Assembly: GCF_011683915.1 (NCBI RefSeq)
Contig: NZ_JAAQPH010000012.1
Location: 1 to 64,000, forward strand
Direction of reading: 5' to 3'
From: Pelagibius litoralis
GTDB taxonomy: Bacteria; Pseudomonadota; Alphaproteobacteria; Kiloniellales; Kiloniellaceae
Length of the DNA: 64,000 nucleotides
Shown piece after piece: positions 1 through 64,000 of this stretch. Numbering within the stretch: position 1 is the stretch's first letter; each line of letters begins with the position of its first letter. Made by a program: the position numbers and the translations under genes. The notes beneath the pieces were generated by a model. The model saw only the letters and a program-made list of their open reading frames with translations. It had not been told where the DNA came from and did no database searches.

Positions 1-1
1 C

Positions 2-106
2 CTCGTCCGCGCCAATCTCATGCACCGAAAGCGCATCGACCGCCTGATCCAGTCCGATCCAGAGCCTCCGATCAACCCCGATCAGATGGTCCTCCAGTGG
101 GCCTAG
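2..106 (+). CDS. C-terminal end of an unidentified protein (5' truncated by window)
   Basis: An open frame enters from the left edge and ends at TAG 104-106, giving 34 residues (LVRANLMHRKRIDRLI... ending QMVLQWA). The tail is basic in its first half and proline/aspartate rich in its second half. No family can be named from so short a piece. It is followed at once by the repeat region, so the stop may be the natural gene end. The frame could also be fortuitous. Confidence 0.35.
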   Translation, partial: LVRANLMHRKRIDRLIQSDPEPPINPDQMVLQWA

Positions 107-126
107 TCTTAACCGGACACCAGTGG

Positions 127-605
127 GCTTGTCCCGAGTATCCATGGATCGGCTTCTTCCGAGTCTTGGCCGGGAAGGTTACGGCCGCGGCGCGATGGAC
201 CCTCGGAACAAGTCCGAGGGTGACGGGGGAGGAAACATTGCTGGTATGACGCGGCGCGAGGGGACCTTGCTCTCACAGCCCCGCGACACTGGACAGCAGG
301 CTGCTGAGCGGGCCGACCAGCAGCGGCGCCAGCCTGTAACCCTGCGGTTACGGCGCGGCGCTCTTCCCGCTCTCGAATTCACCCAGTGGTCATACTCGGG
401 CTTGTCCCGAGTATCCATGGATCGGCTTCTTCCGAGTCTTGGCCAGGAAGGTTACGGCCGCGGCGCGATGGACCCTCGGAACAAGTCCGAGGGTGACGGG
501 GGAGGAAACATTGCTGGTATGACGCGGCGCGAGGGGCGCCCGCTCTCACAGCCCCGCGACGCTGGACAGCAGGCTGCTGAGCGGGCCGACCAGCAGCGGC
601 GCCAG
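127..605. repeat. Two copies of a ~206-bp repeat, offset 273 bp
   Basis: Bases 127-332 and 400-605 are nearly identical, with a constant 273-base offset. Each copy contains two palindromes: arms ATACTCGGG/CCCGAGTAT around CTTGT (392-414 in copy 2) and arms ACCCTCGGA/TCCGAGGGT around ACAAG (472-494 in copy 2). The same twin-palindrome arrangement recurs at 41495-42135 and inside the coding gene near 3600. The right end of each copy carries the last 20 codons of the membrane-protein gene that ends at 546, so the duplication captured the 3' end of that gene. The spacer 333-399 has no gene. Confidence 0.85.
273..332 (-). pseudogene. Duplicated 3' terminal scrap of the neighbouring membrane-protein gene
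   Basis: These 60 bases match 546-605, the last codons and stop of the minus-strand membrane-protein gene, apart from a few substitutions (for example the Ala codon near the end reads Ser/Val-like here). No start or upstream coding sequence accompanies it. It is a by-product of the 273-bp duplication and not a functional gene. Confidence 0.7.
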
Positions 606-1589
606 CAGGCTGAGCACCGTGGCGAACTGGCGGCGGATCGACTGGAAGACATGCTCGTGGAGCCAGTTGCGCAGGTCCGCCCCATCGCTTGAGCCCTCCG
701 TTCCCTGCGCCGCCCCATAGGCCGCGCCCAGCAGGCGCAGGGCCGGCGTGGCGAAGGTCGCCATCAGGGTGATGGAGAACAGCGCGCCCCAGAAAGTGCT
801 GAGCCCGCCGGCGTACTTCGAGACCGCACTCGCCAGCGCCAGCTCCCGGCTGTCGACCAGCAGGCCCGTGGGCAGATGGGCGAAGAGGGTGATGGTGATG
901 GTGCTGGAGACCAGCACCGCGGAGAGCAGATAGACGCTGCGCTGCAGCGCCTTGATGCGCCGGTCCAGCGCCGCGCGCCAGGCAGCCTCGTCATTCCCGT
1001 CATGTGGCGGCAGGTCCCGCGCGTTGCCATAGGCAAAGGCGGCGGCAAAGGCGGTGGCGCCGATGCCGGAGAAGGTGGGCACCCAGGCCAGCCAGGTCAG
1101 ATGGCTGATGTCGCCCTCCCGAAAGCACTGGCCCGGCGCGACCAGGGCGGTTGGCAGGTCTGCCGCCGCGATCAGCTGGCAGATCGCCTTGTAGCCGAGC
1201 TGCACCAGCACCACGCGGTTGGCCTCTGCCTTGAAGTAGAGGACGAGGACGGCCAGCAGTGCGAAGACGGCGGCCAGGAAGATCAGCGCGGCGCGGCGCT
1301 GGCGCCCCGGCAGGCGCAGCGTCCACAGCACGAAGGTGATTACCACCGCAAGGCAGAGCAGGCTATGGAAGGCAGCCAGCGCGTGGTAGCTCATCATGTC
1401 GCCGAGGTGGATGAAGTCGCGCAGCGGCCGGGCGACAAACCCATCCGCATCGACCGCCAGGAAGCTGAGCTGCTCGGCCGTATCCAGCAAAGGCGCCAGC
1501 AGCAGCGCGGCCAGCACCAGCGGCGCCAGCGGCACCAAGGGCAGCCAGGCATCGCGCAGCGGAAAGACGGGTGAGGCGGATGACGGCAT
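546..1589 (-). CDS. Polytopic membrane protein of unknown function
   Basis: A 347-residue protein that I do not recognise. Hydrophobic stretches at about residues 15-33, 75-95, 100-122, 165-190, 220-243, 258-285 and 325-345 suggest six or seven membrane spans. The segment between about 190 and 215 is charged (DLPPHDGNDEAAWRAALDRR) and probably lies outside the membrane. The ATG lies about 230 bases upstream of the next gene, in the opposite direction. The stop is placed exactly inside a repeat whose second copy carries a duplicate of the last 20 codons. Codon usage is typical of the high-GC chromosome, so it is probably a real gene, but no role can be inferred. Confidence 0.7.
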   Translation of the reverse strand: MPSSASPVFPLRDAWLPLVPLAPLVLAALLLAPLLDTAEQLSFLAVDADGFVARPLRDFIHLGDMMSYHALAAFHSLLCLAVVITFVLWTLRLPGRQRRAALIFLAAVFALLAVLVLYFKAEANRVVLVQLGYKAICQLIAAADLPTALVAPGQCFREGDISHLTWLAWVPTFSGIGATAFAAAFAYGNARDLPPHDGNDEAAWRAALDRRIKALQRSVYLLSAVLVSSTITITLFAHLPTGLLVDSRELALASAVSKYAGGLSTFWGALFSITLMATFATPALRLLGAAYGAAQGTEGSSDGADLRNWLHEHVFQSIRRQFATVLSLLAPLLVGPLSSLLSSVAGL

Positions 1590-1746
1590 GAATTCCCCCG
1601 GCGGCGTTGAGGCAGGCGGTCGCGGCGTGGGCCGGAGGTGTCCGGCTCTCCCCTAAGCGCGTTGACCCTCTAAGCGCGTTGACTAGGGGCCACGCTAGCA
1701 CAGGGCGGCGGCGAAGGGGGAGGCCGAAGGAGGTACGCCGCGCAGT

Positions 1747-1800
1747 ATGCTAGGCTCTTTCAGAGTTTCACGGCACCGGCCCGCTCCCCCTCCCGGCCTC
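1747..1800. repeat. Half copy of a GC-rich inverted-repeat element
   Basis: The stretch around CAGAGTTTCACGGCACCGGC and the following CCCGCTCCCCCTCCCGG matches, in inverse orientation, the right arm of the perfect hairpin at 8533-8605 together with its flank (CTCTGAAAGAGTCTAG). Only one arm is present, so it cannot fold into the same hairpin. It lies just upstream of the acetyltransferase gene, which starts at 1817. Confidence 0.6.
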
Positions 1801-1816
1801 TTTGAAAAGGATCGAC

Positions 1817-2263
1817 ATGACCGAGGTAACCGTTAAGCGCCTGTCTGCCGGCGAAACCGAAACCGCCGGCGCGCTGTTTTCCATGATGGCGGCGGTCTTT
1901 GAGGAAGAGAGCGAGGATCTGAGCCCGGGCTATGTCGAGCGGCTGCTGGGCCGCGACGACTTCTGGGCCATGGCCGCCTTCATGGGGGGCGAATTGGTGG
2001 GCGGCCTGACCGCGCATACCCTGCCCCTGACGCGGCTTGAGGTATCGGAGGTCTTCATATTCGATCTCGCGGTCCGCCCGGTGGCGCAGCGCAAGGGGGT
2101 GGGGCGGCACCTTGTCGAGGCGCTGCGCCATGCGGCGGGCGCGGCGGGCATCCAAGTGGTCTTCGTTCCCGCCGACAACGAAGACCTCCATGCCCTCGAT
2201 TTCTACCGGGCCCTGGGCGGCGAGGCGGCGCCGGTAACGATCTTCACCTTCACGGGCCGATAG
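1817..2263 (+). CDS. GNAT acetyltransferase, AAC(3)-I-like
   Basis: A 148-residue protein of the GNAT fold that transfers an acetyl group from acetyl-CoA to an amine. The acetyl-CoA loop is seen as IFDLAVRPVAQRKGVGRHL (about 81-99; Q91-R-K-G-V-G). The overall pattern (RLLGRDDFWAMAAF, then a VGGLTAHTLP strand, EVFIFDLAV, and VPADNEDLHALDFYRALGG) resembles aminoglycoside 3-N-acetyltransferases type I such as AAC(3)-Ia by eye. ATG 1817 was chosen over an in-frame TTG at 1802 because AAAAGG lies seven bases upstream of it. Chromosomal GNATs of this type often act on other amines, so resistance is inference and the substrate is unknown. Confidence 0.8.
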   Translation: MTEVTVKRLSAGETETAGALFSMMAAVFEEESEDLSPGYVERLLGRDDFWAMAAFMGGELVGGLTAHTLPLTRLEVSEVFIFDLAVRPVAQRKGVGRHLVEALRHAAGAAGIQVVFVPADNEDLHALDFYRALGGEAAPVTIFTFTGR

Positions 2264-2290
2264 CGGGCGGCGGTGCGCCGCCTGGGTCCC

Positions 2291-3003
2291 CCTCACCCTC
2301 CCGCTGACGCGGGCCCCTCCCTCTCCCACGAAGGGGGAGAGGGAATGACAGCCGCCCTCTTTCGTTTCCCCTTCTCCCTTCAATCAAACGGGCCCAGGCG
2401 GGAGAGGGATCTGCGGTGGCCCCGCCATTACCTCCTCTCCAGAAAGGTGAGGCATTCACGACAGCCTCAATACTTCCCCCTCTCCCCTTGTGGGAGAGGG
2501 CCGGGGTGAGGGGGCTTTTTGTTTCCCTCTCTTCGCCTCTTGGGAGAAGGATTTGTCAGCCTGCCATTCCCCCTCACCCTCCCGCTGACGCGGGCCCCTC
2601 CCTCTCCCACGGAGGGGAGAGGGAATTACAGCCGCCCTCTTTCGTTTCCCCTTCTCCCTTCAATCAAACGGGCCCAGGCGGGAGAGGGATCTGCGGTGGC
2701 CCGGCCATTACCTCCTCTCCAGAAAGGTGAGGCATTCACGACAGCCTCAATACTTCCCCCTCTCCCCTTGTGGGAGAGGGCCGGGGTGAGGGGGCTTTTT
2801 GTTTTCCTCTCTTCCCCTCTTGGGAGAAGGACTTGTCAACCTGCCATTCCCCCTCACCCTCCCACTACGTGGGAAGCTGGTTCCCCCTCACCCTCCCACT
2901 ACGTGGGCCCCTCCCTCTCCCACGAAGGGGGAGAGGGAATGACAGGCGCCCTCTTTGGTTCCCCCTCTCCCCTTGTGGGAGAGGGCCGGGGTGAGGGGGC
3001 TTT
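2291..3003. repeat. Tandem array of a ~281-bp intergenic repeat (about 2.5 copies)
   Basis: The unit beginning CCTCACCCTCCC starts at 2291, 2572 and 2852, giving periods of 281 and 280 bases. The third unit is internally rearranged (CACTACGTGGG replaces CGCTGACGCGGG and is itself doubled). Each unit holds several short palindromes of the type CCCTCTCCC...GGGAGAGGG. Related sequence recurs at 24765-24902, 36885-37085, 37558-37860, 41262-42230 and 46886-47260. Long open frames through it (for example 2519-3613) are low-complexity proline/serine translations and are not genes. Confidence 0.9.
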
Positions 3004-3010
3004 TTGTTTC

Positions 3011-3739
3011 CTACCCTGTCGGCCCGCCTTGCCCCGCCGCCAGACCCCTCAGGTCATCCAGGGCGGCCTCCAGCCACTCGCGGTCCTCGTACATGTAGAT
3101 GCGCCCGGTGCCGCGCCGCGCGGCGACGACGGCGAGGTCGAGCTTGGCGTACAGCCCGGCGACCGTGCGCGCCGGGACGGCGACGGCCTCGCGCACCGCC
3201 TCGCCATAGCGGTAGAAGAGGTCGCGGTCGTGAAGCCATGCGTCCCGGTCGCCGGGGCCGAGCGGTTCGCGCCAGGGTGCCGGCAGCATGTGGGAGGTGT
3301 CGTAGCCCCTGCGGGCATCGCGGATATCGTGCAGGCGCTGGCGCAGGCGCCGGGCGCGGGCGTAGACCCTGCGCCGCTCCAGGGCCACCGCGATGCGGCG
3401 GAACAGCTCGGCGTCGGGGTTGGGCAGCCCCGCATCGGCGGGGCGCGCGGCCAGGGCGGCGAGGGCCGGCAGGGCCAGCCCCAGGGCCGGCAGGGCGGCG
3501 GCGGCGGCCAGCAGGGAGCGGCGGGAGACGGCTTCCGCCGCCCCGGCGTCATGCGCGGACTCGATCCGCGTATCCAGCGGGCGGCCCCCCTCAGCCGTCA
3601 CCCTCGGGCTTGACCCGAGGGCCCATCCCGCAGCCGTCCGGCGCTTGCCGCCGGCGCCGCCGTCCTCCGGGGCGCTTACTGCGTCTGCGGGATCGTTTTC
3701 AGGGAGGAAAGAATCTATGTTACAAGCCGAAGTAGCCAT
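3011..3739 (-). CDS. Exported protein with RR-type signal, paralogue 1 (repeat-inserted)
   Basis: A 242-residue protein of unknown function. After a long N-terminal extension comes a twin-arginine-like signal, SRRSLLAAAAALPALGLALP (about residues 72-91), then an alpha-helical, arginine-rich domain (PNPDAELFRRIAVALERRR to the end) with HMLPAPWREPLGPGDRDAW and IYMYEDREWLEAAL. It is almost identical over the mature part to the protein at 42245-42850. That paralogue has a shorter, unrelated N-terminus. The extra residues here are translated from a palindromic repeat at 3541-3631. It is divergent from a small XRE gene, as in the second copy. Export through Tat is inference: the S-R-R-x-L-L core fits, but the position of the signal, 70 residues in, is unusual. 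Confidence 0.7.
   Translation of the reverse strand: MATSACNIDSFLPENDPADAVSAPEDGGAGGKRRTAAGWALGSSPRVTAEGGRPLDTRIESAHDAGAAEAVSRRSLLAAAAALPALGLALPALAALAARPADAGLPNPDAELFRRIAVALERRRVYARARRLRQRLHDIRDARRGYDTSHMLPAPWREPLGPGDRDAWLHDRDLFYRYGEAVREAVAVPARTVAGLYAKLDLAVVAARRGTGRIYMYEDREWLEAALDDLRGLAAGQGGPTG
3541..3631. repeat. Palindromic repeat inserted in frame within a coding gene
   Basis: Two palindromes, CGCGGA-N5-TCCGCG (3554-3570) and CCCTCGGG-N5-CCCGAGGG (3601-3621), sit inside the 5' part of the gene at 3011-3739. The second has the same core and CTTGA loop as the intergenic twin-palindrome repeats at 41495-42135. In the minus-strand protein it encodes roughly AGWALGSSPRVTAEGGRPLD and the following residues, a segment absent from the paralogue at 42245. 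It resembles the situation of palindromic elements found within Rickettsia genes. That comparison is from general knowledge. Confidence 0.65.
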
Positions 3740-3823
3740 GGCCTGACTCCTCTAAAGTCGGGTTGTGGTCAGGCGCGGGTCGGTGTTACGAGCACCTTTC
3801 CGCGCCGCTAACGCGCATCAATA

Positions 3824-3842
3824 GTTAGATTAATCGTCTAAC
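3824..3842. promoter_or_regulatory. Candidate operator between RR-protein and XRE genes
   Basis: A perfect inverted repeat GTTAGA-N7-TCTAAC lies in the AT-rich part of the divergent intergenic region, 61 bases before the XRE start codon. Small XRE repressors commonly bind such sites to control themselves and the divergent gene. No binding evidence is available from sequence. Confidence 0.45.
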
Positions 3843-3902
3843 TTTTAAATTGATATCAGGACGGTGTTAGCCCGTCAATTGCTTTGTGATGACAAGAGCC
3901 CG

Positions 3903-4136
3903 ATGAGCCTGACGCCCGAACAATGCCGCGCCGCCCGCGCCCTGCTGAACTGGTCGCAACCCGACCTCGCCAAAGCGTCAGGGATCGGTAGGGCGACCAT
4001 CGCCAACCTGGAACGCGGCGCTCACACACCGCACCCCAGCAACCAAGCCGCCCTCCGCGATGCCCTGGAAGAGGCAGGCATAGAATTCCTCCCCGAAACC
4101 AAATCCAAAGGCGTCGGGGTACGGCTGCGGAAATAG
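3903..4136 (+). CDS. Small XRE-family HTH regulator, copy 1
   Basis: A 77-residue DNA-binding protein made almost only of the XRE/Cro helix-turn-helix: EQCRAARALLNWSQPDLAKA, then SGIGRATIANLERG (recognition helix, about residues 26-40), then a short tail AGIEFLPETKSKGVGVRLRK. ATG 3903 is preferred over an in-frame GTG at 3864 because its paralogue at 43037 begins at the same point (MSLT). The AGIEFLPE tail is characteristic of many alphaproteobacterial short XRE proteins. It is divergent from the exported RR-protein gene, and the pair is repeated at 42245-43276. It probably represses its own and the divergent promoter. Scraps of the same 3' end occur at 7000-7058 and 11038-11087. Confidence 0.85.
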   Translation: MSLTPEQCRAARALLNWSQPDLAKASGIGRATIANLERGAHTPHPSNQAALRDALEEAGIEFLPETKSKGVGVRLRK

Positions 4137-4173
4137 GCGAGGGCAGTGGTTCTTTTTGCTTTCCTCTTGCTGC

Positions 4174-4611
4174 ATGGCTGACCTCGCGGCCTATGGGGGC
4201 CTGTTCCTGGCCGCGCTTGCCGCCGCGACCCTGCTGCCGACCCAGTCGGAGGCCGCCCTGGTCGGACTGCTGCTTACCGACAGCTATCCGGTCATCCTTC
4301 TGGTCACCGTGGCCAGCCTGGGGAACGTGATGGGGTCTCTGATCAATTGGATGCTTGGACGCGGTATCGAACGGTTTCGCGGGCGCTCCTGGTTTCCCGC
4401 CAGTCCCGCGATGCTCGATCGCGCTTCCAGATGGTATCACCGCTACGGCCGCTGGTCGCTGTTGGCAAGCTGGGTGCCGGTCATCGGCGATCCCCTGACC
4501 GTCGTTGCCGGCGTTCTTCGCGAACCGCTGTGGAGCTTTCTGCTTCTGGTCGCCGTTGCGAAAACCGGCCGTTACCTGGTCCTCACCGGCATCACCCTGA
4601 ATTGGATGTAG
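4174..4611 (+). CDS. YqaA-type DedA/SNARE-associated membrane protein
   Basis: A 145-residue inner-membrane protein with hydrophobic spans at about residues 6-25, 32-55, 100-120 and 125-143. The reentrant-type segment LLPTQSEAALVGLL, the short GNVMGSLINWMLGRGIERF and the later GRWSLLASWVPVIGDPLTVVAG match the short YqaA branch of the DedA/VTT family, whose larger members act in membrane lipid homeostasis or scrambling. The YqaA function itself is not established. ATG 4174 is preferred to an in-frame TTG at 4156. The gene follows the XRE gene by 37 bases on the same strand and could share its transcript. The following 4612-4868 shows no convincing gene. Confidence 0.8.
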   Translation: MADLAAYGGLFLAALAAATLLPTQSEAALVGLLLTDSYPVILLVTVASLGNVMGSLINWMLGRGIERFRGRSWFPASPAMLDRASRWYHRYGRWSLLASWVPVIGDPLTVVAGVLREPLWSFLLLVAVAKTGRYLVLTGITLNWM

Positions 4612-4868
4612 GCGGCCTGTGAGGCTGTTCCAGTTGAACCCGTTGGGAGAGATGTCACGAGCCGAACGGCCGCTATGCGGACAAAATGGCTTTCGCTGCG
4701 CCTCGCACGAATGTCCGTTTCAGCCGGGTATACTGGTGGAACGGTTGCCTTGGAAAGCGGCGGAGGTTTGACAAACCTGCTGTCGTTCCGTCCCATCAAT
4801 TTTTGGGGCAACGCGATCACTCTGTCCCGCGTGGCCATTCGCTTCGAGCGAGATCGCGAGTCGCGTGT

Positions 4869-5375
4869 TCACGTCTCCGCCCGCTCGTCGGCTGGGATCG
4901 GGCAGTTGCTGCAGACGCGATGATCGCATAGGCGGCAGAGCGTGCGGCGCTCCATATCTGTCGTCTCCATCGAAGACAGCATCTTGTGAAGGAGCGCCGA
5001 AAGGGTCTCCTGCTCGGCGACGGTCAACGGCGTCAGTAGCGGCCGGATGGCGGCAAGGCGCCCCTTCAGGAGTTCCTCACGAAGGGTTCTGCCCCGCCTG
5101 CTGAGGTAGAGCGCGATCGCCCGTTTATCTCGTCCTTCGCGACGCTCGACGAGGCCATCGGCGACAAGCCGATCAACGAGGCGCACTGTGCCGGGGTGAG
5201 AAAGGCCAAGAATGCGTCGCAATTGATCGTTGGACGGGCCGGCGCCGTATCCAATGACAACCAGTGCCGCGGGGGTCTCACCGGCGTGGTTGAGGATGTC
5301 GCGTGCCGTGTCCTTGATGCGATCGGCGACAGCAAGCCCGACGACACCGAGCAGATTGGCGGTACGGTCACTCAT
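4869..5375 (-). CDS. MarR-family regulator with C-terminal cysteine cluster
   Basis: A 168-residue winged-helix regulator. The DNA-binding part runs from about 38 to 105: SNDQLRRILGLSHPGTVRLVDRLVADGLVERREGRDKRAI, with the wing at GRDKRAIALYLSRRG. The C-terminus has four cysteines in the arrangement C147-x2-C150-x4-C155-x2-C158, which suggests metal or redox sensing. The start is ATG 5375; the much longer frame upstream lacks support. It is divergent from the DUF3237 gene, with an inverted repeat ATGTGCG-TAG-CGCACAT in between. It probably represses that gene and itself. An identical-type operator and a decayed piece of a second copy of this gene occur at 6905-7000. Confidence 0.85.
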   Translation of the reverse strand: MSDRTANLLGVVGLAVADRIKDTARDILNHAGETPAALVVIGYGAGPSNDQLRRILGLSHPGTVRLVDRLVADGLVERREGRDKRAIALYLSRRGRTLREELLKGRLAAIRPLLTPLTVAEQETLSALLHKMLSSMETTDMERRTLCRLCDHRVCSNCPIPADERAET

Positions 5376-5412
5376 CCTTCGAAGAGTATGTGCGGCGCGC
5401 ACGAATTTCAAC

Positions 5413-5440
5413 TTGACAATATGTGCGTAGCGCACATGAT
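5413..5440 (+). promoter_or_regulatory. Operator and promoter-like element for MarR/DUF3237
   Basis: A perfect inverted repeat ATGTGCG-TAG-CGCACAT spans 5421-5437. On the plus strand TTGACA (5413-5418) lies 16 bases before CATGAT (5435-5440), so the repeat fills the spacer of a sigma70-like promoter facing the DUF3237 gene. The same repeat and about 35 flanking bases are found inverted at 6905-6956. Confidence 0.6.
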
Positions 5441-5531
5441 TGGCGCTATGGCTGAACGGCGACTTCATGGCGCCGCCACAGATCGGCGGGCGCCTGCGCG
5501 AAACGCGTGTGGTCCGCGCGGAGGGTAAGAA

Positions 5532-6146
5532 ATGCCAGACACGACTCGTAGAAGTATGTTTGTCGGCGCGGGACTTTATGCGGCAACGGCGCTTGTCGGG
5601 CGTGGCAATGCCCATACCCTGGAACCGGGCGCCGGCGGCCTGACACTCAGCGCCGCCGGCTGGGACGCGAACAGCCCTCCCGAATTGGCGTTCTTGTTTG
5701 AGGCGCGTGTCCAGCTTCACCTTCCGCCGATGGACGTGGGGCCGGCACCCGAAGGAAATCGCCTTATCTTTCTCGTAAAGGGCGGCACGTTCGAAGGGCC
5801 CCACCTGCGCGGACGTGTCGTGCCGGACGCAGGGGCGGACTGGGTGCGCATCCGGCCAGATGGGACGGGCGTCCTCGATGTACGTTTCTCCCTGGAGACA
5901 CACGACAACGCGTTGCTTTATGTCCACTGGCAAGGGCGGTTCTGGTCGGCGCCGGAAGATGCCGAGTATGCGACCGATCTCGAAAAACCGGACGACCCAG
6001 CAGGCGCATGGCGCTATTACTTCCGCGCGGCACCGCAATTCGAGACCGGGGACCCCCGCTATGCATGGCTCAATAACATCATCGCCGTGACCAAATCCCG
6101 AACAGGCGATGGCGGTCCCATCCATCGCGTTTTTGCTGTGAAGTGA
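5532..6146 (+). CDS. Exported DUF3237 domain protein
   Basis: A 204-residue protein. The N-terminus TRRSMFVGAGLYAATALVG looks like a twin-arginine or lipidation-free secretion signal. The remainder (about 45-204) fits the DUF3237/UPF0311 beta-barrel family: PPELAFLFEARVQL, GNRLIFLVKGGTFEGPHLRG, DWVRIRPDGTGVLDVRFSLE, YYFRAAPQFETGDPRYAWLN. Members of this family have no settled function, and some are annotated near aromatic-compound metabolism. GAGGGTAAG precedes the ATG. The gene is divergent from the MarR regulator and is its most likely target. Confidence 0.85.
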   Translation: MPDTTRRSMFVGAGLYAATALVGRGNAHTLEPGAGGLTLSAAGWDANSPPELAFLFEARVQLHLPPMDVGPAPEGNRLIFLVKGGTFEGPHLRGRVVPDAGADWVRIRPDGTGVLDVRFSLETHDNALLYVHWQGRFWSAPEDAEYATDLEKPDDPAGAWRYYFRAAPQFETGDPRYAWLNNIIAVTKSRTGDGGPIHRVFAVK

Positions 6147-6311
6147 TGCACTGACGGCGCGTTTCAGGCGCCCTGCGCACCTGACTGGCTGAACCGCCGA
6201 TCAGCGGGCGTGCGCCGGGCTGCCCCGCCTTGCGGCGATACCTCGTCCGGCGAGGCCGGGATGACGGGGGCACGAACCGGAACTCCGACCGAAAGGCCGG
6301 GCCGAGGACCG

Positions 6312-6893
6312 TTACACGGTCAAGGTCACCACCCACCTATGCTTGCCGATCTTCCGTGATCGCTCGAAGCCGAGACGCTCGAAGGTCGAGAGCGCTCCGT
6401 TGAACAGGAATGCCGGCGAAGCCTTTCGGCCCTCGATGTCTTCCGGGTATCCCTCGATGCGCCCGCCGCCCAGTTTCCTGATCTGTCCGATCGCACCCTC
6501 AAGCGCGGCGGACGCCATTCCGGTGCCGCGATGACCCTTGCCGGAAAAGAAGCAGGTAATCCGCCAGTCGGGGAGCATCGGATCGGTCGCCAGATAGGCA
6601 CGCTGATTATGAATTCGCGGAAGCTCGTCCGGCGATCCGAACTGGCACCAGCCGACGCAGTCCTTACCATGAAAGACCAGCGAGGCATGCGCCCGTCCTT
6701 CCCGAACGCGGCATTCCTTCGCCTTGCGTTTCCCCGCCGGGGAGTCGTCCGAGCCTTCGTCCTTACCGTGATACCACATGCACCAGCAGCCGCCCCAGAC
6801 ACCGTTGTTCGCCTCGACCAGACGCGCGAAGTCCGGCCAAGTGTCCGCATCGAGTGCTTTGGTTTCATATTTTGTCACGGGTTTTCTCGACAT
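6312..6893 (-). CDS. GNAT family N-acetyltransferase
   Basis: A 193-residue protein. The N-terminal WGGCWCMWYH segment (about 33-42) is typical of a GNAT subfamily annotated only as N-acetyltransferase. The acetyl-CoA site lies near 115-140: ITCFFSGKGHRGTGMASAALEGAIGQIRKLGG, with HRGTGMA replacing the usual Q/RxxGxG/A. The C-terminal strand FERLGFERSRKIGKHRWVV is the usual last beta-alpha unit. ATG 6893 is preferred over a TTG three bases upstream. The MarR-type inverted repeat at 6905-6921 lies directly upstream, so the MarR protein at 4869 may control it. Substrate unknown. Confidence 0.8.
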   Translation of the reverse strand: MSRKPVTKYETKALDADTWPDFARLVEANNGVWGGCWCMWYHGKDEGSDDSPAGKRKAKECRVREGRAHASLVFHGKDCVGWCQFGSPDELPRIHNQRAYLATDPMLPDWRITCFFSGKGHRGTGMASAALEGAIGQIRKLGGGRIEGYPEDIEGRKASPAFLFNGALSTFERLGFERSRKIGKHRWVVTLTV

Positions 6894-6904
6894 CAATCGC
6901 CATT

Positions 6905-6921
6905 ATGTGCGCTGCGCACAT
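6905..6921. promoter_or_regulatory. Second copy of the MarR-type operator
   Basis: ATGTGCG-CTG-CGCACAT is the same perfect 7-bp inverted repeat as at 5421-5437. The 35 bases beyond it (to about 6956) also match the MarR promoter region in inverse orientation. It sits 12 bases before the GNAT start codon at 6893. Confidence 0.6.
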
Positions 6922-7058
6922 ACCGTCAAGCTGAAAATCGTGCGCGCCGTACATAGTGATGGCCTTGTCGAGCGTCACGACGGACGCGACAGGCGCCGGC
7001 ATGGAATTCCTCCCCCAAACCAAAACCAAAGGCGTCGGGGGCTGGCTGCGGAAATAGG
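6922..7058 (+). pseudogene. Mosaic remnant: MarR gene fragment joined to XRE gene 3' end
   Basis: After the copied MarR promoter region, 6957-6995 matches the MarR codons for DGLVERxxGRD (intact gene, about 5120-5157 on the minus strand). Most of the coding part before it is missing. At about 7000 the sequence switches to the last 60 bases of the small XRE gene (GMEFLPQTKTKGVGG-LRK-stop; compare 4077-4136). No open frame joins them into a working gene. It is the product of two deletions or recombinations between genes that are both intact nearby. Confidence 0.65.
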
Positions 7059-7233
7059 GAAGGGTGAACCCGGCACCCGCCCGCCGGGCTTGTCCGCAAT
7101 CGACCCAAGGCAGCCGTTCGATACAGGAGACGTGAACGGCCGATAAGCGCCAGGAACTGCCGTTCCTAAAGCTGTACACACGGACATCCAAGCCCCAGCC
7201 ATTCCTGATCGTGGAAATCCACGACGGCACCCG

Positions 7234-7278
7234 TTGACAGGATACTAAGTTGTCGTTTATATAAGTGTGAGCTTATAT
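7234..7278 (+). promoter_or_regulatory. Promoter and ArsR-type operator for the SRPBCC-ArsR operon
   Basis: TTGACA (7234-7239) and TTATAT (7257-7262) are separated by 17 bases, a good sigma70-type promoter. A perfect inverted repeat ATATAAG-TGTGAG-CTTATAT (7259-7278) covers the -10 region. Binding of the ArsR protein encoded downstream would block transcription, so the operon is probably autoregulated. Confidence 0.65.
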
Positions 7279-7290
7279 TGTGGTGTGAAC

Positions 7291-7932
7291 ATGAACTTCG
7301 ATATCGAACGCCATCTCGGCGCCGTAGAGCGCTCCGTGTCGTCGCTGGAGCGCGAAGGGAAGCCCGTTCGCTCCGTCACGCTTGCGCGAAGTTATGACAC
7401 GACGGTCGATGATTTGTGGGACGCTGTCACGAACGCCGAGCGCCTACCGCGCTGGTTTCTGCCGATCAACGGCGAGCTCGAACTCGGTGGCCGCTACCAG
7501 TTGGAGGGCAATGCCGGCGGCGTGATCACGGCGTGCGAACCTCCGTCGTATCTGGCCATCACATGGGAGTTCGGCGGAGACGTAAGCTGGGTTGAGATTC
7601 GTCTGGCTGACGAAGGAAGTGAACGCGCACGCTTGACGCTGAATCACATTCAGCATGTGAGTGAACATTGGGATACATATGGGCCGGGTGCGGTTGGTGT
7701 CGGTTGGGAGTTAGGCCTCTTCGGGCTTGCGCTTCATCTTGCTCAGCCCGATGCGGCCAAGCTCGACGAAGCGGTCTTCTCCGCATCTCCCCAAGGCAAG
7801 GCGTTCACCGTCGGCAGCAGTGACGCTTGGGGCCGAGCATCCATCGCCTCGGGGACCGATACTTCAACTGCGCGTGCCGCCGCCAGGCGGACAACAGCTT
7901 TCTATACAGGGGAAACGCAAGAGGGCGTCTAA
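7291..7932 (+). CDS. SRPBCC (START/AHSA1-like) domain protein
   Basis: A 213-residue protein. Residues about 30-150 fit the SRPBCC helix-grip fold of the AHSA1 type: VRSVTLARSYDTTVDDLWDAVTNAERLPRWFLPINGELELGG, later PPSYLAITWEFGG and SWVEIRLADEG. These proteins bind hydrophobic ligands or act as stress-related partners; the ligand is unknown here. ATG 7291 was chosen because upstream residues would overlap the promoter. The stop overlaps the ATG of the ArsR gene (TAATG), so the two are translationally coupled. SRPBCC-ArsR pairs are common in bacteria. Confidence 0.85.
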   Translation: MNFDIERHLGAVERSVSSLEREGKPVRSVTLARSYDTTVDDLWDAVTNAERLPRWFLPINGELELGGRYQLEGNAGGVITACEPPSYLAITWEFGGDVSWVEIRLADEGSERARLTLNHIQHVSEHWDTYGPGAVGVGWELGLFGLALHLAQPDAAKLDEAVFSASPQGKAFTVGSSDAWGRASIASGTDTSTARAAARRTTAFYTGETQEGV

Positions 7933-8258
7933 TGCACGCATTCGATGTCCTTGGCGATCCCGTTCGAAGGCGCATCCTGGAGCTCTTGGCGCAAGGAGAG
8001 CATTCCTCTGGCGCCGCCGTCGAGGTCATTCACCGTGAGTTCGGCATCAGTCAGGCGGCGGTCTCTCAGCATCTCAAGGTGCTACGTGACAATGGCTTTG
8101 CCACGGTCCGCGTTGATGGCGCGCGGCGCATTTATGCTGTGGAAACGAAACCGCTGAAGGACATCGATGCCTGGCTGGACCGATTTCGCCAACTCTGGGA
8201 GCCGAAACTCGACGCATTGGCGACTGAGATCGCGAGAGGTAAGCGCAAGCGGAAGTAG
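7932..8258 (+). CDS. ArsR-family transcriptional regulator
   Basis: A 108-residue winged-helix repressor: MHAFDVLGDPVRRRILELLAQGEHSSGAAVEVI, then the recognition helix region FGISQAAVSQHLKVLRDNGF (about 39-58) and the wing VRVDGARRIYAVE. No ArsR-type CxC metal site is seen, so the signal is probably not a thiophilic metal. This fits the non-metal ArsR group paired with SRPBCC proteins. The ATG overlaps the stop of the preceding gene. It probably binds the repeat at 7259-7278. Confidence 0.9.
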   Translation: MHAFDVLGDPVRRRILELLAQGEHSSGAAVEVIHREFGISQAAVSQHLKVLRDNGFATVRVDGARRIYAVETKPLKDIDAWLDRFRQLWEPKLDALATEIARGKRKRK

Positions 8259-8532
8259 CCCTCGCAAGACCAATTCTTGTCGGCATTGGACGAGCTTCCG
8301 CAACTGGTCATCGGCGGCCGTCTGTGCCTGATCGACAATGTCCCCTTTGGGCTGCATGGTTTTGCCCCGTTTCAATGGACGGTTCCAAAAGATCCGGCTG
8401 ACTGCTCTTCGAAGTCTGCCGGGCTTGTCTGATCGCGACCCGAAGCGGTCATTCATGATAGGGGGCACGAGTGTCTGCTTTGCAGGAGCGGCATGACCAC
8501 TCTAGAGCGTTTTCGACTTACGTCGAATCGGT
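8259..8532. other. Non-coding stretch with a degenerate coding-like piece
   Basis: No gene can be supported here. A plus-strand frame from about 8281 to 8432 (LDELPQLVIGGRLCLIDNVP ... KSAGLV-stop) has protein-like composition but no start and no recognised family, and may be a gene relic. The GGGCTTGTCTGATCGCGACC motif at about 8421 recurs in degenerate form at about 7085, 11137 and 13681. This suggests a dispersed decaying repeat. Confidence 0.3.
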
Positions 8533-8605
8533 ACCGGCCCGCTCCCCCTCCCGGCCACCCAATGAGATTATCCTGGTGGGTGGCCGGGAGGGGGAGCGGG
8601 CCGGT
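8533..8605. repeat. Perfect 29-bp inverted repeat (GC-rich hairpin element)
   Basis: Arms 8533-8561 and 8577-8605 are perfect reverse complements (begin ACCGGCCCGCTCCCCCTCCC) around a 15-base loop. The outer flanks (CTCTAGAGCG and AAACTCTGAAAGAGTCTAG) are also conserved in other copies. A second near-perfect hairpin is at 26406-26480, and half copies are at 1747-1800 and about 29690-29726. It lies between convergent units and could also stop transcription, but no T-tract follows. Confidence 0.85.
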
Positions 8606-8674
8606 GCCGTCAAACTCTGAAAGAGTCTAGGACCGCCTGCCTCTCGCCGGGGCGGGGGCCGGTGCGGCCAACCG

Positions 8675-9445
8675 TCAGTTGGTTCTCGTTATGAGCTGAC
8701 CGACGAAAAACTCGTAGCCATACCAGTCACCGAAACGCCGTCGCATTTCGATCTCGCGCTTGGTTGTCGCGATAATCTGGAGCGCCTCATCGTCGCCGGC
8801 GTATTTTTCAAGCAACGTCGGCAGCTTTGCCTCCAGCGGCCCATAATAGTGCTCCCACCAGGCGGCGTGGGGCAGGGTGAAATGTCCCAGCGGTTCGTAA
8901 CCGCATCGCCGGACGGTCTCCAGGTTCGCCTCGATGTCCGCCATGGGCGGGTATTCGCCGCCAAAGAACTCAGCCGCTTCGGCGGGCCGATCCGGCCGAA
9001 GCCACACCAATTCGGACACAGCGATGCAACCGCCGGGTTTGAGGAACCGCCGCCAGTCGGCCAACGCCGTCTCAAAACCCATGACGTAGGCCGCTCCTTC
9101 GGCCCAGATGAGGTCAAAACTCTCAGGGCCGAAAGGCAGCGCGCTCATATCCGCCGCCAGAGTCTCGATACGTTCGGCGACACCCGCTGCCTTGGCGCGC
9201 CCGTGCAGCTCATCGAGATATTCCTGGTTGGCGTCCACGGCCGTGATAAAGCAGTCGCAAGCCTTCGCCAGGGCGACGGTTTGCATGCCCGGACCGCAAC
9301 CGACGTCCAGAACAGCCGGTCGCGCAGGCATTCCACGGCACAAGGAGAGCGCTTTAAGCGTACTCTCGTCGCAACCCGGCCCTTGCCTGGGCAAGCCGCG
9401 CTGCACATCCAGGAATATCTCGAAAAGGCGTGGGTCTTCATCCAT
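8675..9445 (-). CDS. Class I SAM-dependent methyltransferase
   Basis: A 256-residue methyltransferase. Motif I is VLDVGCGPG (45-53), followed by the acidic strand end TAVDANQEYL (about 68-77), motif II/III around ETLAADMSALPFGPESFDLIWAEGA, and a post-motif LKPGGCIAVSEL strand. The domain order fits the Methyltransf_11/25 group. The C-terminal 100 residues (HAAWWEHYYGPLEAKLPTLL...) are likely substrate binding. The substrate is unknown. It is upstream of, and on the same strand as, nothing obviously related; the neighbouring minus-strand rsgA lies before it with a 71-base gap. Confidence 0.85.
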   Translation of the reverse strand: MDEDPRLFEIFLDVQRGLPRQGPGCDESTLKALSLCRGMPARPAVLDVGCGPGMQTVALAKACDCFITAVDANQEYLDELHGRAKAAGVAERIETLAADMSALPFGPESFDLIWAEGAAYVMGFETALADWRRFLKPGGCIAVSELVWLRPDRPAEAAEFFGGEYPPMADIEANLETVRRCGYEPLGHFTLPHAAWWEHYYGPLEAKLPTLLEKYAGDDEALQIIATTKREIEMRRRFGDWYGYEFFVGQLITRTN

Positions 9446-9516
9446 GTAAGTTGTAATAGGTCAGAACACACTGCGCGGCAAACCAGATTGTCAGCCGTCG
9501 ACCGGCGCTGACTTGC

Positions 9517-10578
9517 TCATTCCCCATCTTGCTGCCGCTTGTCTCTCATGACGCCCTTGACCATCTTGCCGAAAGCACGGTCGCGGGCACGGCGTTCGGC
9601 GAGATTTTCGGTGTTGCGGGCTTCTTCGGCGGCGAGTTTTCGCCAGCGCTTGAGGCGCTCCGCATCAAGCGTGCCAGCATCGACCGCCGCCAATACGGCA
9701 CAACCGGGCTCAGCCTCATGGCGACAGTCGGCAAACCGGCACATCCTCGCCAAGACGACGACGTCGGCAAAAACCTCCTCAAGGCCCGTTTTTACATCGG
9801 TCAACTGCAACTCGCGCATACCCGGCGTGTCCAAGAGCCAGCCGCCCGCGGGCAGACGATGGAGCACGCGTGCGGACGTCGTATGCCGCCCCTTGTCGTC
9901 ATCCTCTCGAATGCTTTGTGTTGCAATCCGATTGGCGCCGCTCAGTGTGTTGATTAGCGTCGATTTGCCGACGCCCGAGGAGCCGACCAGCGCAACCGTC
10001 TCGCCGCGCGCGCACCAGTCGGCGAGGCAAGCAACGCTGTCCGGATCGCGGGCGTCCAAAACCTCCACCAAGAGGCCCGGCAAGAGCTTGGCCGCAGCTC
10101 GGGCGAAATCTTCCGGCAGGTCCGTCAGATCGGCCTTGGTGAGCACGATGACCGGCGTGACCTCGGCCTCGCGCGCCAACGCCAGATAGCGCTCCAACCG
10201 CGCGGTGTTGAAGTCCTGATTGCAGGACGAGACGATGAACAGCGTGTCGACATTGGCGGCAATGAGCTGCAGCTTGCGACCGGTTCCCGCGGCCCGGCGC
10301 TTGAACAGGCTCTTGCGTTGCAGGAGGCGCCGCGGCCGAAATGTCTCGCGGTCGAGCAATAGCCAGTCACCCACCGTGGGAACGGCCTCTTCATCGCGTG
10401 CCGTCCCAACGAAAGGCGGTATCAGCCTGTCAACGCCGGGCCCCGCCACGCTTAGACCGCCGCGGTAAACCGCCATCACCCGTACGGGGACGGTAGCTAC
10501 CAGGTCGTCAGGCTCAAGTTGGGAGTCGAAAAAAGAATTCCAGCCAAAATCGGCCAGATCGGAAATTTGGGATGTCAT
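9517..10578 (-). CDS. rsgA: Ribosome small-subunit biogenesis GTPase RsgA
   Basis: A 353-residue circularly permuted GTPase that checks late maturation of the 30S subunit. An N-terminal OB-fold (about 25-100) is followed by the permuted G motifs: TKAD (147-150, G4), GSSGVGKST (199-207, Walker A), DTPGM (250-254, G3). A C-terminal zinc site has C280, C285, H287 and C293. The start was set at ATG 10578 (MTSQISDLADFG) because GGTGAGAG lies just upstream. The longer frame to 10674 has no such signal. Length and motifs match the family well. Confidence 0.93.
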   Translation of the reverse strand: MTSQISDLADFGWNSFFDSQLEPDDLVATVPVRVMAVYRGGLSVAGPGVDRLIPPFVGTARDEEAVPTVGDWLLLDRETFRPRRLLQRKSLFKRRAAGTGRKLQLIAANVDTLFIVSSCNQDFNTARLERYLALAREAEVTPVIVLTKADLTDLPEDFARAAAKLLPGLLVEVLDARDPDSVACLADWCARGETVALVGSSGVGKSTLINTLSGANRIATQSIREDDDKGRHTTSARVLHRLPAGGWLLDTPGMRELQLTDVKTGLEEVFADVVVLARMCRFADCRHEAEPGCAVLAAVDAGTLDAERLKRWRKLAAEEARNTENLAERRARDRAFGKMVKGVMRDKRQQDGE

Positions 10579-11339
10579 TGGTCTCTCACCGGCTTCGGCG
10601 CCGTGCCGGCGGCACGAACGCACAACAGAACAAGCGATGTTACGCCGAAGCGCTCTGCACGTGGCAGAAGGCATTCAGCGTTCGGCTGGGTTTAGACCAT
10701 ACGGTTAAAGCCGTCAGTGAGGACCAAATATTCATCCTCCCTGCTACGCAGTATTACGCGGCTATCCGGTCTCTACCAGCCGAGTGGGACACAACGACAA
10801 TCACAAAAAGCCCTTTCTTCAATCTGTTGCTGCGATGACTGAAATCATCAACGCCGTCATCGAATATATGGGTCGCTCGCTGATCCGATTCCAGTGTTTA
10901 CAACGGACGCCCTGAAAAAAGAGGCTGAAGCAGCAGCACAGAAGATGAGAAGCGAATGACCGCTTCCCGAATGTAAACGGCTTTTTTGAGCCGTTGCTGT
11001 GAATGACGGTTCCTGGCCGTTCGGAGACGCAGGACATTGGCATGGAATTCCTCCCCGAAACCAAAGGCGTCGGGGTGGTGTTGCCGAAGCGAGGGGAGAG
11101 GCAAAACCGGCGGAAGAGGTGCCGTCGTGCTTGCCTGATCGCGACCCAACACACTTACTCAGACCGGACAATTTGAACGAGCGGGAAGCGGACAAAGCTG
11201 TTACCTGTCCGATCCATCCGAAAGGCGGCTTCGGGACAGCCTGCACAGGCGTTTGTTCGGTAAGGATAGGCCCCCGCGCGCCGTCAAGCGACAGCAGAAC
11301 AGCGCCTGCCTGCGAACTTTTGGAAAGCTGGGCTTGGGT
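10579..11339. other. Gene-poor stretch with regulator relic
   Basis: No intact gene is supported. A plus-strand tail ending ALKKEAEAAAQKMRSE at about 10960 has protein-like composition but no start. A 7-bp hairpin AACGGCT-N6-AGCCGTT lies at 10976-10995. The piece at 11038-11087 is a relic of the small XRE gene. A degenerate GCTTGCCTGATCGCGACCC motif follows at about 11131. The region looks like the remains of several small genes. Confidence 0.4.
11038..11087 (+). pseudogene. 3' scrap of a small XRE regulator gene
   Basis: GGCATGGAATTCCTCCCCGA and following bases translate as GMEFLPETKGVGVVLP, matching the last residues of the XRE protein at 3903-4136 (GIEFLPETKSKGVGVRL). The SKS-type codons are missing and the ending is altered. 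No helix-turn-helix coding sequence precedes it. Confidence 0.6.
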
Positions 11340-12020
11340 CTAGGGACGATTGACCAGTGGGGGGCGGACGACAACGCCATCGCTCCACGGTCCATTCGCG
11401 AAATGGTAGCTCGGGGCGGATGGATCGGCCTTCCAGGTGAACACCGCGAGCATCGGGTCCGCCCCGGTGCGAATGTCGTGGCGCTGATCGGGCGCGGTGT
11501 GGATCAAGTCTCCCGGCCTGGCGCGCAGGGTGTTTGTCGGCCGGTCGAGCCGCCATGTCGCTTCGCCGCTCAACAGATAGTAAACCTCGCTGGATGCATG
11601 GGCATGCTCGGTGTAGGTCGTGTTCGGTCCGAGGAGAAACAATCCTAGCGAGATGTCCGCACTCCGCACGAAACCGTTTGGTCCGACCAGTTCGCCGGAT
11701 GCGAAATCCCCAAGGAAGGGCCGGGACCAGTCGCTCTCGGCATAGTAGGTCTCCCAAGGGGTTACGCCGATACACAGACGTAGGGCATCCACGATCGGGC
11801 ATGGCCCCAACGCGTAACCCCCGGCAATGGCGCCTTGGAGGTGCCGAAGCCCGGGAACGATGGCCGGCGGCGGCATGGTCTGCTCGTCAGTCGACCAATC
11901 CACCGCGCGGAGCAGCGTGACGAACTCGTCCAGTTCCTGCCGCGGCGCGTATCCCCGCTCGGCCTTGGCAACATACATTTGCGCCACAGCCTCCACGAAG
12001 GCTCGGATGATATGCTTCAT
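11340..12020 (-). CDS. Cupin of the DMSP-lyase (DddQ/DddL-like) family
   Basis: A 226-residue protein. The cupin metal-site motif is seen as H139-x-H141-x3-E145-x-Y147 (TEHAHASSEVYYLLSGEATW), and the second cupin motif as PGDLIHTAPDQRHDIRTG with H174 and H181. This arrangement, with the preceding LGLFLLGPNTTYTEHAH, is the signature of the dimethylsulfoniopropionate lyase cupin family, which cleaves DMSP to dimethylsulfide and acrylate in marine alphaproteobacteria. Many members with this fold are not proven lyases. No acrylate-handling genes lie next to it. It stands alone between gene-poor regions. Confidence 0.75.
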   Translation of the reverse strand: MKHIIRAFVEAVAQMYVAKAERGYAPRQELDEFVTLLRAVDWSTDEQTMPPPAIVPGLRHLQGAIAGGYALGPCPIVDALRLCIGVTPWETYYAESDWSRPFLGDFASGELVGPNGFVRSADISLGLFLLGPNTTYTEHAHASSEVYYLLSGEATWRLDRPTNTLRARPGDLIHTAPDQRHDIRTGADPMLAVFTWKADPSAPSYHFANGPWSDGVVVRPPLVNRP

Positions 12021-12278
12021 CAGCGGACTTCCCTACTGTCGCCGCCACGCTATCAGGACTGATCGCGGCAGCTTTGTAAATCTGGCATCCAATGCGACAT
12101 CTTTCAACAGATCCCCGGATTGCCACAGCGGCCATTCATGCATCGCGCAGCATTGTTCACCCTGGGCTCAAGGCGGTCGCACACAGCCGTTGGCGTGAGT
12201 GGCGGCTTTCAGATCACGAAGCAATCCTCGGGTTGGAGAAGCTAGTTACGCAGCCATAGCCGGAGCGGGCCACGCAAG

Positions 12279-13436
12279 TCAGAAGATTGGCTGTGGTACG
12301 TCCCCGTAGTACGTTGTATCGGTCATCGTCAGATTGGTCAGCACCCCTGTCGGCAGGTTCAAATCCACGATCAAGACAGGGGTCATCTTGGCGCTCATGT
12401 CCATGATCTCGGCTAAAGGAACGAACCGTTTTCCGGGCTTGTCAATCTTCGAGAGAACGATCTTCACATCATCGGATTCAGTGCCCCACAGGAAGCCTTT
12501 CAAGGATAATCTGTTTGTGAAGTTGCTGATGATCTCCGCCTCATGATGTTCATTGATGGACACGAACTTTCCCAGCATACCGTAGTTCTTTGGCAGTATA
12601 TGGGCCGTGAAACTCACGTTTCCCTGCGTGTCCAAGGCGCTTCGGACCGCATCGTCGGCAATGGCCTTAGTGACCGCGTCGCGCAGATACGCTTCGTCAT
12701 GCGGGAAAACCGATATCGCCAGTATCTTTTGATCGGGCAGTGCCGCGACGGAGATATTCGCAATCGAAAGATTCCTTAGGCCTATCGCGCCTGCTGAGGC
12801 AACGATGACAATCGATAGAACGGCTATCAACTGGGCCAGTTTCCGACTTGGCACCCATCCGAACAGCAAACCGAACAACCTGCCCCCGGGATTGCCGGGA
12901 ATAAACATGGCCGTTCTTTGCATATACGCCGAATAGTCGGGATACTGCGCCTGCATCCGGCGCTCCTCGAATTTCGCCAGATAAAAATAGAACACGCTCA
13001 TAATCAGAAACAGGAGCAACATCATCATTCGGGGCCAGATGAAGAGCAGCCCAAACGCGGACAGCATGAAAAACAGGTATTGCGGGTGCCTTATGTACGC
13101 ATAGATAAAGCCGCTCACCATGCCTTTGCGCGTCAGTTTTGCCCAATACACCGGCGCGGCGGATACAAAGAACCCGGCCAGCCCAATGTAGAACAGGTAC
13201 TCCCCATGCCGTATGAATTCGATAAACGAACTGTTTGTCGCGTATACGGATTGGGGGAGAAAGAATGCGGCAACCCATGCCGTCAGTTCACTCTGGCGGG
13301 CCCCTGCCAGGAAGGGGTCATAAAACGAATACAACAAGATGCCGAAGGGGGAGGCCATAAGGATGCCCTCCAGCATGATCAGCCAGTAAAGAAAAATCAC
13401 TGTTCCTGAAGCCAGTTTTTTCCGAACTGAATTCAT
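12279..13436 (-). CDS. Isoprenylcysteine methyltransferase-like membrane protein with C-terminal domain
   Basis: A 385-residue protein. Residues 1-185 form five or six hydrophobic spans with the ICMT/phospholipid methyltransferase signature: R116-H-P-x-Y (YAYIRHPQYLFFM) and FEERRMQAQYPDYSAYM (about 156-172). After a further span (about 200-222) comes a soluble 160-residue region that I do not recognise (PDQKILAISVFPHDEAYLRD...), probably extracytoplasmic. The fusion is unusual, since family members normally end after the methyltransferase part. Start ATG 13436 has AGGTCAACA upstream. GC content is lower than in the flanking genes, which hints at transfer. The substrate is unknown. Confidence 0.7.
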   Translation of the reverse strand: MNSVRKKLASGTVIFLYWLIMLEGILMASPFGILLYSFYDPFLAGARQSELTAWVAAFFLPQSVYATNSSFIEFIRHGEYLFYIGLAGFFVSAAPVYWAKLTRKGMVSGFIYAYIRHPQYLFFMLSAFGLLFIWPRMMMLLLFLIMSVFYFYLAKFEERRMQAQYPDYSAYMQRTAMFIPGNPGGRLFGLLFGWVPSRKLAQLIAVLSIVIVASAGAIGLRNLSIANISVAALPDQKILAISVFPHDEAYLRDAVTKAIADDAVRSALDTQGNVSFTAHILPKNYGMLGKFVSINEHHEAEIISNFTNRLSLKGFLWGTESDDVKIVLSKIDKPGKRFVPLAEIMDMSAKMTPVLIVDLNLPTGVLTNLTMTDTTYYGDVPQPIF

Positions 13437-13763
13437 TGTTGACCTGATTTGCAGCGGCAACTTGGTTCTTGCGACGCAGCAGGGCTTATCGGTGTGAGGC
13501 TCTCTTGAGGGTTTGGCTTATGCTGTCGCTATCTGGACCCGCCAGACACCACAGGATCCCATGTTCCTGAAGTCTCGGCGTTGATTCACGTCAACCTGGC
13601 GTGTAGCAAGCAGCAACGGGCAGGGCATCGCGCTTGGCGTCAGGCTGCCGGAGTAGGCGCGGGGATGAACCCGGCGCCCGCCCGCAATCGACCCGGGGCG
13701 GTCACGCAAGAGGACTGAGGCGACGGCCGGTTGGCGCCCCTTGGCTGACACGCGTCCGCAGCC
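13437..13763. other. Intergenic stretch without a supported gene
   Basis: Nothing coding is convincing. The segment 13655-13700 (GATGAACCCGGCGCCCGCCC then GCAATCGACCC) repeats in degenerate form the sequence after the XRE relic at about 7065-7110, so it belongs to the same decaying dispersed repeat. Confidence 0.4.
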
Positions 13764-14516
13764 CTACTGCGCGGTATATCCCCCATCCACCGGATAAAAG
13801 CCGCCGGTCGAGAAGCTGCTTTCGTCGGAGAGAAGGAACGCGATGAGGTTCGCCACCTCTTGGCGCGTCGCCATGCGGCCCATCGGATGGGCGGTTCGCA
13901 TGGCCGCCAGCACTTCATCGGGTGCCTCGCGTATCTTCGGTGTCTCTACGTAGCCCGGCCCGACCGCGTTGATGCGAATGCCTTGTGCCGCGAATTCCAA
14001 CGCGGCGGAGCGGGTCAGACCGAGGACGCCGTGTTTCGCGGCGGTGTAGGGGCCGATCCCGGCGACGCCAACGACGCCGTTGGCTGACGACAGGTTGACG
14101 ATTGCGCCGGCCCCGCTCTTCAGCATCTCCGGAATCTCGTACTTCAGGCAGTGAAAGGTACCACTGAGGCAGGTCGCGATGACCGCGTTCCAGTCTTTGA
14201 TGGTGGAGTCCGGAATCGTGGTGCCGCCCGGGCCGACGATGCCCGCATTGTTGACCGCCATATGCAGCGCGCCGAACCGCGAGACCGTTTCCTCGACCAG
14301 CCTTGAGACCTGAGCCGGATCGGAAACATCGCAGACGAAACCAAGACTGCGCACCCCGGAAGAGTCGAGCGCATCAGCCTTGTCACGGGTCTTTTGCGGA
14401 TCGCGGGCCGCGATGACGACCGACGCGCCGCGGGCGTAGAGGGTCTCCGCGACGGTTTCTCCGATGCCCTCGGTTCCGCCGGTGACAATCGAGACCTTGC
14501 CGTTGAACGCCTGCAT
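13764..14516 (-). CDS. SDR-family oxidoreductase
   Basis: A 250-residue classical short-chain dehydrogenase/reductase. The NAD(P) motif is TGGTEGIG (12-19), NNAG is at 89-92, and the catalytic triad is S144, Y157 and K161 (NLSSANG ... YTAAKHG). The late PGYVETP segment (about 184-190) is standard. Length is normal. The C-terminal DGGYTAQ is typical of fabG-like SDRs. The substrate cannot be told. It is followed on the same strand by no close gene, and the RidA gene lies 109 bases upstream on the same strand, so a common transcript is possible. Confidence 0.88.
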   Translation of the reverse strand: MQAFNGKVSIVTGGTEGIGETVAETLYARGASVVIAARDPQKTRDKADALDSSGVRSLGFVCDVSDPAQVSRLVEETVSRFGALHMAVNNAGIVGPGGTTIPDSTIKDWNAVIATCLSGTFHCLKYEIPEMLKSGAGAIVNLSSANGVVGVAGIGPYTAAKHGVLGLTRSAALEFAAQGIRINAVGPGYVETPKIREAPDEVLAAMRTAHPMGRMATRQEVANLIAFLLSDESSFSTGGFYPVDGGYTAQ

Positions 14517-14625
14517 TTGCGCCTCCTTGATTACCGAACCCCCGTCACCCTATCAGACGGGCGTGTCAGAACATGTCAGGAGACTTTTCGCCGGGCGCAG
14601 TGGCGGTGTCCGGTGAGGCCGTCGA

Positions 14626-15024
14626 TCAGGTGGGCTGAGGAATGCGCGCGATGACCTTGATCTCAAAATCGAAGCCCGCCAGCCAGTTCACACCCACGGC
14701 GGTCCAGTTCGGGTAGGGCTTCTCACCGATCGCCTTCAGTCGAACAGCGGAAACCGCCTCAATCTGCGTGGCCGGGTCGGTGTGGAAGGTGGTCACGTCC
14801 ACAACGTCATCGAAGGTGCAGCCGGCCGCCTTCAACACCGCCGTGAGATTGTCGAAGGCAAGCTGGACCTGCTTTTCGAAGTCCGGCTCCGGCGACCCGT
14901 CCTCGCGGCTGCCGACCTGACCCGAGACGAACAGAAGATCGCCCGAGCGGATCGCCGCCGAATAGCGGTTGGTTTCATAGAGCGCCTGCCGGCCGGCAGG
15001 GAAGATTGCATCGCGTTTGGTCAT
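14626..15024 (-). CDS. RidA/YjgF family protein
   Basis: A 132-residue member of the RidA (reactive intermediate deaminase) superfamily, which hydrolyses imine/enamine intermediates or related compounds. The family pattern is visible in YSAAIRSGDLLFVSGQVGSREDG, FDNLTAVLKAAGCTFDDVVDVTTFHTD, and PNWTAVGVNWLAGFDFEIKVIA. ATG 15024 was chosen because GGAGC lies eight bases upstream. The longer frame has a hydrophobic extension without a ribosome site. It is divergent from a TetR gene with three operator-like palindromes between them and is the likely TetR target. Confidence 0.88.
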   Translation of the reverse strand: MTKRDAIFPAGRQALYETNRYSAAIRSGDLLFVSGQVGSREDGSPEPDFEKQVQLAFDNLTAVLKAAGCTFDDVVDVTTFHTDPATQIEAVSAVRLKAIGEKPYPNWTAVGVNWLAGFDFEIKVIARIPQPT

Positions 15025-15120
15025 TAGTTTTGCTCCTATCCAAACAAGGCAAAGGCAGGCCCCGACCCCGACAATCGCGACGTAAGGTCCGCTGTGCTTT
15101 ATGGTCCGGGGCGATCGTTG

Positions 15121-15188
15121 ACATACGCCCCGTATGCCGGTATTTATGAACATACGGAGCGTATGTCAATAAGCATACGATGCGTATG
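15121..15188. promoter_or_regulatory. Three TetR-type operators in the ridA-tetR intergenic region
   Basis: Three palindromes with the core CATACG-N3-CGTATG are seen: 15122-15136, 15150-15166 (extended to ACATACG-GAG-CGTATGT, perfect) and 15174-15188. Centres are 29 and 23 bases apart. They fill the space between the divergent RidA-like and TetR genes, so the regulator probably controls both promoters through several bound dimers. Confidence 0.75.
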
Positions 15189-15208
15189 TGTAATTTTTGG
15201 AAGGGCCA

Positions 15209-15805
15209 ATGGTCGCGAAACGACGTGCGGAAATGGTGGAGGAAACCCGGGCCAAGCTCATTCAGGCTGCGCGGAAGGCCTTTGCCGCCAAGGGCTATGC
15301 GGCGGCGTCGATGGACGATCTGACCGCCGATGCCGGTCTGACGCGCGGCGCGCTCTACCACAATTTCGGCGACAAGAAGGGTTTGCTGCAGGCCGTGATC
15401 GACCAGATCGACGCGGAAATGCTGGTGCGGCTGCGCAGAGAGCAGGAACGGGCGGAGACCCCATGGCGCGGACTGCTCGCGGAGTACGCCGCTTATATCG
15501 AGATGGCCTTGGAGCCGGAGATTCAGCGCATCATGCTGCTGGACGGGCCGGCCGTGCTCGGTGATCCATCGCAATGGCCCAACCAGAATGCGTGCCTTCT
15601 AAGGGCGACGCAGGAGATCCAGGCGCTCATCGACGCGGGAACGGTCAAGCCGGTGGATGCGGAAGCCGCTGCCCGGCTCCTGAATGGCGCGGCGCTCAAC
15701 GCCTCTCTCTGGATTGCTGCCGCCGACGACCCTCACGCCGTTTTTCCAAAGGCTGTCGAGGCTTTCCAGGATCTTGCCGCCGGTTTGCTGCGCGCTGAGG
15801 GCTGA
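15209..15805 (+). CDS. TetR/AcrR-family regulator
   Basis: A 198-residue repressor. The N-terminal HTH is TRAKLIQAARKAFAAKGYAA, then SMDDLTADAGLTRGALYHNFGDKKGLL (about 30-56), the usual TetR pattern. The C-terminal ligand-binding part (60-198) resembles the TetR_C group with PEIQRIMLLDGPAVLG. Start ATG 15209 follows GGAAGGG at 15199-15205; a start 12 bases earlier is in frame but lies on the ribosome site. It is divergent from the RidA gene and probably binds the three CATACG palindromes. Confidence 0.9.
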   Translation: MVAKRRAEMVEETRAKLIQAARKAFAAKGYAAASMDDLTADAGLTRGALYHNFGDKKGLLQAVIDQIDAEMLVRLRREQERAETPWRGLLAEYAAYIEMALEPEIQRIMLLDGPAVLGDPSQWPNQNACLLRATQEIQALIDAGTVKPVDAEAAARLLNGAALNASLWIAAADDPHAVFPKAVEAFQDLAAGLLRAEG

Positions 15806-15860
15806 CGTCGGAAACAGGGGCGGGACAAACCGCCGTTTGATGAAGGGCGGCCTGCCGGCC

Positions 15861-16000
15861 TAGAGCAGATCCCGGTCGGATGGAATCGCCGAAGGCGATC
15901 CATCGACCGGGTGAATCTGCTCTAACTGTTTGATGGCGATCGGATTCACATGCTTTGGCGCAACCACGAAGTGGTTCCGTCAAAACATGATCCGATCTAG
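15861..16000. repeat. Pair of palindromic intergenic elements
   Basis: Two imperfect palindromes lie in tandem. The first (15862-15926) has arms AGAGCAGAT.CC.GGTCG and the complementary CGACCGG.TGAATCTGCTCT around a small loop. The second (15938-15999) has arms GATCGGATTCACATG and CATGATCCGATC around ACCAC-GAA-GTGGT. Such AGAGCAGATTCACC-type repeats are common between genes in Rhodospirillales and relatives. No function is implied. Confidence 0.75.
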
Positions 16001-16028
16001 ACTGGACGGCATCATTTGTTGTGCGGAT

Positions 16029-16439
16029 ATGAAAAAAGCCAAACCACCTTTCGCGGATCCTGATGTCGAGGCCAGGTTCGCGTCCTTCCCGGAACCGGCG
16101 CGGGCGGGTCTGTTGAAGCTGCGCGGTCTGATCTTCGAAACGGCCGGGGCGACGCCCGGTGTCGGCGCGCTGCAGGAAACGTTGAAGTGGGGCCAGCCCG
16201 CTTACCTGACGCCGGAAACCAAATCAGGCTCGACGATCCGGCTGGGCGTTCCCAGGCAGGGCGGCTTCGCCCTCTACACCCATTGCCAGACCACGATCCT
16301 TTCAGACTTTCGCAGCCTGTTTGCCGACGACTTTGTCTATGAAGGCAATCGCGCCGTTTACTTCAAGGACAGCAAAGCCCTGCCGGCCGGAAAGCTGAGG
16401 CTGCTTATCCGCAGCGCCCTGACCTATCACATGAAGTGA
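16029..16439 (+). CDS. DUF1801 domain protein
   Basis: A 136-residue protein of the DUF1801 (YdhG-like) family: ARAGLLKLRGLIFETA, then VGALQETLKWGQPAYLTPETKSGSTIRLG and FALYTHCQTTILSDFRSLF. The LKWGxPxY motif is the family mark. The fold is related to iron-binding frataxin-like or YdhG proteins, but the function is not known. The start was set at ATG 16029, which gives a normal family length. The upstream 30 residues would come from the palindromic repeat. Confidence 0.8.
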   Translation: MKKAKPPFADPDVEARFASFPEPARAGLLKLRGLIFETAGATPGVGALQETLKWGQPAYLTPETKSGSTIRLGVPRQGGFALYTHCQTTILSDFRSLFADDFVYEGNRAVYFKDSKALPAGKLRLLIRSALTYHMK

Positions 16440-16499
16440 GGGGCCCTCTCAAGCGGCGGCCATAACCCCGAGTCCGCTCTGGCATCGGCGGCTGCCGGA

Positions 16500-17168
16500 T
16501 TACGGTGCCGACCCGCAGGCGTCATAAGTGACGTCCAGAACGTCCGCCGGCTGGCATCGGCCCGCCAGCAACGCATCGATCCTGATGACACGCTCGTTGA
16601 AAGCGGCGGGCCTGTCCGGGCGTATGTCGTTCGGCCCGAGCAGCATGGCGACGAGACCGATGAATTCATCGCGGTTCAGCTGTTCGAAGGGTTTGCCGAA
16701 ATGGGCCTGGGCCGCCGCGGCAAAGCCGCGAACCTGTCCGGTTTCGGACTTACCCAGATAGGCATGGTTTATGAACAGAACAAGCTGTTGGTCCTTGCTC
16801 AAGTGGCGATCGACGACGAACCTCGCGATCAGGCTTTGCTCGATCTTGGCAAAGCCCGGCCGAAAGGGTTCGAAGTACAGGAACTTCACCAGCGCCTGGG
16901 TAATGGTGGTCATACCCTGACCGGGCGATGCAAGGTCGATGCCCTTGTGATCATAGAAGCCGGGGTCTTCGACCTTCAACAGGATGTCCTTCTGCGCGGG
17001 CGAGAGAGCAGCAAGCGCAAGCGGTCTGGGCTTCGCCAGCCATGCCGACAGGATGGCCTCGGTTCGGGTCTCGGCTTTCCAGACGGCATAAGCCTCCCAG
17101 ACCACCAGGCCCGAAAGCGCCAGTAGGGCTGTGGCCAGGGCATATTTGAGGGTTCGGCGAAACGACAT
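16500..17168 (-). CDS. GT51-type peptidoglycan transglycosylase domain protein
   Basis: A 222-residue membrane-anchored protein. A single N-terminal span (about 7-29) precedes a glycosyltransferase-51 domain: VEDPGFYDHKGID with the catalytic-type E67, GMTTITQALVK (85-95; compare GxSTITQQLxKN), KIEQSLIARFVVDRHLSK and QLVLFINHAYLG. GT51 enzymes polymerise lipid II glycan. The protein is shorter and more divergent than MtgA, so activity is uncertain. It may be a monofunctional transglycosylase or a specialised relative. Confidence 0.75.
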   Translation of the reverse strand: MSFRRTLKYALATALLALSGLVVWEAYAVWKAETRTEAILSAWLAKPRPLALAALSPAQKDILLKVEDPGFYDHKGIDLASPGQGMTTITQALVKFLYFEPFRPGFAKIEQSLIARFVVDRHLSKDQQLVLFINHAYLGKSETGQVRGFAAAAQAHFGKPFEQLNRDEFIGLVAMLLGPNDIRPDRPAAFNERVIRIDALLAGRCQPADVLDVTYDACGSAP

Positions 17169-17399
17169 GGCAATGGCTCACACAACGTCTGATGACTCTT
17201 TGTGTCTAGGCCGGCAATTCGACCGGAATAAGGCGTGTTCGAATTGACCGCTCATGTCTGTGACCGGCAGTGCGGCCGGAGGGGCGTCTGCGCGGAGCCT
17301 GCGGTCGATCCTTCGCCTGTTGTCTTGCCGGCGTTTCTGTGGACTCTTTAGCGGCAGATTCCGAAATCGCCTGTAGTTTTCCGCTGCGAGGATCATGCC

Positions 17400-17996
17400 A
17401 TGACAACTGCGCCCGCCACATCCGCCGTCACGCCCGTGTTCAGCCCGCTCGATCTGCAAAGCCGTTCCCTTGGCTGGCAGTTCGGGGCCGTGGTCCTCGG
17501 AACGCTTTTTCTCGCAGTCTCCTCCTATATCGAAGTGCCGATGGTTCCGGTGCCCGTCACCATGCAGACCTTCGCCGTTGCCCTGGTCGGCGCGCTCTAC
17601 GGCTGGCGGCTCGGCTTCATCACCATCACCGCCTGGCTGGTTCAGGGCGCGCTCGGCATGCCGGTTCTCGCGGGCGGCGCTGCCGGCGCGCATCATTTCA
17701 TTGGCCCGACCGCCGGCTATCTCTTCGCCTTTCCCGTCGCCGGCGCGCTCATGGGCTGGCTGGCCGAACGGGGCTGGAACGGCAGGCGCGTGGTCCTGGC
17801 CTTCTTCGGCATGCTGCTGAGCAATGCCGTCTGCCTGCTGCTTGGGGCGGCATGGCTGGCGGTCATCATCGGGGCCGAACAGGCGATCCTTGCCGGCGTG
17901 ATGCCGTTTCTTGTCGGCGCACTTCTGAAATCCGCCCTCGCCGCGGCCACGCTGAAGCTGCTGTCGCGCGGCAGGATGCGCCCGGCTGCGCAATGA
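17400..17996 (+). CDS. bioY: BioY biotin transporter S component
   Basis: A 198-residue membrane protein with about six spans. The BioY signature is present: YIEVPMVPVPVTMQTFAVAL (about 48-67), LVGALYGWRLG, QGALGMPVLAGGAAGAHHFIGPTAGYLFAFPVAG. BioY captures biotin, with or without the shared EcfAAT energising module. No EcfA/EcfT genes are seen nearby, so it would act alone or with a remote module. No biotin operator was recognised upstream. Confidence 0.92.
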   Translation: MTTAPATSAVTPVFSPLDLQSRSLGWQFGAVVLGTLFLAVSSYIEVPMVPVPVTMQTFAVALVGALYGWRLGFITITAWLVQGALGMPVLAGGAAGAHHFIGPTAGYLFAFPVAGALMGWLAERGWNGRRVVLAFFGMLLSNAVCLLLGAAWLAVIIGAEQAILAGVMPFLVGALLKSALAAATLKLLSRGRMRPAAQ

Positions 17997-18051
17997 CAGG
18001 CCTTGGCCGATCGGCATTGCCCGGCAAATAAATGGTTCCGAAAGGAACGGC

Positions 18052-18405
18052 ATGCGTCCGAGAGAAGTCGTAAAAGCCTGGGTGGACGCCTTCAACAGCG
18101 GCGATCCCGATGCGGTCGCCGGGTTTTACGATGACGACGCCGTGAATCATCAAGTGACCCGCGAGCCGGTCGAGGGCCGCACGGCCATACGGGACATGTT
18201 CGCACAGGAGTTTGCCCAGGCTGAGATGGTCTGCATCGTCGAGGCGATTTTCGAGGACGGGGACTGGGCGATCCTGGAATGGAAAGATCCGCTCGGCCTG
18301 AGGGGCTGTGGCTTCTTCCACATCGACAACGACAAGATCGTCTTCCAACGCGGTTACTGGGACAAGCTTTCCTTCCTGAGGCAACATGGCCTGCCCATAG
18401 AGTGA
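18052..18405 (+). CDS. NTF2-like (SnoaL-type) protein
   Basis: A 117-residue single-domain protein of the NTF2-like cone fold: VVKAWVDAFNSGDPDAVAGFYDDDAVNH, then GRTAIRDMFAQEF and DWAILEWKDPLGLRGCGFFHI. These small proteins serve as isomerases, hydrolases or binding proteins, and the family gives no specific role. The gene lies 56 bases after bioY on the same strand and may be cotranscribed. Confidence 0.85.
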   Translation: MRPREVVKAWVDAFNSGDPDAVAGFYDDDAVNHQVTREPVEGRTAIRDMFAQEFAQAEMVCIVEAIFEDGDWAILEWKDPLGLRGCGFFHIDNDKIVFQRGYWDKLSFLRQHGLPIE

Positions 18406-18443
18406 TCTTTGCCCCGCGCGGGCGTCATAGACGGCAATTCTCC

Positions 18444-18467
18444 GCCTTCATGGTCAAGCGGGGCGCT
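18444..18467. repeat. 24-bp direct repeat, left copy
   Basis: GCCTTCATGGTCAAGCGGGG followed by CGCT occurs here and, identical and in the same orientation, at 21284-21307. A short GGGCGTC piece also precedes both. The pair brackets a 2.8-kb segment of lower GC with three genes. Confidence 0.7.
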
Positions 18468-18605
18468 TACTCTTGGTCAATCCGAAAGCCAATAGTTTTC
18501 ACTCTCAGTCTAGACACGATTTGAGTCAGAGTTAGCTCAAGCGTCCCAGGAGAAGTAGGTCTGCTTTTGCGTTCATTTAGCATTTGGTTCGGAGGTTATT
18601 GAGCC

Positions 18606-19928
18606 TTGAGCATCCTTGTAGATTTTTTTGCTCCTTATGTTCGGTTTCTACATGGTGCAGCATACAATATCCAACAAAACACTGAGGGACTTGGGATTCA
18701 TTCCTCTCACTTCCTTGTTCGGGACGCAACGGGAAACATTGTAGGGAGTTATTGGTCGCCGGGGGAGGCAGCTGTAACGATTCTGGGAATTCTTGTGCTC
18801 TATTATTTAGGGCTCATCCTTTTGGTTTCCTTGGCTACATACATTTTGGGGCGGATGAAAGGGGTCTTCATCACAATGCTCCTTCTAGCCGTACCCGGTA
18901 TTTTCAATGTGTTCGGACTCTTTCCTGACATCAACTACGTTCCCGATGAGTTCATTGTTGGAGGAACGGGGGTGCTTGGGAGTCCATGGGGCATGCTTCC
19001 ACTGCTCCTCATGGCGCTGTTAACCGGCTGGAGCGTGGTTATCGTTCTATCCGATGTCTGCAGTCTGGGAGAGAGGTTTCGCCATTACTATGATCATTTG
19101 TGGTATGTGATGGTTATAATCGCCGGTATTTATTTCGTCGATGACCTGAGCGCGCAAGAGAACCTTGGAAACCTGAAAGCGGAAAACCAAAGCGCCCGTC
19201 AGGCAAGCGCCTATCTGCTGGAACAAGTGAGAGACTACCAACGCCAATGTCAGGTGGATTCGTCTCTTGGGGCAGCTTCCTGCGACTGGGCATCGCGCGT
19301 GCAGCAGCTTCTGAATCATTATGCCGCAAGAGACGAACGGACATTTCATTTGTTGGGCCCAAAGTCGAGCGCTGATGTTTACAGTGCCGGCACAGGCAGA
19401 ATTTCACTTCCAGAGATCTTGCAGATCCGGCGTGAGATCATGGCTTACAACAATTCTCGGTGTCCGGTCGACGACACCGATGGATTGCACAGGTTTTACA
19501 GAATGTCCGATACCTGCCAACTCCCGCCGGCGCAGTTTTGCACCGCGTTTCCGGACCCGTTTGAAGGAGATAACAAGAACAGCGATGCGAGCAGGTTCTT
19601 TTTTGCACTTGCCGTCGAATGCATTGTACCGAGTTTGGTACGATCTCGAAAGCTGCAGGAAAAGCAAGCGGTGAAGCAATCACAAAGTGCCATAAACAAG
19701 CACTATCGTTGGATGTTTTTCATGCTGCTTTCGGCGATTGCCGGCGGCAAGGTGGCCAATTCAACATCTCGAGCGGCAGCGATAGATAAAAGGAACAAGG
19801 AAGAAAGGCAACGCCTATGGCGTGGTGTAAGGCGTGCAATTGGAGCGCTAGTCAACGCAGTCGCGGTCTCTGGTGGTTACGGCTTCGCTATGGCCCGTCA
19901 TATGACCCGTGCCGTATGTAAGCGTTGA
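18606..19928 (+). CDS. Membrane protein of unknown function, lower GC
   Basis: A 440-residue protein that I cannot assign. Hydrophobic spans are seen at about 56-80, 86-108, 128-152 and 160-178. After them comes a soluble part with coiled-coil-like and cysteine-containing stretches (RDYQRQCQVDSSLGAASCDW, NSRCPVDDTDG, SDTCQLPPAQFCTAFPDPF), then a possible span near 365-380 and a very basic tail. Start TTG 18606 is proposed because GGAGG lies at 18591-18595; no nearby ATG fits. GC is clearly below the neighbours and codon choice differs, so recent acquisition is likely. It lies between the two 24-bp direct repeats. Confidence 0.65.
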   Translation: MSILVDFFAPYVRFLHGAAYNIQQNTEGLGIHSSHFLVRDATGNIVGSYWSPGEAAVTILGILVLYYLGLILLVSLATYILGRMKGVFITMLLLAVPGIFNVFGLFPDINYVPDEFIVGGTGVLGSPWGMLPLLLMALLTGWSVVIVLSDVCSLGERFRHYYDHLWYVMVIIAGIYFVDDLSAQENLGNLKAENQSARQASAYLLEQVRDYQRQCQVDSSLGAASCDWASRVQQLLNHYAARDERTFHLLGPKSSADVYSAGTGRISLPEILQIRREIMAYNNSRCPVDDTDGLHRFYRMSDTCQLPPAQFCTAFPDPFEGDNKNSDASRFFFALAVECIVPSLVRSRKLQEKQAVKQSQSAINKHYRWMFFMLLSAIAGGKVANSTSRAAAIDKRNKEERQRLWRGVRRAIGALVNAVAVSGGYGFAMARHMTRAVCKR

Positions 19929-20186
19929 ATGGGCGAGACGGCAAACAGGCACTGCCTTTTTCTGATTGTCGCAGAGCAGTTCTGCCCGGAAGAAAAACGC
20001 TGCTTGTCCTTTTTGCAAAACCGTTTCCAGGCAACACTTGCCTAACCGTTTGACGCTGTTGGACGACCGCTCAATGATCTGAAAACCGACGTTCACATCA
20101 AGCAGCGTGAACGGTCGGAGAGGGTCAAATGTATCGGAAGGATAGACTTGGCGCCTAAATCGATTGCTTTGCGCGCTCGGTCCTTT

Positions 20187-20600
20187 CTAAGAGTCGGGTT
20201 CGAATTTCATTCCGAAATTAATTTTGCGAAACCCGAATTTTTCATAGAACGGAACGTTCACCGGGTTCCTGTTCCAAGCGAACAGCCCGATGGATTGGTA
20301 AGGCCGGTTCTTCAACTGACCGACGATTCGCTTCATGATCTCCGTGCCGATACCGCGGCTTTGATAGGCCGGATGAACCGCAACGTCATACACCATGCAC
20401 ATGGTTCCATCTTCCAGTATCCGGCCCATGCCGACGAGCCGTTCACGGTCCCACGCCGTGATCAGAAGTGAGGAAAGCGCGCAAATTCGATCCCAGGCAT
20501 CGGCGCCACGGCGCCCCCATCCCACGGCTTCGATCAGATCATCGAGCTTTTCGGCCGGAACTGGGTTTTCCGTGCGAAACTGGAATTCAGTGACCGCCAT
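20187..20600 (-). CDS. GNAT family N-acetyltransferase
   Basis: A 137-residue GNAT protein. The CoA-binding segment is VYDVAVHPAYQSRGIGTEIMKRIV (about 73-96; Q-S-R-G-I-G), and the end FYEKFGFRKINFGM is the usual closing unit. The N-terminal region DDLIEAVGWGRRG resembles small acetyltransferases of the YhbS/PanM type. ATG 20600 is preferred over an upstream in-frame TTG-type start. The substrate is unknown. It is in the lower-GC block, 48 bases downstream of the NTPase gene on the same strand, so the two may form an operon. Confidence 0.85.
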   Translation of the reverse strand: MAVTEFQFRTENPVPAEKLDDLIEAVGWGRRGADAWDRICALSSLLITAWDRERLVGMGRILEDGTMCMVYDVAVHPAYQSRGIGTEIMKRIVGQLKNRPYQSIGLFAWNRNPVNVPFYEKFGFRKINFGMKFEPDS

Positions 20601-20648
20601 GCCGAATCCTTTAGAGATTAGTTTACAAGCCACCATTTCTGATGGGCG

Positions 20649-21179
20649 CTAGCTTTCTGTCACCCAATTGATTCTGGCAACGACCTCATCAGCGATGTCC
20701 AACGGAGAACGGCCCTCGGTGTCGACCAAGAAGTCGGCTGGGGCGCTTCTCTGAAGGCTTCGCGAAAGTTCGACGGCCCGCGCCTCGTGCCAGTTGCGCC
20801 CGGAACCCAACTCACGTGTCCGTACTCGTTCGATCAACGTCTCATCGCTGGCGCGCAACTGGCAGATTGTTGACCTGGAGTTTGGGATCCTGCGCCGAAT
20901 CTCCTCAAGCTCGTGTTGCGTCTCAATGACGCGGGCGACGATCAGATTTCGCGACCCGGCAGCAGAACAGTTGGTCCAAACATCTCGTAGGTTCAAAAGT
21001 GCCAACCGGCTTGCGAACCGATCATCCGGTGGTCGAGGATATGTCTCGGCAAGAGCATCCATGTCGAGAAAGGTATGAGCCACCTTGCTTCGACTAAGTG
21101 ATGCGCTTATCTCGCTGCCGATGGTCGTCTTGCCCACCCCAACAGGCCCGCTGATCAAGAGTAATGGTATTATAGTCAT
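20649..21179 (-). CDS. P-loop NTPase/kinase-like protein
   Basis: A 176-residue protein starting directly with a Walker A motif: LLISGPVGVGKTTIGSEIS (about 7-25). DMDALAETYPRPPDDR follows, with the acidic residues often used by adenylylate- or nucleoside-kinase-like proteins, and later arginines lie in ELGSGRNWHEARAVELSR. It looks like a small phosphotransferase of the AAA_33/zeta-like kind, but the substrate is unknown. No antitoxin partner lies beside it, so a zeta-type toxin role is not supported. Start ATG 21179 places the P-loop at the normal distance. Confidence 0.75.
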   Translation of the reverse strand: MTIIPLLLISGPVGVGKTTIGSEISASLSRSKVAHTFLDMDALAETYPRPPDDRFASRLALLNLRDVWTNCSAAGSRNLIVARVIETQHELEEIRRRIPNSRSTICQLRASDETLIERVRTRELGSGRNWHEARAVELSRSLQRSAPADFLVDTEGRSPLDIADEVVARINWVTES

Positions 21180-21283
21180 GTGTTGCAGAGTAAGTCTGCG
21201 ATCAAGATTACGCCAGCCAACGAAGGACGGCTTTGGGTCGATTGAGCCGATCAATACAAGTCGGATGTCGGGCGTCTCTGTCT

Positions 21284-21307
21284 GCCTTCATGGTCAAGCG
21301 GGGCGCT
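21284..21307. repeat. 24-bp direct repeat, right copy
   Basis: Identical to 18444-18467 and in the same orientation. It marks the right end of the lower-GC segment. Both copies share the preceding GGGCGTC piece but differ in the bases between. Confidence 0.7.
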
Positions 21308-21360
21308 GTTGATCGAACGTTCAGCCTATACACCTTGTTGTCGACCTACCTGAATGCCCT

Positions 21361-21924
21361 TCACCGCCCGTCCTTCGCCTCAATCACCCGCGCCGGGTTA
21401 CCCACGACGGTGGCGCCCGCCGCTACATCGCGGGTGACGACGCTGCCGGCGCCGACGATGGCATCGGCGCCGATGGTGACGCCGGCCAGGATGATCGCGC
21501 CGCCGCCGATCCAGACCCGCTCGCCGAGAGTCACGGGCCGGGCGATTTCCAGCCCCGCTTCCGTCCGCTTGGCGGCGTCCTTGTGATGCTCTGCACAGTA
21601 AATCTGAACGTTCGGTCCCAGCTGGCTGCGCGCGCCGATGCGCACCGGCGCGGAGTCCAGAATGGTGCAGCCGGCGTTCAGGAACACCTGATCGCCCAGT
21701 TCGATGTTGATCCCGTAGGCGCAATGAAACGGCGCCTCGATGATCGCTGTCGGCGCGGTCATCAGGGCCCGCAGTGCCGGGCCGATGGCGCCGCGCTCCG
21801 CCGGTGGCAGGGTATTGTGCTGGTGCACCGCCGCCCGCGCCGTGACGCGCAGGGCCTCCAGCTCGTCGTCCAGGCAGGTGTACCACTCTCCGGCGGCCAT
21901 TTTCTCACGTTCTGATTTCGGCAT
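21361..21924 (-). CDS. Sugar O-acetyltransferase (Maa/NodL type)
   Basis: A 187-residue left-handed beta-helix acetyltransferase. The N-terminal Mac domain is REKMAAGEWYTCLDDELEALR (about 5-25). Hexapeptide repeats follow from about 95: VFLNAGCTILDSAPVRIGARSQLGPNVQIY, then WIGGGAIILAGVTIGADAIVGAGSVVTRDV. The catalytic-type histidine is in CAEHHKD. This matches maltose/galactoside O-acetyltransferases. The real sugar is unknown. ATG 21924 (MPKSEREKM) is preferred over the longer frame, which has no supporting sequence. Confidence 0.9.
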   Translation of the reverse strand: MPKSEREKMAAGEWYTCLDDELEALRVTARAAVHQHNTLPPAERGAIGPALRALMTAPTAIIEAPFHCAYGINIELGDQVFLNAGCTILDSAPVRIGARSQLGPNVQIYCAEHHKDAAKRTEAGLEIARPVTLGERVWIGGGAIILAGVTIGADAIVGAGSVVTRDVAAGATVVGNPARVIEAKDGR

Positions 21925-22036
21925 CGATCCGTCCTGTGGCGGGAAGTTTCGCGTCGGGTTTCTTGAGAATTTCAGCGTTCGGTGTTTTACAACAGGCGGG
22001 AACCGAAGGCCGAGAGAGGCAAAAAGGGGTATCGCC

Positions 22037-22381
22037 CTACTTGGCGCCGACGCGCGCCAGGACCTCGCGCGGGATGGCATATTGCTCAATCGGATCGTCT
22101 TGGTTCATCAGGCCGCAGAGTTCGCGTTGGATAAAATAGCCGTAGACGGCGTCTGTCGCGGCCTGCAGGGCGGCCTGCCTCCTGTTGGCGGTCTTGGGGT
22201 CGGCGGTATCGTTATCCGGGTTTTCGTCAAACGCCTTCAGATCGTCCAGGGCTTGCCGGACCAGCCGGCCGGCGCGCCCGAGCGAAGCGGCCTTTTCCGC
22301 CAGGATCTCGGCATCAAGAACGCTGGCGCCGGTCTCAATGTTCAGGCCCGTGGAGAGGTTTTGCGGCAGGCGAAACGACAT
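22037..22381 (-). CDS. DUF6665-like small protein
   Basis: A 114-residue, largely alpha-helical protein: ASVLDAEILAEKAASLGRAGRLVRQALDDL, then RRQAALQAATDAVYGYFIQRELCGLM and YAIPREVLARVGA at the end. This pattern (ERAxxLGRxG ... YxxQREACGLRD ... VPREVLARLG) matches what I recall as DUF6665, a conserved alphaproteobacterial family of unknown role. Start ATG 22381 gives the family length. The remaining upstream frame has no family match. Confidence 0.65.
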   Translation of the reverse strand: MSFRLPQNLSTGLNIETGASVLDAEILAEKAASLGRAGRLVRQALDDLKAFDENPDNDTADPKTANRRQAALQAATDAVYGYFIQRELCGLMNQDDPIEQYAIPREVLARVGAK

Positions 22382-22557
22382 GAAGTCCTGGCGGATGGTT
22401 CTATCAGTTCCGGTAGGTTGCGGTTCTTCACCCTGTCGGGGGCACTTCACCAGATGCTTCCGGCTATATGGTATCGGTTTCCCGAATTTGTACACCCAGC
22501 ACTTGCCACGTGTCTCGGTTCTTAGCGGGTTACCGGCCCGTTGTGCCCGCCCGGGCT

Positions 22558-23655
22558 TTACGGGATCGTTGCCACAAAAGCCCCGGCCCGCTCCAGCGCG
22601 CCTTCGATCAGGCCGCCGTGCTCGCGCGATGTCTCCGTCGCTATAAAGCTCAGGCGGTGGGACCAAGAGTCGGCGAGGTGCAGCGGCATGCCGTAAGCCG
22701 GATGCTGGCCCAAGGGTGCGGCATCGCTCTCCAGGGCGGTGAAGGGCTCCCGGCTCCAGTCCTGCAGCTTCAGGGCCTGGGCCTGCCCGGCATGATCGCC
22801 GAAAAGCTCGACCAGTTGTTGTTGCGCCGCGTCAATCAGGGCCGAGGGTCCACCGGCAGTCTCCGCCAGGGCCGTCCGCTGCGCCGCGTCGAGGCCGACA
22901 AAACCGAAGAGGGCGTAGGGCCCAGCCTCCGGGGGCGAGATGTCGTGAATTTCGGCCAGCGGTCCCTTGCGGCTGATGGCATCGCCGGAAAGACCCTGTT
23001 CCCGCCAGAAGGGGCTGTCGTAGATCGCCAAAAACTTGGCGTGTCCGGCCATCCAGGTCGGCGTCTGCTCAAGGAAGCGGGTGATATCCGACGGCAGGGC
23101 CGGGGTGAAAGCGATTTTGCTCGCCAGGCGTGGCGGGATCGCCAGGGCGACGGCGCCGGCGCTGATCTGCACGGTGCCGTCGGGTGTGGCGACGCCCAGG
23201 CACAGGCCGTTCGCCGTCTTTTCCAGTGTCCGCACGGTATGGCCGAGGCGGACCTGTTCCGGTGCCAGCCTTTGCGACAGCGCCTGGATCAGCGCGCCCG
23301 GGCCGCCCTGGATGCGCAGGGCGTTGCCCATGGGGCCGAAGCCGGGGTGACGCTCGATCCGGCCGTCGGCAAGCTGATGGAGCAGGGCCCCGGTCGCATA
23401 CTGCGGAAAGACCGCGATGCCAGAGGCCGCCAGCAGGCCGGCGACATGGGGCTGTCCGGGCCAGATCCACGATGGCCCAAGATCGAAATCATAGCCGCCG
23501 GCCGAGAATGACAGAATACGCCCGCCGAGGCGGTTGCGTGCCTCCAGAACCGGGGCCTCGATCCCCTGATCGGCAAGTGCCGCGGCCGCCGCCAGTCCGC
23601 TCAAGCCAGCGCCGACGATCACCACGTCGTAGTGTTGGCCGTCCGTTGCCGGCAT
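22558..23655 (-). CDS. FAD-dependent amine oxidase
   Basis: A 365-residue flavoprotein of the monoamine oxidase group. The ADP-binding site is DVVIVGAGLSGLAAAAALAD (10-29), with the ribose-binding acid followed by EARNRLGGRI (38-47), standard for this family. The central region PTWMAGHAKFLAIYDSPFWREQGLSG and the C-terminal HRLSFIATETSREHGGLIEGALERAG contact the flavin and substrate. It oxidises an amine to an imine with hydrogen peroxide release. The amine is unknown. ATG 23655 is preferred, as it places the Rossmann motif near the N-terminus. Confidence 0.88.
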   Translation of the reverse strand: MPATDGQHYDVVIVGAGLSGLAAAAALADQGIEAPVLEARNRLGGRILSFSAGGYDFDLGPSWIWPGQPHVAGLLAASGIAVFPQYATGALLHQLADGRIERHPGFGPMGNALRIQGGPGALIQALSQRLAPEQVRLGHTVRTLEKTANGLCLGVATPDGTVQISAGAVALAIPPRLASKIAFTPALPSDITRFLEQTPTWMAGHAKFLAIYDSPFWREQGLSGDAISRKGPLAEIHDISPPEAGPYALFGFVGLDAAQRTALAETAGGPSALIDAAQQQLVELFGDHAGQAQALKLQDWSREPFTALESDAAPLGQHPAYGMPLHLADSWSHRLSFIATETSREHGGLIEGALERAGAFVATIP

Positions 23656-23930
23656 CTCAGGTATTTGACGAGGGAGGGCGGGCCGCACAGCCGACTCTCC
23701 CGGAAAGGGTTGGGGAGTCGAGGCGTTGAGTGAGCGGTGTCATGGCGTATCGCGCTATTTTCGTCACTATGTCGGTCGGCCCGGCAGGGGTCAAGGAGAC
23801 CGGCCGGGCTTCAGGACGACAGGCAGGGTATCGCATGAATTTTCTTCATCTCCTCCTGCATCCTTCGCGTTTGCCGGATGGCGTTTGCGCCGCGACCCTG
23901 GGGCTCCCTTTGATGCAGGAGTAGCCCGCC

Positions 23931-24746
23931 ATGCCCAACCCCGCCGAGCCTGTCCTCTACGAAGTCGCTGACGGCATCGCGACGTTAACGCTGAACCGAC
24001 CGGCGAAGCTGAATGCCATCAACTATGCCATGGCCGATGCTTTGCTGACGCGCCTCGACCGGCTGGAAGTCGAAGGTGCCGTGCGGGCGGTGATCCTGAC
24101 GGGGGCGGAGACTCCCAAGACGGGGGAGCAAGCCTTTTCCGCCGGCGGCGACATCCACGAGTTTTCCGAGAGCGTGGCGGCGGGACCGGAAGCGGCGCTG
24201 CGCGACTTCGTGCGCCGGGGCCAGGCCATGACCGCGCGGATCGAGGCCTTTTCGAAACCCATCATCGTCGCGGTGAACGGCCTGGCTTTCGGTGGTGGTT
24301 GCGAGATTACCGAGGCTGCACCGCTGGCCGTTGCCAGTGAGACCGCGATCTTCGCCAAGCCTGAGATCAAGCTGGGCATGCCGCCCACCTTCGGCGGCAC
24401 CCAACGCCTGCCGCGTCTCGCCGGGCGCAAGCGCGCGTTGGAATTGCTGCTGACGGGGGAGACCTTTTCGCCCGGCCGCGCGCTGGAACTTGGCCTGATC
24501 AATCAGGTGGTGGCGCCCGATGATCTGCTGCCCGCCGCCCGCGATCTCGCCCGGCGGATCATGGAATTTTCACCCCTGGCGGTCAGCGCGATCCTGGGTG
24601 CCGTCACCCGCGGCATCAATCTTTCCATTGCCGAGGGGCTTCTGGCCGAGGGCGAGTCCTTCGCCCGCTTGGTGCCGAGCCACGACCTGGGCGAGGGGCT
24701 GGCCGCCTGGAAGGCCCGCCGCCCGGCGGTCTATGAGGGGCGTTAG
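23931..24746 (+). CDS. Enoyl-CoA hydratase/isomerase family protein
   Basis: A 271-residue crotonase-fold enzyme. The oxyanion-hole segments are AFSAGGDIHEF (about 68-78) and NGLAFGGGCEIT (116-127). Both catalytic glutamates of true hydratases are present: E125 in GGCEIT and E145 in KPEIKLGMPP. This supports an active enoyl-CoA hydratase acting on a 2-enoyl-CoA in fatty acid or related degradation. The C-terminal DLGEGLAAWKARRPAVY is the usual end. It stands alone on the plus strand between the amine oxidase and the LysR gene. Confidence 0.88.
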   Translation: MPNPAEPVLYEVADGIATLTLNRPAKLNAINYAMADALLTRLDRLEVEGAVRAVILTGAETPKTGEQAFSAGGDIHEFSESVAAGPEAALRDFVRRGQAMTARIEAFSKPIIVAVNGLAFGGGCEITEAAPLAVASETAIFAKPEIKLGMPPTFGGTQRLPRLAGRKRALELLLTGETFSPGRALELGLINQVVAPDDLLPAARDLARRIMEFSPLAVSAILGAVTRGINLSIAEGLLAEGESFARLVPSHDLGEGLAAWKARRPAVYEGR

Positions 24747-24764
24747 GGGAAGGCCTGCGGCTTT

Positions 24765-24902
24765 CCGCCCCCTCACCCCGACCCTCTCCCACGGTGGGGA
24801 GAGGGGGAAACAAAAAAGGGCCGCTGAAAAATCCCTCTCCCCTTGCGGGAGAGGGAGGGTGAGGGGAAATCGGCTTCCCGCGTCAGCGGGAGGGTGAGGG
24901 GG
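24765..24902. repeat. Intergenic CCCTCACCC-type repeat cluster
   Basis: Palindromic pieces of the ...CCCTCACCCCGACCCTCTCC... type, the same family as 2291-3003 and 46886-47260. The right end overlaps the 3' end of the LysR gene, which reads into the repeat to find its stop at 24883. Confidence 0.85.
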
Positions 24903-25809
24903 CGGGAGCGGTGTCAGCTGCGCTCTCGTTCAGCTCGCCACAGATCCAGTCGCGAAAGCAGGCCGCCGCCGGGCGCTGCAGGGTGTCGTGCTTGCCGGTC
25001 AGCCAATAGGCGGTTGCCGCGCGGCGCGGTGGGCCCAGCACCTGCACCAGCCGCCCGGCTGCGAGGTCGGCGTCGATCAGCGGGCGGCGGCCGATGGCGA
25101 TGCCCAGGCCTGCCGCCGCGGCCTTCAGCGCCATGTCGATGTTGTCGAAGCGCGGGCCTTGTTCCAGATCGAGAGCGTCTGCATCGATCCCTGCAAGCCG
25201 CGCCCAGGCCGCCCAGTCCTCGCTGACGCTGGTGACCTGCAGCAGGCTGTGCTGCGCGAGGTCCGCCGGGCGGCGCACCGCCGGAGCCAGCGCGGGCGCG
25301 CAGACCGGCACCAGCTCTTCGCCCAACAGGTTGTCGGCATAGAGGTCGGGCCAGTCGCCGCGGCCCATGCGGATCGCCAAATGCGTGTTCACCCGCCCGA
25401 AGTCCACATGGCAATGGTCGGTGTCGAGCGTGACCTCGATGCCCGGGTGCTTTTCACTGAAGGCCGGCAGCCGCGGTATCAGCCAGCGCAGGCCGAAGCT
25501 GGGCGCGACCGAGAGGGCGAGGTGCGCGCCCTTTCTTTTCGGTCCCGGCAGGGCGGCCGTCGCGGCGGCCAGCCTGTCGAGGGCATCGCGCACTTCGGGC
25601 AGGTAGGCCGCCCCGGCTTCGCTCAGCGCCAGGCCGCGCGGGCCGCGCCGGAAGAGGGCGACACCCAGATGATCTTCCAGGGCGCGGATGGCGTGACTGA
25701 CGGCACTGGGGCTGCGGTGCAGCTCGGCGGCGGCCTGCTTGAAACTCAGGTGGCGCCCGGCGGCCTCGAAGAGGCGCAGCGCGTTCAGCGGCGGCAGGGA
25801 TTTGGGCAT
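24883..25809 (-). CDS. LysR-family regulator (GcvA-like)
   Basis: A 308-residue LysR regulator. The HTH is LNALRLFEAAGRHLSFKQAAAELHRSPSAVSHAIRALEDHLGV (about 8-50). The effector domain carries the GcvA-type features GLRWLIPRLPAFSEKHPGIEV and DFGRVNTHLAIRMGRGDW. Start ATG 25809 follows AGGAGG. The last codons (APAPSPSR-stop) are encoded by an intergenic repeat, so the native stop was probably lost when the repeat entered. It is divergent from the carboxymuconolactone decarboxylase-like gene and may regulate it in addition to the sigma factor. Confidence 0.9.
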   Translation of the reverse strand: MPKSLPPLNALRLFEAAGRHLSFKQAAAELHRSPSAVSHAIRALEDHLGVALFRRGPRGLALSEAGAAYLPEVRDALDRLAAATAALPGPKRKGAHLALSVAPSFGLRWLIPRLPAFSEKHPGIEVTLDTDHCHVDFGRVNTHLAIRMGRGDWPDLYADNLLGEELVPVCAPALAPAVRRPADLAQHSLLQVTSVSEDWAAWARLAGIDADALDLEQGPRFDNIDMALKAAAAGLGIAIGRRPLIDADLAAGRLVQVLGPPRRAATAYWLTGKHDTLQRPAAACFRDWICGELNESAADTAPAPSPSR

Positions 25810-25844
25810 TGGAACCTCCTGAAAGAAAGGAATGGGCCCGGTGG

Positions 25845-25871
25845 TGTCACAAGCGTCGATCTTCAATCGTC
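25845..25871 (+). promoter_or_regulatory. ECF41-type promoter
   Basis: TGTCACA (25845-25851) and CGTC (25868-25871) are separated by 16 bases. This is the published consensus of ECF41 sigma-factor promoters. It lies 45 bases upstream of the carboxymuconolactone decarboxylase-like gene, and an ECF41 gene follows that gene. Confidence 0.8.
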
Positions 25872-25915
25872 ATAGAGGTGTAGGACGCATTCAGCAGCAC
25901 GAAAGAAGGACCATC

Positions 25916-26377
25916 ATGAGCGAGACCAAGACCCTGGAAAGGGTATCACCGAAAACCAAGGCCGTGAACTATGAGGCGGTTATCCCAAACGTGCTGAAAG
26001 CCATGGCCGGGGTCAACCAGGTTATGGATGCCAGCGGCTTCGAGCGGACCATCCATCATCTGGTGCAGCTGCGCGCCTCGCAGATCAACCGCTGCGCTTT
26101 CTGCGTGAAGATGCACACCCGGGAAGCCCGTGAGGACGGTGAAACCAGCGAACGTCTGGACCGGGTGATCGTCTGGGACCAGGTCAGCGATTTCAACCCG
26201 CGAGAGCGAGCAGCCCTGGCCTGGACCGAGGCGCTGACCACCCTCGATCCCAAGGCCGATCTGGACTTGCTGCGGGCGGAGCTGCGCGAACACTTCTCCG
26301 AAGCGGAGATCGGCATCCTCACGGGGACCGTGGCCATGATAAACCTGTGGAACCGCATTGGCGTTTCCCGGCATTAG
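25916..26377 (+). CDS. Carboxymuconolactone decarboxylase-family (AhpD-like) protein
   Basis: A 153-residue AhpD-fold protein. The redox-type motif is C60-x2-C63-x3-H67 (INRCAFCVKMHTREARE), the usual alkylhydroperoxidase site. Such proteins (the C in COE clusters) are the standard partners of ECF41 sigma factors. Start ATG 25916 follows an AAGGACC stretch. A TGTCACA/CGTC promoter lies just upstream and the ECF41 sigma gene just downstream, so it is very probably a target of that sigma factor. The substrate is unknown; a detoxifying or stress role is inference. Confidence 0.9.
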   Translation: MSETKTLERVSPKTKAVNYEAVIPNVLKAMAGVNQVMDASGFERTIHHLVQLRASQINRCAFCVKMHTREAREDGETSERLDRVIVWDQVSDFNPRERAALAWTEALTTLDPKADLDLLRAELREHFSEAEIGILTGTVAMINLWNRIGVSRH

Positions 26378-26405
26378 AGTTTCGACTTGCGTCAACGCGG
26401 TTCCA

Positions 26406-26480
26406 GCCCGCTCCCCCTCCCGGCCACCCACTAGGATACTGGCGTTGGGCGGCCGGGAGGGGGAGCGGGCCGGCGCCGAA
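26406..26480. repeat. GC-rich hairpin element, second full copy
   Basis: Arms beginning GCCCGCTCCCCCTCCCGGCC (26406-) and the complementary arm ending 26480 pair over about 25 bases with one mismatch, around a loop with CTAGGATACTGG. It is the same element as 8533-8605. It lies between the AhpD-like gene and the sigma gene, so it may uncouple the two or terminate the first transcript. Confidence 0.8.
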
Positions 26481-26500
26481 AAAAACCAGAAACAGGTTGG

Positions 26501-27415
26501 ATGTTCGAGATGATTCAGGATAGCGAGAGGCTGAACCGCGAAGACGCTCAGGTTTTCGAAGAGGCTCGTCCCCGGCTTCTCGGGCTGGCCTATCGCATCC
26601 TGGGCTCGCGGGCCGATGCCGAGGACGCGGTGCAGGACAGTTTCCTGAAGTGGGCGCGGGCCGAACGCGGCGAGATCGAGAATGCCGCGGCCTGGCTGAC
26701 GACGATCTGCGTCCGGCGCTGCCTCGACCTGCAGCGGGCCGCCCACCGCAGCCGCGTCAACTATGTCGGTGCCTGGTTGCCGGAGGCGGTTCATACGCCG
26801 GTCGAAAGCGATGCCGAGGCCCGGCTGGACCTGGCCGCCTCCCTGACCACCGCTTTTCTGTTGATGCTGGAGCGTCTCAAGCCCAAGGAGAGGGCCGCCT
26901 ATCTGCTGCACGAAATCTTCGAGATGCCCTATCCGGAGATTGCCGACATGCTGGAGATCACCGAGAGCACCTGCCGCAAATGGGTGTCGCGCGCCAAGGC
27001 CCACATCGATCAGGCGAAGGTCCGCCACGTGACGCCCTTGGAACAGCAGGATCAGTTACTCGCGGCCTTCCGGGCCGCCGTCGAGGAGGGCACGACCGGG
27101 CCGCTGGCCGAACTGCTCTCCAGCGATATCCGCCTGAGCACCGACGGCGGCGGCAAGGTGGTGGCGCTGCGCGATACACTGGAAGGCAGGGAGGCTGTTC
27201 TGCGTTTTGTCTCGCAGGGTCTCAGCCGATACTGGATCGGCTTTGACTGGGTCGTCACCGAACTCAACGGCGGCCGCGGTGTGTTGCTCGAAAAAGAGGG
27301 TGAGACGGTGGCGGCGGTTTCCTTCGCCTATGATGAGGCGGGGAAGGCGACGGGTATCTTCATCCTGCGCAACCCCGACAAGCTGGCCCATCTCGGGCCG
27401 GTGGTCATTCACTGA
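26501..27415 (+). CDS. ECF41-family sigma factor with SnoaL-like C-terminal extension
   Basis: A 304-residue extracytoplasmic-function sigma factor. Region 2 covers about 20-85 (RLLGLAYRILGSRADAEDAVQDSFLKW) and region 4 about 120-175 (LKPKERAAYLLHEIFEMPYPEIADMLEITESTCRKWVSRAKAHI). The extension (about 180-304) is an NTF2/SnoaL-like domain that tunes activity in this group. The three ECF41 marks are present: WLPEA (92-96), DGGGK (215-219) and NPDKL (291-295). There is no anti-sigma gene, as expected. Neighbours (AhpD-like target with TGTCACA promoter) fit the family exactly. The inducing signal is unknown. Confidence 0.92.
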   Translation: MFEMIQDSERLNREDAQVFEEARPRLLGLAYRILGSRADAEDAVQDSFLKWARAERGEIENAAAWLTTICVRRCLDLQRAAHRSRVNYVGAWLPEAVHTPVESDAEARLDLAASLTTAFLLMLERLKPKERAAYLLHEIFEMPYPEIADMLEITESTCRKWVSRAKAHIDQAKVRHVTPLEQQDQLLAAFRAAVEEGTTGPLAELLSSDIRLSTDGGGKVVALRDTLEGREAVLRFVSQGLSRYWIGFDWVVTELNGGRGVLLEKEGETVAAVSFAYDEAGKATGIFILRNPDKLAHLGPVVIH

Positions 27416-27452
27416 AAATCCCATCACTGATCAGCAATGGAGGCTCACGGCC

Positions 27453-27947
27453 GTGCCAACGCCGTCGTTCAAACCAATCCTACTCGCAGGAGTATTTTCC
27501 CTCATGAGCAGTTTCCCCCCGACCGCTGCCAGCGCCCAGGAATCCCGCGTTGCACTCAGCATCGTCAACCCGGCCGGTCTCTACGACCCGGCACCCAACG
27601 GCTACAGCCACGCCGTCGTTGCCAAGGGCGGCACGCGCCTTGCCTTCATCGCCGGCCAGGGCGGGGAGGATGCCAGCGGGGCCCTCTCGCCGGTCTTCGC
27701 CGAACAGCTGCGCCAGGCTTACGCCAACCTCCGCCACGCGCTGGATGCCGTCGGCGCCAGGCCGGATCAGGTCACCATGATCACCACCTATGTCGTGGAC
27801 TACGACCCCGCGATGCTGGAAGTGATGACCGATCATGTGAAGGCAACCTTCGGCCAGGCCCTGCCGGCCCAGACCCTGGTGCCCGTGCCGCGCCTCGCCC
27901 TCGACGGTATGCTCTTCGAGGTCGATGCGGTGGCGGTGCTGGACTAG
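27453..27947 (+). CDS. Exported RidA-family protein
   Basis: A 164-residue RidA/YjgF protein with an N-terminal signal peptide (PILLAGVFSLMSSFPPTAASA, about residues 8-28). The mature part shows the family pattern: NPAGLYDPAPNGYSHAVVAKG, IAGQGG, QLRQAYANLRHALDAVGARPDQVTMITTYVVD and PRLALDGMLFEVDAVA. GTG 27453 was chosen because GGAGG lies at 27439-27443. It follows the ECF41 gene by 37 bases on the same strand, so it may belong to the same stress unit. Exported RidA proteins are less common; the substrate is unknown. Confidence 0.82.
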   Translation: MPTPSFKPILLAGVFSLMSSFPPTAASAQESRVALSIVNPAGLYDPAPNGYSHAVVAKGGTRLAFIAGQGGEDASGALSPVFAEQLRQAYANLRHALDAVGARPDQVTMITTYVVDYDPAMLEVMTDHVKATFGQALPAQTLVPVPRLALDGMLFEVDAVAVLD

Positions 27948-27983
27948 AATGGTGTTCGGGCAGGATGCCTGGAAAAGGAAACG

Positions 27984-28748
27984 ATGCTGAAGTCTGCGAA
28001 CCAGCCCTACGATCAAGCCGGCTTTCATGAACAACTGGTAAAGCTTGCCGGAGTTGGATCGTCGTCGCGCGTGCTTGATGTTGGTTGCGGCACCGGTCGG
28101 ACTCTCCGGCAGGTTGCTCGGGTCGCCCAACAGGCCATTGGTATAGACAGCAAGGAAGAGTTTCTGGAACAGGCCCGGCGTTCTTTGAGCGACGCAGTCG
28201 ACGACCGGCGCGTGGAGCTTTTAAACGTCGATCTTAATCGGGAGGCCTTACCGTTCCCCGATGCAGGTTTCGACAATATCATCTGCCAGAACGTCCTTGA
28301 ATGCATCGAAGACAAACAACGGCTTATTGCCGGCTGTCACCGGGTCTTGAAACCGGACGGCGTGTTCCTTCTGGCGCACCATGATTTCGGCGGCGTCATG
28401 GTGAACAGCGGCGACAGCGGGCTTACGCGAGCGATCGTCGCCGCTTACGCCGACGAGGCACAAGGGTGGATGGACGCCGCCGACGGGGAAATCGGACGGA
28501 AGCTTCCCGGCTTTATGCGGGCCAGCGAATTCGGGGAAATGACAAGCGAGACCCAACAACTCGTCGCTTTTCGTTTTGCTGAGGGAAGCGCTGCTCACGA
28601 CTACTGTGCAGACGCAGCCAAGGCGGCGATTCGGGCGGGAATCTCCAAGTCGGATGTCGATGGATGGTTTGCCGACCTCGCCGCGCTGGATCGCCGCGAA
28701 GCATTCTATTTCAGTATCCCCTGGGTCTACGTCAAAGCTTCGAAGTGA
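27984..28748 (+). CDS. Class I SAM-dependent methyltransferase
   Basis: A 254-residue enzyme with motif I VLDVGCGTG (30-38), acidic end GIDSKEEFLEQARRS (about 52-66), motif II/III NREALPFPDAGFDNIICQNVLECIED and post-motif LKPDGVFLLAHHDF. Fits the Methyltransf_11/31 group; the substrate is unknown. It starts 36 bases after the RidA gene on the same strand, so the two may be cotranscribed. No HxN or other specific mark is seen. Confidence 0.85.
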   Translation: MLKSANQPYDQAGFHEQLVKLAGVGSSSRVLDVGCGTGRTLRQVARVAQQAIGIDSKEEFLEQARRSLSDAVDDRRVELLNVDLNREALPFPDAGFDNIICQNVLECIEDKQRLIAGCHRVLKPDGVFLLAHHDFGGVMVNSGDSGLTRAIVAAYADEAQGWMDAADGEIGRKLPGFMRASEFGEMTSETQQLVAFRFAEGSAAHDYCADAAKAAIRAGISKSDVDGWFADLAALDRREAFYFSIPWVYVKASK

Positions 28749-28940
28749 CAAGTCCCGAGATTTCGGGGAAGCCTCGGCTTATCAGTCTGGCTTGGGACTA
28801 TCTATGTCGAGGATACTGGTCCATGTGCCGACGGCGGTCGTTCCGGGATTCAGCCGATGGTACCTCTCTACACCGGGGAGGGACCGTGCCCCGGTGATTT
28901 CGCATTCACGGATCGAGTGCTTTCCGGATACCTCTCAGAC

Positions 28941-28951
28941 TGGTATGGTAG
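28941..28951. promoter_or_regulatory. Candidate operator upstream of the GntR gene
   Basis: TGGTATGGTAG lies 26 bases before the GntR start codon. The complementary motif CTACCATAC recurs at 32758-32766, between the TRAP operon and the SDR gene. A shared GTATGGTAG word at both places is what is expected of a FadR-type regulator acting on itself and on the transport genes. Confidence 0.5.
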
Positions 28952-28976
28952 ATCTCCGGAAACGACGGATCTGACC

Positions 28977-29666
28977 ATGAACGCCGAAACCCTGAACATT
29001 GAAAGCGCGCGGCGCACCACCGCGGACGACATCTTTGAAAGGCTGCGCGCGGATATCGTGTCCCTGCAACTGCCGCCGGGCACGAAGCTGTCGGAAGCGG
29101 AGGTTGCGCGGAAGTTCGATGTTTCCCGCCAGCCGGTGCGTGAGGCCTTTATCCGCCTGGGCAACATGAACCTCGTGCAGATCCAGCCGCAGCGCGCCAC
29201 CATCGTCCGGCGCATCTCGCGCAGCGAAATTCTGGAGGCCCGCTTCATCCGCACGGCGGTGGAGACGGAGATCGTCCGCCGCGCCTGCAAGGCTTACACA
29301 CCTGCGCAAGAGAAGGCCTTCGAAAGCAATCTCGAGCAGCAGCAGGCTGCGGTTCTGGCGATGGACCTGGATCGCTTCAATACCGCCGACTATGCGTTTC
29401 ACCGTTTGATCTGCGTAACGGCGGGCTGCGAATTCGCCTTCAAGACCATCGCTGAGAATAAGGTCTACGTCGACCGGCTCTGTATGCTGTCGCTGTCCAG
29501 CAAGGCGGGCCAGCAGGAGGTCTATGACGACCACGTCGAGATATTCGAGCGGCTGCGCGCGGGCGACGAAGAAGGCCTGGTTGCCGCCACCCGGCTTCAT
29601 CTGTCGCGCCTGAACGAAACGCTGGATCAGGCCCAGCAGCAGTACCCCGCCTATTTCGAAGACTGA
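28977..29666 (+). CDS. GntR/FadR-family regulator
   Basis: A 229-residue regulator. The N-terminal winged helix is FERLRADIVSLQLPPGTKLSEAEVARKFDVSRQPVREAFIRLGNMNLVQIQPQRATIV (about 20-78). The C-terminal all-helical FCD domain (85-220) carries the metal/ligand histidines typical of the FadR group in YAFHRLICVTAGC and DDHVEIFERLRAGD. Such regulators control sugar-acid or dicarboxylate uptake. It is convergent with the TRAP operon, whose divergent promoter region has the same GTATGGTAG motif as this gene's upstream region. ATG 28977 starts at the normal distance from the HTH. Confidence 0.88.
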   Translation: MNAETLNIESARRTTADDIFERLRADIVSLQLPPGTKLSEAEVARKFDVSRQPVREAFIRLGNMNLVQIQPQRATIVRRISRSEILEARFIRTAVETEIVRRACKAYTPAQEKAFESNLEQQQAAVLAMDLDRFNTADYAFHRLICVTAGCEFAFKTIAENKVYVDRLCMLSLSSKAGQQEVYDDHVEIFERLRAGDEEGLVAATRLHLSRLNETLDQAQQQYPAYFED

Positions 29667-29722
29667 ACGGCTGTTCTCGGGTTTATCGGCACCGGTTCGC
29701 TTTGACGTCAGTCAAAAACACT

Positions 29723-31006
29723 CTACAGATCGACCAGGCCGGGCAGGGTCATGGATATGGCCGGCACGAAGGTAACCGCGATCAGGGCGGCCAGGATCGC
29801 CAGGTAGAACGGCCAGATCGACTTCAATGTATCCTCGATCGGAACCTTGCCGACGGCACAGCCGACGAAGAGGCAGGCGCCGACGGGTGGGGTGCAGAGA
29901 CCGAGGCCGAGGTTCATCAGCATCATGATCCCGAACTGGATCGAGTCCATCCCGACCTCGTTGGCAATCGGCAGGAAGATCGGCGTGCAGATCAGAATGA
30001 GCGCCGCCATGTCCATGATCATCCCCAGCATCAGCAGCATCAGGTTGATCATCAGCAGGATCATGATGGGGTTCTCGGAGATCGCCAGCAGAGAGCGGCT
30101 GAGCAGTTCCGGCACCTGATAGAGCGCCAGCAGGTAGCCGAAGGCGCTGGCGCAGCCGATCAGGATCATCACCATGGCGGTGGTACGCACCGAGTTGACC
30201 ACGGCGGTCTTGAAAGCCTCCCAAGAGAGCGAGCGGTAGACGAGCACCGTCAGGGCCAGCGCGTAGATCGCGCCGAAGGCACCGGACTCGGTGACCGTGA
30301 AGACGCCGGAGAGCACGCCGCCGACGATGATGATGGCGGTGACGAGGCCGGGTATTGCCGCGGCGGCGGAAACCAGCACCGCGCGCCAGCCGGGAAAGGC
30401 CTCTGCCGGATAGTTGTGGCGCAGGGCGACCACATAGGCGGCGACCGCCAGGCAGAAGCACATCAGGATACCCGGCACGACGCCGGCCAGGAAAAGCTTG
30501 GAGATCGAAATCCCGCCACCGGCCGCAACGGTGAAGATGATCATATTGTGGCTGGGCGGGATGACCACCCCGGCGATGGAGGAGGTGACGGTGACGTTCA
30601 CCGCGTAGTCGCCGCGATAGCCCTTTTCCTTCATCACCGGGATCAGGATCGAGCCGAGGGCCGAAATATCGGCGACCGCCGATCCGGAGATGCCGCCGAA
30701 CAGCATGCTTGAGAAGATGTTCACCGAAGCAAGGCCGCCGCGCACATGCCCGACCAGGGCAGAGGCGAAACGCACCAGGCGTATGGCGATGCCGCCGTGC
30801 AGCATCAGCTCGCCGGCAAAAATAAAGAACGGGATCGCCAGCAGCGAGAAAACAGTGATGCCCGAGGTGATGCGCTGAAAGGTGATCAGCAGCGGGAAGC
30901 CTTCGTAGAAGAACACCACGGCGGCGGCGATCCCCATGGAAAAGGCCACCGGGATACCGATGATAATGCAGCCGGCGAAGAGGCCGAGGAGAAGAGCCAG
31001 CGCCAC
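29723..31006 (-). CDS. dctM: TRAP transporter large permease DctM
   Basis: A 427-residue inner-membrane protein with about 12 spans, the ion-coupled permease of a tripartite ATP-independent periplasmic transporter. Family marks include GGISGSAVADISALGSILIPVM, VTSSIAGVVIPPSHNMIIF and MLMNLGLGLCTPPVGACLFVG. It is the last gene of the operon DctP-DctQ-DctM, starting two bases after the DctQ stop. Together with DctQ it moves the ligand delivered by DctP, using the sodium gradient. The substrate is probably an organic or sugar acid, judged from the FadR-type regulator and SDR neighbour. Confidence 0.93.
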   Translation of the reverse strand: MALALLLGLFAGCIIIGIPVAFSMGIAAAVVFFYEGFPLLITFQRITSGITVFSLLAIPFFIFAGELMLHGGIAIRLVRFASALVGHVRGGLASVNIFSSMLFGGISGSAVADISALGSILIPVMKEKGYRGDYAVNVTVTSSIAGVVIPPSHNMIIFTVAAGGGISISKLFLAGVVPGILMCFCLAVAAYVVALRHNYPAEAFPGWRAVLVSAAAAIPGLVTAIIIVGGVLSGVFTVTESGAFGAIYALALTVLVYRSLSWEAFKTAVVNSVRTTAMVMILIGCASAFGYLLALYQVPELLSRSLLAISENPIMILLMINLMLLMLGMIMDMAALILICTPIFLPIANEVGMDSIQFGIMMLMNLGLGLCTPPVGACLFVGCAVGKVPIEDTLKSIWPFYLAILAALIAVTFVPAISMTLPGLVDL

Positions 31007-31008
31007 GG

Positions 31009-31569
31009 TCAGTCCATCCTCTGTTCGGTGAGCGCAGGCCCGTCGGGTGGCGGCGCGTCAGGTGTCTGGCCGATCCAGTATTTGTGGATCATGCCGATCG
31101 CCCGGCCTCCGGCGAAGAGAAAGATCAGCCCGCCGCAGATGGCTGCCGGCAGGGTTCGCACGCCTTCGGGTACGTTCAGCATGGGCAGCAGCGTGGCCCA
31201 GCCGAAGATGACGAGTTCGACGCAGGACAGCAGCATCACCAGACCGAAGCCGGCCATGGCGACCTCGGCAACAATGCGCAGCGACCGGCGGATGGGCGTC
31301 GGCATGGCCTCGCGGATGAAGGAGACACCCAGATGGGTATTGTCCCTGACCCCGGCGGCGGCGCCGAGAAAGGCGATGTAGCAGACCAGCACAAGCGCCA
31401 GCTGTTCGACCCAGGTGGGGGTCTCGTTCAGCACATAACGCCCGAACACCAGCCAGGCGAAGATCGCGATCAGGGTGACCATGGCGAGGCTGCTGAGCAG
31501 AACGCAGCAGGCCTTGACCAGGTCGAGCGCCCTGCTGGCGGTGTTGCAGATGGAAGAAACTGACTTCAC
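31009..31569 (-). CDS. dctQ: TRAP transporter small permease DctQ
   Basis: A 186-residue protein with four spans (about 18-38, 58-78, 95-118 and 135-158), the usual size for DctQ. The segment LVFGRYVLNETPTWVEQLALVLVCYIAFLGAAAGVRDNTHLGV carries the family motif (RYVLNxxxxWxEEL). It pairs with DctM in the membrane complex. The gene sits between the DctP and DctM genes, 89 bases after DctP. Confidence 0.92.
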   Translation of the reverse strand: MKSVSSICNTASRALDLVKACCVLLSSLAMVTLIAIFAWLVFGRYVLNETPTWVEQLALVLVCYIAFLGAAAGVRDNTHLGVSFIREAMPTPIRRSLRIVAEVAMAGFGLVMLLSCVELVIFGWATLLPMLNVPEGVRTLPAAICGGLIFLFAGGRAIGMIHKYWIGQTPDAPPPDGPALTEQRMD

Positions 31570-31658
31570 GGCATGGGCCCCTCAGCGAAGCGGTCGGCAG
31601 GCGGGCGAACCCGCGCAGAAGCGCTGATTCGCCCGCCTGGTCCGCAAAGTCCTGCCGG

Positions 31659-32657
31659 TCAGTCCGCGTTGCGGATCAGATTGACAAGATCAGTCAGCTC
31701 GGGGTTCTGCGCAAGGAACTGATCATAGACCGCCGCCATTGCATTCTGGAACGGTGCCTTGTCGGCGATCTGGTTCACCAAGGTGCCGCCGGCAACGACG
31801 GCTTCCATGCTCTTGCGTTCGCGTGCCTGCCACAGCTCACGCTGCTTCAGGGCGCTGGCCTTTCCGGCTTCCTTGAGCACCGCCTGGTCTTCGGCAGACA
31901 GGCCGTCCCAGGTTTTTTTGCTCATGCAGAGGCATTCCGGAATGATCAGGTGCTCGGAGATGGAATAGTATTTCGCCACCTCGAAGTGATTGGTCGATTC
32001 ATAGGAGGGCGGGTTGTTCTCCGCCCCGTCGACCACGCCGGTCTTGAGGGACTGGTAGACCTCGGCAAAGGCCATCGGCGTCGCGTTGCCGCCCATCGAT
32101 TCGATCATGCCGACGAAGAGATCGTTGTTCATCACGCGGACCTTCATGCCGCCAACGTCGCCGGGCGTGTTGATCGGCTTCACCGAGTTGTAGAAGGAAC
32201 GGGCGCCGGCGTCGTACCAGCCCAGCGGCACGATGCCCTTGGCCGCCATGCCCTCACCGATGGCCTCGCCCGCGGCACCATCCATCAGGCGGTACATCTG
32301 GTCGATGCTTTTGAAGATGAAGGGAAGCGAGACGACGTTGGTTTCCGGTACCGCCTGACCCATTGGCCCGAGGCTGAAGACGGCGAAGTCGATCGCGCCG
32401 AGGCGGACCTGCTCGATGGCGTCGGGTTGGGACCCCAGGACACCGCCGTGAAAGACCTTGCCGGTGACACGGCCGCCGGTCTTCTCCGCCACCTCGGCGA
32501 TGAACTGCTCCATGCCGTGCGAGACCGGATAGTCGGGGACGTGGATGTTCCATCCCCTGAGTTCCTTGGCTTCAGGTGCCGTCGGGAAGGACAGGCCAAG
32601 TGCCGCTAACAGGGCTCCGCCCAGGGCGAAGCTGCGCAGAATATTCTTTGTTTTCAT
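31659..32657 (-). CDS. dctP: TRAP transporter substrate-binding protein DctP
   Basis: A 332-residue periplasmic binding protein. The signal peptide covers about 1-30 (LRSFALGGALLAALGLSFPTAPEA). The DctP fold follows: GMEQFIAEVAEKTGGRVTGKVFHGGVLGSQPDAIEQVRLGAIDFAV, and the ligand arginine region VKPINTPGDVGGMKVRVMNND, with EVYQSLKTGVVDGAENNPPSYES. ATG 32657 follows GGAGG. First gene of the operon; the upstream region holds a GTATGGTAG operator-like motif. The ligand is likely an organic acid that binds the conserved arginine. Confidence 0.93.
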   Translation of the reverse strand: MKTKNILRSFALGGALLAALGLSFPTAPEAKELRGWNIHVPDYPVSHGMEQFIAEVAEKTGGRVTGKVFHGGVLGSQPDAIEQVRLGAIDFAVFSLGPMGQAVPETNVVSLPFIFKSIDQMYRLMDGAAGEAIGEGMAAKGIVPLGWYDAGARSFYNSVKPINTPGDVGGMKVRVMNNDLFVGMIESMGGNATPMAFAEVYQSLKTGVVDGAENNPPSYESTNHFEVAKYYSISEHLIIPECLCMSKKTWDGLSAEDQAVLKEAGKASALKQRELWQARERKSMEAVVAGGTLVNQIADKAPFQNAMAAVYDQFLAQNPELTDLVNLIRNAD

Positions 32658-32739
32658 GTTGTTTCCTCCCAATTGGGTTGCCTGCATTGCGATATTTTCG
32701 TCGCAGGTCTGTCTGTTTCACTGCACCGGGATCTGTCCC

Positions 32740-32767
32740 TTGACAGCATCTAACATACTACCATACT
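32740..32767 (+). promoter_or_regulatory. Promoter-like element with GntR-type motif
   Basis: TTGACA (32740-32745) and CATACT (32762-32767) are 16 bases apart and face the SDR gene. The motif CTACCATAC (32758-32766), the complement of the GTATGGTAG before the GntR gene, overlaps the -10 region. It lies between the divergent DctP and SDR genes and could serve both. Confidence 0.5.
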
Positions 32768-32921
32768 AATTTCGCTTCACAAGCCGAATTCGGTCCGGCC
32801 GCGGGTCTGGATCGGTGCGTTGAGAAGCGGCGTCGCCCGATGGCGGCAGTGGCCGTGAAGGCGTTTTCAACAAAAAACTCTGACCAAGAGCACATCCAAC
32901 CACACATTCAGGGAGAGCCCC

Positions 32922-33671
32922 ATGCAGTTCGAGGGAAAAACCGCAATCGTTACCGGCGGAGGTCGCGATATCGGCCGGGCCTGCGTGATGCGCCTGGCAG
33001 CACAGGGGGCCCGCGTCGCCATCAACTATTTCAGCAGCGCCGAGGGGGCGAAAACGGCTGTTGGTGAGATTATGTCGGTCGGGGGAGAAGCCTTTGCCTT
33101 GAAGGGCGATATGACCGATCCGGCAGATGTCTCGGCCCTCGTCGAAGAAACCCAATCCCGCTTCGGCGATAAGATCGACATCCTGGTGCATGTGACCGGC
33201 GGCCTCCTCGCCCGCAAGACGATCCTGGAGATGGACAGGGATCATTGGGACAGGGTCATGGCCCTGAACACGACGTCGCTGTTCCTGACGGCAAAGGCCG
33301 TCGTGCCGCGCATGCCGGCGGGCGGTTCCATCGTGGCCCTGGCCTCGCAGGCCGGCCGTGACGGCGGCGGGCCGGGCGCGGTTGCCTATGCCTCTTCCAA
33401 AGGGGCGGTGATGACCATGACGCGCGCCCTGGCCAAGGAACTGTCGCCGGCGATCCGGGTGAATGCGCTCTGCCCCGGCATGATCGACACCGACTTCCAC
33501 AACACCTTCACCAAGCCGGAGGTGCGGGCCAATGTCGCCAAGGCGACGCCGCTGAAACGCGAGGGCACCTCCGAAGACTGCGCCGAACTGGTGGCCTTCC
33601 TGGCTTCCGATCAATCCGCTTTCATGACCGGTACCTGCATCGACATCAACGGCGGCCTGTTGTTTTCATAG
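32922..33671 (+). CDS. SDR-family oxidoreductase beside the TRAP operon
   Basis: A 249-residue short-chain dehydrogenase. The cofactor motif TGGGRDIG (11-18) is standard. The usual NNAG is replaced by VTGG at 91-94. The catalytic set is S142, Y156 and K160 ([11 protein letters not shown] ... YASSKGA). It is divergent from dctP and shares a GntR-type motif. Such SDRs often oxidise the imported hydroxy- or sugar acid, so it is the likely first catabolic enzyme. This is inference from context. The start at ATG 32922 fits; a leader of 155 bases precedes it. Confidence 0.88.
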
Positions 33672-33700
33672 CTTTTGGCCCCTGGGTGCGTTTGGGCGGT

Positions 33701-34153
33701 TCATGCCGAATCCCGAAGGTCGATTTCCATATCCTGATGAGGAATATCGGCATCGAGGTATTCTGTTCCGACGGGTGAGAAGCCGAGCTTTTGATAGAAC
33801 GAGAGTGCGTGTGTCTGGGCGCCAAGCCGCACTTTTGAAATGCTTGGGTCGGCAGAAACCTCGGTGAGGATGAACTGAATGATCTGCGCACCCAGGCCCT
33901 CGCCGCGACAGGTTTTGGAGACGCATACCCGCTGAATTTTTGCGGTGTCTTCCAGATACTGTATCCGGCCGGCAGCAACGGGCTGCTCGTTGATCGTTGC
34001 CAGGACGTGGACGCAGTCTTTGTCCAGTCCGTCGATTTCCAATTCTTCGCTGACACCCTGTTCTTCCATGAAGACTTCGCGTCTGAGCCGCAGGCATTCC
34101 GCGATTTCGCTTTCGCTGTCGACGAACCGGATTGCGATCACTCCGTTCTCCAT
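33701..34153 (-). CDS. GNAT family N-acetyltransferase
   Basis: A 150-residue GNAT protein. IRFVDSESEIAECLRLRREVFMEEQGVSEELEIDGLD (about 8-44) is the N-terminal pattern of the ElaA/YjcF-like group. The CoA site is IQRVCVSKTCRGEGLGAQIIQF (about 73-94; R-G-E-G-L-G). The end is HALSFYQKLGFSPVGTEYLDADIPHQDME. The substrate is unknown. Convergent with the SDR gene. Confidence 0.87.
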   Translation of the reverse strand: MENGVIAIRFVDSESEIAECLRLRREVFMEEQGVSEELEIDGLDKDCVHVLATINEQPVAAGRIQYLEDTAKIQRVCVSKTCRGEGLGAQIIQFILTEVSADPSISKVRLGAQTHALSFYQKLGFSPVGTEYLDADIPHQDMEIDLRDSA

Positions 34154-34336
34154 CCTGTTTGCTATTGGCGTCCCGGCTGTTGATATGGGCTTGGCTCAAC
34201 CCAGGCCGGAGTATTTTTAGATACCCGGATTAAAGGCCGATTCCAATCCGGCAGCCGTCGCGATTCTTGCATGCCGCGTTGATTGCTATCTGCCCCCTTG
34301 TTCCCAGAATCTTGACTCTTTGCCTAGGAGATTGTA

Positions 34337-34351
34337 GAACAAAAAGAGAAC
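34337..34351. promoter_or_regulatory. LexA box upstream of imuA
   Basis: GAAC-AAAAAGA-GAAC is the direct-repeat LexA box of alphaproteobacteria (GTTC-N7-GTTC on the other strand). It lies 36 bases before the imuA start codon, at the expected place for SOS repression of the imuA-imuB-dnaE2 cassette. Confidence 0.85.
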
Positions 34352-34387
34352 ATACAGGTTCATATTCTCCAGGTTGAAAGGCTGCTC

Positions 34388-35296
34388 ATGGCACCTGCTC
34401 TGCACGAAAAGGGCCGGGATTTAGGGCTTTCGGGACTCTCCGGGGCTTGCCCGCAGCCTTTGTCGAGGCCTGAGGCGCGCCAGGCCGGGCTTGCGGCGCT
34501 GCGCGCCCGGATCAGCCGCATCGAATCCGGCGGGCGAGTCCCCGGGCGGCGGCCGGTGTTGCCGTTGGGGCTGGCGGCGCTGGACGAGGCTTTGCCCGGC
34601 GGCGGCCTGCCGCTTGGGGCCTTGCACGAGATCGAGGGCGAGCGCGCGGAGTGGGACGACGGCGTGACGCTTGGCTTCTGCCTCGCGATCCTGGCGCGGC
34701 TTCGGAGGTTCTCATCGAACAGCGGCAGCATTCCTCCCCAAAATATTCTCTGGGTGTCGCGCTGGGGCGATCTCTATCCCCCGGCCTTGGTTGCCCTGGG
34801 GCTCGACCCCGGGCGCTTCATCATGGTGCGCGCGAAAGGCGAAGCCGATCTGTTCTGGGCGATGGAGGAGGGGCTGCGCTGCAACCGTCTCGCTGCCGTG
34901 GTGGGAGAGGTCGAAGGCCTCGACCGCCTTGCCGGGCGACGTCTGCAACTGGCGGCTGAAGCGAGTGGCGTGACGGCCTTCGCCCTGCACCGCCGGTTCC
35001 GGCCGCGCCGCCGCGGGCGCGATGCCAGCGCCGCCCTCAGCCGCTGGCGGGTGACGGCTGCGGCGTCGAGCGACATAGAGGATGCAACTTTCATCGGCCG
35101 CCCGCGCTGGCGGCTGGACCTTCTGCGCTGCCGCGGGGCGGCGCCGGGATCATGGCAGGTGGAGTGGGACAATGCGGCGTGTGGTTTCTCTCTGGCTCCC
35201 GCGCTTCGCGACGGATCGTTGGCAGCGCAGCCACGCGCAAAGCCGACAGCGACAGCGACAGGGGCAGAGCTTATCGATTTCCGGCAAGCTGTCTGA
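34388..35296 (+). CDS. imuA: ImuA, SOS mutagenesis accessory protein
   Basis: A 302-residue protein, a RecA/SulA-like member that works with ImuB and DnaE2 in damage-induced mutagenesis. The core pattern is VLPLGLAALDEALPGGGLPLGALHEIEGE (about 57-85), followed by ILWVSRWGDLYPPALVALGLDPGRFIMVRAKGEADLFWAMEEGLRC and the C-terminal SRWRVTAAAS and RWRLDLLRCRGAAPGSWQVEWD. It lacks a proper Walker A, as usual for ImuA. A LexA box lies upstream. It overlaps imuB by 125 bases in another frame. Confidence 0.88.
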   Translation: MAPALHEKGRDLGLSGLSGACPQPLSRPEARQAGLAALRARISRIESGGRVPGRRPVLPLGLAALDEALPGGGLPLGALHEIEGERAEWDDGVTLGFCLAILARLRRFSSNSGSIPPQNILWVSRWGDLYPPALVALGLDPGRFIMVRAKGEADLFWAMEEGLRCNRLAAVVGEVEGLDRLAGRRLQLAAEASGVTAFALHRRFRPRRRGRDASAALSRWRVTAAASSDIEDATFIGRPRWRLDLLRCRGAAPGSWQVEWDNAACGFSLAPALRDGSLAAQPRAKPTATATGAELIDFRQAV

Positions 35297-36863
35297 AGGA
35301 ACGCCGCTGGCGCTTGTGACGGCGGAACGCGGGCAGCTCAGCCTTGCGGCGGTGAATGCGGCGGCGCAGGGCGCGGGCCTCACCCCCGGCCTGCCCCTGG
35401 CCGAGGCCCGCGCGCTGCTGCCCGGCCTAGCGACTGCGCCCCACGAGCCGGAAGCCGACGCCAAGGCCATCGCCGGGCTCGCCGCCTGGTGCGGCCGCTA
35501 CAGCCCCTGGACGGCGCCCTGTTCCACCGCCGAAGGGCAGGGCCAGGGGCCGGGTGGCGGGGCCGGGGTACTGCTCGACGTTTCCGGTTGCTGCCATCTC
35601 TTCGGCGGCGAGGCGGCGCTGCTGGAGGACCTGCAGGCGCGCTTGACGGATCTTGGTTATACAATCCGCGTTGCCATGGCCGACACCATCGGCGCTGCCT
35701 GGGCCATGGCGCGTTTCGCCGCCTCGCCCGCGCACCCTTGTGTCGTTGTCATGCCGGGCAGCCAGCGCGCCGCCATCGCCTGCCTGCCGCCCTCGGCCCT
35801 ACGCCTGCCCGATGCCACGGTGGAGGTGATGGACCGGCTCGGCCTCCGGCGTGTCGAGGACCTCTATGCACTGTCGCCCGGCGTTCTGGCGCCGCGTTTC
35901 GGGGCCATGACGGTACGCCGTCTGGCTCAGGCTCTGGGCGAGGAGGCCGAGGCGCTGTCGCCGCGCCGCCCGCCGCCGGCCCATCTGCTGCGGCGCATCT
36001 TCGCCGAGCCGATCAGCGACCCCGAAGACATCGCCCGCGCCCTCGACGACCTGCTGCCGCGGCTCTGCCGCGAATTGGCCCTGGCCGGACGCGGCGCGCG
36101 GCGGCTCGACCTCACCGCCTACCGCAGCGACGGTACCTTTCAGGGTCTTTCCGTCGGCACCAGCCGGGCGAGCCGCGAGGCCAGGCACCTGCGCCGTCTC
36201 TTCACCGAGAAGCTGAGCGGCATCGACCCCGGCTTCGGCATCGAGGTGATGACCCTGGCGGCAACGCGCAGCGATCCCCTGGGTGCAAGGCAGATGAACT
36301 TCCCGGCGCCCGTACCGACGCAACAACAGAAGGACGGGAAGGAAGACGCGCCCGCAGCAATTTTCCCGGCCCAACCGGTGAACAGCACCGGGGGCGCGCC
36401 AAATGGCGCCGAAGACATTCCCGACCTGGTGGACCGCCTGGGCAGCCGCCTGGGCCTCGCCGCCGTGCGCCATCCAAGCCCCCGGGAAAGCCATCTGCCG
36501 GAGCGCGCCTTCGTCCTTGCCCCCGTTGGAGGAGAGGAGGGCGAAGAGAAGCCCGACGACGGCTGGCAGAAAACGCCCCACCCGAGCCTGCGGCCCCTGC
36601 GCCTGCTGCCGCGGCCGGAGCCGGTGGAAGCGGTTTCCCTGCTGCCCGACCACCCGCCGGCGCGTTTCCGGTGGCGCCGCGTGTTGCACGAGGTGGTGCA
36701 GGCCGAGGGGCCGGAGCGCCTGCTCGGCGAGTGGTGGCAGATCAACCCGCTAGAGGGCGACGCCGAGCCGCGCGACTACTTCCGCGTCGAGGATGCCGAC
36801 GGCCGCCGCTACTGGCTCTACCGCAGCGCCGGCAACTGGTTCCTGCACGGGCTGTTCGGCTGA
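35172..36863 (+). CDS. imuB: ImuB, Y-family polymerase-like protein
   Basis: A 563-residue Y-family-like protein that acts as the hub between the sliding clamp and DnaE2. It begins MRRVVSLWLPRFATDRW where active Y polymerases have a catalytic acid motif, and GVLLDVSGCCHLFGG replaces the second acidic site. This fits the known loss of polymerase activity in ImuB. The HhH part is near residues 225-265 (LGLRRVEDLYALSPGVLAPRFG). The C-terminal region (RDYFRVEDADGRRYWLYR) is the conserved ImuB tail. ATG 35172 lies inside imuA; the upstream frame is only overlap. Confidence 0.9.
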   Translation: MRRVVSLWLPRFATDRWQRSHAQSRQRQRQGQSLSISGKLSEGTPLALVTAERGQLSLAAVNAAAQGAGLTPGLPLAEARALLPGLATAPHEPEADAKAIAGLAAWCGRYSPWTAPCSTAEGQGQGPGGGAGVLLDVSGCCHLFGGEAALLEDLQARLTDLGYTIRVAMADTIGAAWAMARFAASPAHPCVVVMPGSQRAAIACLPPSALRLPDATVEVMDRLGLRRVEDLYALSPGVLAPRFGAMTVRRLAQALGEEAEALSPRRPPPAHLLRRIFAEPISDPEDIARALDDLLPRLCRELALAGRGARRLDLTAYRSDGTFQGLSVGTSRASREARHLRRLFTEKLSGIDPGFGIEVMTLAATRSDPLGARQMNFPAPVPTQQQKDGKEDAPAAIFPAQPVNSTGGAPNGAEDIPDLVDRLGSRLGLAAVRHPSPRESHLPERAFVLAPVGGEEGEEKPDDGWQKTPHPSLRPLRLLPRPEPVEAVSLLPDHPPARFRWRRVLHEVVQAEGPERLLGEWWQINPLEGDAEPRDYFRVEDADGRRYWLYRSAGNWFLHGLFG

Positions 36864-36884
36864 TGGATGTGATGAAGAGAGCCC

Positions 36885-37085
36885 CCTCTCCCCTCCGAGG
36901 GAGAGGGAGGGGCCCGCGCAGCGGGAGGGTGAGGGGGTTTCCTGCCGCCGCTTCATCTCTTGCTGAGTATGGCCGAGGATTGCCGCTCGCGAGAGTCACC
37001 CTCACCCCGGCCCTCTCCCATCAAGGGAGAGGGGGAACCAAAAGAAGGGTGAGGGGGAACCAAAAGAAGGGTGAGGGGGAACGGT
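36885..37085. repeat. CCCTCTCCC-type repeat cluster between imuB and DUF559 gene
   Basis: Two palindromic repeat units of the same family as 2291-3003 (CCCTCTCCCCTCCGAGGGAG and CCCTCACCCCGGCCCTCTCC) plus a 22-base piece (GGGTGAGGGGGAACCAAAAG...) repeated twice in tandem at 37038-37081. No gene lies in it. Confidence 0.85.
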
Positions 37086-37116
37086 CTCTCAGCGTTGCGG
37101 GAAGGTGGGGTTGTCC

Positions 37117-37497
37117 ATGACTAAGACCACCTTCGCCCGGCGTTTGCGGCGCGACGAGACCGCGGCGGAACGGATGCTCTGGGCCCGGCTGCGCAACCGG
37201 CAACTCGGCGGCCACAAGTTCCGGCGCCAGGTGCCGCTCGGCCGCTTCGCCGTCGACTTCGCCTGCTACGACGAGAAGCTGGTCGTGGAGTTGGACGGTG
37301 GCCAGCATGGCGAGTCTGGGAAAGACGATGCGGCGCGGACCAACTGGCTGGAGAACAAAGGCTTCCGCGTCCTGCGGTTCTGGAACAACGAGGTGCTGGA
37401 AAACCTGGAGGATGTGCTGGCGGTGATCCTTCAAACCCTGGAAGACAAAAAACCCCCTCACCCCGACCCTCTCCCACCAGGGGAGAGGGAGAAGTAG
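37117..37497 (+). CDS. DUF559 (Vsr-like endonuclease fold) protein
   Basis: A 126-residue protein of the DUF559 family, which shares the PD-(D/E)XK/Vsr nuclease fold. The marks are ARRLRRDETAAERMLWARLRNRQLGGHKFRRQVPLGRFAVDFACYDEKLVVELDGGQH (about 7-63), with catalytic-type D47, E57 and D60 and the closing GFRVLRFWNNEVLENLEDVLAVI. DUF559 proteins are found beside DNA repair and restriction genes, but their role is not proven. The last residues (PPHPDPLPPGEREK) come from a repeat, so the original stop was lost. It sits between imuB and dnaE2. Confidence 0.85.
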   Translation: MTKTTFARRLRRDETAAERMLWARLRNRQLGGHKFRRQVPLGRFAVDFACYDEKLVVELDGGQHGESGKDDAARTNWLENKGFRVLRFWNNEVLENLEDVLAVILQTLEDKKPPHPDPLPPGEREK

Positions 37498-37557
37498 TGA
37501 GACGACCGCCAGCTCCTCACCTCTTCGGAGAGGAGGTCGTAGCGCTGCCGCTACAAG

Positions 37558-37860
37558 AACCCTCTCCCCTCCGTGGGAGAGGGAGGGGCCCGCGTTAGCG
37601 GGAGGGTGAGGGGGCTTTGTGCCGCGTCTCCCCTCTCACAGAGTATGGCCGAGGGTTGCCGCGCGTGAGAGTCACCCTCACCCCGGCCCTCTCCCATCAA
37701 GGGAGAGGGGGAAACAAGGGGAGAGGAAAGCCTCTCTCCACCGTGGGAGAAGGAGATTGCAGCGGCGCGGCCATAAACCCCTCTCCCCTCTGTGGGAGAG
37801 GGAGGGGCCCGCGCAGCGGGAGGGTGAGGGGGAAGTCGGGTGAGGGGGATTTGTTTGCGG
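37558..37860. repeat. CCCTCTCCC-type repeat cluster before dnaE2
   Basis: Several palindromic units (GGAGGGGCCCGCGTTAGCGG, GGAGGGGCCCGCGCAGCGGG) separated by short unique pieces. They are of the family that also lies at 36885-37085 and 46886-47260. They fill the space before the dnaE2 start codon at 37884. Confidence 0.85.
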
Positions 37861-37883
37861 CGTGAGGGCGATTGGAAATACGC

Positions 37884-40800
37884 ATGACCCATACCCCAGT
37901 ACAGGCCTACGTCCCCCTGGAGGTGACCAGCAACTACTCCTTCCTGCGCTCCGGCTCGCACCCGGAGGAGCTGGTGATGGGCGCGGCGGCACTGGGCCTG
38001 CCCGCCGTCGCCATTGCCGACCGTAATTCCCTGGCCGGTGTCGTGCGCGCCCATATGGCGGCGAAGGAGGCCGGCATCCAACTGCTGGTCGGCGCAAGGC
38101 TGATCCCGACCGACGGGCCGGAAGTGCTCTGCTTCCCCGCCGACCGCTCCGCCTATGGCCGGCTCTGCCGTCTGCTGACCCTCGGCAAGCGGCGGGCGGA
38201 GAAGGGCGCCTGCCTTTTCTCTTTCGACGAGATCATCGACCACGGCGCCGGGCAGACCTTCGTGGTCTTGCCCGGCGATGAAGGGGCGGGCGACGACATA
38301 GAAACGGACCTGGGCCGCCTCGCCGAAGCCTGTCCCGGTCAGGTCTTCCTGGGCGCCCGCGCGCTCTATCAGGGCAGCGACGCCCGCGACCTGAAGGCGC
38401 TCGCCGCGCTGGCGCAACGCAGCGGCGTACCGCTGGCCGCCTGCAACGATGTCTGCCTGCACATGGCCGCGCGCAAACCGCTGCTCGACGTCGTCACCTG
38501 CATCCGCGAGCACTGCACTATCGACACGGCGGGTTACCGCCTGCAGGCGAATGCGGAGCGCTGCCTGAAAACGCCCGAGGATATGGCCCATCTCTTCCGC
38601 CGCACCCCGGAGGCGCTGGCCAACACGCTTGTCATCGCGAAGCGCTGCAGTTTCTCCCTCGACGAACTGCGCCACGACTATCCGGAGGAACTGACGCGCG
38701 AGGGCCGCAGCCCGCAGCAGGAACTGGAACACCTGGCCTGGCTTGGCGCCGCAGACCGCTACCCGGACGGCATACCTGAAAAGGTGCGCAAGGCCGTGGC
38801 CCATGAACTGGCGCTGATCGCCCGGCTCGACTACGCGCCCTATTTCCTGACGGTGGAGGACGTGGTGCGCTTCGCCCGCTCCCAGGACATCCTCTGCCAG
38901 GGCCGCGGCTCGGCCGCCAACTCCGCGGTCTGCTACTGCCTGGGCATTACCGAGGTCGACCCGGCGCACATGGATCTGCTGTTCGAGCGTTTCGTCTCCG
39001 CCGAGCGCCGCGAGCCGCCGGACATCGATGTCGATTTCGAGCACGAACGCCGCGAAGAGGTGATGCAGTACATCTATAACAAGTACGGGCGCGAACGCAC
39101 GGCCCTGACCGCCACGGTGATCTGCTACCGCTCGCGCGGCGCGATGCGCGAGGTCGGCAAGGTGATGGGCCTTTCCGCCGACACCATCACCGCGCTGGCC
39201 GGCGCCATCTGGGGCTGGAGCCAGGAGGGCGTGGAGGATAAGGAGGTGCGCGCCCTGGGCCTCGACCCCACGGACCGCCGCCTCGGCCAGACCCTCGCCC
39301 TGGTCCACGAAGTGATCGGCTTTCCCCGCCACCTGTCCCAGCACGTCGGCGGCTTCGTCATGACCCAGACGCCGCTCTGCGAAGTCGTGCCCATCGAAAA
39401 CGCCGCCATGGAAAACCGCACGGTGATCGAGTGGGACAAGGACGACCTCGATGCCCTGGGCATCCTGAAGGTCGATGTGCTGGCGCTGGGCATGCTGACC
39501 TGCCTGCGCAAGGGTTTCGTCCTGATCCGCGACCACTACGGCCCCGACTTCACCCTGGCCTCGGTGCCGCAGGACGACCCGGAAGTTTACGCCATGCTCT
39601 CGCGCGCCGACACCATCGGCGTGTTTCAGGTCGAAAGCCGGGCCCAGATGTCCATGCTGCCGCGCCTGAAACCGAAGACCTTCTACGACCTGGTGATCGA
39701 GGTGGCGATCGTGCGCCCCGGGCCGATCCAGGGCGACATGGTGCACCCCTACCTGCGAAGGCGCGAGGGCCGGGAGAAGGTGGACTACCCTTCGGAGGCG
39801 CTGCGCCGCGTCCTCGAAAAAACCCTCGGCGTGCCCCTGTTTCAGGAACAGGCCATGCAGATCGCCATCGTCGCCGCCGGTTTCGCGCCGGCGGAGGCCG
39901 ACCGCCTGCGCCGCGCCATGGCCACCTTCCGCCATGTCGGCACCATCCATTCCTTCCGCCAGAAGTTCATCGACGGCATGGTCGCGCGCAACTACGACCC
40001 GGCTTTCGCCGAGCGCTGCTTCAACCAGATCGAGGGCTTCGGCGACTACGGCTTTCCCGAAAGCCACGCCGCCAGCTTCGCGCTGCTGGTCTATGTCTCC
40101 GCCTGGATGAAGCACTACTACCCCGCGGTCTTCGCCGCCGCGCTGCTGAACAGCCAGCCCATGGGCTTCTACGCCCCGGCGCAGATCGTCCGCGACGCCC
40201 GCGAGCACGGGGTGGAGATCCGCGCGCCCGACGTGAACGCCAGCGCCTGGGACTGCACCCTGGAACCGGCGGCTGATGGCGAAGGCTTCGCGCTGCGTCT
40301 TGGACTCAGACAGGTGAAGGGCCTGGGCGAGGCGGAGGCGGAAGCCATCGTCAGCCATCGCGGTATCGGCTACACCGACCCCCTGGCGCTCTGGCGCCGC
40401 GCGTCCCTGAGGCCGCTGACCTTGGAGGCCCTGGCCCGCGCCGATGCCTACCGCTCCATGGGGCTGGCGCGGCGCGAGGCGCTCTGGGCGGTGAAGCGCC
40501 TGCCGGGGGAGCGCAGGCGCGCCGAACAGCTGCCGCTCTTTGCCTTTGGCGAAGACAGGGAAACGCCGCCCGAGGAACTGGGCACGGAGCCCGCCGTCAC
40601 CCTGCCCGCGATGGCGCTGAGCGAACACGTGGTCGACGACTACCGCGCGCTGCGCCTCTCCCTGAAGGCCCACCCCCTGGCTTTCCTGCGCGACCAACTG
40701 GCGGCGGAGGGCATGGTGGAGATGATGCGGCTGCCCGACCTGCCGGTCGACAAGACGGTGACGGTCGCCGGGCTGGTGCTGGTGCGCCAGCGCCCGGGCA

Positions 40801-41171
40801 GCGCCAAGGGCGTGATCTTCGCGACCCTGGAGGACGAGACCGGCACCGCCAACGCCATCGTCTGGCCCGACGTTTTCCAGCGCCACCGCGCCACGGTGAT
40901 GAAGGCCGGCCTGCTCGCCGTGCGCGGCAAGCTGCAGCGCGAGGGCCTGGTGATCCACGTGGTGGCCGACGACCTCATCGACCTCACCCCACGCCTGCTG
41001 GATTTAAAGCCGGGCCCGGCGTTACAGCCCGGCCCCCTGAAATCATCCCGGGCCCGCGCCGACGAAGTCGACCGCCCGACCAGGGATCACCGCCCCGCGC
41101 AGTATGAGACGGCCACGGCAAGGCACCCCAGGAACGTGAACCCCATGCCCAAGTCGAGAGACTTCCATTAA
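37884..41171 (+). CDS. dnaE2: Error-prone DNA polymerase DnaE2
   Basis: A 1095-residue C-family polymerase for damage-induced translesion synthesis. The N-terminal PHP domain begins SNYSFLRSGSHPEELVMGAAALGLPAVAIADRNSL. The palm has GRGSAANSAVCYCLGIT (about 345) and the catalytic D380-I-D-V-D384 (PDIDVDFEHER). The later QHVGGFVMTQ, VEVAIVRPGPIQGDMVHPYL and QEQAMQIAIVAAGF are standard. The tail has an OB-fold (TVTVAGLVLVRQRPGSAKGVIFATLEDETG). ATG 37884 follows the repeat. Its expected partners imuA-imuB lie upstream but are separated by 1 kb. Confidence 0.95.
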   Translation: MTHTPVQAYVPLEVTSNYSFLRSGSHPEELVMGAAALGLPAVAIADRNSLAGVVRAHMAAKEAGIQLLVGARLIPTDGPEVLCFPADRSAYGRLCRLLTLGKRRAEKGACLFSFDEIIDHGAGQTFVVLPGDEGAGDDIETDLGRLAEACPGQVFLGARALYQGSDARDLKALAALAQRSGVPLAACNDVCLHMAARKPLLDVVTCIREHCTIDTAGYRLQANAERCLKTPEDMAHLFRRTPEALANTLVIAKRCSFSLDELRHDYPEELTREGRSPQQELEHLAWLGAADRYPDGIPEKVRKAVAHELALIARLDYAPYFLTVEDVVRFARSQDILCQGRGSAANSAVCYCLGITEVDPAHMDLLFERFVSAERREPPDIDVDFEHERREEVMQYIYNKYGRERTALTATVICYRSRGAMREVGKVMGLSADTITALAGAIWGWSQEGVEDKEVRALGLDPTDRRLGQTLALVHEVIGFPRHLSQHVGGFVMTQTPLCEVVPIENAAMENRTVIEWDKDDLDALGILKVDVLALGMLTCLRKGFVLIRDHYGPDFTLASVPQDDPEVYAMLSRADTIGVFQVESRAQMSMLPRLKPKTFYDLVIEVAIVRPGPIQGDMVHPYLRRREGREKVDYPSEALRRVLEKTLGVPLFQEQAMQIAIVAAGFAPAEADRLRRAMATFRHVGTIHSFRQKFIDGMVARNYDPAFAERCFNQIEGFGDYGFPESHAASFALLVYVSAWMKHYYPAVFAAALLNSQPMGFYAPAQIVRDAREHGVEIRAPDVNASAWDCTLEPAADGEGFALRLGLRQVKGLGEAEAEAIVSHRGIGYTDPLALWRRASLRPLTLEALARADAYRSMGLARREALWAVKRLPGERRRAEQLPLFAFGEDRETPPEELGTEPAVTLPAMALSEHVVDDYRALRLSLKAHPLAFLRDQLAAEGMVEMMRLPDLPVDKTVTVAGLVLVRQRPGSAKGVIFATLEDETGTANAIVWPDVFQRHRATVMKAGLLAVRGKLQREGLVIHVVADDLIDLTPRLLDLKPGPALQPGPLKSSRARADEVDRPTRDHRPAQYETATARHPRNVNPMPKSRDFH

Positions 41172-41189
41172 GCCCCCTACCGGCATGCT

Positions 41190-42230
41190 CGGGCTTGACC
41201 CTGATATACATGGTTCGATCAGCCCCGAACCTTCGCCGCCAAGCGTCGCAAGGCCGCACCATCCCCCTCACCCCGGCCCTCTCCCACCAGGGGAGAGGGG
41301 GAACCAAAATGAGCCCCCTACTTACCCTCTTCCCACCGTGGAAGAAGCATGCTCCATCAAAGCCGCCGCAAAAACCCTCTCCCCTCCGCGGGAGAGGGAG
41401 GGCCCCGCGCAGCGGGAGGGTGAGGGGGCCTTTGTTCCTTGTTTCACGCACCACCGGACAGCAACCGCACCCCGCCGCCCCACACTCCATCGTCATGCTC
41501 GGGCTTGACCCGAGCATCCATATTTCGGCCCGTCCCGAATCTTCGCCGTCAAGAACCGCACGGCGGCGCAATGGACCCTCGGATCAAGTCCGAGGGTGAC
41601 GGCGGTTTGAGCGGAGAAAGAGGGGAGCGCCCCTTACTTACCCTCTCCCCTCCGTGGGAGAGGGAGGGCCCCGCGCAGCGGGAGGGTGAGGGGGCTTTTT
41701 GTTTCTTGTTTCACGCACCACCGGACAGCAACCGCACCCCGCCGCCCCACACTCCATCGTCATGCTCGGGCTTGACCCGAGCATCCATATTTCGGCAAGT
41801 CCCGAGCCTTTACCGTTAAGCTCAGAACAGCGGCACAATGGACCCTCGGATCAAGTCCGAGGGTGACGGCGGTTTGAGCGGAGAAAGAGGGGAGCGCCCC
41901 TTACTTACCCTCTCCCCTCCGTGGGAGAGGGAGGGCCCCGCGCAGCGGGAGGGTGAGGGGGCTTTTTGTTTCCTGTTCCGCGCTCCACCGGACAGCAACC
42001 GCACCCCGCCGCCCCACACTCCATCGTCATGCTCGGGCTTGACCCGAGCATCCATATTTCGGCAAGTCCCGAACCTTTACCGTTAAGCTCAGAACAGCGG
42101 CGCAATGGACCCTCGGATCAAGTCCGAGGGTGACGGCGGTTTGAGCGGAGAGGGAGGGCAGCGACTCCTACTTACCCTCTCCCCTCCGCGGGAGAGGGAG
42201 GGCCCCGCGCAGCGGGAGGGTGAGGGGGAA
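41190..42230. repeat. Tandem array: three 267-bp units plus a degenerate leading unit
   Basis: Units with the palindrome ATGCTCGGG-CTTGA-CCCGAGCAT recur at 41495, 41762 and 42029, exactly 267 bases apart, covering 41429-42229. Each unit has a second palindrome ACCCTCGGA-TCAAG-TCCGAGGGT (41575-41597 in the first) and a CCCTCTCCC-type block. A degenerate unit stands at 41190-41428. There are no unique spacers, so this is not a CRISPR. Apparent genes through it are repeats of the same translation. It lies between dnaE2 and the RR-protein gene. Confidence 0.92.
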
Positions 42231-42244
42231 GCCCCCGCCGCGCC

Positions 42245-42850
42245 TTACCCCGCCGCCAGCCCCCTCAGGTCTTCCAGGGCGGCCTCCAGCCACTCGCGGT
42301 CTTCGTACATGTAGATGCGCCCGGTGCCGCGCCGCGCGGCGACGACGGCGAGATCGAGCTTGGCGTACAGCCCGGCGACCGTGCGCGCCGGGACGGCGAC
42401 GGCCTCGCGCACCGCCTCGCCATAGCGGTAGAAGAGGTCGCGGTCGTGAAGCCATGCGTCCCGGTCGCCGGGGCCGAGCGGTTCGCGCCAGGGTGCCGGC
42501 AGCATGTGGGAGGTGTCGTAGCCCCTGCGGGCATCGCGGATGTCGTGGAGGCGCTGGCGCAGGCGCCGGGCGCGGGCGTAGACCTTGCGCCGCTCCAGGG
42601 CCACCGCGATACGGCGGAACAGCTCGGCGTCGGGGTTGGGCAGCCCCGCATCGGCAGGGGGCGCGGCCAGGGCGGCGAGGGCCGGCAGGGCCAGCCCCAG
42701 GGCCGGCAGGGCGGCGGCGGCGGCCAGCAGGGTGCGGCGGGAAAGGGTTATGCCGAGGCCCGGCGCGGCCGGCCCGGATTCCCCAGGCGTTTCGGCGGGT
42801 TGATCGTTGCTGGAAGGGGGCGAATCCGTGGTAAAGCTGCTGATAGCCAT
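42245..42850 (-). CDS. Exported protein with RR-type signal, paralogue 2
   Basis: A 201-residue protein almost identical over its last 170 residues to the one at 3011-3739. The signal SRRTLLAAAAALPALGLALP begins at about residue 37, with a short Ser/Pro-rich leader (MAISSFTTDSPPSSNDQPAE). This is the more likely original form, since it lacks the repeat-encoded insertion of copy 1. The helical domain has the same HMLPAPWREPLGPGDRD and YMYEDREWLEAALEDLRGL. The function is unknown. The first 60 bases before the ATG are also conserved between the two copies (TGACTCCT ... GGTCAGGCGCGG). Divergent from a small XRE gene. Confidence 0.75.
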   Translation of the reverse strand: MAISSFTTDSPPSSNDQPAETPGESGPAAPGLGITLSRRTLLAAAAALPALGLALPALAALAAPPADAGLPNPDAELFRRIAVALERRKVYARARRLRQRLHDIRDARRGYDTSHMLPAPWREPLGPGDRDAWLHDRDLFYRYGEAVREAVAVPARTVAGLYAKLDLAVVAARRGTGRIYMYEDREWLEAALEDLRGLAAG

Positions 42851-42965
42851 GACCTGACTCCTAGTGCAGTCGGGTTGCGGTCAGGCGCGGGGCGGGTGTT
42901 CCAGCACCCCCTCGTGCCGCTCGGCCCCGGGCACAGCTTGCGCCCGGAGGTTGAAATGCTACCAT

Positions 42966-42984
42966 ACGCTTATGCAATCAGCGT
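42966..42984. promoter_or_regulatory. Weak operator candidate between RR-protein and XRE copy 2
   Basis: ACGCT-N9-AGCGT is a short inverted repeat in the AT-rich part of the divergent region, 53 bases before the XRE start. The corresponding region of copy 1 has a different repeat (GTTAGA-N7-TCTAAC), so if both are operators the regulators have diverged. Confidence 0.3.
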
Positions 42985-43036
42985 TTCCAGCGAAAAAATT
43001 GTCGTTAGTGAAGAATTTTCGGTCACTCAATCACCC

Positions 43037-43276
43037 ATGAGCCTCACCACCAAAGAACAACTGCGCGCCGCCCGCGCCATGCTGGACTGGTCGCAGCAAG
43101 ACCTCGCCGACCACAGCGGCGTTTCCCTCAGCAGCATCTTTCGTCTTGAGAACGGCAGCGGCCCCCTGGCCATCCGCCTGGACACCCTCCAAAAACTCCA
43201 AACCACCCTGGAAAAAGCCGGCATCCTCTTCCTCCCCGAAAACGGCGGCGGCCCGGGCTTGAGAACGCGGAAGTAG
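43037..43276 (+). CDS. Small XRE-family HTH regulator, copy 2
   Basis: A 79-residue XRE protein: LRAARAMLDWSQQDLADHSG, then VSLSSIFRLENGSGPLAIRLDTLQKLQTTLEKAGILFLPEN and a GPGLRTRK tail. It is homologous to the gene at 3903-4136 but more divergent than the neighbouring RR-protein is, which suggests that the regulators changed faster or have different origins. ATG 43037 was chosen by alignment with copy 1 (MSLT). It probably represses its own and the divergent promoter. Confidence 0.85.
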   Translation: MSLTTKEQLRAARAMLDWSQQDLADHSGVSLSSIFRLENGSGPLAIRLDTLQKLQTTLEKAGILFLPENGGGPGLRTRK

Positions 43277-43587
43277 GGGACAGAGTACGTCGATCTGAAG
43301 AAGCAAAGCGCAGCGCGCATTAAACCTGTTCACTCTGCGAATCGACCCTTTCTCATCTAACCAGCAACTTGAACCCGATTAGCGAAGTCTCGAGAGCTTC
43401 GTGGAGCGAATGAAAAGGCACATGTTTTCCTCGTGCGTAGATAAGGATAGCAGTTGTGTGAACAGGACTGGATCGTGCTACTGAGATGTGCATCATCGTT
43501 TAAGTGGTCTAGTCGGATTCGACGCGAGAGCTAACAAGTCCACGCAAAAATGTTTCTCTTGCATTGGCGGTCAAAAACTGAAAAAAG
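43277..43587. other. AT-richer intergenic region, no gene seen
   Basis: No coding frame is convincing. GC falls clearly below that of the regulator gene and stays low through the methyltransferase gene, so the edge of the acquired R-M block probably lies here. No clear promoter or inverted repeat was recognised. Confidence 0.5.
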
Positions 43588-44523
43588 ATGACTATGATAC
43601 CCATTCATTCAACAGAGCTAGGGCAATTATACGAAGCAGACTGTTTCGATATGATGCGTAACCTAGAAGATGAGTCGGTCGACCTTGCTTTCGCAGACCC
43701 GCCTTTCAATCTTGGAAAACAATATGCGTCGAAAATTAATGACGCCCGCGCTAGCGAGGACTACCTAGATTGGAGTCGTCGGTGGATCGACGAGATAATT
43801 CGGTTGCTGAAGCCAGGCGGCGCGCTATTTCTCTGGAATCTGCCAAAGTGGAATTTGCCGCTGGGTGCGTACGTTGGTGAGAAGCTCACTTTCCGGCATT
43901 GGATTACAGTTGATATCAAGTACTCCCTACCCATCACAGGTAGGCTTTACCCATCACACTATTCATTGCTCTATTTTATTAAGGGGAAGCGCCCGGCTAT
44001 TTTTCATCCGGACAGGTTACCCATGCCTTGTTGCCGACATTGTGGCGGCGAGCTAAAGGATTATGGTGGATACAAGAACAAGATGAACCCAAAGGGTGTC
44101 AGCTTATCCGACGTATGGGTTGATATCCCGCCGGTGCGTCACGCCAAATACAAGAAACGTGCGGCGAACGGGCTTGCGTTGAAACTAATGGATCGCGTTG
44201 TGAGTATAGCTTCAGATCCAGGGTCTCTCGTGCTAGACCCGTTTGGCGGATCGGGAACCACCTATGTTGCGGCGGAACTCAACGGTCGACGCTGGATAGG
44301 CTCTGAACTGGATTGCTCAGATATTATCGATCGATTTGCCGACATTGATGCTGATGCAAATCACCTTAAGGAAATCCACTCAAATAAGAACGTCCTCTTT
44401 ACCGAAGCTGATATTAAGCGTCGGCGTAAATCCGGATTGCCTTTGTCTCGGGATTATCGTGTGGACGCAAATGGCAAGCCATCGTGCGCTTGTGATGAGC
44501 CACAGGGCAGTCTGTCTATTTAA
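43588..44523 (+). CDS. DNA methyltransferase of a type II R-M system
   Basis: A 311-residue site-specific methyltransferase of the beta order: motif IV D37-P-P-F40 (VDLAFADPPFNLG), then motif I DPFGGSGTT (217-225). D-P-P-F fits adenine N6 modification, although cytosine N4 cannot be excluded. A cysteine cluster C148-C149-x2-C152 (CCRHCGG) precedes KMNPKGVSLSDVWVDIPPV. The stop overlaps the convergent endonuclease stop by three to four bases. It protects the host DNA against that enzyme. The recognition site is unknown. GC and codon use are lower than the surroundings, a sign of transfer. Confidence 0.88.
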   Translation: MTMIPIHSTELGQLYEADCFDMMRNLEDESVDLAFADPPFNLGKQYASKINDARASEDYLDWSRRWIDEIIRLLKPGGALFLWNLPKWNLPLGAYVGEKLTFRHWITVDIKYSLPITGRLYPSHYSLLYFIKGKRPAIFHPDRLPMPCCRHCGGELKDYGGYKNKMNPKGVSLSDVWVDIPPVRHAKYKKRAANGLALKLMDRVVSIASDPGSLVLDPFGGSGTTYVAAELNGRRWIGSELDCSDIIDRFADIDADANHLKEIHSNKNVLFTEADIKRRRKSGLPLSRDYRVDANGKPSCACDEPQGSLSI

Positions 44524-45230
44524 CGGCGCTTAGCGCGGCCCTCGCGAGCGCGCCCATCCAAGCCAGAAGGCAAATACTGGTGTTTAGGGTCGTCTGTGAG
44601 TTCATCATGCTCGACAACGGTAATCGCAAGCAAGCCGCGGTCTGTGGTCGCTTTCAGTTCGGCCCAAAACCGCAAATAGCCGGAAAGCTCATCTATGTTC
44701 CCAATGCGATCCGTTAGATGCCTGTATAGCGGTCGGCTAGGAACAATCAAAACGCCCACCTGGATAGCGCCGTTCTGCAACGCGATTGTCAGCTTATTTA
44801 AGCTTCGGTGGCTTGACGAAATGTTCCCGGTCTCCCATTCGATAGCCACTTGAACGCCGGCGTCGGTATGCGTGACGAAATCAAACCCACCAAAGCTTGA
44901 CGCTTTCTCTGGGTGGTACTCTTCTCCCGATGGGTACAGTGTAATTGAAGGCTGAAGACGCTTCTGTTCGAACTTTACAGCGGCTTCAGGTTCCCAGCTT
45001 TCAGCCCTGGTCATGTGGTCGAAAAAGCGTTCTTTCAAATATTTGACGCCGTTACGCTTCCACTTGCCATCTGCGTCCTTCATTTTGCGCCGTAGTTTCA
45101 AAGCGCCGGTTCCCAGAGGGTGATCGATACTTTCAATTGAATTTTTGTAGCTGGCGTGAATGGTATGCCAGTCAGCGGAAGAGGAAATATCCCCGTGATC
45201 GAACAGGATAAGGGTGCGTAGCCACTTCAT
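44520..45230 (-). CDS. Putative type II restriction endonuclease (BamHI/BglII-like core)
   Basis: A 236-residue protein that I assign as the endonuclease mainly from context: between a C protein and a methyltransferase. The centre reads FDFVTHTDAGVQVAIEWETGNISSS (about 116-140), a PD-(D/E)XK-type core with D117 and the E131-x-E133 pair. BamHI has the same E-x-E catalytic pattern; BglII a related one. The following LNKLTIALQNGAIQVGVLIVPSRPLY is like the strand-helix of the BglII group. The ATG overlaps the stop of the C-protein gene (ATGA). The specificity is not known. Confidence 0.7.
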   Translation of the reverse strand: MKWLRTLILFDHGDISSSADWHTIHASYKNSIESIDHPLGTGALKLRRKMKDADGKWKRNGVKYLKERFFDHMTRAESWEPEAAVKFEQKRLQPSITLYPSGEEYHPEKASSFGGFDFVTHTDAGVQVAIEWETGNISSSHRSLNKLTIALQNGAIQVGVLIVPSRPLYRHLTDRIGNIDELSGYLRFWAELKATTDRGLLAITVVEHDELTDDPKHQYLPSGLDGRAREGRAKRR

Positions 45231-45457
45231 TCCAGGTTACCTGGGATACCTGAAGTCAGCTCAGCCAAGTCACACTCGAGCGCCTCACAAATCTGGCAAA
45301 GCACTGTAAAGGTGAGATTACGCTCTCCACGCTCCACGCCGCCGATATATGAGCGATCGATACCTGCATTTTCTGCTAGGTCTTCTTGGGTCCAGCCATT
45401 TTGCGTACGTTTCTGTCGTATGCGTCGGCCAAGAACACTGAGAACTGCTTTATTCAC
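45227..45457 (-). CDS. R-M controller (C) protein, XRE type
   Basis: A 76-residue HTH protein typical of restriction-modification controllers: LGRRIRQKRTQNGWTQEDLAENAGIDRSYIGGVERGERNLTFTVLCQICEALECDLAELT. C proteins first activate their own and the endonuclease genes, then repress, which delays the endonuclease until DNA is methylated. The start is GTG 45457, next to a GGGACT half site; such genes are often leaderless. It overlaps the endonuclease gene by four bases, so both are on one transcript. Confidence 0.88.
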   Translation of the reverse strand: MNKAVLSVLGRRIRQKRTQNGWTQEDLAENAGIDRSYIGGVERGERNLTFTVLCQICEALECDLAELTSGIPGNLE

Positions 45458-45480
45458 AGTCCCGAAGATCTGCTAAATGC

Positions 45481-45493
45481 GGACCATGAGTCC
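45481..45493 (-). promoter_or_regulatory. C-box-like operator
   Basis: On the minus strand the sequence is GGACTCATGGTCC, which matches 9 of 11 bases of the C-box GACTTATAGTC and is flanked by a perfect GGAC/GTCC pair. Its centre is 30 bases upstream of the C-gene GTG start. A further GGGACT half site directly precedes the start codon. Confidence 0.55.
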
Positions 45494-45590
45494 ACGGACG
45501 ATGATCCCCATTTCTCTGCTCAGCGCTGAAATTCTGGATCAGTCAGTGCCCGCTGCTTCGAAAGTTGCTCAGATTGCCGTGATCTACCCC

Positions 45591-46751
45591 TCAACACCCC
45601 GCCGCCACGCTCTCCGCTTCCGCCACCATCACCGGGCCGCTGAGGTCCGCCAGCGCCGCCGCTTCCGCAGTCCTCACCATCGGGGTGCCGGTCAGGTTGG
45701 CTTGCAGCCAGTCGAGGTCGCCTTCGGCGCTGCGTTCGCTGGGGCGGCGCTCGGGTGCTGTGGGGGCGAGGCCCGCTGGTGTCTCGCGGGCGATGGCGAA
45801 GCGGAAGACGTAGTTGGGCGTCATCCCCATGCGCAGGTCGGCGACGTGGATCTCGCCGCCGCTTTCCTCGATGCGGTAAAAGCCGTCGCTGAATTCGGCG
45901 AGCTTGGCGAGGGCCACGGCCCCGCCTTGTGACGCTTCGCCGCCCTCCGATGCCTCGCCCGAACCCGCCAGGGCCTCCAGGCAGCCCAGGCGCCCAAGGC
46001 CCTCGGTCCCGCGCGGGTGCACATAGGCGGTGATGCTGTCCTGCCCGCCCAGCAGGGGGATGTAGAGGTTGATGTAGCGCCCCTCGTTGCCCTGGCCGTC
46101 CACCGCGATCACCTTCCACAGCAGGGTGTTGAAGGGCGTCGGGCTGCCCAGCAGGCGCTCGGGGTAGATGCCGGCTTGGGACAGCAGGGTCGCGGCCCGG
46201 GCCTGCACCACCTGCTGCGCCGCCAGCCCCCAGCCGAGATAGGCCGTGGAGAAGATGAGGGCGCCGGTCAGCGCCCGGCCGAAACCCGACGACCAGGAGC
46301 GCAGGCAGAAGGCCCAGACCATGACGATCAGCAGCGGCAGGGTATAGAGGGGGTCGATGATGAAGATCGATCCGGTGCCCACGGGGTCGGGCAGGATCGG
46401 CCAGAACACCCGGGTGCCGTAGACCGTCAGCGCGTCGATCAGCGCGTGGGTGACGAAGATCAGATAGACCGCGAGGTAGGTGCGCAGGCGCTGGTTCTTC
46501 AGCGTCTCGAAGAGGCGGACGAGGGCCTCGCCGAACAGCGGCGTCACCAGGGCCTGGATGAAAAACGAATGGCTCGGCCCGCGGTGCAGGGTGAAGGAAT
46601 CGATCGGGTCGTCGAAGGGATAGAGCACGTCCATGTCGGGCAGGGTGCCCAGCAGCCCCCCGGTCACCGCGGCCTTCCAGGGCCCCATGCGTTTGCCGAG
46701 CACGGCGGCGCCGATGGTCGCGCCGAGCGCGAACTGGGTAACGGAATCCAT
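45591..46751 (-). CDS. Membrane-bound metal-dependent hydrolase (YdjM-like)
   Basis: A 386-residue protein. The first 200 residues show about five spans with the YdjM/DUF457 histidine motifs: GGLLGTLPDMDVLYPFDD, HRGPSHSF (about 58-65) and VTHALIDAL (about 97-105). These are metal ligands in the inner-membrane hydrolase family, whose substrate is unknown. The C-terminal 180 residues are soluble (VIAVDGQGNEGRYINLYIPLL...). Start ATG 46751 was chosen; 20 proline-rich residues upstream are probably not translated. The last codons reach near the start of the R-M block. Confidence 0.82.
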   Translation of the reverse strand: MDSVTQFALGATIGAAVLGKRMGPWKAAVTGGLLGTLPDMDVLYPFDDPIDSFTLHRGPSHSFFIQALVTPLFGEALVRLFETLKNQRLRTYLAVYLIFVTHALIDALTVYGTRVFWPILPDPVGTGSIFIIDPLYTLPLLIVMVWAFCLRSWSSGFGRALTGALIFSTAYLGWGLAAQQVVQARAATLLSQAGIYPERLLGSPTPFNTLLWKVIAVDGQGNEGRYINLYIPLLGGQDSITAYVHPRGTEGLGRLGCLEALAGSGEASEGGEASQGGAVALAKLAEFSDGFYRIEESGGEIHVADLRMGMTPNYVFRFAIARETPAGLAPTAPERRPSERSAEGDLDWLQANLTGTPMVRTAEAAALADLSGPVMVAEAESVAAGC

Positions 46752-46885
46752 AGGGGCGGGGCTCTCTTTCGGGGGCGGGGCCGGGCGAGCCGGTGTGGCC
46801 GGGTTGGGGGGCAAGGCTCCCGAGAAGATATAGGTGGGCGGGCGGCGATGTCACGGCCCCCTTTTGGAGCGGCCGGACAGCGGCG

Positions 46886-47260
46886 GGAATCACCCTCACC
46901 CCGGCCCTCTCCCATCGAGGGAGAGGGGGATTGCAGGGCTGCGGTATCGGGAGTTGAGCTTTTCCGCCAAGAGGGAGGGGGGAGACTGGGTGATGCGCCG
47001 CCGCTGGAATCCCCTCTCCCCTCGTGGGAGAGGGAGGGCCCCGCGTCAGCGGGAGGGTGAGGGGGGTAAGCATCCCGCGTCAGCGGGAGGGTGAGGGGGG
47101 TAAGCATCCCGCGTCAGCGGGAGGGTGAGGGGGCTTCTGCGCCGATGCCGCCTTCCCCTCAAAGTCTGGCTGATAATCTTCGCTTGCGAGAGTCACCCTC
47201 ACCCCGGCCCTCTCCCATCAAGAGAGAGGGGGAACCAGCGGAGGCGGAAAAACCTTGTCC
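46886..47260. repeat. CCCTCACCC-type repeat cluster with triplicated 34-base piece
   Basis: Palindromic repeat units of the family at 2291-3003. A 34-base piece (CATCCCGCGTCAGCGGGAGG...GTGAGGGGGGTAAG) is repeated in tandem at about 47033-47139. It lies between the hydrolase gene and the lone DctP gene; no coding sequence is supported in 46752-47321. Confidence 0.85.
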
Positions 47261-47321
47261 CCCCGGTGGGAGAGAAGGGCACCGCGAAGCAGTCAAGCGA
47301 CTGACCTGGTGAAGCAGGCAG

Positions 47322-48371
47322 CTACTGCGCGCTGTACCCGGCGACCAGGGCGCGGGCCTCGTCCAACAGCGCCTGGCCGTCCTTACCGGACTTCTTCATT
47401 TCGGCCATCCAGGCATCGACGACCGGGGCGGTTGCCGCCTGCCAACGGGCCAGTTCCTCGCCCTCGATGGTGTGGAAGCTGTCGCCGAGCTGGGCAGCGG
47501 CCTCGCGGCCCGGCGCTTCGGCCTCATCCCAGACTTGGCCGATCTGCTTGGCCAGGGGAATACCGGAATTGTTGTCGATCACCTGGCGCAGGTCGTCGGG
47601 CAGCGACTCATATCTGGCTTTGTTCATGGCAAAGAGGAACACGGCGGTGTAAAGCCCGCGGTCGCCGCCGATCTCGGTATGGCTCTGGGTCAGTTCATGG
47701 ACCTTCAGCGGGCGGGTGACTTCGAAAGGCAGGAGGGCGCCTTCGACGACCCCTTTCGACAGGGCCTCCGGAACCGCCGGAACCGGCATGCCGACCGGGG
47801 TGGCGCCCAGGTTCTTGAGCGCGATGTTGGTCATGCGGGTGGGGGCCCGGACTTTCAGGCCCTTCAGGTCTTCCAGGTTGCGCACCTCTTTGCCGCGCAT
47901 GTGAAAGCTGCCCGGGGCATGGACGTGGAACATCAAGGGGTGGATGTCCTTGAACTCCTCGCGCGCGTGCTTCTCGTAGAATGCATGAGCGGCCTGGCTG
48001 GTCGCTTCGGCGGAGGCGGCCATGAACGGCAGTTCGAAGACCTCCATCGTCGGGAAGCGCCCGGCGGTATAACCCGGCAGCGTCCAGACGATGTCCACCA
48101 CGCCGTCGCGGGCCTGATCGAAAAGCTGCGGCGGTTTGCCGCCAAGCTGCATGGCCGGATAGATCTCAATGCTGATGCGGCCCTGGGACTCGGCTTCGAC
48201 TTTTGCCGCCCAGGGCGCGATGAAGTCTTTGTGGGTCGTCGAAGGGGGCGGCAGGAAGTGGTGGATGCGCAGCGTAACTTCCTGGGCTGTCGCAGGCCCT
48301 GTGACCATGGTGCCGGCCAGCAGGGCCAGCGGCAGCGCCAGACAGCGCAGAAGACGGTTGATGTGCAGCAT
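47322..48371 (-). CDS. TRAP transporter substrate-binding protein (orphan)
   Basis: A 349-residue periplasmic DctP-family protein. Signal peptide about 1-29 (LALPLALLAGTMVTGPATA). The fold is seen in TLRIHHFLPPPSTTHKDFIAPWAAKVEAESQGRISIEIYPAMQLGGKPPQLFDQARDGVVDIVW, and RNLEDLKGLKVRAPTRMTN carries the ligand arginine. No permease genes stand beside it, so it would have to use a membrane pair encoded elsewhere. The ligand is unknown. Divergent from maleylacetoacetate isomerase. Confidence 0.9.
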   Translation of the reverse strand: MLHINRLLRCLALPLALLAGTMVTGPATAQEVTLRIHHFLPPPSTTHKDFIAPWAAKVEAESQGRISIEIYPAMQLGGKPPQLFDQARDGVVDIVWTLPGYTAGRFPTMEVFELPFMAASAEATSQAAHAFYEKHAREEFKDIHPLMFHVHAPGSFHMRGKEVRNLEDLKGLKVRAPTRMTNIALKNLGATPVGMPVPAVPEALSKGVVEGALLPFEVTRPLKVHELTQSHTEIGGDRGLYTAVFLFAMNKARYESLPDDLRQVIDNNSGIPLAKQIGQVWDEAEAPGREAAAQLGDSFHTIEGEELARWQAATAPVVDAWMAEMKKSGKDGQALLDEARALVAGYSAQ

Positions 48372-48564
48372 CTCGAGACCTCCCTGATCGCCCCTTATGC
48401 CCAAGCCGGGCAGCGCTTGTCCTTGCGCAGGGCGGTAGTCTTTTTCGCCGTGCCTTGTGGGCACCCTGAAGGAATGACATACAATGAGCCGCCCGCGGAT
48501 CAAAAGATATTCGCGACAGCGGGGCCCGGGCCGCCAGGAAGCAGGCCAAACTGCGGGAGTCGGC

Positions 48565-49224
48565 ATGAAACTGCACAACTACTTTCGAAGCTCGACCTCC
48601 TACCGCGTTCGCATAGCGCTCGCCCTGAAGGGGCTGCCTTACGAATACGTCTCCTACCACCTGCGCGAAGGCGAACAGCGCGGCGAGAGCTATCTCTCGA
48701 TCAACCCGCAGGGTTTGGTGCCGACGCTCGAGCTCGACGGCGAGGGTGTCGAAACCGGCGCCCTGCTGCCCCAGTCCATGGCGATTTTGGAATACCTGGA
48801 CGAAGCCTACCCGGAACCGCCGCTGTTGCCGCAGGGCCCGCTGGAGCGGGCGCGGGTGCGCAGCCTGGCCTATGCGGTTGCCTGCGACATCCATCCGCTG
48901 AACAACCTGCGGGTCCTGAACTACCTGGTCGGGCCCCTGGGCCAGGACCGGAAAGTCCAGGGGGAATGGTTTCGTCATTGGGTGGCGGTTGAATTCGCGG
49001 CGCTGGAGCAGCGCCTCGCCGATGAGCCGCAGACCGGCCGCTTCTGTCACGGCGACAGCCCCGGCTTGGCCGATCTCTGCCTGGTGCCCCAGGTCGTCAA
49101 CGGGCGGCGCTTTGACTGCGACATGACGCCCTATCCGACCATCCGGCGGATCCATGAGGCCTGCATGGAAATATCCGCTTTTGTCGAAGCGGCACCCGAC
49201 CGCCAGCCCGACACAGAAAACTGA
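48565..49224 (+). CDS. maiA: Maleylacetoacetate isomerase (zeta-class GST)
   Basis: A 219-residue zeta-class glutathione transferase that isomerises maleylacetoacetate to fumarylacetoacetate in tyrosine/homogentisate breakdown. The glutathione-site motif is SSTSYRVRIALALKG (about 9-23; S-S-C-x-W type in others), then INPQGLVPTLELDG and QSMAILEYLDE. The C-terminal helical domain has LLPQGPLERARVRSLAYAVACDIHPLNNLRVLNYL. No other homogentisate pathway genes lie beside it. ATG 48565 fits the family start. Confidence 0.92.
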   Translation: MKLHNYFRSSTSYRVRIALALKGLPYEYVSYHLREGEQRGESYLSINPQGLVPTLELDGEGVETGALLPQSMAILEYLDEAYPEPPLLPQGPLERARVRSLAYAVACDIHPLNNLRVLNYLVGPLGQDRKVQGEWFRHWVAVEFAALEQRLADEPQTGRFCHGDSPGLADLCLVPQVVNGRRFDCDMTPYPTIRRIHEACMEISAFVEAAPDRQPDTEN

Positions 49225-49340
49225 CCTGAGTTTTTTCGTGGCTGTGTGTCGTTTGCAGTATTGATTCCTAGCCACTGCGAACCACGTCAGACTAGGATGC
49301 GCCACTGAACAAAGACATCGATTCGAGGAGAGATCAGCCG

Positions 49341-49823
49341 ATGAAGGGCGACAAGGGCGTCATCGAGCACCTGAACAAGGTGCTGAAAAACGAACTGACC
49401 GCGATCAACCAGTACTTCCTGCATTCGCGCATGCTGAAGGACTGGGGCGTCACCCGTCTGGCCGAGCACGAGTACGAAGAATCCATCGACGAAATGAAGC
49501 ACGCCGATCAGCTGATCGAGCGGATCCTGTTTCTGGAGGGCCTGCCGAACCTTCAGGATCTGGGCAAGCTGATGATCGGTGAGAACGTCAAGGAGGTCAT
49601 GGAGTGCGATCTCAAGCTTGAGATGATGGCCATCCCCGATCTTCGTGACGCCGTCGCCCACTGCGAGTCGGTGAACGATTATGTCTCCCGGGAGCTTTTC
49701 GTCGACATTCTGGATTCAGAGGAAGAGCACGTCGATTGGCTGGAAACCAACCTGGGCCTGATCGACAAGATGGGGCTGGAGAACTTTGTGCAGCATCAGA
49801 GCGGGCACGGCGGCGGCTCCTGA
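49341..49823 (+). CDS. bfr: Bacterioferritin
   Basis: A 160-residue subunit of the 24-mer iron store. All ferroxidase ligands are at the standard positions: E18, E51, H54, E94, E127 and H130. M52, the haem ligand, is also present ([10 protein letters not shown]). A 12-residue histidine/glycine tail (SGHGGGS) is additional. The protein stores ferric iron; the Bfd protein encoded close by in the opposite direction helps release it. No Irr/Fur site was recognised directly upstream. Confidence 0.96.
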
Positions 49824-50059
49824 CGGCATCAATCGGAATTTGCCGGAGGCGGGCAACGGCGTCCGGCCGTCTTCAGGTTTTAGTCCTGTCGAGCCGGGCT
49901 GTAGACTTGTCGCCGGATTGATCGCGCTTGCGGTCTGAGGCGGTGGGCAGACCGGCAGTTTTACGCTTCCTGACTTGGCGCCGATTGTAAAACCACTGCA
50001 GAACGGCAACCAATTGGCCATCGGGTAGGTTGCCCCAGAGGTGCATCTTTCCGGCCCCT

Positions 50060-50275
50060 TTACTCTGCCGCCAGGAACTCGGGCGCCTGGATCTCATGCG
50101 CCGGCTTCTCGGGGCTGTGGACAGCGTCGACAATGTCCTGCGCGCAGGGCAGGCAGGCGCCGCAACGAGGCCCACTGCCCAGGGCCATATAGGCCTCCCG
50201 CGCGCAGCGGACGCCGGACTCCGCCATTTCCCGTATATCGCCGTCGCGATAGCCGTTGCACAGACACACGTACAT
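50060..50275 (-). CDS. bfd: Bacterioferritin-associated ferredoxin Bfd
   Basis: A 71-residue [2Fe-2S] protein with ligand cysteines in YVCLCNGY (C4, C6) and RCGACLPCAQ, the Fer2_BFD pattern. Bfd reduces bacterioferritin to mobilise iron. The usual family is about 64 residues. ATG 50275 was chosen over a start six codons upstream. Its promoter region holds a Fur-box-like sequence shared with the imelysin gene, consistent with expression under iron shortage. Convergent with bfr. Confidence 0.92.
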   Translation of the reverse strand: MYVCLCNGYRDGDIREMAESGVRCAREAYMALGSGPRCGACLPCAQDIVDAVHSPEKPAHEIQAPEFLAAE

Positions 50276-50300
50276 CAGCACCTCCGATACCAAATATGGT

Positions 50301-50319
50301 GAGAATGATAATGATTGTC
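50301..50319. promoter_or_regulatory. Fur-box-like sequence between bfd and imelysin genes
   Basis: GAGAATGATAATGATTGTC matches the 19-bp Fur consensus GATAATGATAATCATTATC at 16 positions. It lies 26 bases before bfd and 107 bases before the imelysin gene. In alphaproteobacteria other iron regulators (Irr, RirA) may bind instead, so the identity of the regulator is not certain. Confidence 0.65.
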
Positions 50320-50425
50320 AATTGCGGTTTGAGCTGTAAGATCGCGATTGAGAGGCATTTGCGTCTTTGGTTTGTACAGAGGGCGGATTGCTGCGGGATT
50401 ATTCCTTAAGAGGGGTTAGAGACTG

Positions 50426-51700
<1,275 letters not shown>

Positions 51701-51771
51701 TCGGAGAATAGCCGGAGAGGACCTGTTCTGTTATTTGACAGCGCGATACGAATCACAGTCTGAAGTTAGCG

Positions 51772-53280
51772 ATGATCACTCGTTTCCGGGCCGTTCTGGC
51801 CCTTACCCTGGCTGTCCTTGGGCCGGCAACTTCGGTTGCCGGCCCAACGCCTGAAGAGGCCGCAAGGATTGCGGCGGTCATCCGCCCGGCCGATGATTTC
51901 ACCGGGGCAGAGCCTTTTGAGGCCCTTTCCGGCGGGGCCGCGACGTCGAAAAAAAAGACCCTCGATGCGAATGCCTTCTCGCAGAGTTCGGGCAATATCA
52001 GTTTCGAGCGCGAGCTTGATTTCAAGCTCGGCAACGCCCTGTTTCGCCGGCTCTGGGTATCGTCGCCGTCGTCTACCACCTCGGCCGACGGGCTGGGCCC
52101 TTTGTTCAACGCACGTTCCTGCCAGCGTTGCCATTTGAAGGATGGCCGTGGACATCCGCCGGCCGCCAACTGGCCGGACGATTCCGCCGTGTCCATGTTC
52201 CTGCGCCTGAGTGTGCCGGCCGGGACCGAAGCCGAGCGTGAGGCCCTGGCCAGTCATCGCCGGAACGTCATTCCGGAGCCGACTTACGGTGGCCAGTTGC
52301 AGGACCTGGCGATCAAGGGCCACGACGCCGAGGGCAAGATGCGCATCCGTTATGAGGAACGGACGGTCACCCTGGCCGATGGCGAGGTGGTCAGCCTGCG
52401 CAAGCCAAGCTACAGCATCACCCACCTGGGTTATGGCCCGCTGCATCCCGACGTCATGATGTCGCCGCGGGTGGCGCCGCCGATGATCGGCCTCGGCCTT
52501 CTGGAAGCGGTGGATGAGCGCGACATCCTTGCCTGGGCCGATCCGGAGGATGCTGATGGTGACGGCATATCGGGGCGTGCCAATCGGGTCTGGGACGCGG
52601 AAATCGACAAAGCCACCTTGGGGCGTTTCGGCTGGAAGGCGGGTGAGCCGAGCCTGCTGCAGCAGTCATCCCATGCCATCAACGGCGACATCGGCATCTC
52701 CGCGCCCCTGGCGCCTGCGCCGGCCGGCGACTGCACGGCGCGCCAGACAGCCTGCCTGGAAGCGCCCCATGGCAACTCGGCACTGCACGATGGCCTGGAA
52801 GCGTCCGCGGAGATGCTGCGCCTGATCACCTTCTACAGCCGCAATCTGGCGGTCCCGGCCCGGCGCGAGCCTGGGAACCCTCAGGTTCTTGAGGGCAAGC
52901 GGGTGTTTTATGAGGCCGGATGCATTGCCTGCCATCGGCCGAAGTATGTGACCCGGCGCGACAGTCGTGGCCCTGAGCAGTCGTTCCAACTGATCTGGCC
53001 TTATAGCGATCTGTTGTTGCACGATATGGGGGAGGGTCTTGCGGATGACAGGCCGGAGGGCCGGGCCTCCGGGCGCGAGTGGCGGACGCCGCCACTCTGG
53101 GGTATCGGTCTGACGGAAACAGTCAACGGCCACAGCCAGTTCCTGCACGACGGCCGTGCGCGCAGTCTTCTGGAGGCAATTCTTTGGCATGGCGGAGAGG
53201 CAGAGGCGGCAAAGAACAGGGTGCAAGCCCTGACGAAAGCGAAAAGGGAAGCCCTTCTGACTTTCTTGAAATCGCTGTAG
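51772..53280 (+). CDS. Di-haem oxidoreductase (thiol oxidoreductase family)
   Basis: A 502-residue exported c-type cytochrome. Signal peptide about 1-23. Two haem-binding sites are seen: C117-QRC-H121 (SCQRCHLKDGRGHPP) and C384-IAC-H388 (GCIACHRPKYVTRR). The DHOR family is often next to imelysins and is proposed to change the redox state of iron at uptake. It sits between two imelysin-like genes, with 71 bases after the first and 23 before the second, so one operon is likely. Confidence 0.9.
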   Translation: MITRFRAVLALTLAVLGPATSVAGPTPEEAARIAAVIRPADDFTGAEPFEALSGGAATSKKKTLDANAFSQSSGNISFERELDFKLGNALFRRLWVSSPSSTTSADGLGPLFNARSCQRCHLKDGRGHPPAANWPDDSAVSMFLRLSVPAGTEAEREALASHRRNVIPEPTYGGQLQDLAIKGHDAEGKMRIRYEERTVTLADGEVVSLRKPSYSITHLGYGPLHPDVMMSPRVAPPMIGLGLLEAVDERDILAWADPEDADGDGISGRANRVWDAEIDKATLGRFGWKAGEPSLLQQSSHAINGDIGISAPLAPAPAGDCTARQTACLEAPHGNSALHDGLEASAEMLRLITFYSRNLAVPARREPGNPQVLEGKRVFYEAGCIACHRPKYVTRRDSRGPEQSFQLIWPYSDLLLHDMGEGLADDRPEGRASGREWRTPPLWGIGLTETVNGHSQFLHDGRARSLLEAILWHGGEAEAAKNRVQALTKAKREALLTFLKSL

Positions 53281-53303
53281 GATGCTTGGGGGGTAGGATT
53301 GTC

Positions 53304-54410
53304 ATGAAGTCGCGCGACCGACGCTTTGGGGTTTTTGTCTGGATCGGCCTGGCGCTGGCGCCAGGGCCGGTGACGGCCGCGCCGACGGTCGCTGAAGTAG
53401 ACGATTTTGCCAGCTTCAATGAGGCGGCGATCGAAGACTACCTTTTGCCACGCTACGAAGCGCTTGCCGCTGCCGGCGAGGGATTGAAAGGGGTTCTGCG
53501 GCGGGACTGTGCCGATGGCCGTCTCGACGACGGGGCAAGCGGGCAAGCCTACCATGTCATGATGGATGCCTGGATGGCCGTGCAGCATCTGCGCTTCGGG
53601 CCGAGCGAGCTGTTCCTGCGTGCCGAGCGCATGCAGTTCTGGCCGGACAAGCGCGGTAGCATCGGCCGGCGCCTCTCGCAGCTGTTGATGGCCGCCGATC
53701 AGAGCGATCTGGAGCCGCGGCGCTTTGCCCAGGGATCTGTCGCCATCCAGGGGCTTCCGGCTTTGGAACGTTTGCTGTTCGACATGCCGGGGGATAATGA
53801 GAATGCCTTTGCCTGCGATCTGGCGGTCAGGATCGGGGCCAATCTTCGGGACATCTCCACGGCCTTGCTGGCCGATTGGCGCGATGGCCCTTCCGCCTAT
53901 GCGGCGGTGATGCGTGATGCCAGCAAGGGCAATGCCGAATACCTGGATGCCAAGGAGGCTTCACTGCAACTGGCCAAGTCCCTGCACTCGGCCCTGCTGC
54001 TCATAGTGGACTTCAAGCTCCAGCGTGTTTTGGGCGATTTTGAAGAGGCGGTAAAGCCGAAGCGTGCCGAATCCTGGCGCAGTGGGCGCTCGTTGCGGAA
54101 CATCAGGATCAATCTGGCGGCCGCGCGAACGCTCTATCAGGACGTGGGGCAGGGCGGTTTCGCCGCCCTTCTGCGCCGCCAGCCGGGTGGACCGACGCTG
54201 CATGTAGAGATTGCGGCAGCTTTTCGCCATGTCGAGAAAAGACTCGCCTCCCTACCGCCGTCCTGGATCGAGGTCCTGGCCGAACCGCGTGGCTGGCAAC
54301 GTGTTTCGATGATTCACCAGGACCTTCGCGATCTTCTGGCTCTGATAAGCGGGCCTTTCTCTCAGACTCTTGATCTTCCCCTGGGGTTCAACAGTTTTGA
54401 CGGGGATTGA
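53304..54410 (+). CDS. Second imelysin-like exported protein
   Basis: A 368-residue exported protein with a signal peptide of about 1-25 (WIGLALAPGPVTAAPT). It is a shorter, divergent imelysin: QAYHVMMDAWMAVQHLRFGPSELFLRAERMQFWPDKRGSIG and AQGSVAIQGLPALERLLFD (the GxHxxE equivalent is here QGLPALE, with the histidine missing). Such a protein follows the di-haem oxidoreductase in many proteobacterial clusters. It may bind iron differently. ATG 53304 begins 23 bases after the preceding stop. Overlaps the following gene by 14 bases. Confidence 0.85.
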   Translation: MKSRDRRFGVFVWIGLALAPGPVTAAPTVAEVDDFASFNEAAIEDYLLPRYEALAAAGEGLKGVLRRDCADGRLDDGASGQAYHVMMDAWMAVQHLRFGPSELFLRAERMQFWPDKRGSIGRRLSQLLMAADQSDLEPRRFAQGSVAIQGLPALERLLFDMPGDNENAFACDLAVRIGANLRDISTALLADWRDGPSAYAAVMRDASKGNAEYLDAKEASLQLAKSLHSALLLIVDFKLQRVLGDFEEAVKPKRAESWRSGRSLRNIRINLAAARTLYQDVGQGGFAALLRRQPGGPTLHVEIAAAFRHVEKRLASLPPSWIEVLAEPRGWQRVSMIHQDLRDLLALISGPFSQTLDLPLGFNSFDGD

Positions 54411-55515
54411 TCGCCGAGGCCTGCTGCTTGCCGCGTTCGGGCTGCCGCTGGTTTTACCGGGCGGGCGTTCTGCGGCTTCGGCGCGTGCGACAGAGCGGTT
54501 GATTGTAAGCGCCTGTGCGCAGGCCGGTGGCCGCTTTGCCGCCCGTATCCTTGCCGCCGACGGTGGGAACCGGCGTGCCGTTGTGCTGCCGGGGCGTGGT
54601 CACGGTGCAGCCTGGCGCGCCGTTGCCCGGGAAGTGGTCGTTCTGGCCCGCCGTCCCGGTCGCTTCGCCCTGGTCATCGATGCTGCCGAAGGCGTTGTGA
54701 AGCAGCAGTTCGAGGCGCCGTCCACGCGCCACTTCTATGGCCACGGCGTTTTCAGCCGGGATGGCCGCTGGCTTTTCACGACGGAGAACGATTTTGAGGC
54801 CGGCCGGGGCGTGATCGGCGTCTACGACGCGGCGGCCGGTTACCGGCGCGAAGCGGAGATACCGTCCTACGGACAGGGGCCTCATGAATTGGCTTTGTTG
54901 TCGGACGGGCGGCGGCTGGTGGTGGCCAACGGCGGCATCCGGACCCATCCGGACAGCGGCCGCCGCAAGCTCAACATCGACACCATGTCGCCAAACCTCG
55001 CTTACATAGACAGCGGCAGCTCTGCGCTGGTCCGAAGCTTTGATCTGCCTGCCGAACTGCATCGGTTGTCGATCCGTCATCTGGCCGTTTCAAAAGACGA
55101 TCAGGTCTGTCTGGCGTTACAGAACGAAGGGCCGCGCAACCGCCTGGTTCCGCTGGTCGGTTTTCAGCGGGGCGACGAGGAAATCGCCCTGGCTGAGACG
55201 CCGCCCGCAATCCTGAAGGATATGCGCCATTACTGCGGCAGCGCCGCGCTGGATGAGAGCGGTGCGTTCCTCGCCGTGTCGGCGCCGCGCGGCGGGTTGG
55301 TGACTTTCTGGGCGTTGGCCGACCAACGCTACCTTGCCAGCTTTGCGGTTGCCGACGGCTGCGGTGTGGCCGCGGCGGGGGGCGACGGGCGCTTTCTCAT
55401 CTCCTCAGGGCAGGGCCGGCTTCTGGTCTACGACGTTGTAAACCGGGCGCCGACCATGCTGCGCGGCAATGCGGCCGGCAAGCTGGCCTGGGACAACCAC
55501 CTGCTGGCGCTCTAG
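54397..55515 (+). CDS. DUF1513 exported protein
   Basis: A 372-residue protein with a twin-arginine-type signal, IDRRGLLLAAFGLPLVLPGG. The body is a predicted beta-propeller: HFYGHGVFSRDGRWLFTTENDFEAGRGVIGVYD, GQGPHELALLSDGRRLVVANGGIRTHPDSGRRKLN and LRHLAVSKDD-type repeats, matching DUF1513. The family is nearly always next to imelysin/di-haem oxidoreductase genes; the role in iron uptake is inferred. The start is uncertain: TTG 54397 is proposed (an in-frame TTG at 54370 is the alternative); neither has a strong ribosome site. Confidence 0.8.
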   Translation: MTGIDRRGLLLAAFGLPLVLPGGRSAASARATERLIVSACAQAGGRFAARILAADGGNRRAVVLPGRGHGAAWRAVAREVVVLARRPGRFALVIDAAEGVVKQQFEAPSTRHFYGHGVFSRDGRWLFTTENDFEAGRGVIGVYDAAAGYRREAEIPSYGQGPHELALLSDGRRLVVANGGIRTHPDSGRRKLNIDTMSPNLAYIDSGSSALVRSFDLPAELHRLSIRHLAVSKDDQVCLALQNEGPRNRLVPLVGFQRGDEEIALAETPPAILKDMRHYCGSAALDESGAFLAVSAPRGGLVTFWALADQRYLASFAVADGCGVAAAGGDGRFLISSGQGRLLVYDVVNRAPTMLRGNAAGKLAWDNHLLAL

Positions 55516-55581
55516 AGACACTCCAGTACTGTCTGCTATCACGCTGGGCGAGCCAGCCTGCTGCGTGCTATAGCTCGGTTC

Positions 55582-56253
55582 ATGATTCTGACGATCGAAA
55601 ACCTGCTTTCCGGTGATGATCTGGCGCGCCTCAGGGGCCTGCTTGATGAGGTCGACTATGTCGATGGGCGAAAGACGGCCGGCTGGCACGCCAAGCTGGT
55701 CAAAGCCAACGAGCAGTCGGACGGGCGCAACCCCAAGACGGCAGCGGCGCGCGACCTCGTGACCTCGATTCTGCGTGCCAACGTGACCTTCAACCTTACC
55801 GTCATGCCGCAGGCAATCCGCCCGGTCCTGTTCAGCCGGTATCGCGAGGGTATGTCCTACGGCGCCCACATCGACGATGCGATCATGGGCCGGGAGGTTC
55901 TGGCGCGCAGCGACGTGTCGATGACCATTTTTTTGAATGCCCCGGAAGATTATGATGGCGGCGAATTGATCATGGAGTTGGGTGGCGGCGAGTTGCGCTA
56001 CAAACTGCCGGCCGGCGCTGCCGTCTTCTATCCCTCCAACACCCTGCACCGGGTGGCCGAGGTGACCCGCGGTCAGCGCGAGGTTGCCGTGACCTGGGCA
56101 CAGAGCATCGTGCGCTCTGCCGAGCATCGCGAGATCCTCTACGATATCGACAAGGTGCGCAGATCGTTGTTTCGCGAAAAGGGCAAGGACCGCGACTTTG
56201 ATCTCTTAAGTAAAACCCATGCCAACCTGATGCGGCTCTGGTCCGATGTATAA
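55582..56253 (+). CDS. PKHD-type Fe(II)/2-oxoglutarate hydroxylase (PiuC-like)
   Basis: A 223-residue dioxygenase. The iron ligands are H96-x-D98 (SYGAHIDDAIMG) and H156 (NTLHRVAEV), and R166 (RGQREVAV) binds 2-oxoglutarate. These and the start MILTIENLLS fit the PKHD/PiuC family, often found near siderophore receptor or iron genes. Here it follows the imelysin cluster by 66 bases on the same strand. The hydroxylated substrate is unknown. Confidence 0.92.
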   Translation: MILTIENLLSGDDLARLRGLLDEVDYVDGRKTAGWHAKLVKANEQSDGRNPKTAAARDLVTSILRANVTFNLTVMPQAIRPVLFSRYREGMSYGAHIDDAIMGREVLARSDVSMTIFLNAPEDYDGGELIMELGGGELRYKLPAGAAVFYPSNTLHRVAEVTRGQREVAVTWAQSIVRSAEHREILYDIDKVRRSLFREKGKDRDFDLLSKTHANLMRLWSDV

Positions 56254-56277
56254 CCGGCGTTAGCGCAACGCCTGCGC

Positions 56278-57033
56278 TCAGGTGTCGTTGGCTTCCCAGA
56301 GATTGATGCAGAGACCGGAGAAGAGCACGGGGCTGCTGGGCGCGGCGGCAGCAGAGCCGATTGCTTCCAAAGTAACGATCAGGGATTCCGATGACTTCAC
56401 GGCATCCCAGCCGCCCTTGTCGAGCGGCTGTCCGGTTTGCTCGTCGCCGGCCAGTTGCAGCAGGGGCCGGATCGTGCCGTTGCCGCGTTCGACCGTCCAG
56501 ACCTGGAAGACCTTGGCCTCTTCGCCGTCCAGGGGCCGCAACGGCTTCACCGCAAGTCGCCAGGGGCCCGTGTAGGCCGTGACCACCAGGGCCGGCTGCT
56601 CTGATCCGTCTTCCAGCACCGCCACGTAGCTGGGCAGGACTTGTTGGGGTGCTGTCTCGGCGATCTGGACGGGCTGCTGGCCGGACTGATAACCGATGAA
56701 GCCGGCGTAGCCACCCAGCAACACCACCAGAACGGCGGCGACGGCGCCGAAGGGACGCCAGAAAGCAAGGTTTTCCCAAAAACTTGATTGCCCGGTTTCG
56801 CTTAGTGGATTGATGCGCTTTTCAAGTGCACGAAAGACGCGGGCCCGCGGCGTCCTGGCCGGCGTCTGCTCGGCCAGCGGCGTTAGTCTGTCTTCCCAGG
56901 CCTCGACCCGCCGGCGCAGATCCGGCCGGGTCCGCATCAGGGCTTCAAGCCGCCGTCTTGCCGGGCCCTGCAAGGCGCCGACCGCATAGTCGCCGGCCAG
57001 CGCTTCCTGGACCTGGGGGTCGTCGTACCTCAT
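56278..57033 (-). CDS. Anti-sigma factor (RskA/ChrR-like)
   Basis: A 251-residue membrane protein. The N-terminal cytoplasmic part (about 1-90) is a short anti-sigma segment: DYAVGALQGPARRRLEALMRTRPDLRRRVEAWEDRLTPLAE. One span follows (about 92-115, FGAVAAVLVVLLGGYAGFIGY). The outer part is an RskA-type domain (PSYVAVLEDGSEQPALVVTAYTGPWRLAVKPLRPLDGEEAKVFQVW). No zinc HxxxCxxC is seen. The gene overlaps the preceding sigma gene by four bases (ATGA), so the two are cotranslated and the pair forms one regulatory unit. The signal is unknown. Confidence 0.9.
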   Translation of the reverse strand: MRYDDPQVQEALAGDYAVGALQGPARRRLEALMRTRPDLRRRVEAWEDRLTPLAEQTPARTPRARVFRALEKRINPLSETGQSSFWENLAFWRPFGAVAAVLVVLLGGYAGFIGYQSGQQPVQIAETAPQQVLPSYVAVLEDGSEQPALVVTAYTGPWRLAVKPLRPLDGEEAKVFQVWTVERGNGTIRPLLQLAGDEQTGQPLDKGGWDAVKSSESLIVTLEAIGSAAAAPSSPVLFSGLCINLWEANDT

Positions 57034-57596
57034 TGGTCCAAACACTCCCTGACTTTGATCAGGCCCCTGCGGATCCAGGTCTTGACGGTTCCCACCGGGC
57101 GATCGATCCGTGCTGCCACCTCGCTCGGGGTATAGCCCTGGTGATAGGACAGCAGGATGCAATCACGCTGCTCATCTGTCAGGCCGGAAAGGCAGCGCAT
57201 CACGCGTTGCATCTCCTGACTTGTTTCGGCCTGTGCCGCTGGGTTGTCGCCACTCATTCGCCCATCCTTATCAGGATTCCATTCCTCTTCGGCGGCGCGA
57301 TAGTCAGCCTTTCTCAGCAGATCCAGCGATTGGTTGCGGACAACGTTGATCATCCAGGTCATTGGCCGCCCCCGGCCCGGATTGTAGCTGTCGGCATAGC
57401 GCCAGATCTTCACGTAGGCTTCCTGTAGGGCCTCCTCCGCCCAGGCCTCACGTTTTAATATACGAAAGGCAATGCCAAAGAGTTTCGCAGAAGTGGCGTC
57501 GTAGAGCTCCGTAAAGGCAGATTGATCCCCCAAGCTGCAGCGCGACAGCAGGAGACCGAGCCGTTCGGAAGAATCGTGGGTCGCCATGGGCTTCAT
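57030..57596 (-). CDS. ECF sigma factor
   Basis: A 188-residue extracytoplasmic-function sigma factor of the SigK/RpoE-like group: region 2 about 22-92 (FTELYDATSAKLFGIAFRILKREAWAEEALQEAYVKIWRYADSYNPGRGRPMTWMINVVRNQSLDLLRK), region 4 about 128-182 (CLSGLTDEQRDCILLSYHQGYTPSEVAARIDRPVGTVKTWIRRGLIKVRE). It is held by the RskA-type anti-sigma protein encoded by the overlapping gene. The two possible start codons (57596 and 57587) differ by three residues. Confidence 0.93.
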   Translation of the reverse strand: MKPMATHDSSERLGLLLSRCSLGDQSAFTELYDATSAKLFGIAFRILKREAWAEEALQEAYVKIWRYADSYNPGRGRPMTWMINVVRNQSLDLLRKADYRAAEEEWNPDKDGRMSGDNPAAQAETSQEMQRVMRCLSGLTDEQRDCILLSYHQGYTPSEVAARIDRPVGTVKTWIRRGLIKVRECLDQ

Positions 57597-58241
57597 GAAT
57601 CCACCTTAAAAACCGGTTCAATCTGGCTCATGGCTGTGCCGTGGGCATCCAGTTCAGCAACGGTCTGGCCGATAGTCCGACCTGATCGACAAATAGCGCC
57701 CAAAGATGCAGGACTCCCGCATCCCTGGCAATTCGCTATGCCGGGTCTGGATGCACAGAATTTTAGAGCTGGCAGAGTGAACCTGTGACGCGGCGACGTC
57801 ATTGCGGAACCATACTCACCACAACCGTGCTGATTCAATGTCAATCCTGCAAAGCTGTGTTGCGGCGCACAAGACCCTGTGAGTTGCGGTCTGGTTGATG
57901 ATGATGGTCTGGTCGACGATGGCGATCTGTGAGGCGGCGCTGCAGCAGCCTTCGCAGTCGCCCTAAATAGCCGGTCCAAACATGAAGAGTTGATAGCTCG
58001 TAGAACGAATAAACGATTTTTGATGTCGTCCTCTGATGGAGGCTCTTCAAGGTCTGGGAGGCAATCTTTTTTGTCGCGGGCCCAAAAGGGGCACTTTTTG
58101 TGCAGACTGCTGTCAACTATGCTGTTCCGCTTAGTCATTTGGGACTATAGTTTCTTGCCGTGACCATGATGGTTCCACTGGATCGGGAAAAACAGGCAGT
58201 CAGATCTTCTTTTCGGGGAGGGTCGTTCAGCCGATCATAAA
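57597..58241. other. Intergenic region without a supported gene
   Basis: No gene is convincing. The longest frame on the minus strand (57593-58138) has an uneven composition with serine/proline runs and no homology that I recognise, and would overlap the sigma gene start. No clear promoter for either flanking gene was identified. Confidence 0.45.
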
Positions 58242-59864
58242 ATGCCGGGGATGTCCTCACCTACCGAACGGGATCAACCGCCTTCACGGTTGAGCAAAAC
58301 GCGTCGCCTTGCTGCTGACCGTCGCCGCGACCTTTTATTCCCGGTGCTCATGCTGGTGATCCTGACGTTGGTCGCTGTTGGCATTCTGCTGTATTGGAGC
58401 GCCGATGCGCTGAACCGTCGTCAGGCAGTGGCACAGGAATCCCTTGTCTCCTCAACGCTTGAGACCAACCTGGACGCTTTGCGCTCCCTGGTGATCGATT
58501 ATGCCTGGTGGGACGAAGCCGTCACGACCTTCGACGTGGGGCTGGACGAACGCTGGGCCAAGGAGGAATTGGGCGACTACCTGCTGGAGGCTTTCGGCGT
58601 CAATTGTATCTGGGTGCTTGGTCCCGGCAACGAAACCAAGATAGCCTTTATCAACGGAAAGCCCTCGACCATCGGGCTCTTTGAGCGGATGCCGCCGAGT
58701 GTTTCGCTTCTGCTGGATGCGGCGCGTCAGGGAAGAAGCATCGATCAGGTTCCCGCTGCCGGCTTTGTCGCTATCGATGGACAACTGGAGATCGTTGCCG
58801 CCAGCATCGTATCGCCGTTTGAGACGATTGCGGGCCCACCGGACCCGGATTCTGCCTCGGTGATCGTTTTCGGTCGGCCGCTCGGCGAGGCATTCTTTGC
58901 GGCGCAAAGCCTGAACAGCTTTCTGGGAACGCCGGAGTTTTCGACGGCGGCTCCGCCGGATGGTTTCCTGGGACATGTTATCGCCGGATTTGACGGCGTT
59001 GCGCTGGGCAACATTGTGTGGCGCGACCTGCGTTCCGGCGATGATGTGATCTGGCGCGCGGCACCGCTTCTGCTTGCTGCCCTGTTGATCCTTTGTCTGT
59101 TGTTGGTTCTGACGGTCCGCCGGGTCGAGGCGGTCGTGTTGCGCGAGGGACGGCTGACGGTATCCCTCGATCACGAGCGGCAACGACGCCAGGACAAGTC
59201 CCGTTTCGTATCGATGGTATCTCATGAACTGCGAACGCCGCTGCAGGCTATCGGATCGGCCGCCGACATGTTGGACCGCTACGGCGATCAAATGAGCCTG
59301 GCGGAGCGCCAGGAAGAGACCCAGACCATTCGTCGCGGGGTCGCGGCCCTGGCGAGACTGGTCGATGACGTCCTCCTGGTCGGTCGTGTCGATGCGCCAA
59401 GGCCGGCCGGCGATGGGGAGGTTGTTGACCTGGCGGAGCTTTGTTCGGCGGTATGGCGCGAGGTGTCTCTGGCCTTGAAGGCCACACAGACCCTGCGTCT
59501 GAACGATCGTATCGGCCACCCGGTGGTGGGCGCTTCCCAAGTGATGCTCAATGCGGTTCTTTCCAATCTGCTCCAGAACGCCGCCAAATATGCCGCGGAG
59601 GCTTCGGAGATCGAGGTTGAGTTGGCGGAAGAACCGGATTGCTACAGGCTTGCGGTCCGCGACTTCGGCCCGGGAATTCCGGCCGACTTGCACGAAGCGG
59701 TTTTTGAGCCCTATTGGCGGGCGGAATCGACGGCGGCACTGGAAGGGGCGGGGCTGGGGCTTCCGGTTGCCCGTGCCGCTGCCCGCTCCCTGGGCGGAAA
59801 CATCACTATCGAATCCGATGATCTCGACCGGGGCACCCGCTTCGTGTTGCGTTGGCCCCGGTGA
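58242..59864 (+). CDS. Sensor histidine kinase with CHASE4 domain
   Basis: A 540-residue membrane kinase. Two spans (about 31-52 and 270-292) bracket an extracytoplasmic CHASE4 domain with the typical VIDYAWWDEAVTTF (about 88-101). The cytoplasmic part has the H box around H328 (FVSMVSHELRTPLQAI), N box NAVLSNLLQNAAKYA, and G boxes DFGPGIPADL and EGAGLGLPVARAAARSLGG. No receiver is fused and no response-regulator gene is adjacent. The ligand is unknown. ATG 58242 or 58251 could be the start. Confidence 0.9.
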   Translation: MPGMSSPTERDQPPSRLSKTRRLAADRRRDLLFPVLMLVILTLVAVGILLYWSADALNRRQAVAQESLVSSTLETNLDALRSLVIDYAWWDEAVTTFDVGLDERWAKEELGDYLLEAFGVNCIWVLGPGNETKIAFINGKPSTIGLFERMPPSVSLLLDAARQGRSIDQVPAAGFVAIDGQLEIVAASIVSPFETIAGPPDPDSASVIVFGRPLGEAFFAAQSLNSFLGTPEFSTAAPPDGFLGHVIAGFDGVALGNIVWRDLRSGDDVIWRAAPLLLAALLILCLLLVLTVRRVEAVVLREGRLTVSLDHERQRRQDKSRFVSMVSHELRTPLQAIGSAADMLDRYGDQMSLAERQEETQTIRRGVAALARLVDDVLLVGRVDAPRPAGDGEVVDLAELCSAVWREVSLALKATQTLRLNDRIGHPVVGASQVMLNAVLSNLLQNAAKYAAEASEIEVELAEEPDCYRLAVRDFGPGIPADLHEAVFEPYWRAESTAALEGAGLGLPVARAAARSLGGNITIESDDLDRGTRFVLRWPR

Positions 59865-60402
59865 TGGCTGCCTATCGCCGTCACCTGACAGGGTGATTGC
59901 CGACCGGGCTCACTTTAGGGCAGCAAAGGAATCAATGCTTGGGGAGGGTGGCTTGCTGAGCCCGTTCTTTTCAGGTCGTCGGCCCACGCCGGCTCCGATC
60001 GGCCGGCTCGCTGCAAAGTTGAGGCTGGCAGATGCTCCGCCCAGACCAATGCCTGCCAGATTATCCACAGCCTTGAGGCGCCGGCCGATTGCGGAGGCGC
60101 AGGCGGCGCATAGTCAAGGTGGCATATACTCGGAGTTTGGCTCACCGAAAGCCGGATGTCGGGGTGGTCTCGTCATCGGGGAAAATACATAAAAATCAGA
60201 TAGATAAAATGCGTCTGCCGAATTGCATGGGCATATACAACCGACGCTCTCCTTAAGGTTGTTATAGTGAATCATTTTGACGTAGAAGTATAAATCAGAC
60301 TCGTTACTTAATAGAATCAGATGGATGGCCAATTGTTGACGTTTGTTAATATATCCATATGGCTAGAGATAAATTTTTACCATTTTTGCGAGAGATTTTC
60401 CT
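59865..60402. other. Intergenic region, no gene recognised, AT-rich in the right half
   Basis: Nothing coding is supported. From about 60180 onward the sequence becomes AT-rich (many A/T runs), suggesting a regulatory upstream region for the XRE gene at 60471. No RNA gene was recognised. Confidence 0.5.
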
Positions 60403-60432
60403 TTGTCCTTTCCCTGTAGTATCGAATATAAT
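60403..60432 (+). promoter_or_regulatory. Candidate promoter for the XRE gene
   Basis: TTGTCC (60403-60408) and a perfect TATAAT (60427-60432) are 18 bases apart. The promoter lies 38 bases before the XRE gene start and is preceded by AT-rich DNA. Confidence 0.55.
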
Positions 60433-60470
60433 CACTACGGGGTCATGGAATCATTGCATAGTAAGGTGAA

Positions 60471-60920
60471 ATGATGCTTGCTCATCAGACCGTGGGGAAG
60501 GCTAGACAGGCGCATCCCGTCGACGTACATGTCGGCGGGCGCGTTAGACTTCGTCGGGTTTTCCTGGGTTACTCTCAGGAAAAGCTGGCGAATGCGCTGG
60601 GGCTGACCTTTCAACAAATCCAAAAATACGAACGCGGCGCCAACCGCATCTCAGCGAGTAAGCTTTATGAGCTGTCGCGCATCCTGAGCGTTCCTGTGAC
60701 GTATTTCTTCGAAGGAGTGGAATCAGAAGGTGAAGCCGCTACCGGCGGTGCAGAGGCTGGCGCTGCCGGCGGAAGTCATATTCATTCTTCAGACCCCGAC
60801 TTCACCAACCAGCGTGAAACGCTGCAACTGATCAGTTCCTACTACCGGATTCCTGATTCCAAAGTGCGTGCCGAAGTTCTGTCTTTGCTGAAGACATTGG
60901 GCCGTACCGCGGACAGCTGA
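60471..60920 (+). CDS. XRE-family regulator upstream of the quorum-sensing genes
   Basis: A 149-residue protein. HTH at about 20-75: GGRVRLRRVFLGYSQEKLANALGLTFQQIQKYERGANRISASKLYELSRILSVPVTYFFEGVE. The middle is alanine/glycine rich (EGEAATGGAEAGAAGG). The C-terminal part (TLQLISSYYRIPDSKVRAEVLSLLKTLG) is conserved in this common alphaproteobacterial XRE family. The role is not known. It is upstream of the LuxR/LuxI pair on the same strand and might influence it. AAGGTG before the start; the two ATG codons 60471 and 60474 are equally possible. Confidence 0.85.
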   Translation: MMLAHQTVGKARQAHPVDVHVGGRVRLRRVFLGYSQEKLANALGLTFQQIQKYERGANRISASKLYELSRILSVPVTYFFEGVESEGEAATGGAEAGAAGGSHIHSSDPDFTNQRETLQLISSYYRIPDSKVRAEVLSLLKTLGRTADS

Positions 60921-60947
60921 TCGAATACGACGGATTTCAGGGAGGGC

Positions 60948-61130
60948 ATGGAAAATCTGCTAGAGGTGGCAAGATCTATCTCTTTGCGTTCGCGGGACGC
61001 TGTGTTTCGCGGAGCCGTTTTCCATGCCCTGCTTGAGTCTTTTCCAACCGAAGTGCCACCGGCCATCGGCGAACGCTGTGGCGGTCCGATCTGCGGGTCG
61101 GCAGCGGTCAACGGGCGTGGCCGGCAATGA
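60948..61130 (+). CDS. Small ORF overlapping the luxR start (ATGA)
   Basis: A 60-residue frame (MENLLEVARSISLRSRDAVF...). Its TGA overlaps the luxR ATG by four bases (ATGA at 61127-61130), and GGGAGGG lies directly before its start, so translational coupling to luxR is possible. The first half is a possible amphipathic helix. No family is recognised. It could also be chance coding in the leader of luxR. Confidence 0.35.
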   Translation: MENLLEVARSISLRSRDAVFRGAVFHALLESFPTEVPPAIGERCGGPICGSAAVNGRGRQ

Positions 61131-61900
61131 GCTCGGCGATCATGGCGCACCTGGACGCCCTCGAACGGGCGGAGAGCATCGCGGAGATCGGTGCCAGCCT
61201 GCAGGCAACGCTTGGTTCCCTTGGCTTTGACACATACTCCTATGTTCACGTGCGCCCACCGCTGGGTAAGCGCATCCGCTCTTTCGTGCCGCCGTCGTCG
61301 CAGGATGGCCGGGTGGTGCACGAGTTTCTGGCGACTTTTCCCGATGCCTGGGTCGAGCACTATATCTTGCAGGGCTATGGCGATGTTGACCCGACGTTCC
61401 AGGCCGCCATGGGAACCATCCTGCCGTTTAGTTGGCGCGATCTCGGCGGCCGCAACGACCTGAGCAGCGGCCAGCGCAGGGTGTTTGACGAGGCCAGGGA
61501 TTTCGGGCTCTCGATGGGCGCCACGATCCCGATCCATGGCCCGGAGAGCGGCCTTTCGACCCTGAACGTTTCCGCGAGCGGCGGGCACGAAAAGGAGTTC
61601 GAAGAGAACTACCAGGCCGGCCGCCAGGACCTGCTTTGGGTTGCGGTGCAAACCCATGAGGCTTTCCTGCGCCTCTCTGAGGACGCCCCCGAACAGGGGA
61701 GAGTCCGGCTGACAGACCGCGAACGGGACTGCCTGTTGTGGACCGCACGTGGCAAAACCGCCTGGGAAGTCGGTCAGATTCTTGCCATCTCCGAGGAGAC
61801 GGTCCTGTTTCATCTCAAGAATGGAACGCGCAAGCTTGGTGTCTTTTCCAAGCACCATGCCGTCGTCAAGGCGGTCATGCAGGGTCACATAATCCCCTAA
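61127..61900 (+). CDS. LuxR-type quorum-sensing regulator
   Basis: A 257-residue LuxR protein. All six conserved ligand-domain residues (TraR/LuxR W57, Y61, D70, P71, W85, G113) are present at a constant shift of 18: W75, Y79, D88, P89, W103, G131. The HTH (about 192-250) reads LTDRERDCLLWTARGKTAW, with EVGQILAISEETVLFHLKNGTRKLGV as recognition region. This is a true acyl-homoserine-lactone receptor by these marks. It is followed by its cognate luxI on the same strand. The ligand chain length is unknown. Confidence 0.93.
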   Translation: MSSAIMAHLDALERAESIAEIGASLQATLGSLGFDTYSYVHVRPPLGKRIRSFVPPSSQDGRVVHEFLATFPDAWVEHYILQGYGDVDPTFQAAMGTILPFSWRDLGGRNDLSSGQRRVFDEARDFGLSMGATIPIHGPESGLSTLNVSASGGHEKEFEENYQAGRQDLLWVAVQTHEAFLRLSEDAPEQGRVRLTDRERDCLLWTARGKTAWEVGQILAISEETVLFHLKNGTRKLGVFSKHHAVVKAVMQGHIIP

Positions 61901-61972
61901 TAGTCTGAATTTAAACGATTTTTATGCCATCGCCGATTTAGGCGCCGTCTAACCGCGGCCAATTCCCGACGG

Positions 61973-61996
61973 CATCCCCCCATTTCTGGGGGGATG
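61973..61996. promoter_or_regulatory. Perfect inverted repeat between luxR and luxI
   Basis: CATCCCCCC-ATTTCT-GGGGGGATG is a perfect 9-bp inverted repeat with a 6-base centre, 58 bases before the luxI start. Its position fits a lux-box-like LuxR site, although it is longer and more G/C-run rich than typical lux boxes. A terminator for luxR is the alternative; no T-tract follows. Confidence 0.5.
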
Positions 61997-62054
61997 TTAC
62001 GGGCCCCCAATTGCGGTCCTATTTGTCCCGGATCGAATTATGGGGGCCGGGACC

Positions 62055-62675
62055 ATGATTGATGTTGTAACGCCTGATCTTTATTCAGCCTACGCGGGCG
62101 AACTGAGGCAAATGTTTCAGCAACGCTTCCGCGTTTTCAAGCAAAGGCTCGGGTGGAGCGTTGGTGCCGAAAACGGCGAGGAACGTGACAGCTTCGACGA
62201 CCTCTATCCGATCTACCTGCTGGCAATGGATCCGGACAACAAGCTCGTCGGCAGCTGGCGATTCCTGCCGACGACCGGCCCCTACATGTTGCGCGATGTC
62301 TTTCCGCAGATCCTGCAGGGCGAGAAGATGCCTTACCACCCGCTGGTCTGGGAGGGCAGCCGTTTTGCCGTTGAGGGACGCGGCCTGCGGGCGCGGATCA
62401 GCAGCGAACTGCTTTGTGCCGTCACCGAAACCTGCCTGGCCATGGGCATCCGCGAGTTGATCACCGTCTATGACGCCCGCATGGAGCGCTTGCTGCCCCG
62501 TCTGGGCTGCCCGCCCAAACAGCAGACGCGCGCCACCATGGTTGGCCAGGATGTCGCCTATGCCGGCCGCTTCGATATGAGCCACGCCACCCTGGCCAGC
62601 CTGCGTGCGGTCGCCGGCATACAGGGGCCGATTGTCCGCAACGACTTCTTTCTGGATCAGCCGGCTGTTGCCTAG
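62055..62675 (+). CDS. Acyl-homoserine-lactone synthase (LuxI type)
   Basis: A 206-residue autoinducer synthase. All known catalytic positions are at the exact family numbers: R24, F28, W34, D45, D48, R69, with E100 and R103 further on. It makes an acyl-homoserine lactone from SAM and acyl-ACP or acyl-CoA. ATG 62055 (MIDVVTPDLY) gives this numbering; the five upstream residues would break it. It follows its regulator. The acyl chain is unknown. Confidence 0.95.
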   Translation: MIDVVTPDLYSAYAGELRQMFQQRFRVFKQRLGWSVGAENGEERDSFDDLYPIYLLAMDPDNKLVGSWRFLPTTGPYMLRDVFPQILQGEKMPYHPLVWEGSRFAVEGRGLRARISSELLCAVTETCLAMGIRELITVYDARMERLLPRLGCPPKQQTRATMVGQDVAYAGRFDMSHATLASLRAVAGIQGPIVRNDFFLDQPAVA

Positions 62676-62716
62676 ATCCTTACTCAAATGATCCCCCGAA
62701 AACTGAGGAGCACAAC

Positions 62717-62977
62717 ATGACCAAAGAAAACCAGCCCATCGAACTGAAGCTCTGCGATCCGCTGAAGGATGCCGAAGCGATTAAGCGCTGCCTGGAGTAT
62801 CTGCGGATCGAAGCAAAGCGAACCGGCCTTTCCTTTGCGTCCCACCTGATCGGCGTTGCCGCCGAAGCGGTTTCGGACTCGATTGCCCTGACCGAGAAAT
62901 CGGTTGCCCAGGTCGAACGCAACGATGCGGCGCGCTTGTCCCCGGTATCGGATGCCGGCATGTCCCGGCGGCACTAG
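62717..62977 (+). CDS. Small conserved-looking protein after luxI
   Basis: An 86-residue, mostly alpha-helical protein (KDAEAIKRCLEYLRIEAKRTGLSFASHLIGVAAEAVSDSIALTE). I do not recognise the family. GAGGAGCAC lies just upstream of the ATG, and the gene begins 41 bases after luxI, so it is probably a cotranscribed quorum-sensing neighbour. No signal or membrane span. Confidence 0.65.
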   Translation: MTKENQPIELKLCDPLKDAEAIKRCLEYLRIEAKRTGLSFASHLIGVAAEAVSDSIALTEKSVAQVERNDAARLSPVSDAGMSRRH

Positions 62978-63063
62978 ATCCGGGGCTTCTTGAGACAGCA
63001 GGCATCTAACGGATCACGGCGGTAAAGGACTGACTGCCGCGGCCGCCGAAGCGGAGCAAGAAC

Positions 63064-64000
63064 ATGACCCTTGTAGTCGATCAGGTATCGGTTGCCGCCG
63101 GCCATCGGAGCAACCACCGGCCGCCGCAACTTAAGGGGCTGCCCGTCGTCGGGTTACTTCCTGAACTTCGTCGCGATCCTTTGCGTTTCTTTACCCGCGT
63201 CGCCCGCGATCACGGCGGTGCGGTCGAACTGCATTTCGGGCTCGACCGGGTGACGATGCTGAACGACCCGGTGATGATCCGTCATGTCTTGCAGGACAAC
63301 CGCCTGAACTACGAGAAGAGCAAGTTCTACGATATGATGCGCTCGGTTCTCGGCGAGGGCATTTTCCTGGCCGAGGGTGAAGACTGGCTGGGCCAGCGCA
63401 AGACCGCGTCGCGTAGCTTCCAGGGATGCCAGCTGCGGCGCATGACCGACGCCATGCAGGATGCCGTCGACGACATGCTGCAACGCTGGCAGGCGCCCGC
63501 CGCACAGCAAGGCACGCTCGACATGGTGCCGGAGATGATGCGGGTAACCCTGGACATCCTCATGCGCACGCTTTTCAGCGTGCGCCTGGAGGGTGAACAC
63601 GAGGCGGTCTTCCCCGCGATGACACGGGTTCTGCGCGACGCCGAGCGGCGTATCTGGTCACCCTTCGCCACGCCGCGCTGGCTCCCGACGGCGAACAATC
63701 GCGGTGTGAAGGAGGCGCTGGCCACGCTCGACAGCTTTGTCTACGGGCTCATTGACCAACGGCGGGCGGAAGGAAGCCGCCACAGCGGCGAGGCCGGCGA
63801 GGGAGCCGGGGGCGACCTGCTCGATTTGCTGATGGCCAATCAGGATGGGCGTTCGGACAAGCGGCTGCGCGATCAGATTCTTTCAATGATCCTGGCCGGG
63901 CACGAGACGACGGCAAACGCCTTGGCCTGGTGCTGGTACATGCTGTCGCTGCATCCGGAATCCCTGCGCCGCGTCAGGACGGAGTGCCGGAGCGTATTGG
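63064..64000 (+). CDS. Cytochrome P450 (3' truncated by window)
   Basis: At least 312 residues of a bacterial P450 that runs off the right edge. LKGLPVVGLLPELRRDPLRFFTRVARDHG is the standard N-terminus, FLAEGEDWLGQRKTASRSFQG the C-helix (WxxxR-like), and LAGHETTANALAW (about 276-288) the I helix with the oxygen-activating A-G-x-x-T-T. The K-helix ExxR and haem-cysteine loop are not in the window. It comes just after the quorum-sensing genes, so it may belong to a QS-controlled pathway. Substrate unknown. ATG 63064 is supported by an A-rich GCAAGAAC upstream, with no clear alternative. Confidence 0.9.
   Translation, partial: MTLVVDQVSVAAGHRSNHRPPQLKGLPVVGLLPELRRDPLRFFTRVARDHGGAVELHFGLDRVTMLNDPVMIRHVLQDNRLNYEKSKFYDMMRSVLGEGIFLAEGEDWLGQRKTASRSFQGCQLRRMTDAMQDAVDDMLQRWQAPAAQQGTLDMVPEMMRVTLDILMRTLFSVRLEGEHEAVFPAMTRVLRDAERRIWSPFATPRWLPTANNRGVKEALATLDSFVYGLIDQRRAEGSRHSGEAGEGAGGDLLDLLMANQDGRSDKRLRDQILSMILAGHETTANALAWCWYMLSLHPESLRRVRTECRSVL

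Follow-up and report, generated by a model that had tools for sequence, protein, structure and literature searches.

The closest described relatives of the repeats reported here are the CGTC REPs, which, in the excerpts of the survey by Di Nocera, De Gregorio and Rocco (2013; PMC3733652) drawn on here, consist of an unpaired CGTC (or TGTC, CCTC) tag, an 8-9-bp stem closed by a 4-5-nt loop and a CCA tail, complementary A/T residues at stem positions one and two being almost invariable. Head-to-head dimers predominate among these elements and HT dimers are negligible. The same excerpts describe GTAG and CGTC REPs located within genes of several species, and assign two Rickettsia families, RPE-4 and RPE-6, to the CGTC superfamily. 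For most REPs located at the N terminus of a protein, a wrong start call was deemed the likely explanation, and those of some species were suggested to be mostly post-transcriptional control elements. The other system relevant to this locus is the SymE/SymR pair, in which, according to the part of Kawano et al. (2007; PMC1891008) used here, symE carries the SymR promoter within its coding sequence.

The gene studied here, C3a, belongs to Pelagibius litoralis and lies in the window (the whole 64,000-nt stretch of DNA analyzed; Table 1). The initial annotation had placed an RR-signal protein at positions 3011-3739, and these coordinates are right, the minus strand reading as 242 codons with no internal stop. 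An SRRxLL motif followed by a hydrophobic stretch, a pattern recognized by eye, would make up a putative Tat signal. Searches of Pfam, NCBIfam and PHROGs assigned no family to its product (P0001), nor did Pfam find one for P0002. The AlphaFold model of P0001, built on an alignment of 3 sequences, is poor (mean pLDDT 51.7) and all-helical, with residues 1-74 below 50. Codon-position G+C is 0.83/0.56/0.93 in the core of the gene and 0.72/0.65/0.72, which is not coding-like, in the leader. The protein family has seven matches in its own genome and matches in 4 of 142 other genomes, two of them clear (G006 and G059). Among the named genome contigs searched, a single relative was found on a Pelagibius sp. 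MAG contig (Rhodovibrionaceae), with the same protein as that of G006.

Table 1. Features of the C3a and C3b loci (positions in the window)
Feature	Position	Strand	Remarks
RR-signal protein gene C3a (P0001)	3011..3739	-	242 aa; leader 1-71, SRR 72-74, helical core (low-confidence model)
SRRSLL codons, twin-arginine-like motif	3509..3526	-	start of the near-identical stretch common to C3a and its paralogue
CGTC-type REP a	3547..3576	-	CGTC head 3547, 9/9 pairs including G-U, loop CTCGA, tail CCA; about residues 55-65
Spacer between directly repeated REPs b and a	3577..3595	-	19 nt
CGTC-type REP b	3596..3625	-	CGTC head 3596, 8/9 stem pairs, loop CTTGA, tail CCA; residues 39-48
TG-N-TA motif opposite codons 5-8	3718..3726	+	conserved; might act as a -10-like element of the candidate antisense RNA
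Conserved 5' cassette, Shine-Dalgarno and ATGGCT	3732..3807	-	RF00043-like, 48.0 bits (gathering 55)
Candidate antisense RNA over Shine-Dalgarno and start codon	3734..3809	+	SymR-like (RF01809), 33.6 bits (gathering 61)
Divergent HTH_3 (Xre-like) gene of C3a	3903..4136	+	Pfam
Tail-to-tail CGTC-type REP pairs in three units, spaced by 267 nt	41491..42135		six copies
Paralogue C3b	42245..42850	-	201 aa, without repeats
Second RF00043-like cassette	42843..42919	-	37.0 bits (gathering 55)
Divergent HTH_3 (Xre-like) gene of C3b	43037..43276	+	Pfam

The leader of C3a was said to carry roughly 35 extra residues ahead of its signal, and the figure is exactly 35 (the RR motif is at residue 73 in C3a and at residue 38 in the paralogue C3b); 6 further extra residues are found at the C terminus. 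The palindromes to which they had been attributed, at 3554-3570 and 3601-3621, are present and in frame, but each is part of a full 30-nt repeat, and only about 21 of the extra residues are REP encoded, the remainder being the spacer and a low-complexity linker. The second palindrome had been singled out as akin to the intergenic repeats of the window; it is, but both belong to the family. The CGTC tag is found in both in-gene REPs and in all six copies at 41491-42135, the CCA tail in 8 of 8 copies checked, and the in-gene REPs have stems of 8-9 bp and loops of 5 nt. REPs a and b differ in the frame in which the repeat is read; in one frame of its coding-sense strand, 32 of the 33 copies have a stop, and C3a uses the other two. 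Chance palindromes can be ruled out: with the shape xGTC-9-5-9-CCA (at least 8/9 pairs), which occurs twice in C3a, dinucleotide shuffles gave at least one copy in 1 of 2,000 cases and two copies in none, and genome-wide the repeat pattern has 33 matches and its reverse none.

By their sequence, the C3a palindromes fit the CGTC-REP superfamily. They share with its members the tag, a 9-bp stem, the 5-nt loop, the CCA tail, a high copy number with most copies outside genes, and the occasional copy inside one; known CGTC REPs also come mostly from Alphaproteobacteria. They differ in that the in-gene pair is direct with a 19-nt spacer, and in the loss of the first A-T pair from REP b (the first two stem positions are AT...AT in REP a and AC...GC in REP b, the second pair of which is C-G). 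In-frame palindromes in open reading frames are likewise common to the Rickettsia families RPE-4 and RPE-6, so that the comparison with RPEs made at the outset is closer than an analogy, a kinship that comes from the published classification (PMC3733652). The host here is not a Rickettsia, and among the 23 cassette ORFs examined (see below) just 2 contain REPs. The accompanying statement that reports of such insertions are rare for organisms other than Rickettsia fails, since the available parts of the 2013 survey already describe intragenic REPs, CGTC elements included, in several species; C3a is therefore a further case of a known phenomenon. The sections consulted of PMC12306157, PMC2759123 and PMC2864571 contain nothing that alters the reading.

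A degenerate repeat pattern allowing up to 3 mismatches gave the 33 matches mentioned above in the 6.03-Mb genome. The repeat was found in 8 of 8 genomes of the genus examined and in none of the controls. As of 2013, CGTC REPs had no known dedicated transposase. With CGTC taken as the head, a definition from which that of the published survey may differ, neighboring REPs form 11 tail-to-tail pairs (27-52 nt), 5 head-to-head pairs and 3 direct pairs, two of the latter being the in-gene pairs of C3a and of a third gene copy on contig C44, and the other a pair spaced by 98 nt outside these genes. Under that definition, this arrangement would be at odds with the published predominance of head-to-head dimers. 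Copying of the pair from a dimer elsewhere in the genome was rejected: besides C44, no direct pair with a 19-nt spacer occurs among the 33 copies. A codon-position G+C survey of 60 regions in three relatives found none of 67 REP copies to be coding-like on both sides, a measure so insensitive that the left side of C3a itself (0.68/0.62/0.62) would fail it. Eight of these copies lie in an ORF that is coding-like on one side, and in every one of the six such ORFs scanned the best Pfam stretch begins after the repeat. A scan of 10 repeat-spanning ORFs selected from the own genome gave no family for 8, a sub-threshold match for one and CbiC for one, in which the repeat is located ahead of the domain. 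The case of C3a thus looks unusual within the genus, as far as an insensitive composition test can tell.

C3b had been described as a near-identical paralogue that lacks the repeat. The near-identity stands from the RR motif onward (about 97.6-97.8% at the nucleotide level), but the leader has diverged (47%); C3b is indeed free of repeats, but the copy on contig C44 has both, and the C3b leader, being diverged, is not a clean empty site. The C44 copy encodes 265 aa, and its two repeats, located at nucleotides 166 and 215 of the ORF, are in frame. It is 95.5% identical to C3a from about 40 nt inside the ORF and 76.8% before. In the DNA alignment of their leaders, these two copies differ in length at two places, by 51 and 18 nt, each a multiple of three (a chance of 1 in 9), the longer change corresponding to tandem units; 11 of 213 aligned bases differ, and 7 of the 9 changed codons are non-synonymous. 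In the core, 7 of 513 bases differ, 6 of them at third positions, although the number is small. One stem pair of REP b is changed to an uncompensated C-A mismatch in C44. The borders of identity between leader and core are sharp among the three copies and resemble gene-conversion tracts, and this mosaic suggests that gene conversion has taken place between them; the REPs common to C3a and C44 are for that reason no proof of long retention. Two further observations concern these genes. The leader of the C44 copy, a gene located at L010 1261-2055, is enlarged in frame by tandem PENQ/PENR units, and a second repeat family (CCCTCTCCC...GGGAGAGGG and CCCCTCACCC) is seen by eye in several copies beside both C3a and C3b, at 2400-3010 and 41250-42240.

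The start of C3a is marked by a conserved upstream pattern, GCCTGACC..AACCCGACT(0-8)GGAGTC, found 13 times in the own genome, in 5 of 142 other genomes and in none of the controls. The hexamer ATGGCT, which was outside the search pattern, follows this element of about 75 nt in all 23 copies examined of the 24 listed, and the remaining one (L190) has it too. The proteins encoded behind ATGGCT differ, some being RR-signal proteins, which by eye fall into two or more sequence types with a possible distant relationship, and others HTH-like, a term that for two proteins with no Pfam match rests on their similarity by eye to the Pfam HTH_3 genes. Ten residues separate the ATG from SRR in 10 of 13 RR-type cassette ORFs, a count that leaves out L183, in which the number is also 10; the residues before SRR are 36, 71 and 94 in C3b, C3a and C44, respectively, and HTH-like ORFs have 27-47 before the domain. 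L170, a shortened HTH-like cassette ORF (42 aa, compared with 120 aa in its close relative L169), is in neither the RR-type nor the HTH-like count. Between the C3a start and SRR, the only ATG, GTG or TTG codon is GTG47, which lies within REP b with GAGG abutting it, and there is also a CTG55. Considering the conserved element with its ATGGCT, the short leaders of the RR-type ORFs and the scarcity of alternative codons, position 3739 is very probably the true start, and translation would include the REPs. The view that the repeats sit in a protein-coding frame is thus borne out in that the frames are open and the start is conserved, translation itself being inferred from the sequence.

The conserved element covers the Shine-Dalgarno sequence and the start codon, and at C3a its mRNA strand resembles RF00043 (R1162-like plasmid antisense RNA) and its opposite strand RF01809 (SymR). 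At 18 further loci searched against Rfam all scores were below the cut-offs, those of RF01809 reaching 47.4 of 61 bits. In the own genome, 1 of 15 RF00043 matches passes its cut-off of 55 (C61:261758-261832, 61.3 bits), and the pattern and RF00043 searches combined give 16 cassette places. RF00043 matched 5 of 58 genomes, the own one included, and none of 14 control genomes. RF01809, searched with stricter filters, matched 4 of 58 genomes and, among the controls, Escherichia coli alone; its one match in the own genome is at none of the listed cassettes. The consensus fold of the 21 full-length copies (L180 and L183, cut by contig ends, were left out of the 23) has an energy of -40.2 kcal/mol on the antisense strand, a value reached by none of 200 column shuffles (mean -8.4, standard deviation 2.7), and of -11.5 kcal/mol on the sense strand, reached by 3 of 200. 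Taken singly, all 21 copies also fold more stably on the antisense strand (mean -45.5 versus -32.0 kcal/mol). The structure comprises 422 Watson-Crick, 110 GU, 2 AC and 12 other cells, a count that leans toward the antisense strand, from which the structure was derived; the energy difference is independent of it. Despite the differing proteins, all 23 copies have the same bases, T, A, C and A, at codon positions 6.3, 7.1, 7.3 and 8.1; on the other strand these read TG-N-TA.

From these features we infer a candidate antisense RNA over the Shine-Dalgarno sequence and start codon, with TG-N-TA, at a guess, as its promoter, and the element looks like an antisense-RNA start cassette common to different genes. 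Like SymE/SymR and the R1162-like RNA, it is about 75-77 nt long, covers the Shine-Dalgarno sequence and start codon and is found in many genome copies, and the promoter-like motif in the first codons recalls the SymR promoter inside symE, as given in the part of Kawano et al. used here. Unlike in that system, the downstream proteins are not SymE (P0001 and P0002 have no Pfam family and the low-confidence model of P0001 is all-helical, with no AbrB-fold SymE encountered downstream of the cassette), and most cassettes score below the Rfam gathering values. A literature search combining SymR, antisense RNA and Alphaproteobacteria found no reports, and the matches under RF00043 names were off point, judging by their listing.

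Six of the 12 REP clusters of the own genome lie within 1 kb of one of the 16 cassettes, with 0.07 cassettes expected under a uniform null, and no listed REP lies within that distance of 10 of these cassettes. In G005, 5 of 30 clusters lie by its 10 cassettes (0.12 expected). The in-gene pairs account for two of the six own clusters; once these are removed, 4 cassettes are left where 0.06 would be expected, and a tenfold larger expectation, meant to allow for the location of REPs between genes, gives a P of 0.0025. The 33 pattern-matched REPs were used for this, leaving out a copy on contig C17 and weaker copies. Clusters within 1-1.5 kb of cassettes are seen on contigs C3, C16, C33, C44 and C61 of the own genome and C9, C10, C11, C15 and C19 of G005. 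The association was noticed before testing, among loci that are partly paralogous, so we regard it as a lead.

We consider it probable that, taken as a whole, C3a combines a translated, near-neutral REP pair in a tolerant linker with a start module repressed by an antisense RNA. Its extra leader residues would mostly be a directly repeated CGTC-type REP pair, translated from the start at 3739 and set in a linker under low constraint that joins a fixed start module (the element of about 75 nt, ATGGCT and some 8 codons) to the twin-arginine-like signal. Since the leader changes freely and is modeled as disordered, the repeats are most likely a decoration of a tolerant linker; a REP entering such a leader, variable in length, fast evolving and modeled as unstructured, would cost little. 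The insert, close to a neutral decoration, would have been kept because both REPs lie in open frames, C3a and C44 would share it by duplication or gene conversion, and a SymR/R1162-like antisense RNA across the Shine-Dalgarno sequence and start codon would lower expression. Several observations count against this explanation. The identity of C3a and C44 begins only about 40 nt into the ORF, so their shared REPs may reflect recent gene conversion; the two in-frame length changes carry the modest chance given above; REP b is without its terminal A-T pair; the codon-position G+C of the leader is not coding-like; the Rfam matches at both cassettes of the window are below the gathering scores; and the RF01809 genome search found no cassette in the own genome.

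The REPs might instead act as nucleic-acid hairpins that slow or attenuate expression, their translation being incidental, as the suggestion of post-transcriptional control in the available text of PMC3733652 would have it. REPs a and b do form strong hairpins in the folded 5' region of the predicted mRNA, but the overall fold is just modestly better than shuffles (z -2.0, with 6 of 200 as good), the stem mismatch of C44 is uncompensated and 21 of 23 cassette ORFs have no internal REP, which makes this role unlikely. That the start is mis-assigned and the REPs belong to an untranslated leader is very improbable, even though this is the usual explanation of N-terminal REPs in the excerpts of that survey and agrees with the leader composition: ATGGCT follows the conserved element in all 23 copies, in front of different proteins, ten RR-type relatives have the same ATG 10 residues ahead of SRR, and initiation downstream would be left with a badly placed GTG inside a REP or with CTG55. 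The repeat-bearing genes could also be decaying pseudogenes that are in frame by accident. Some cassette genes look broken, given that L170 is shortened with respect to L169, other ORFs are short (L182, 29 aa; L185, 36 aa), and an insert of such composition would often be open by chance. However, the cores of C3a and C44 are intact, with the few differences concentrated at third positions, and both leaders are open despite their separate changes, so we regard decay as improbable.

Inverted repeats are frequent in operators, and a divergent HTH_3 gene is found upstream of both C3a and C3b, so that the conserved 5' element might serve the divergent Xre regulator as an operator or, considering that RF00043 scores on the mRNA strand, be a cis-acting mRNA leader, in place of an antisense RNA. 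We hold this rather unlikely: the consensus fold is far stronger on the antisense strand, the pairs kept as G-U there are A-C mismatches on the sense strand, a DNA operator would show no strand bias, and the SymR and R1162 models match, albeit mostly below their cut-offs.

For the genus (Rhodospirillales), a wider reading is possible, though on the whole doubtful, in which a portable cassette (R1162/SymR-like antisense RNA, Shine-Dalgarno, ATGGCT and some 8 codons whose bases contain the antisense promoter) is placed on different small proteins through hypervariable linkers, the cassette loci are preferred homes of CGTC REPs, and REPs landing in the linkers are translated; the cassette loci may even take part in REP spread. 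As N-terminal REPs have mostly been blamed on wrong starts, an objection that the conserved element at the start of C3a makes unlikely, this gene is a clean case for a REP-encoded peptide. More surprising is the antisense start cassette, together with its association with REPs. Should the antisense RNA prove real, different chromosomal genes would be preceded by a switch of the plasmid-copy-control or SymE-SymR kind and, if the association is true, the same cassette loci would attract CGTC REPs.
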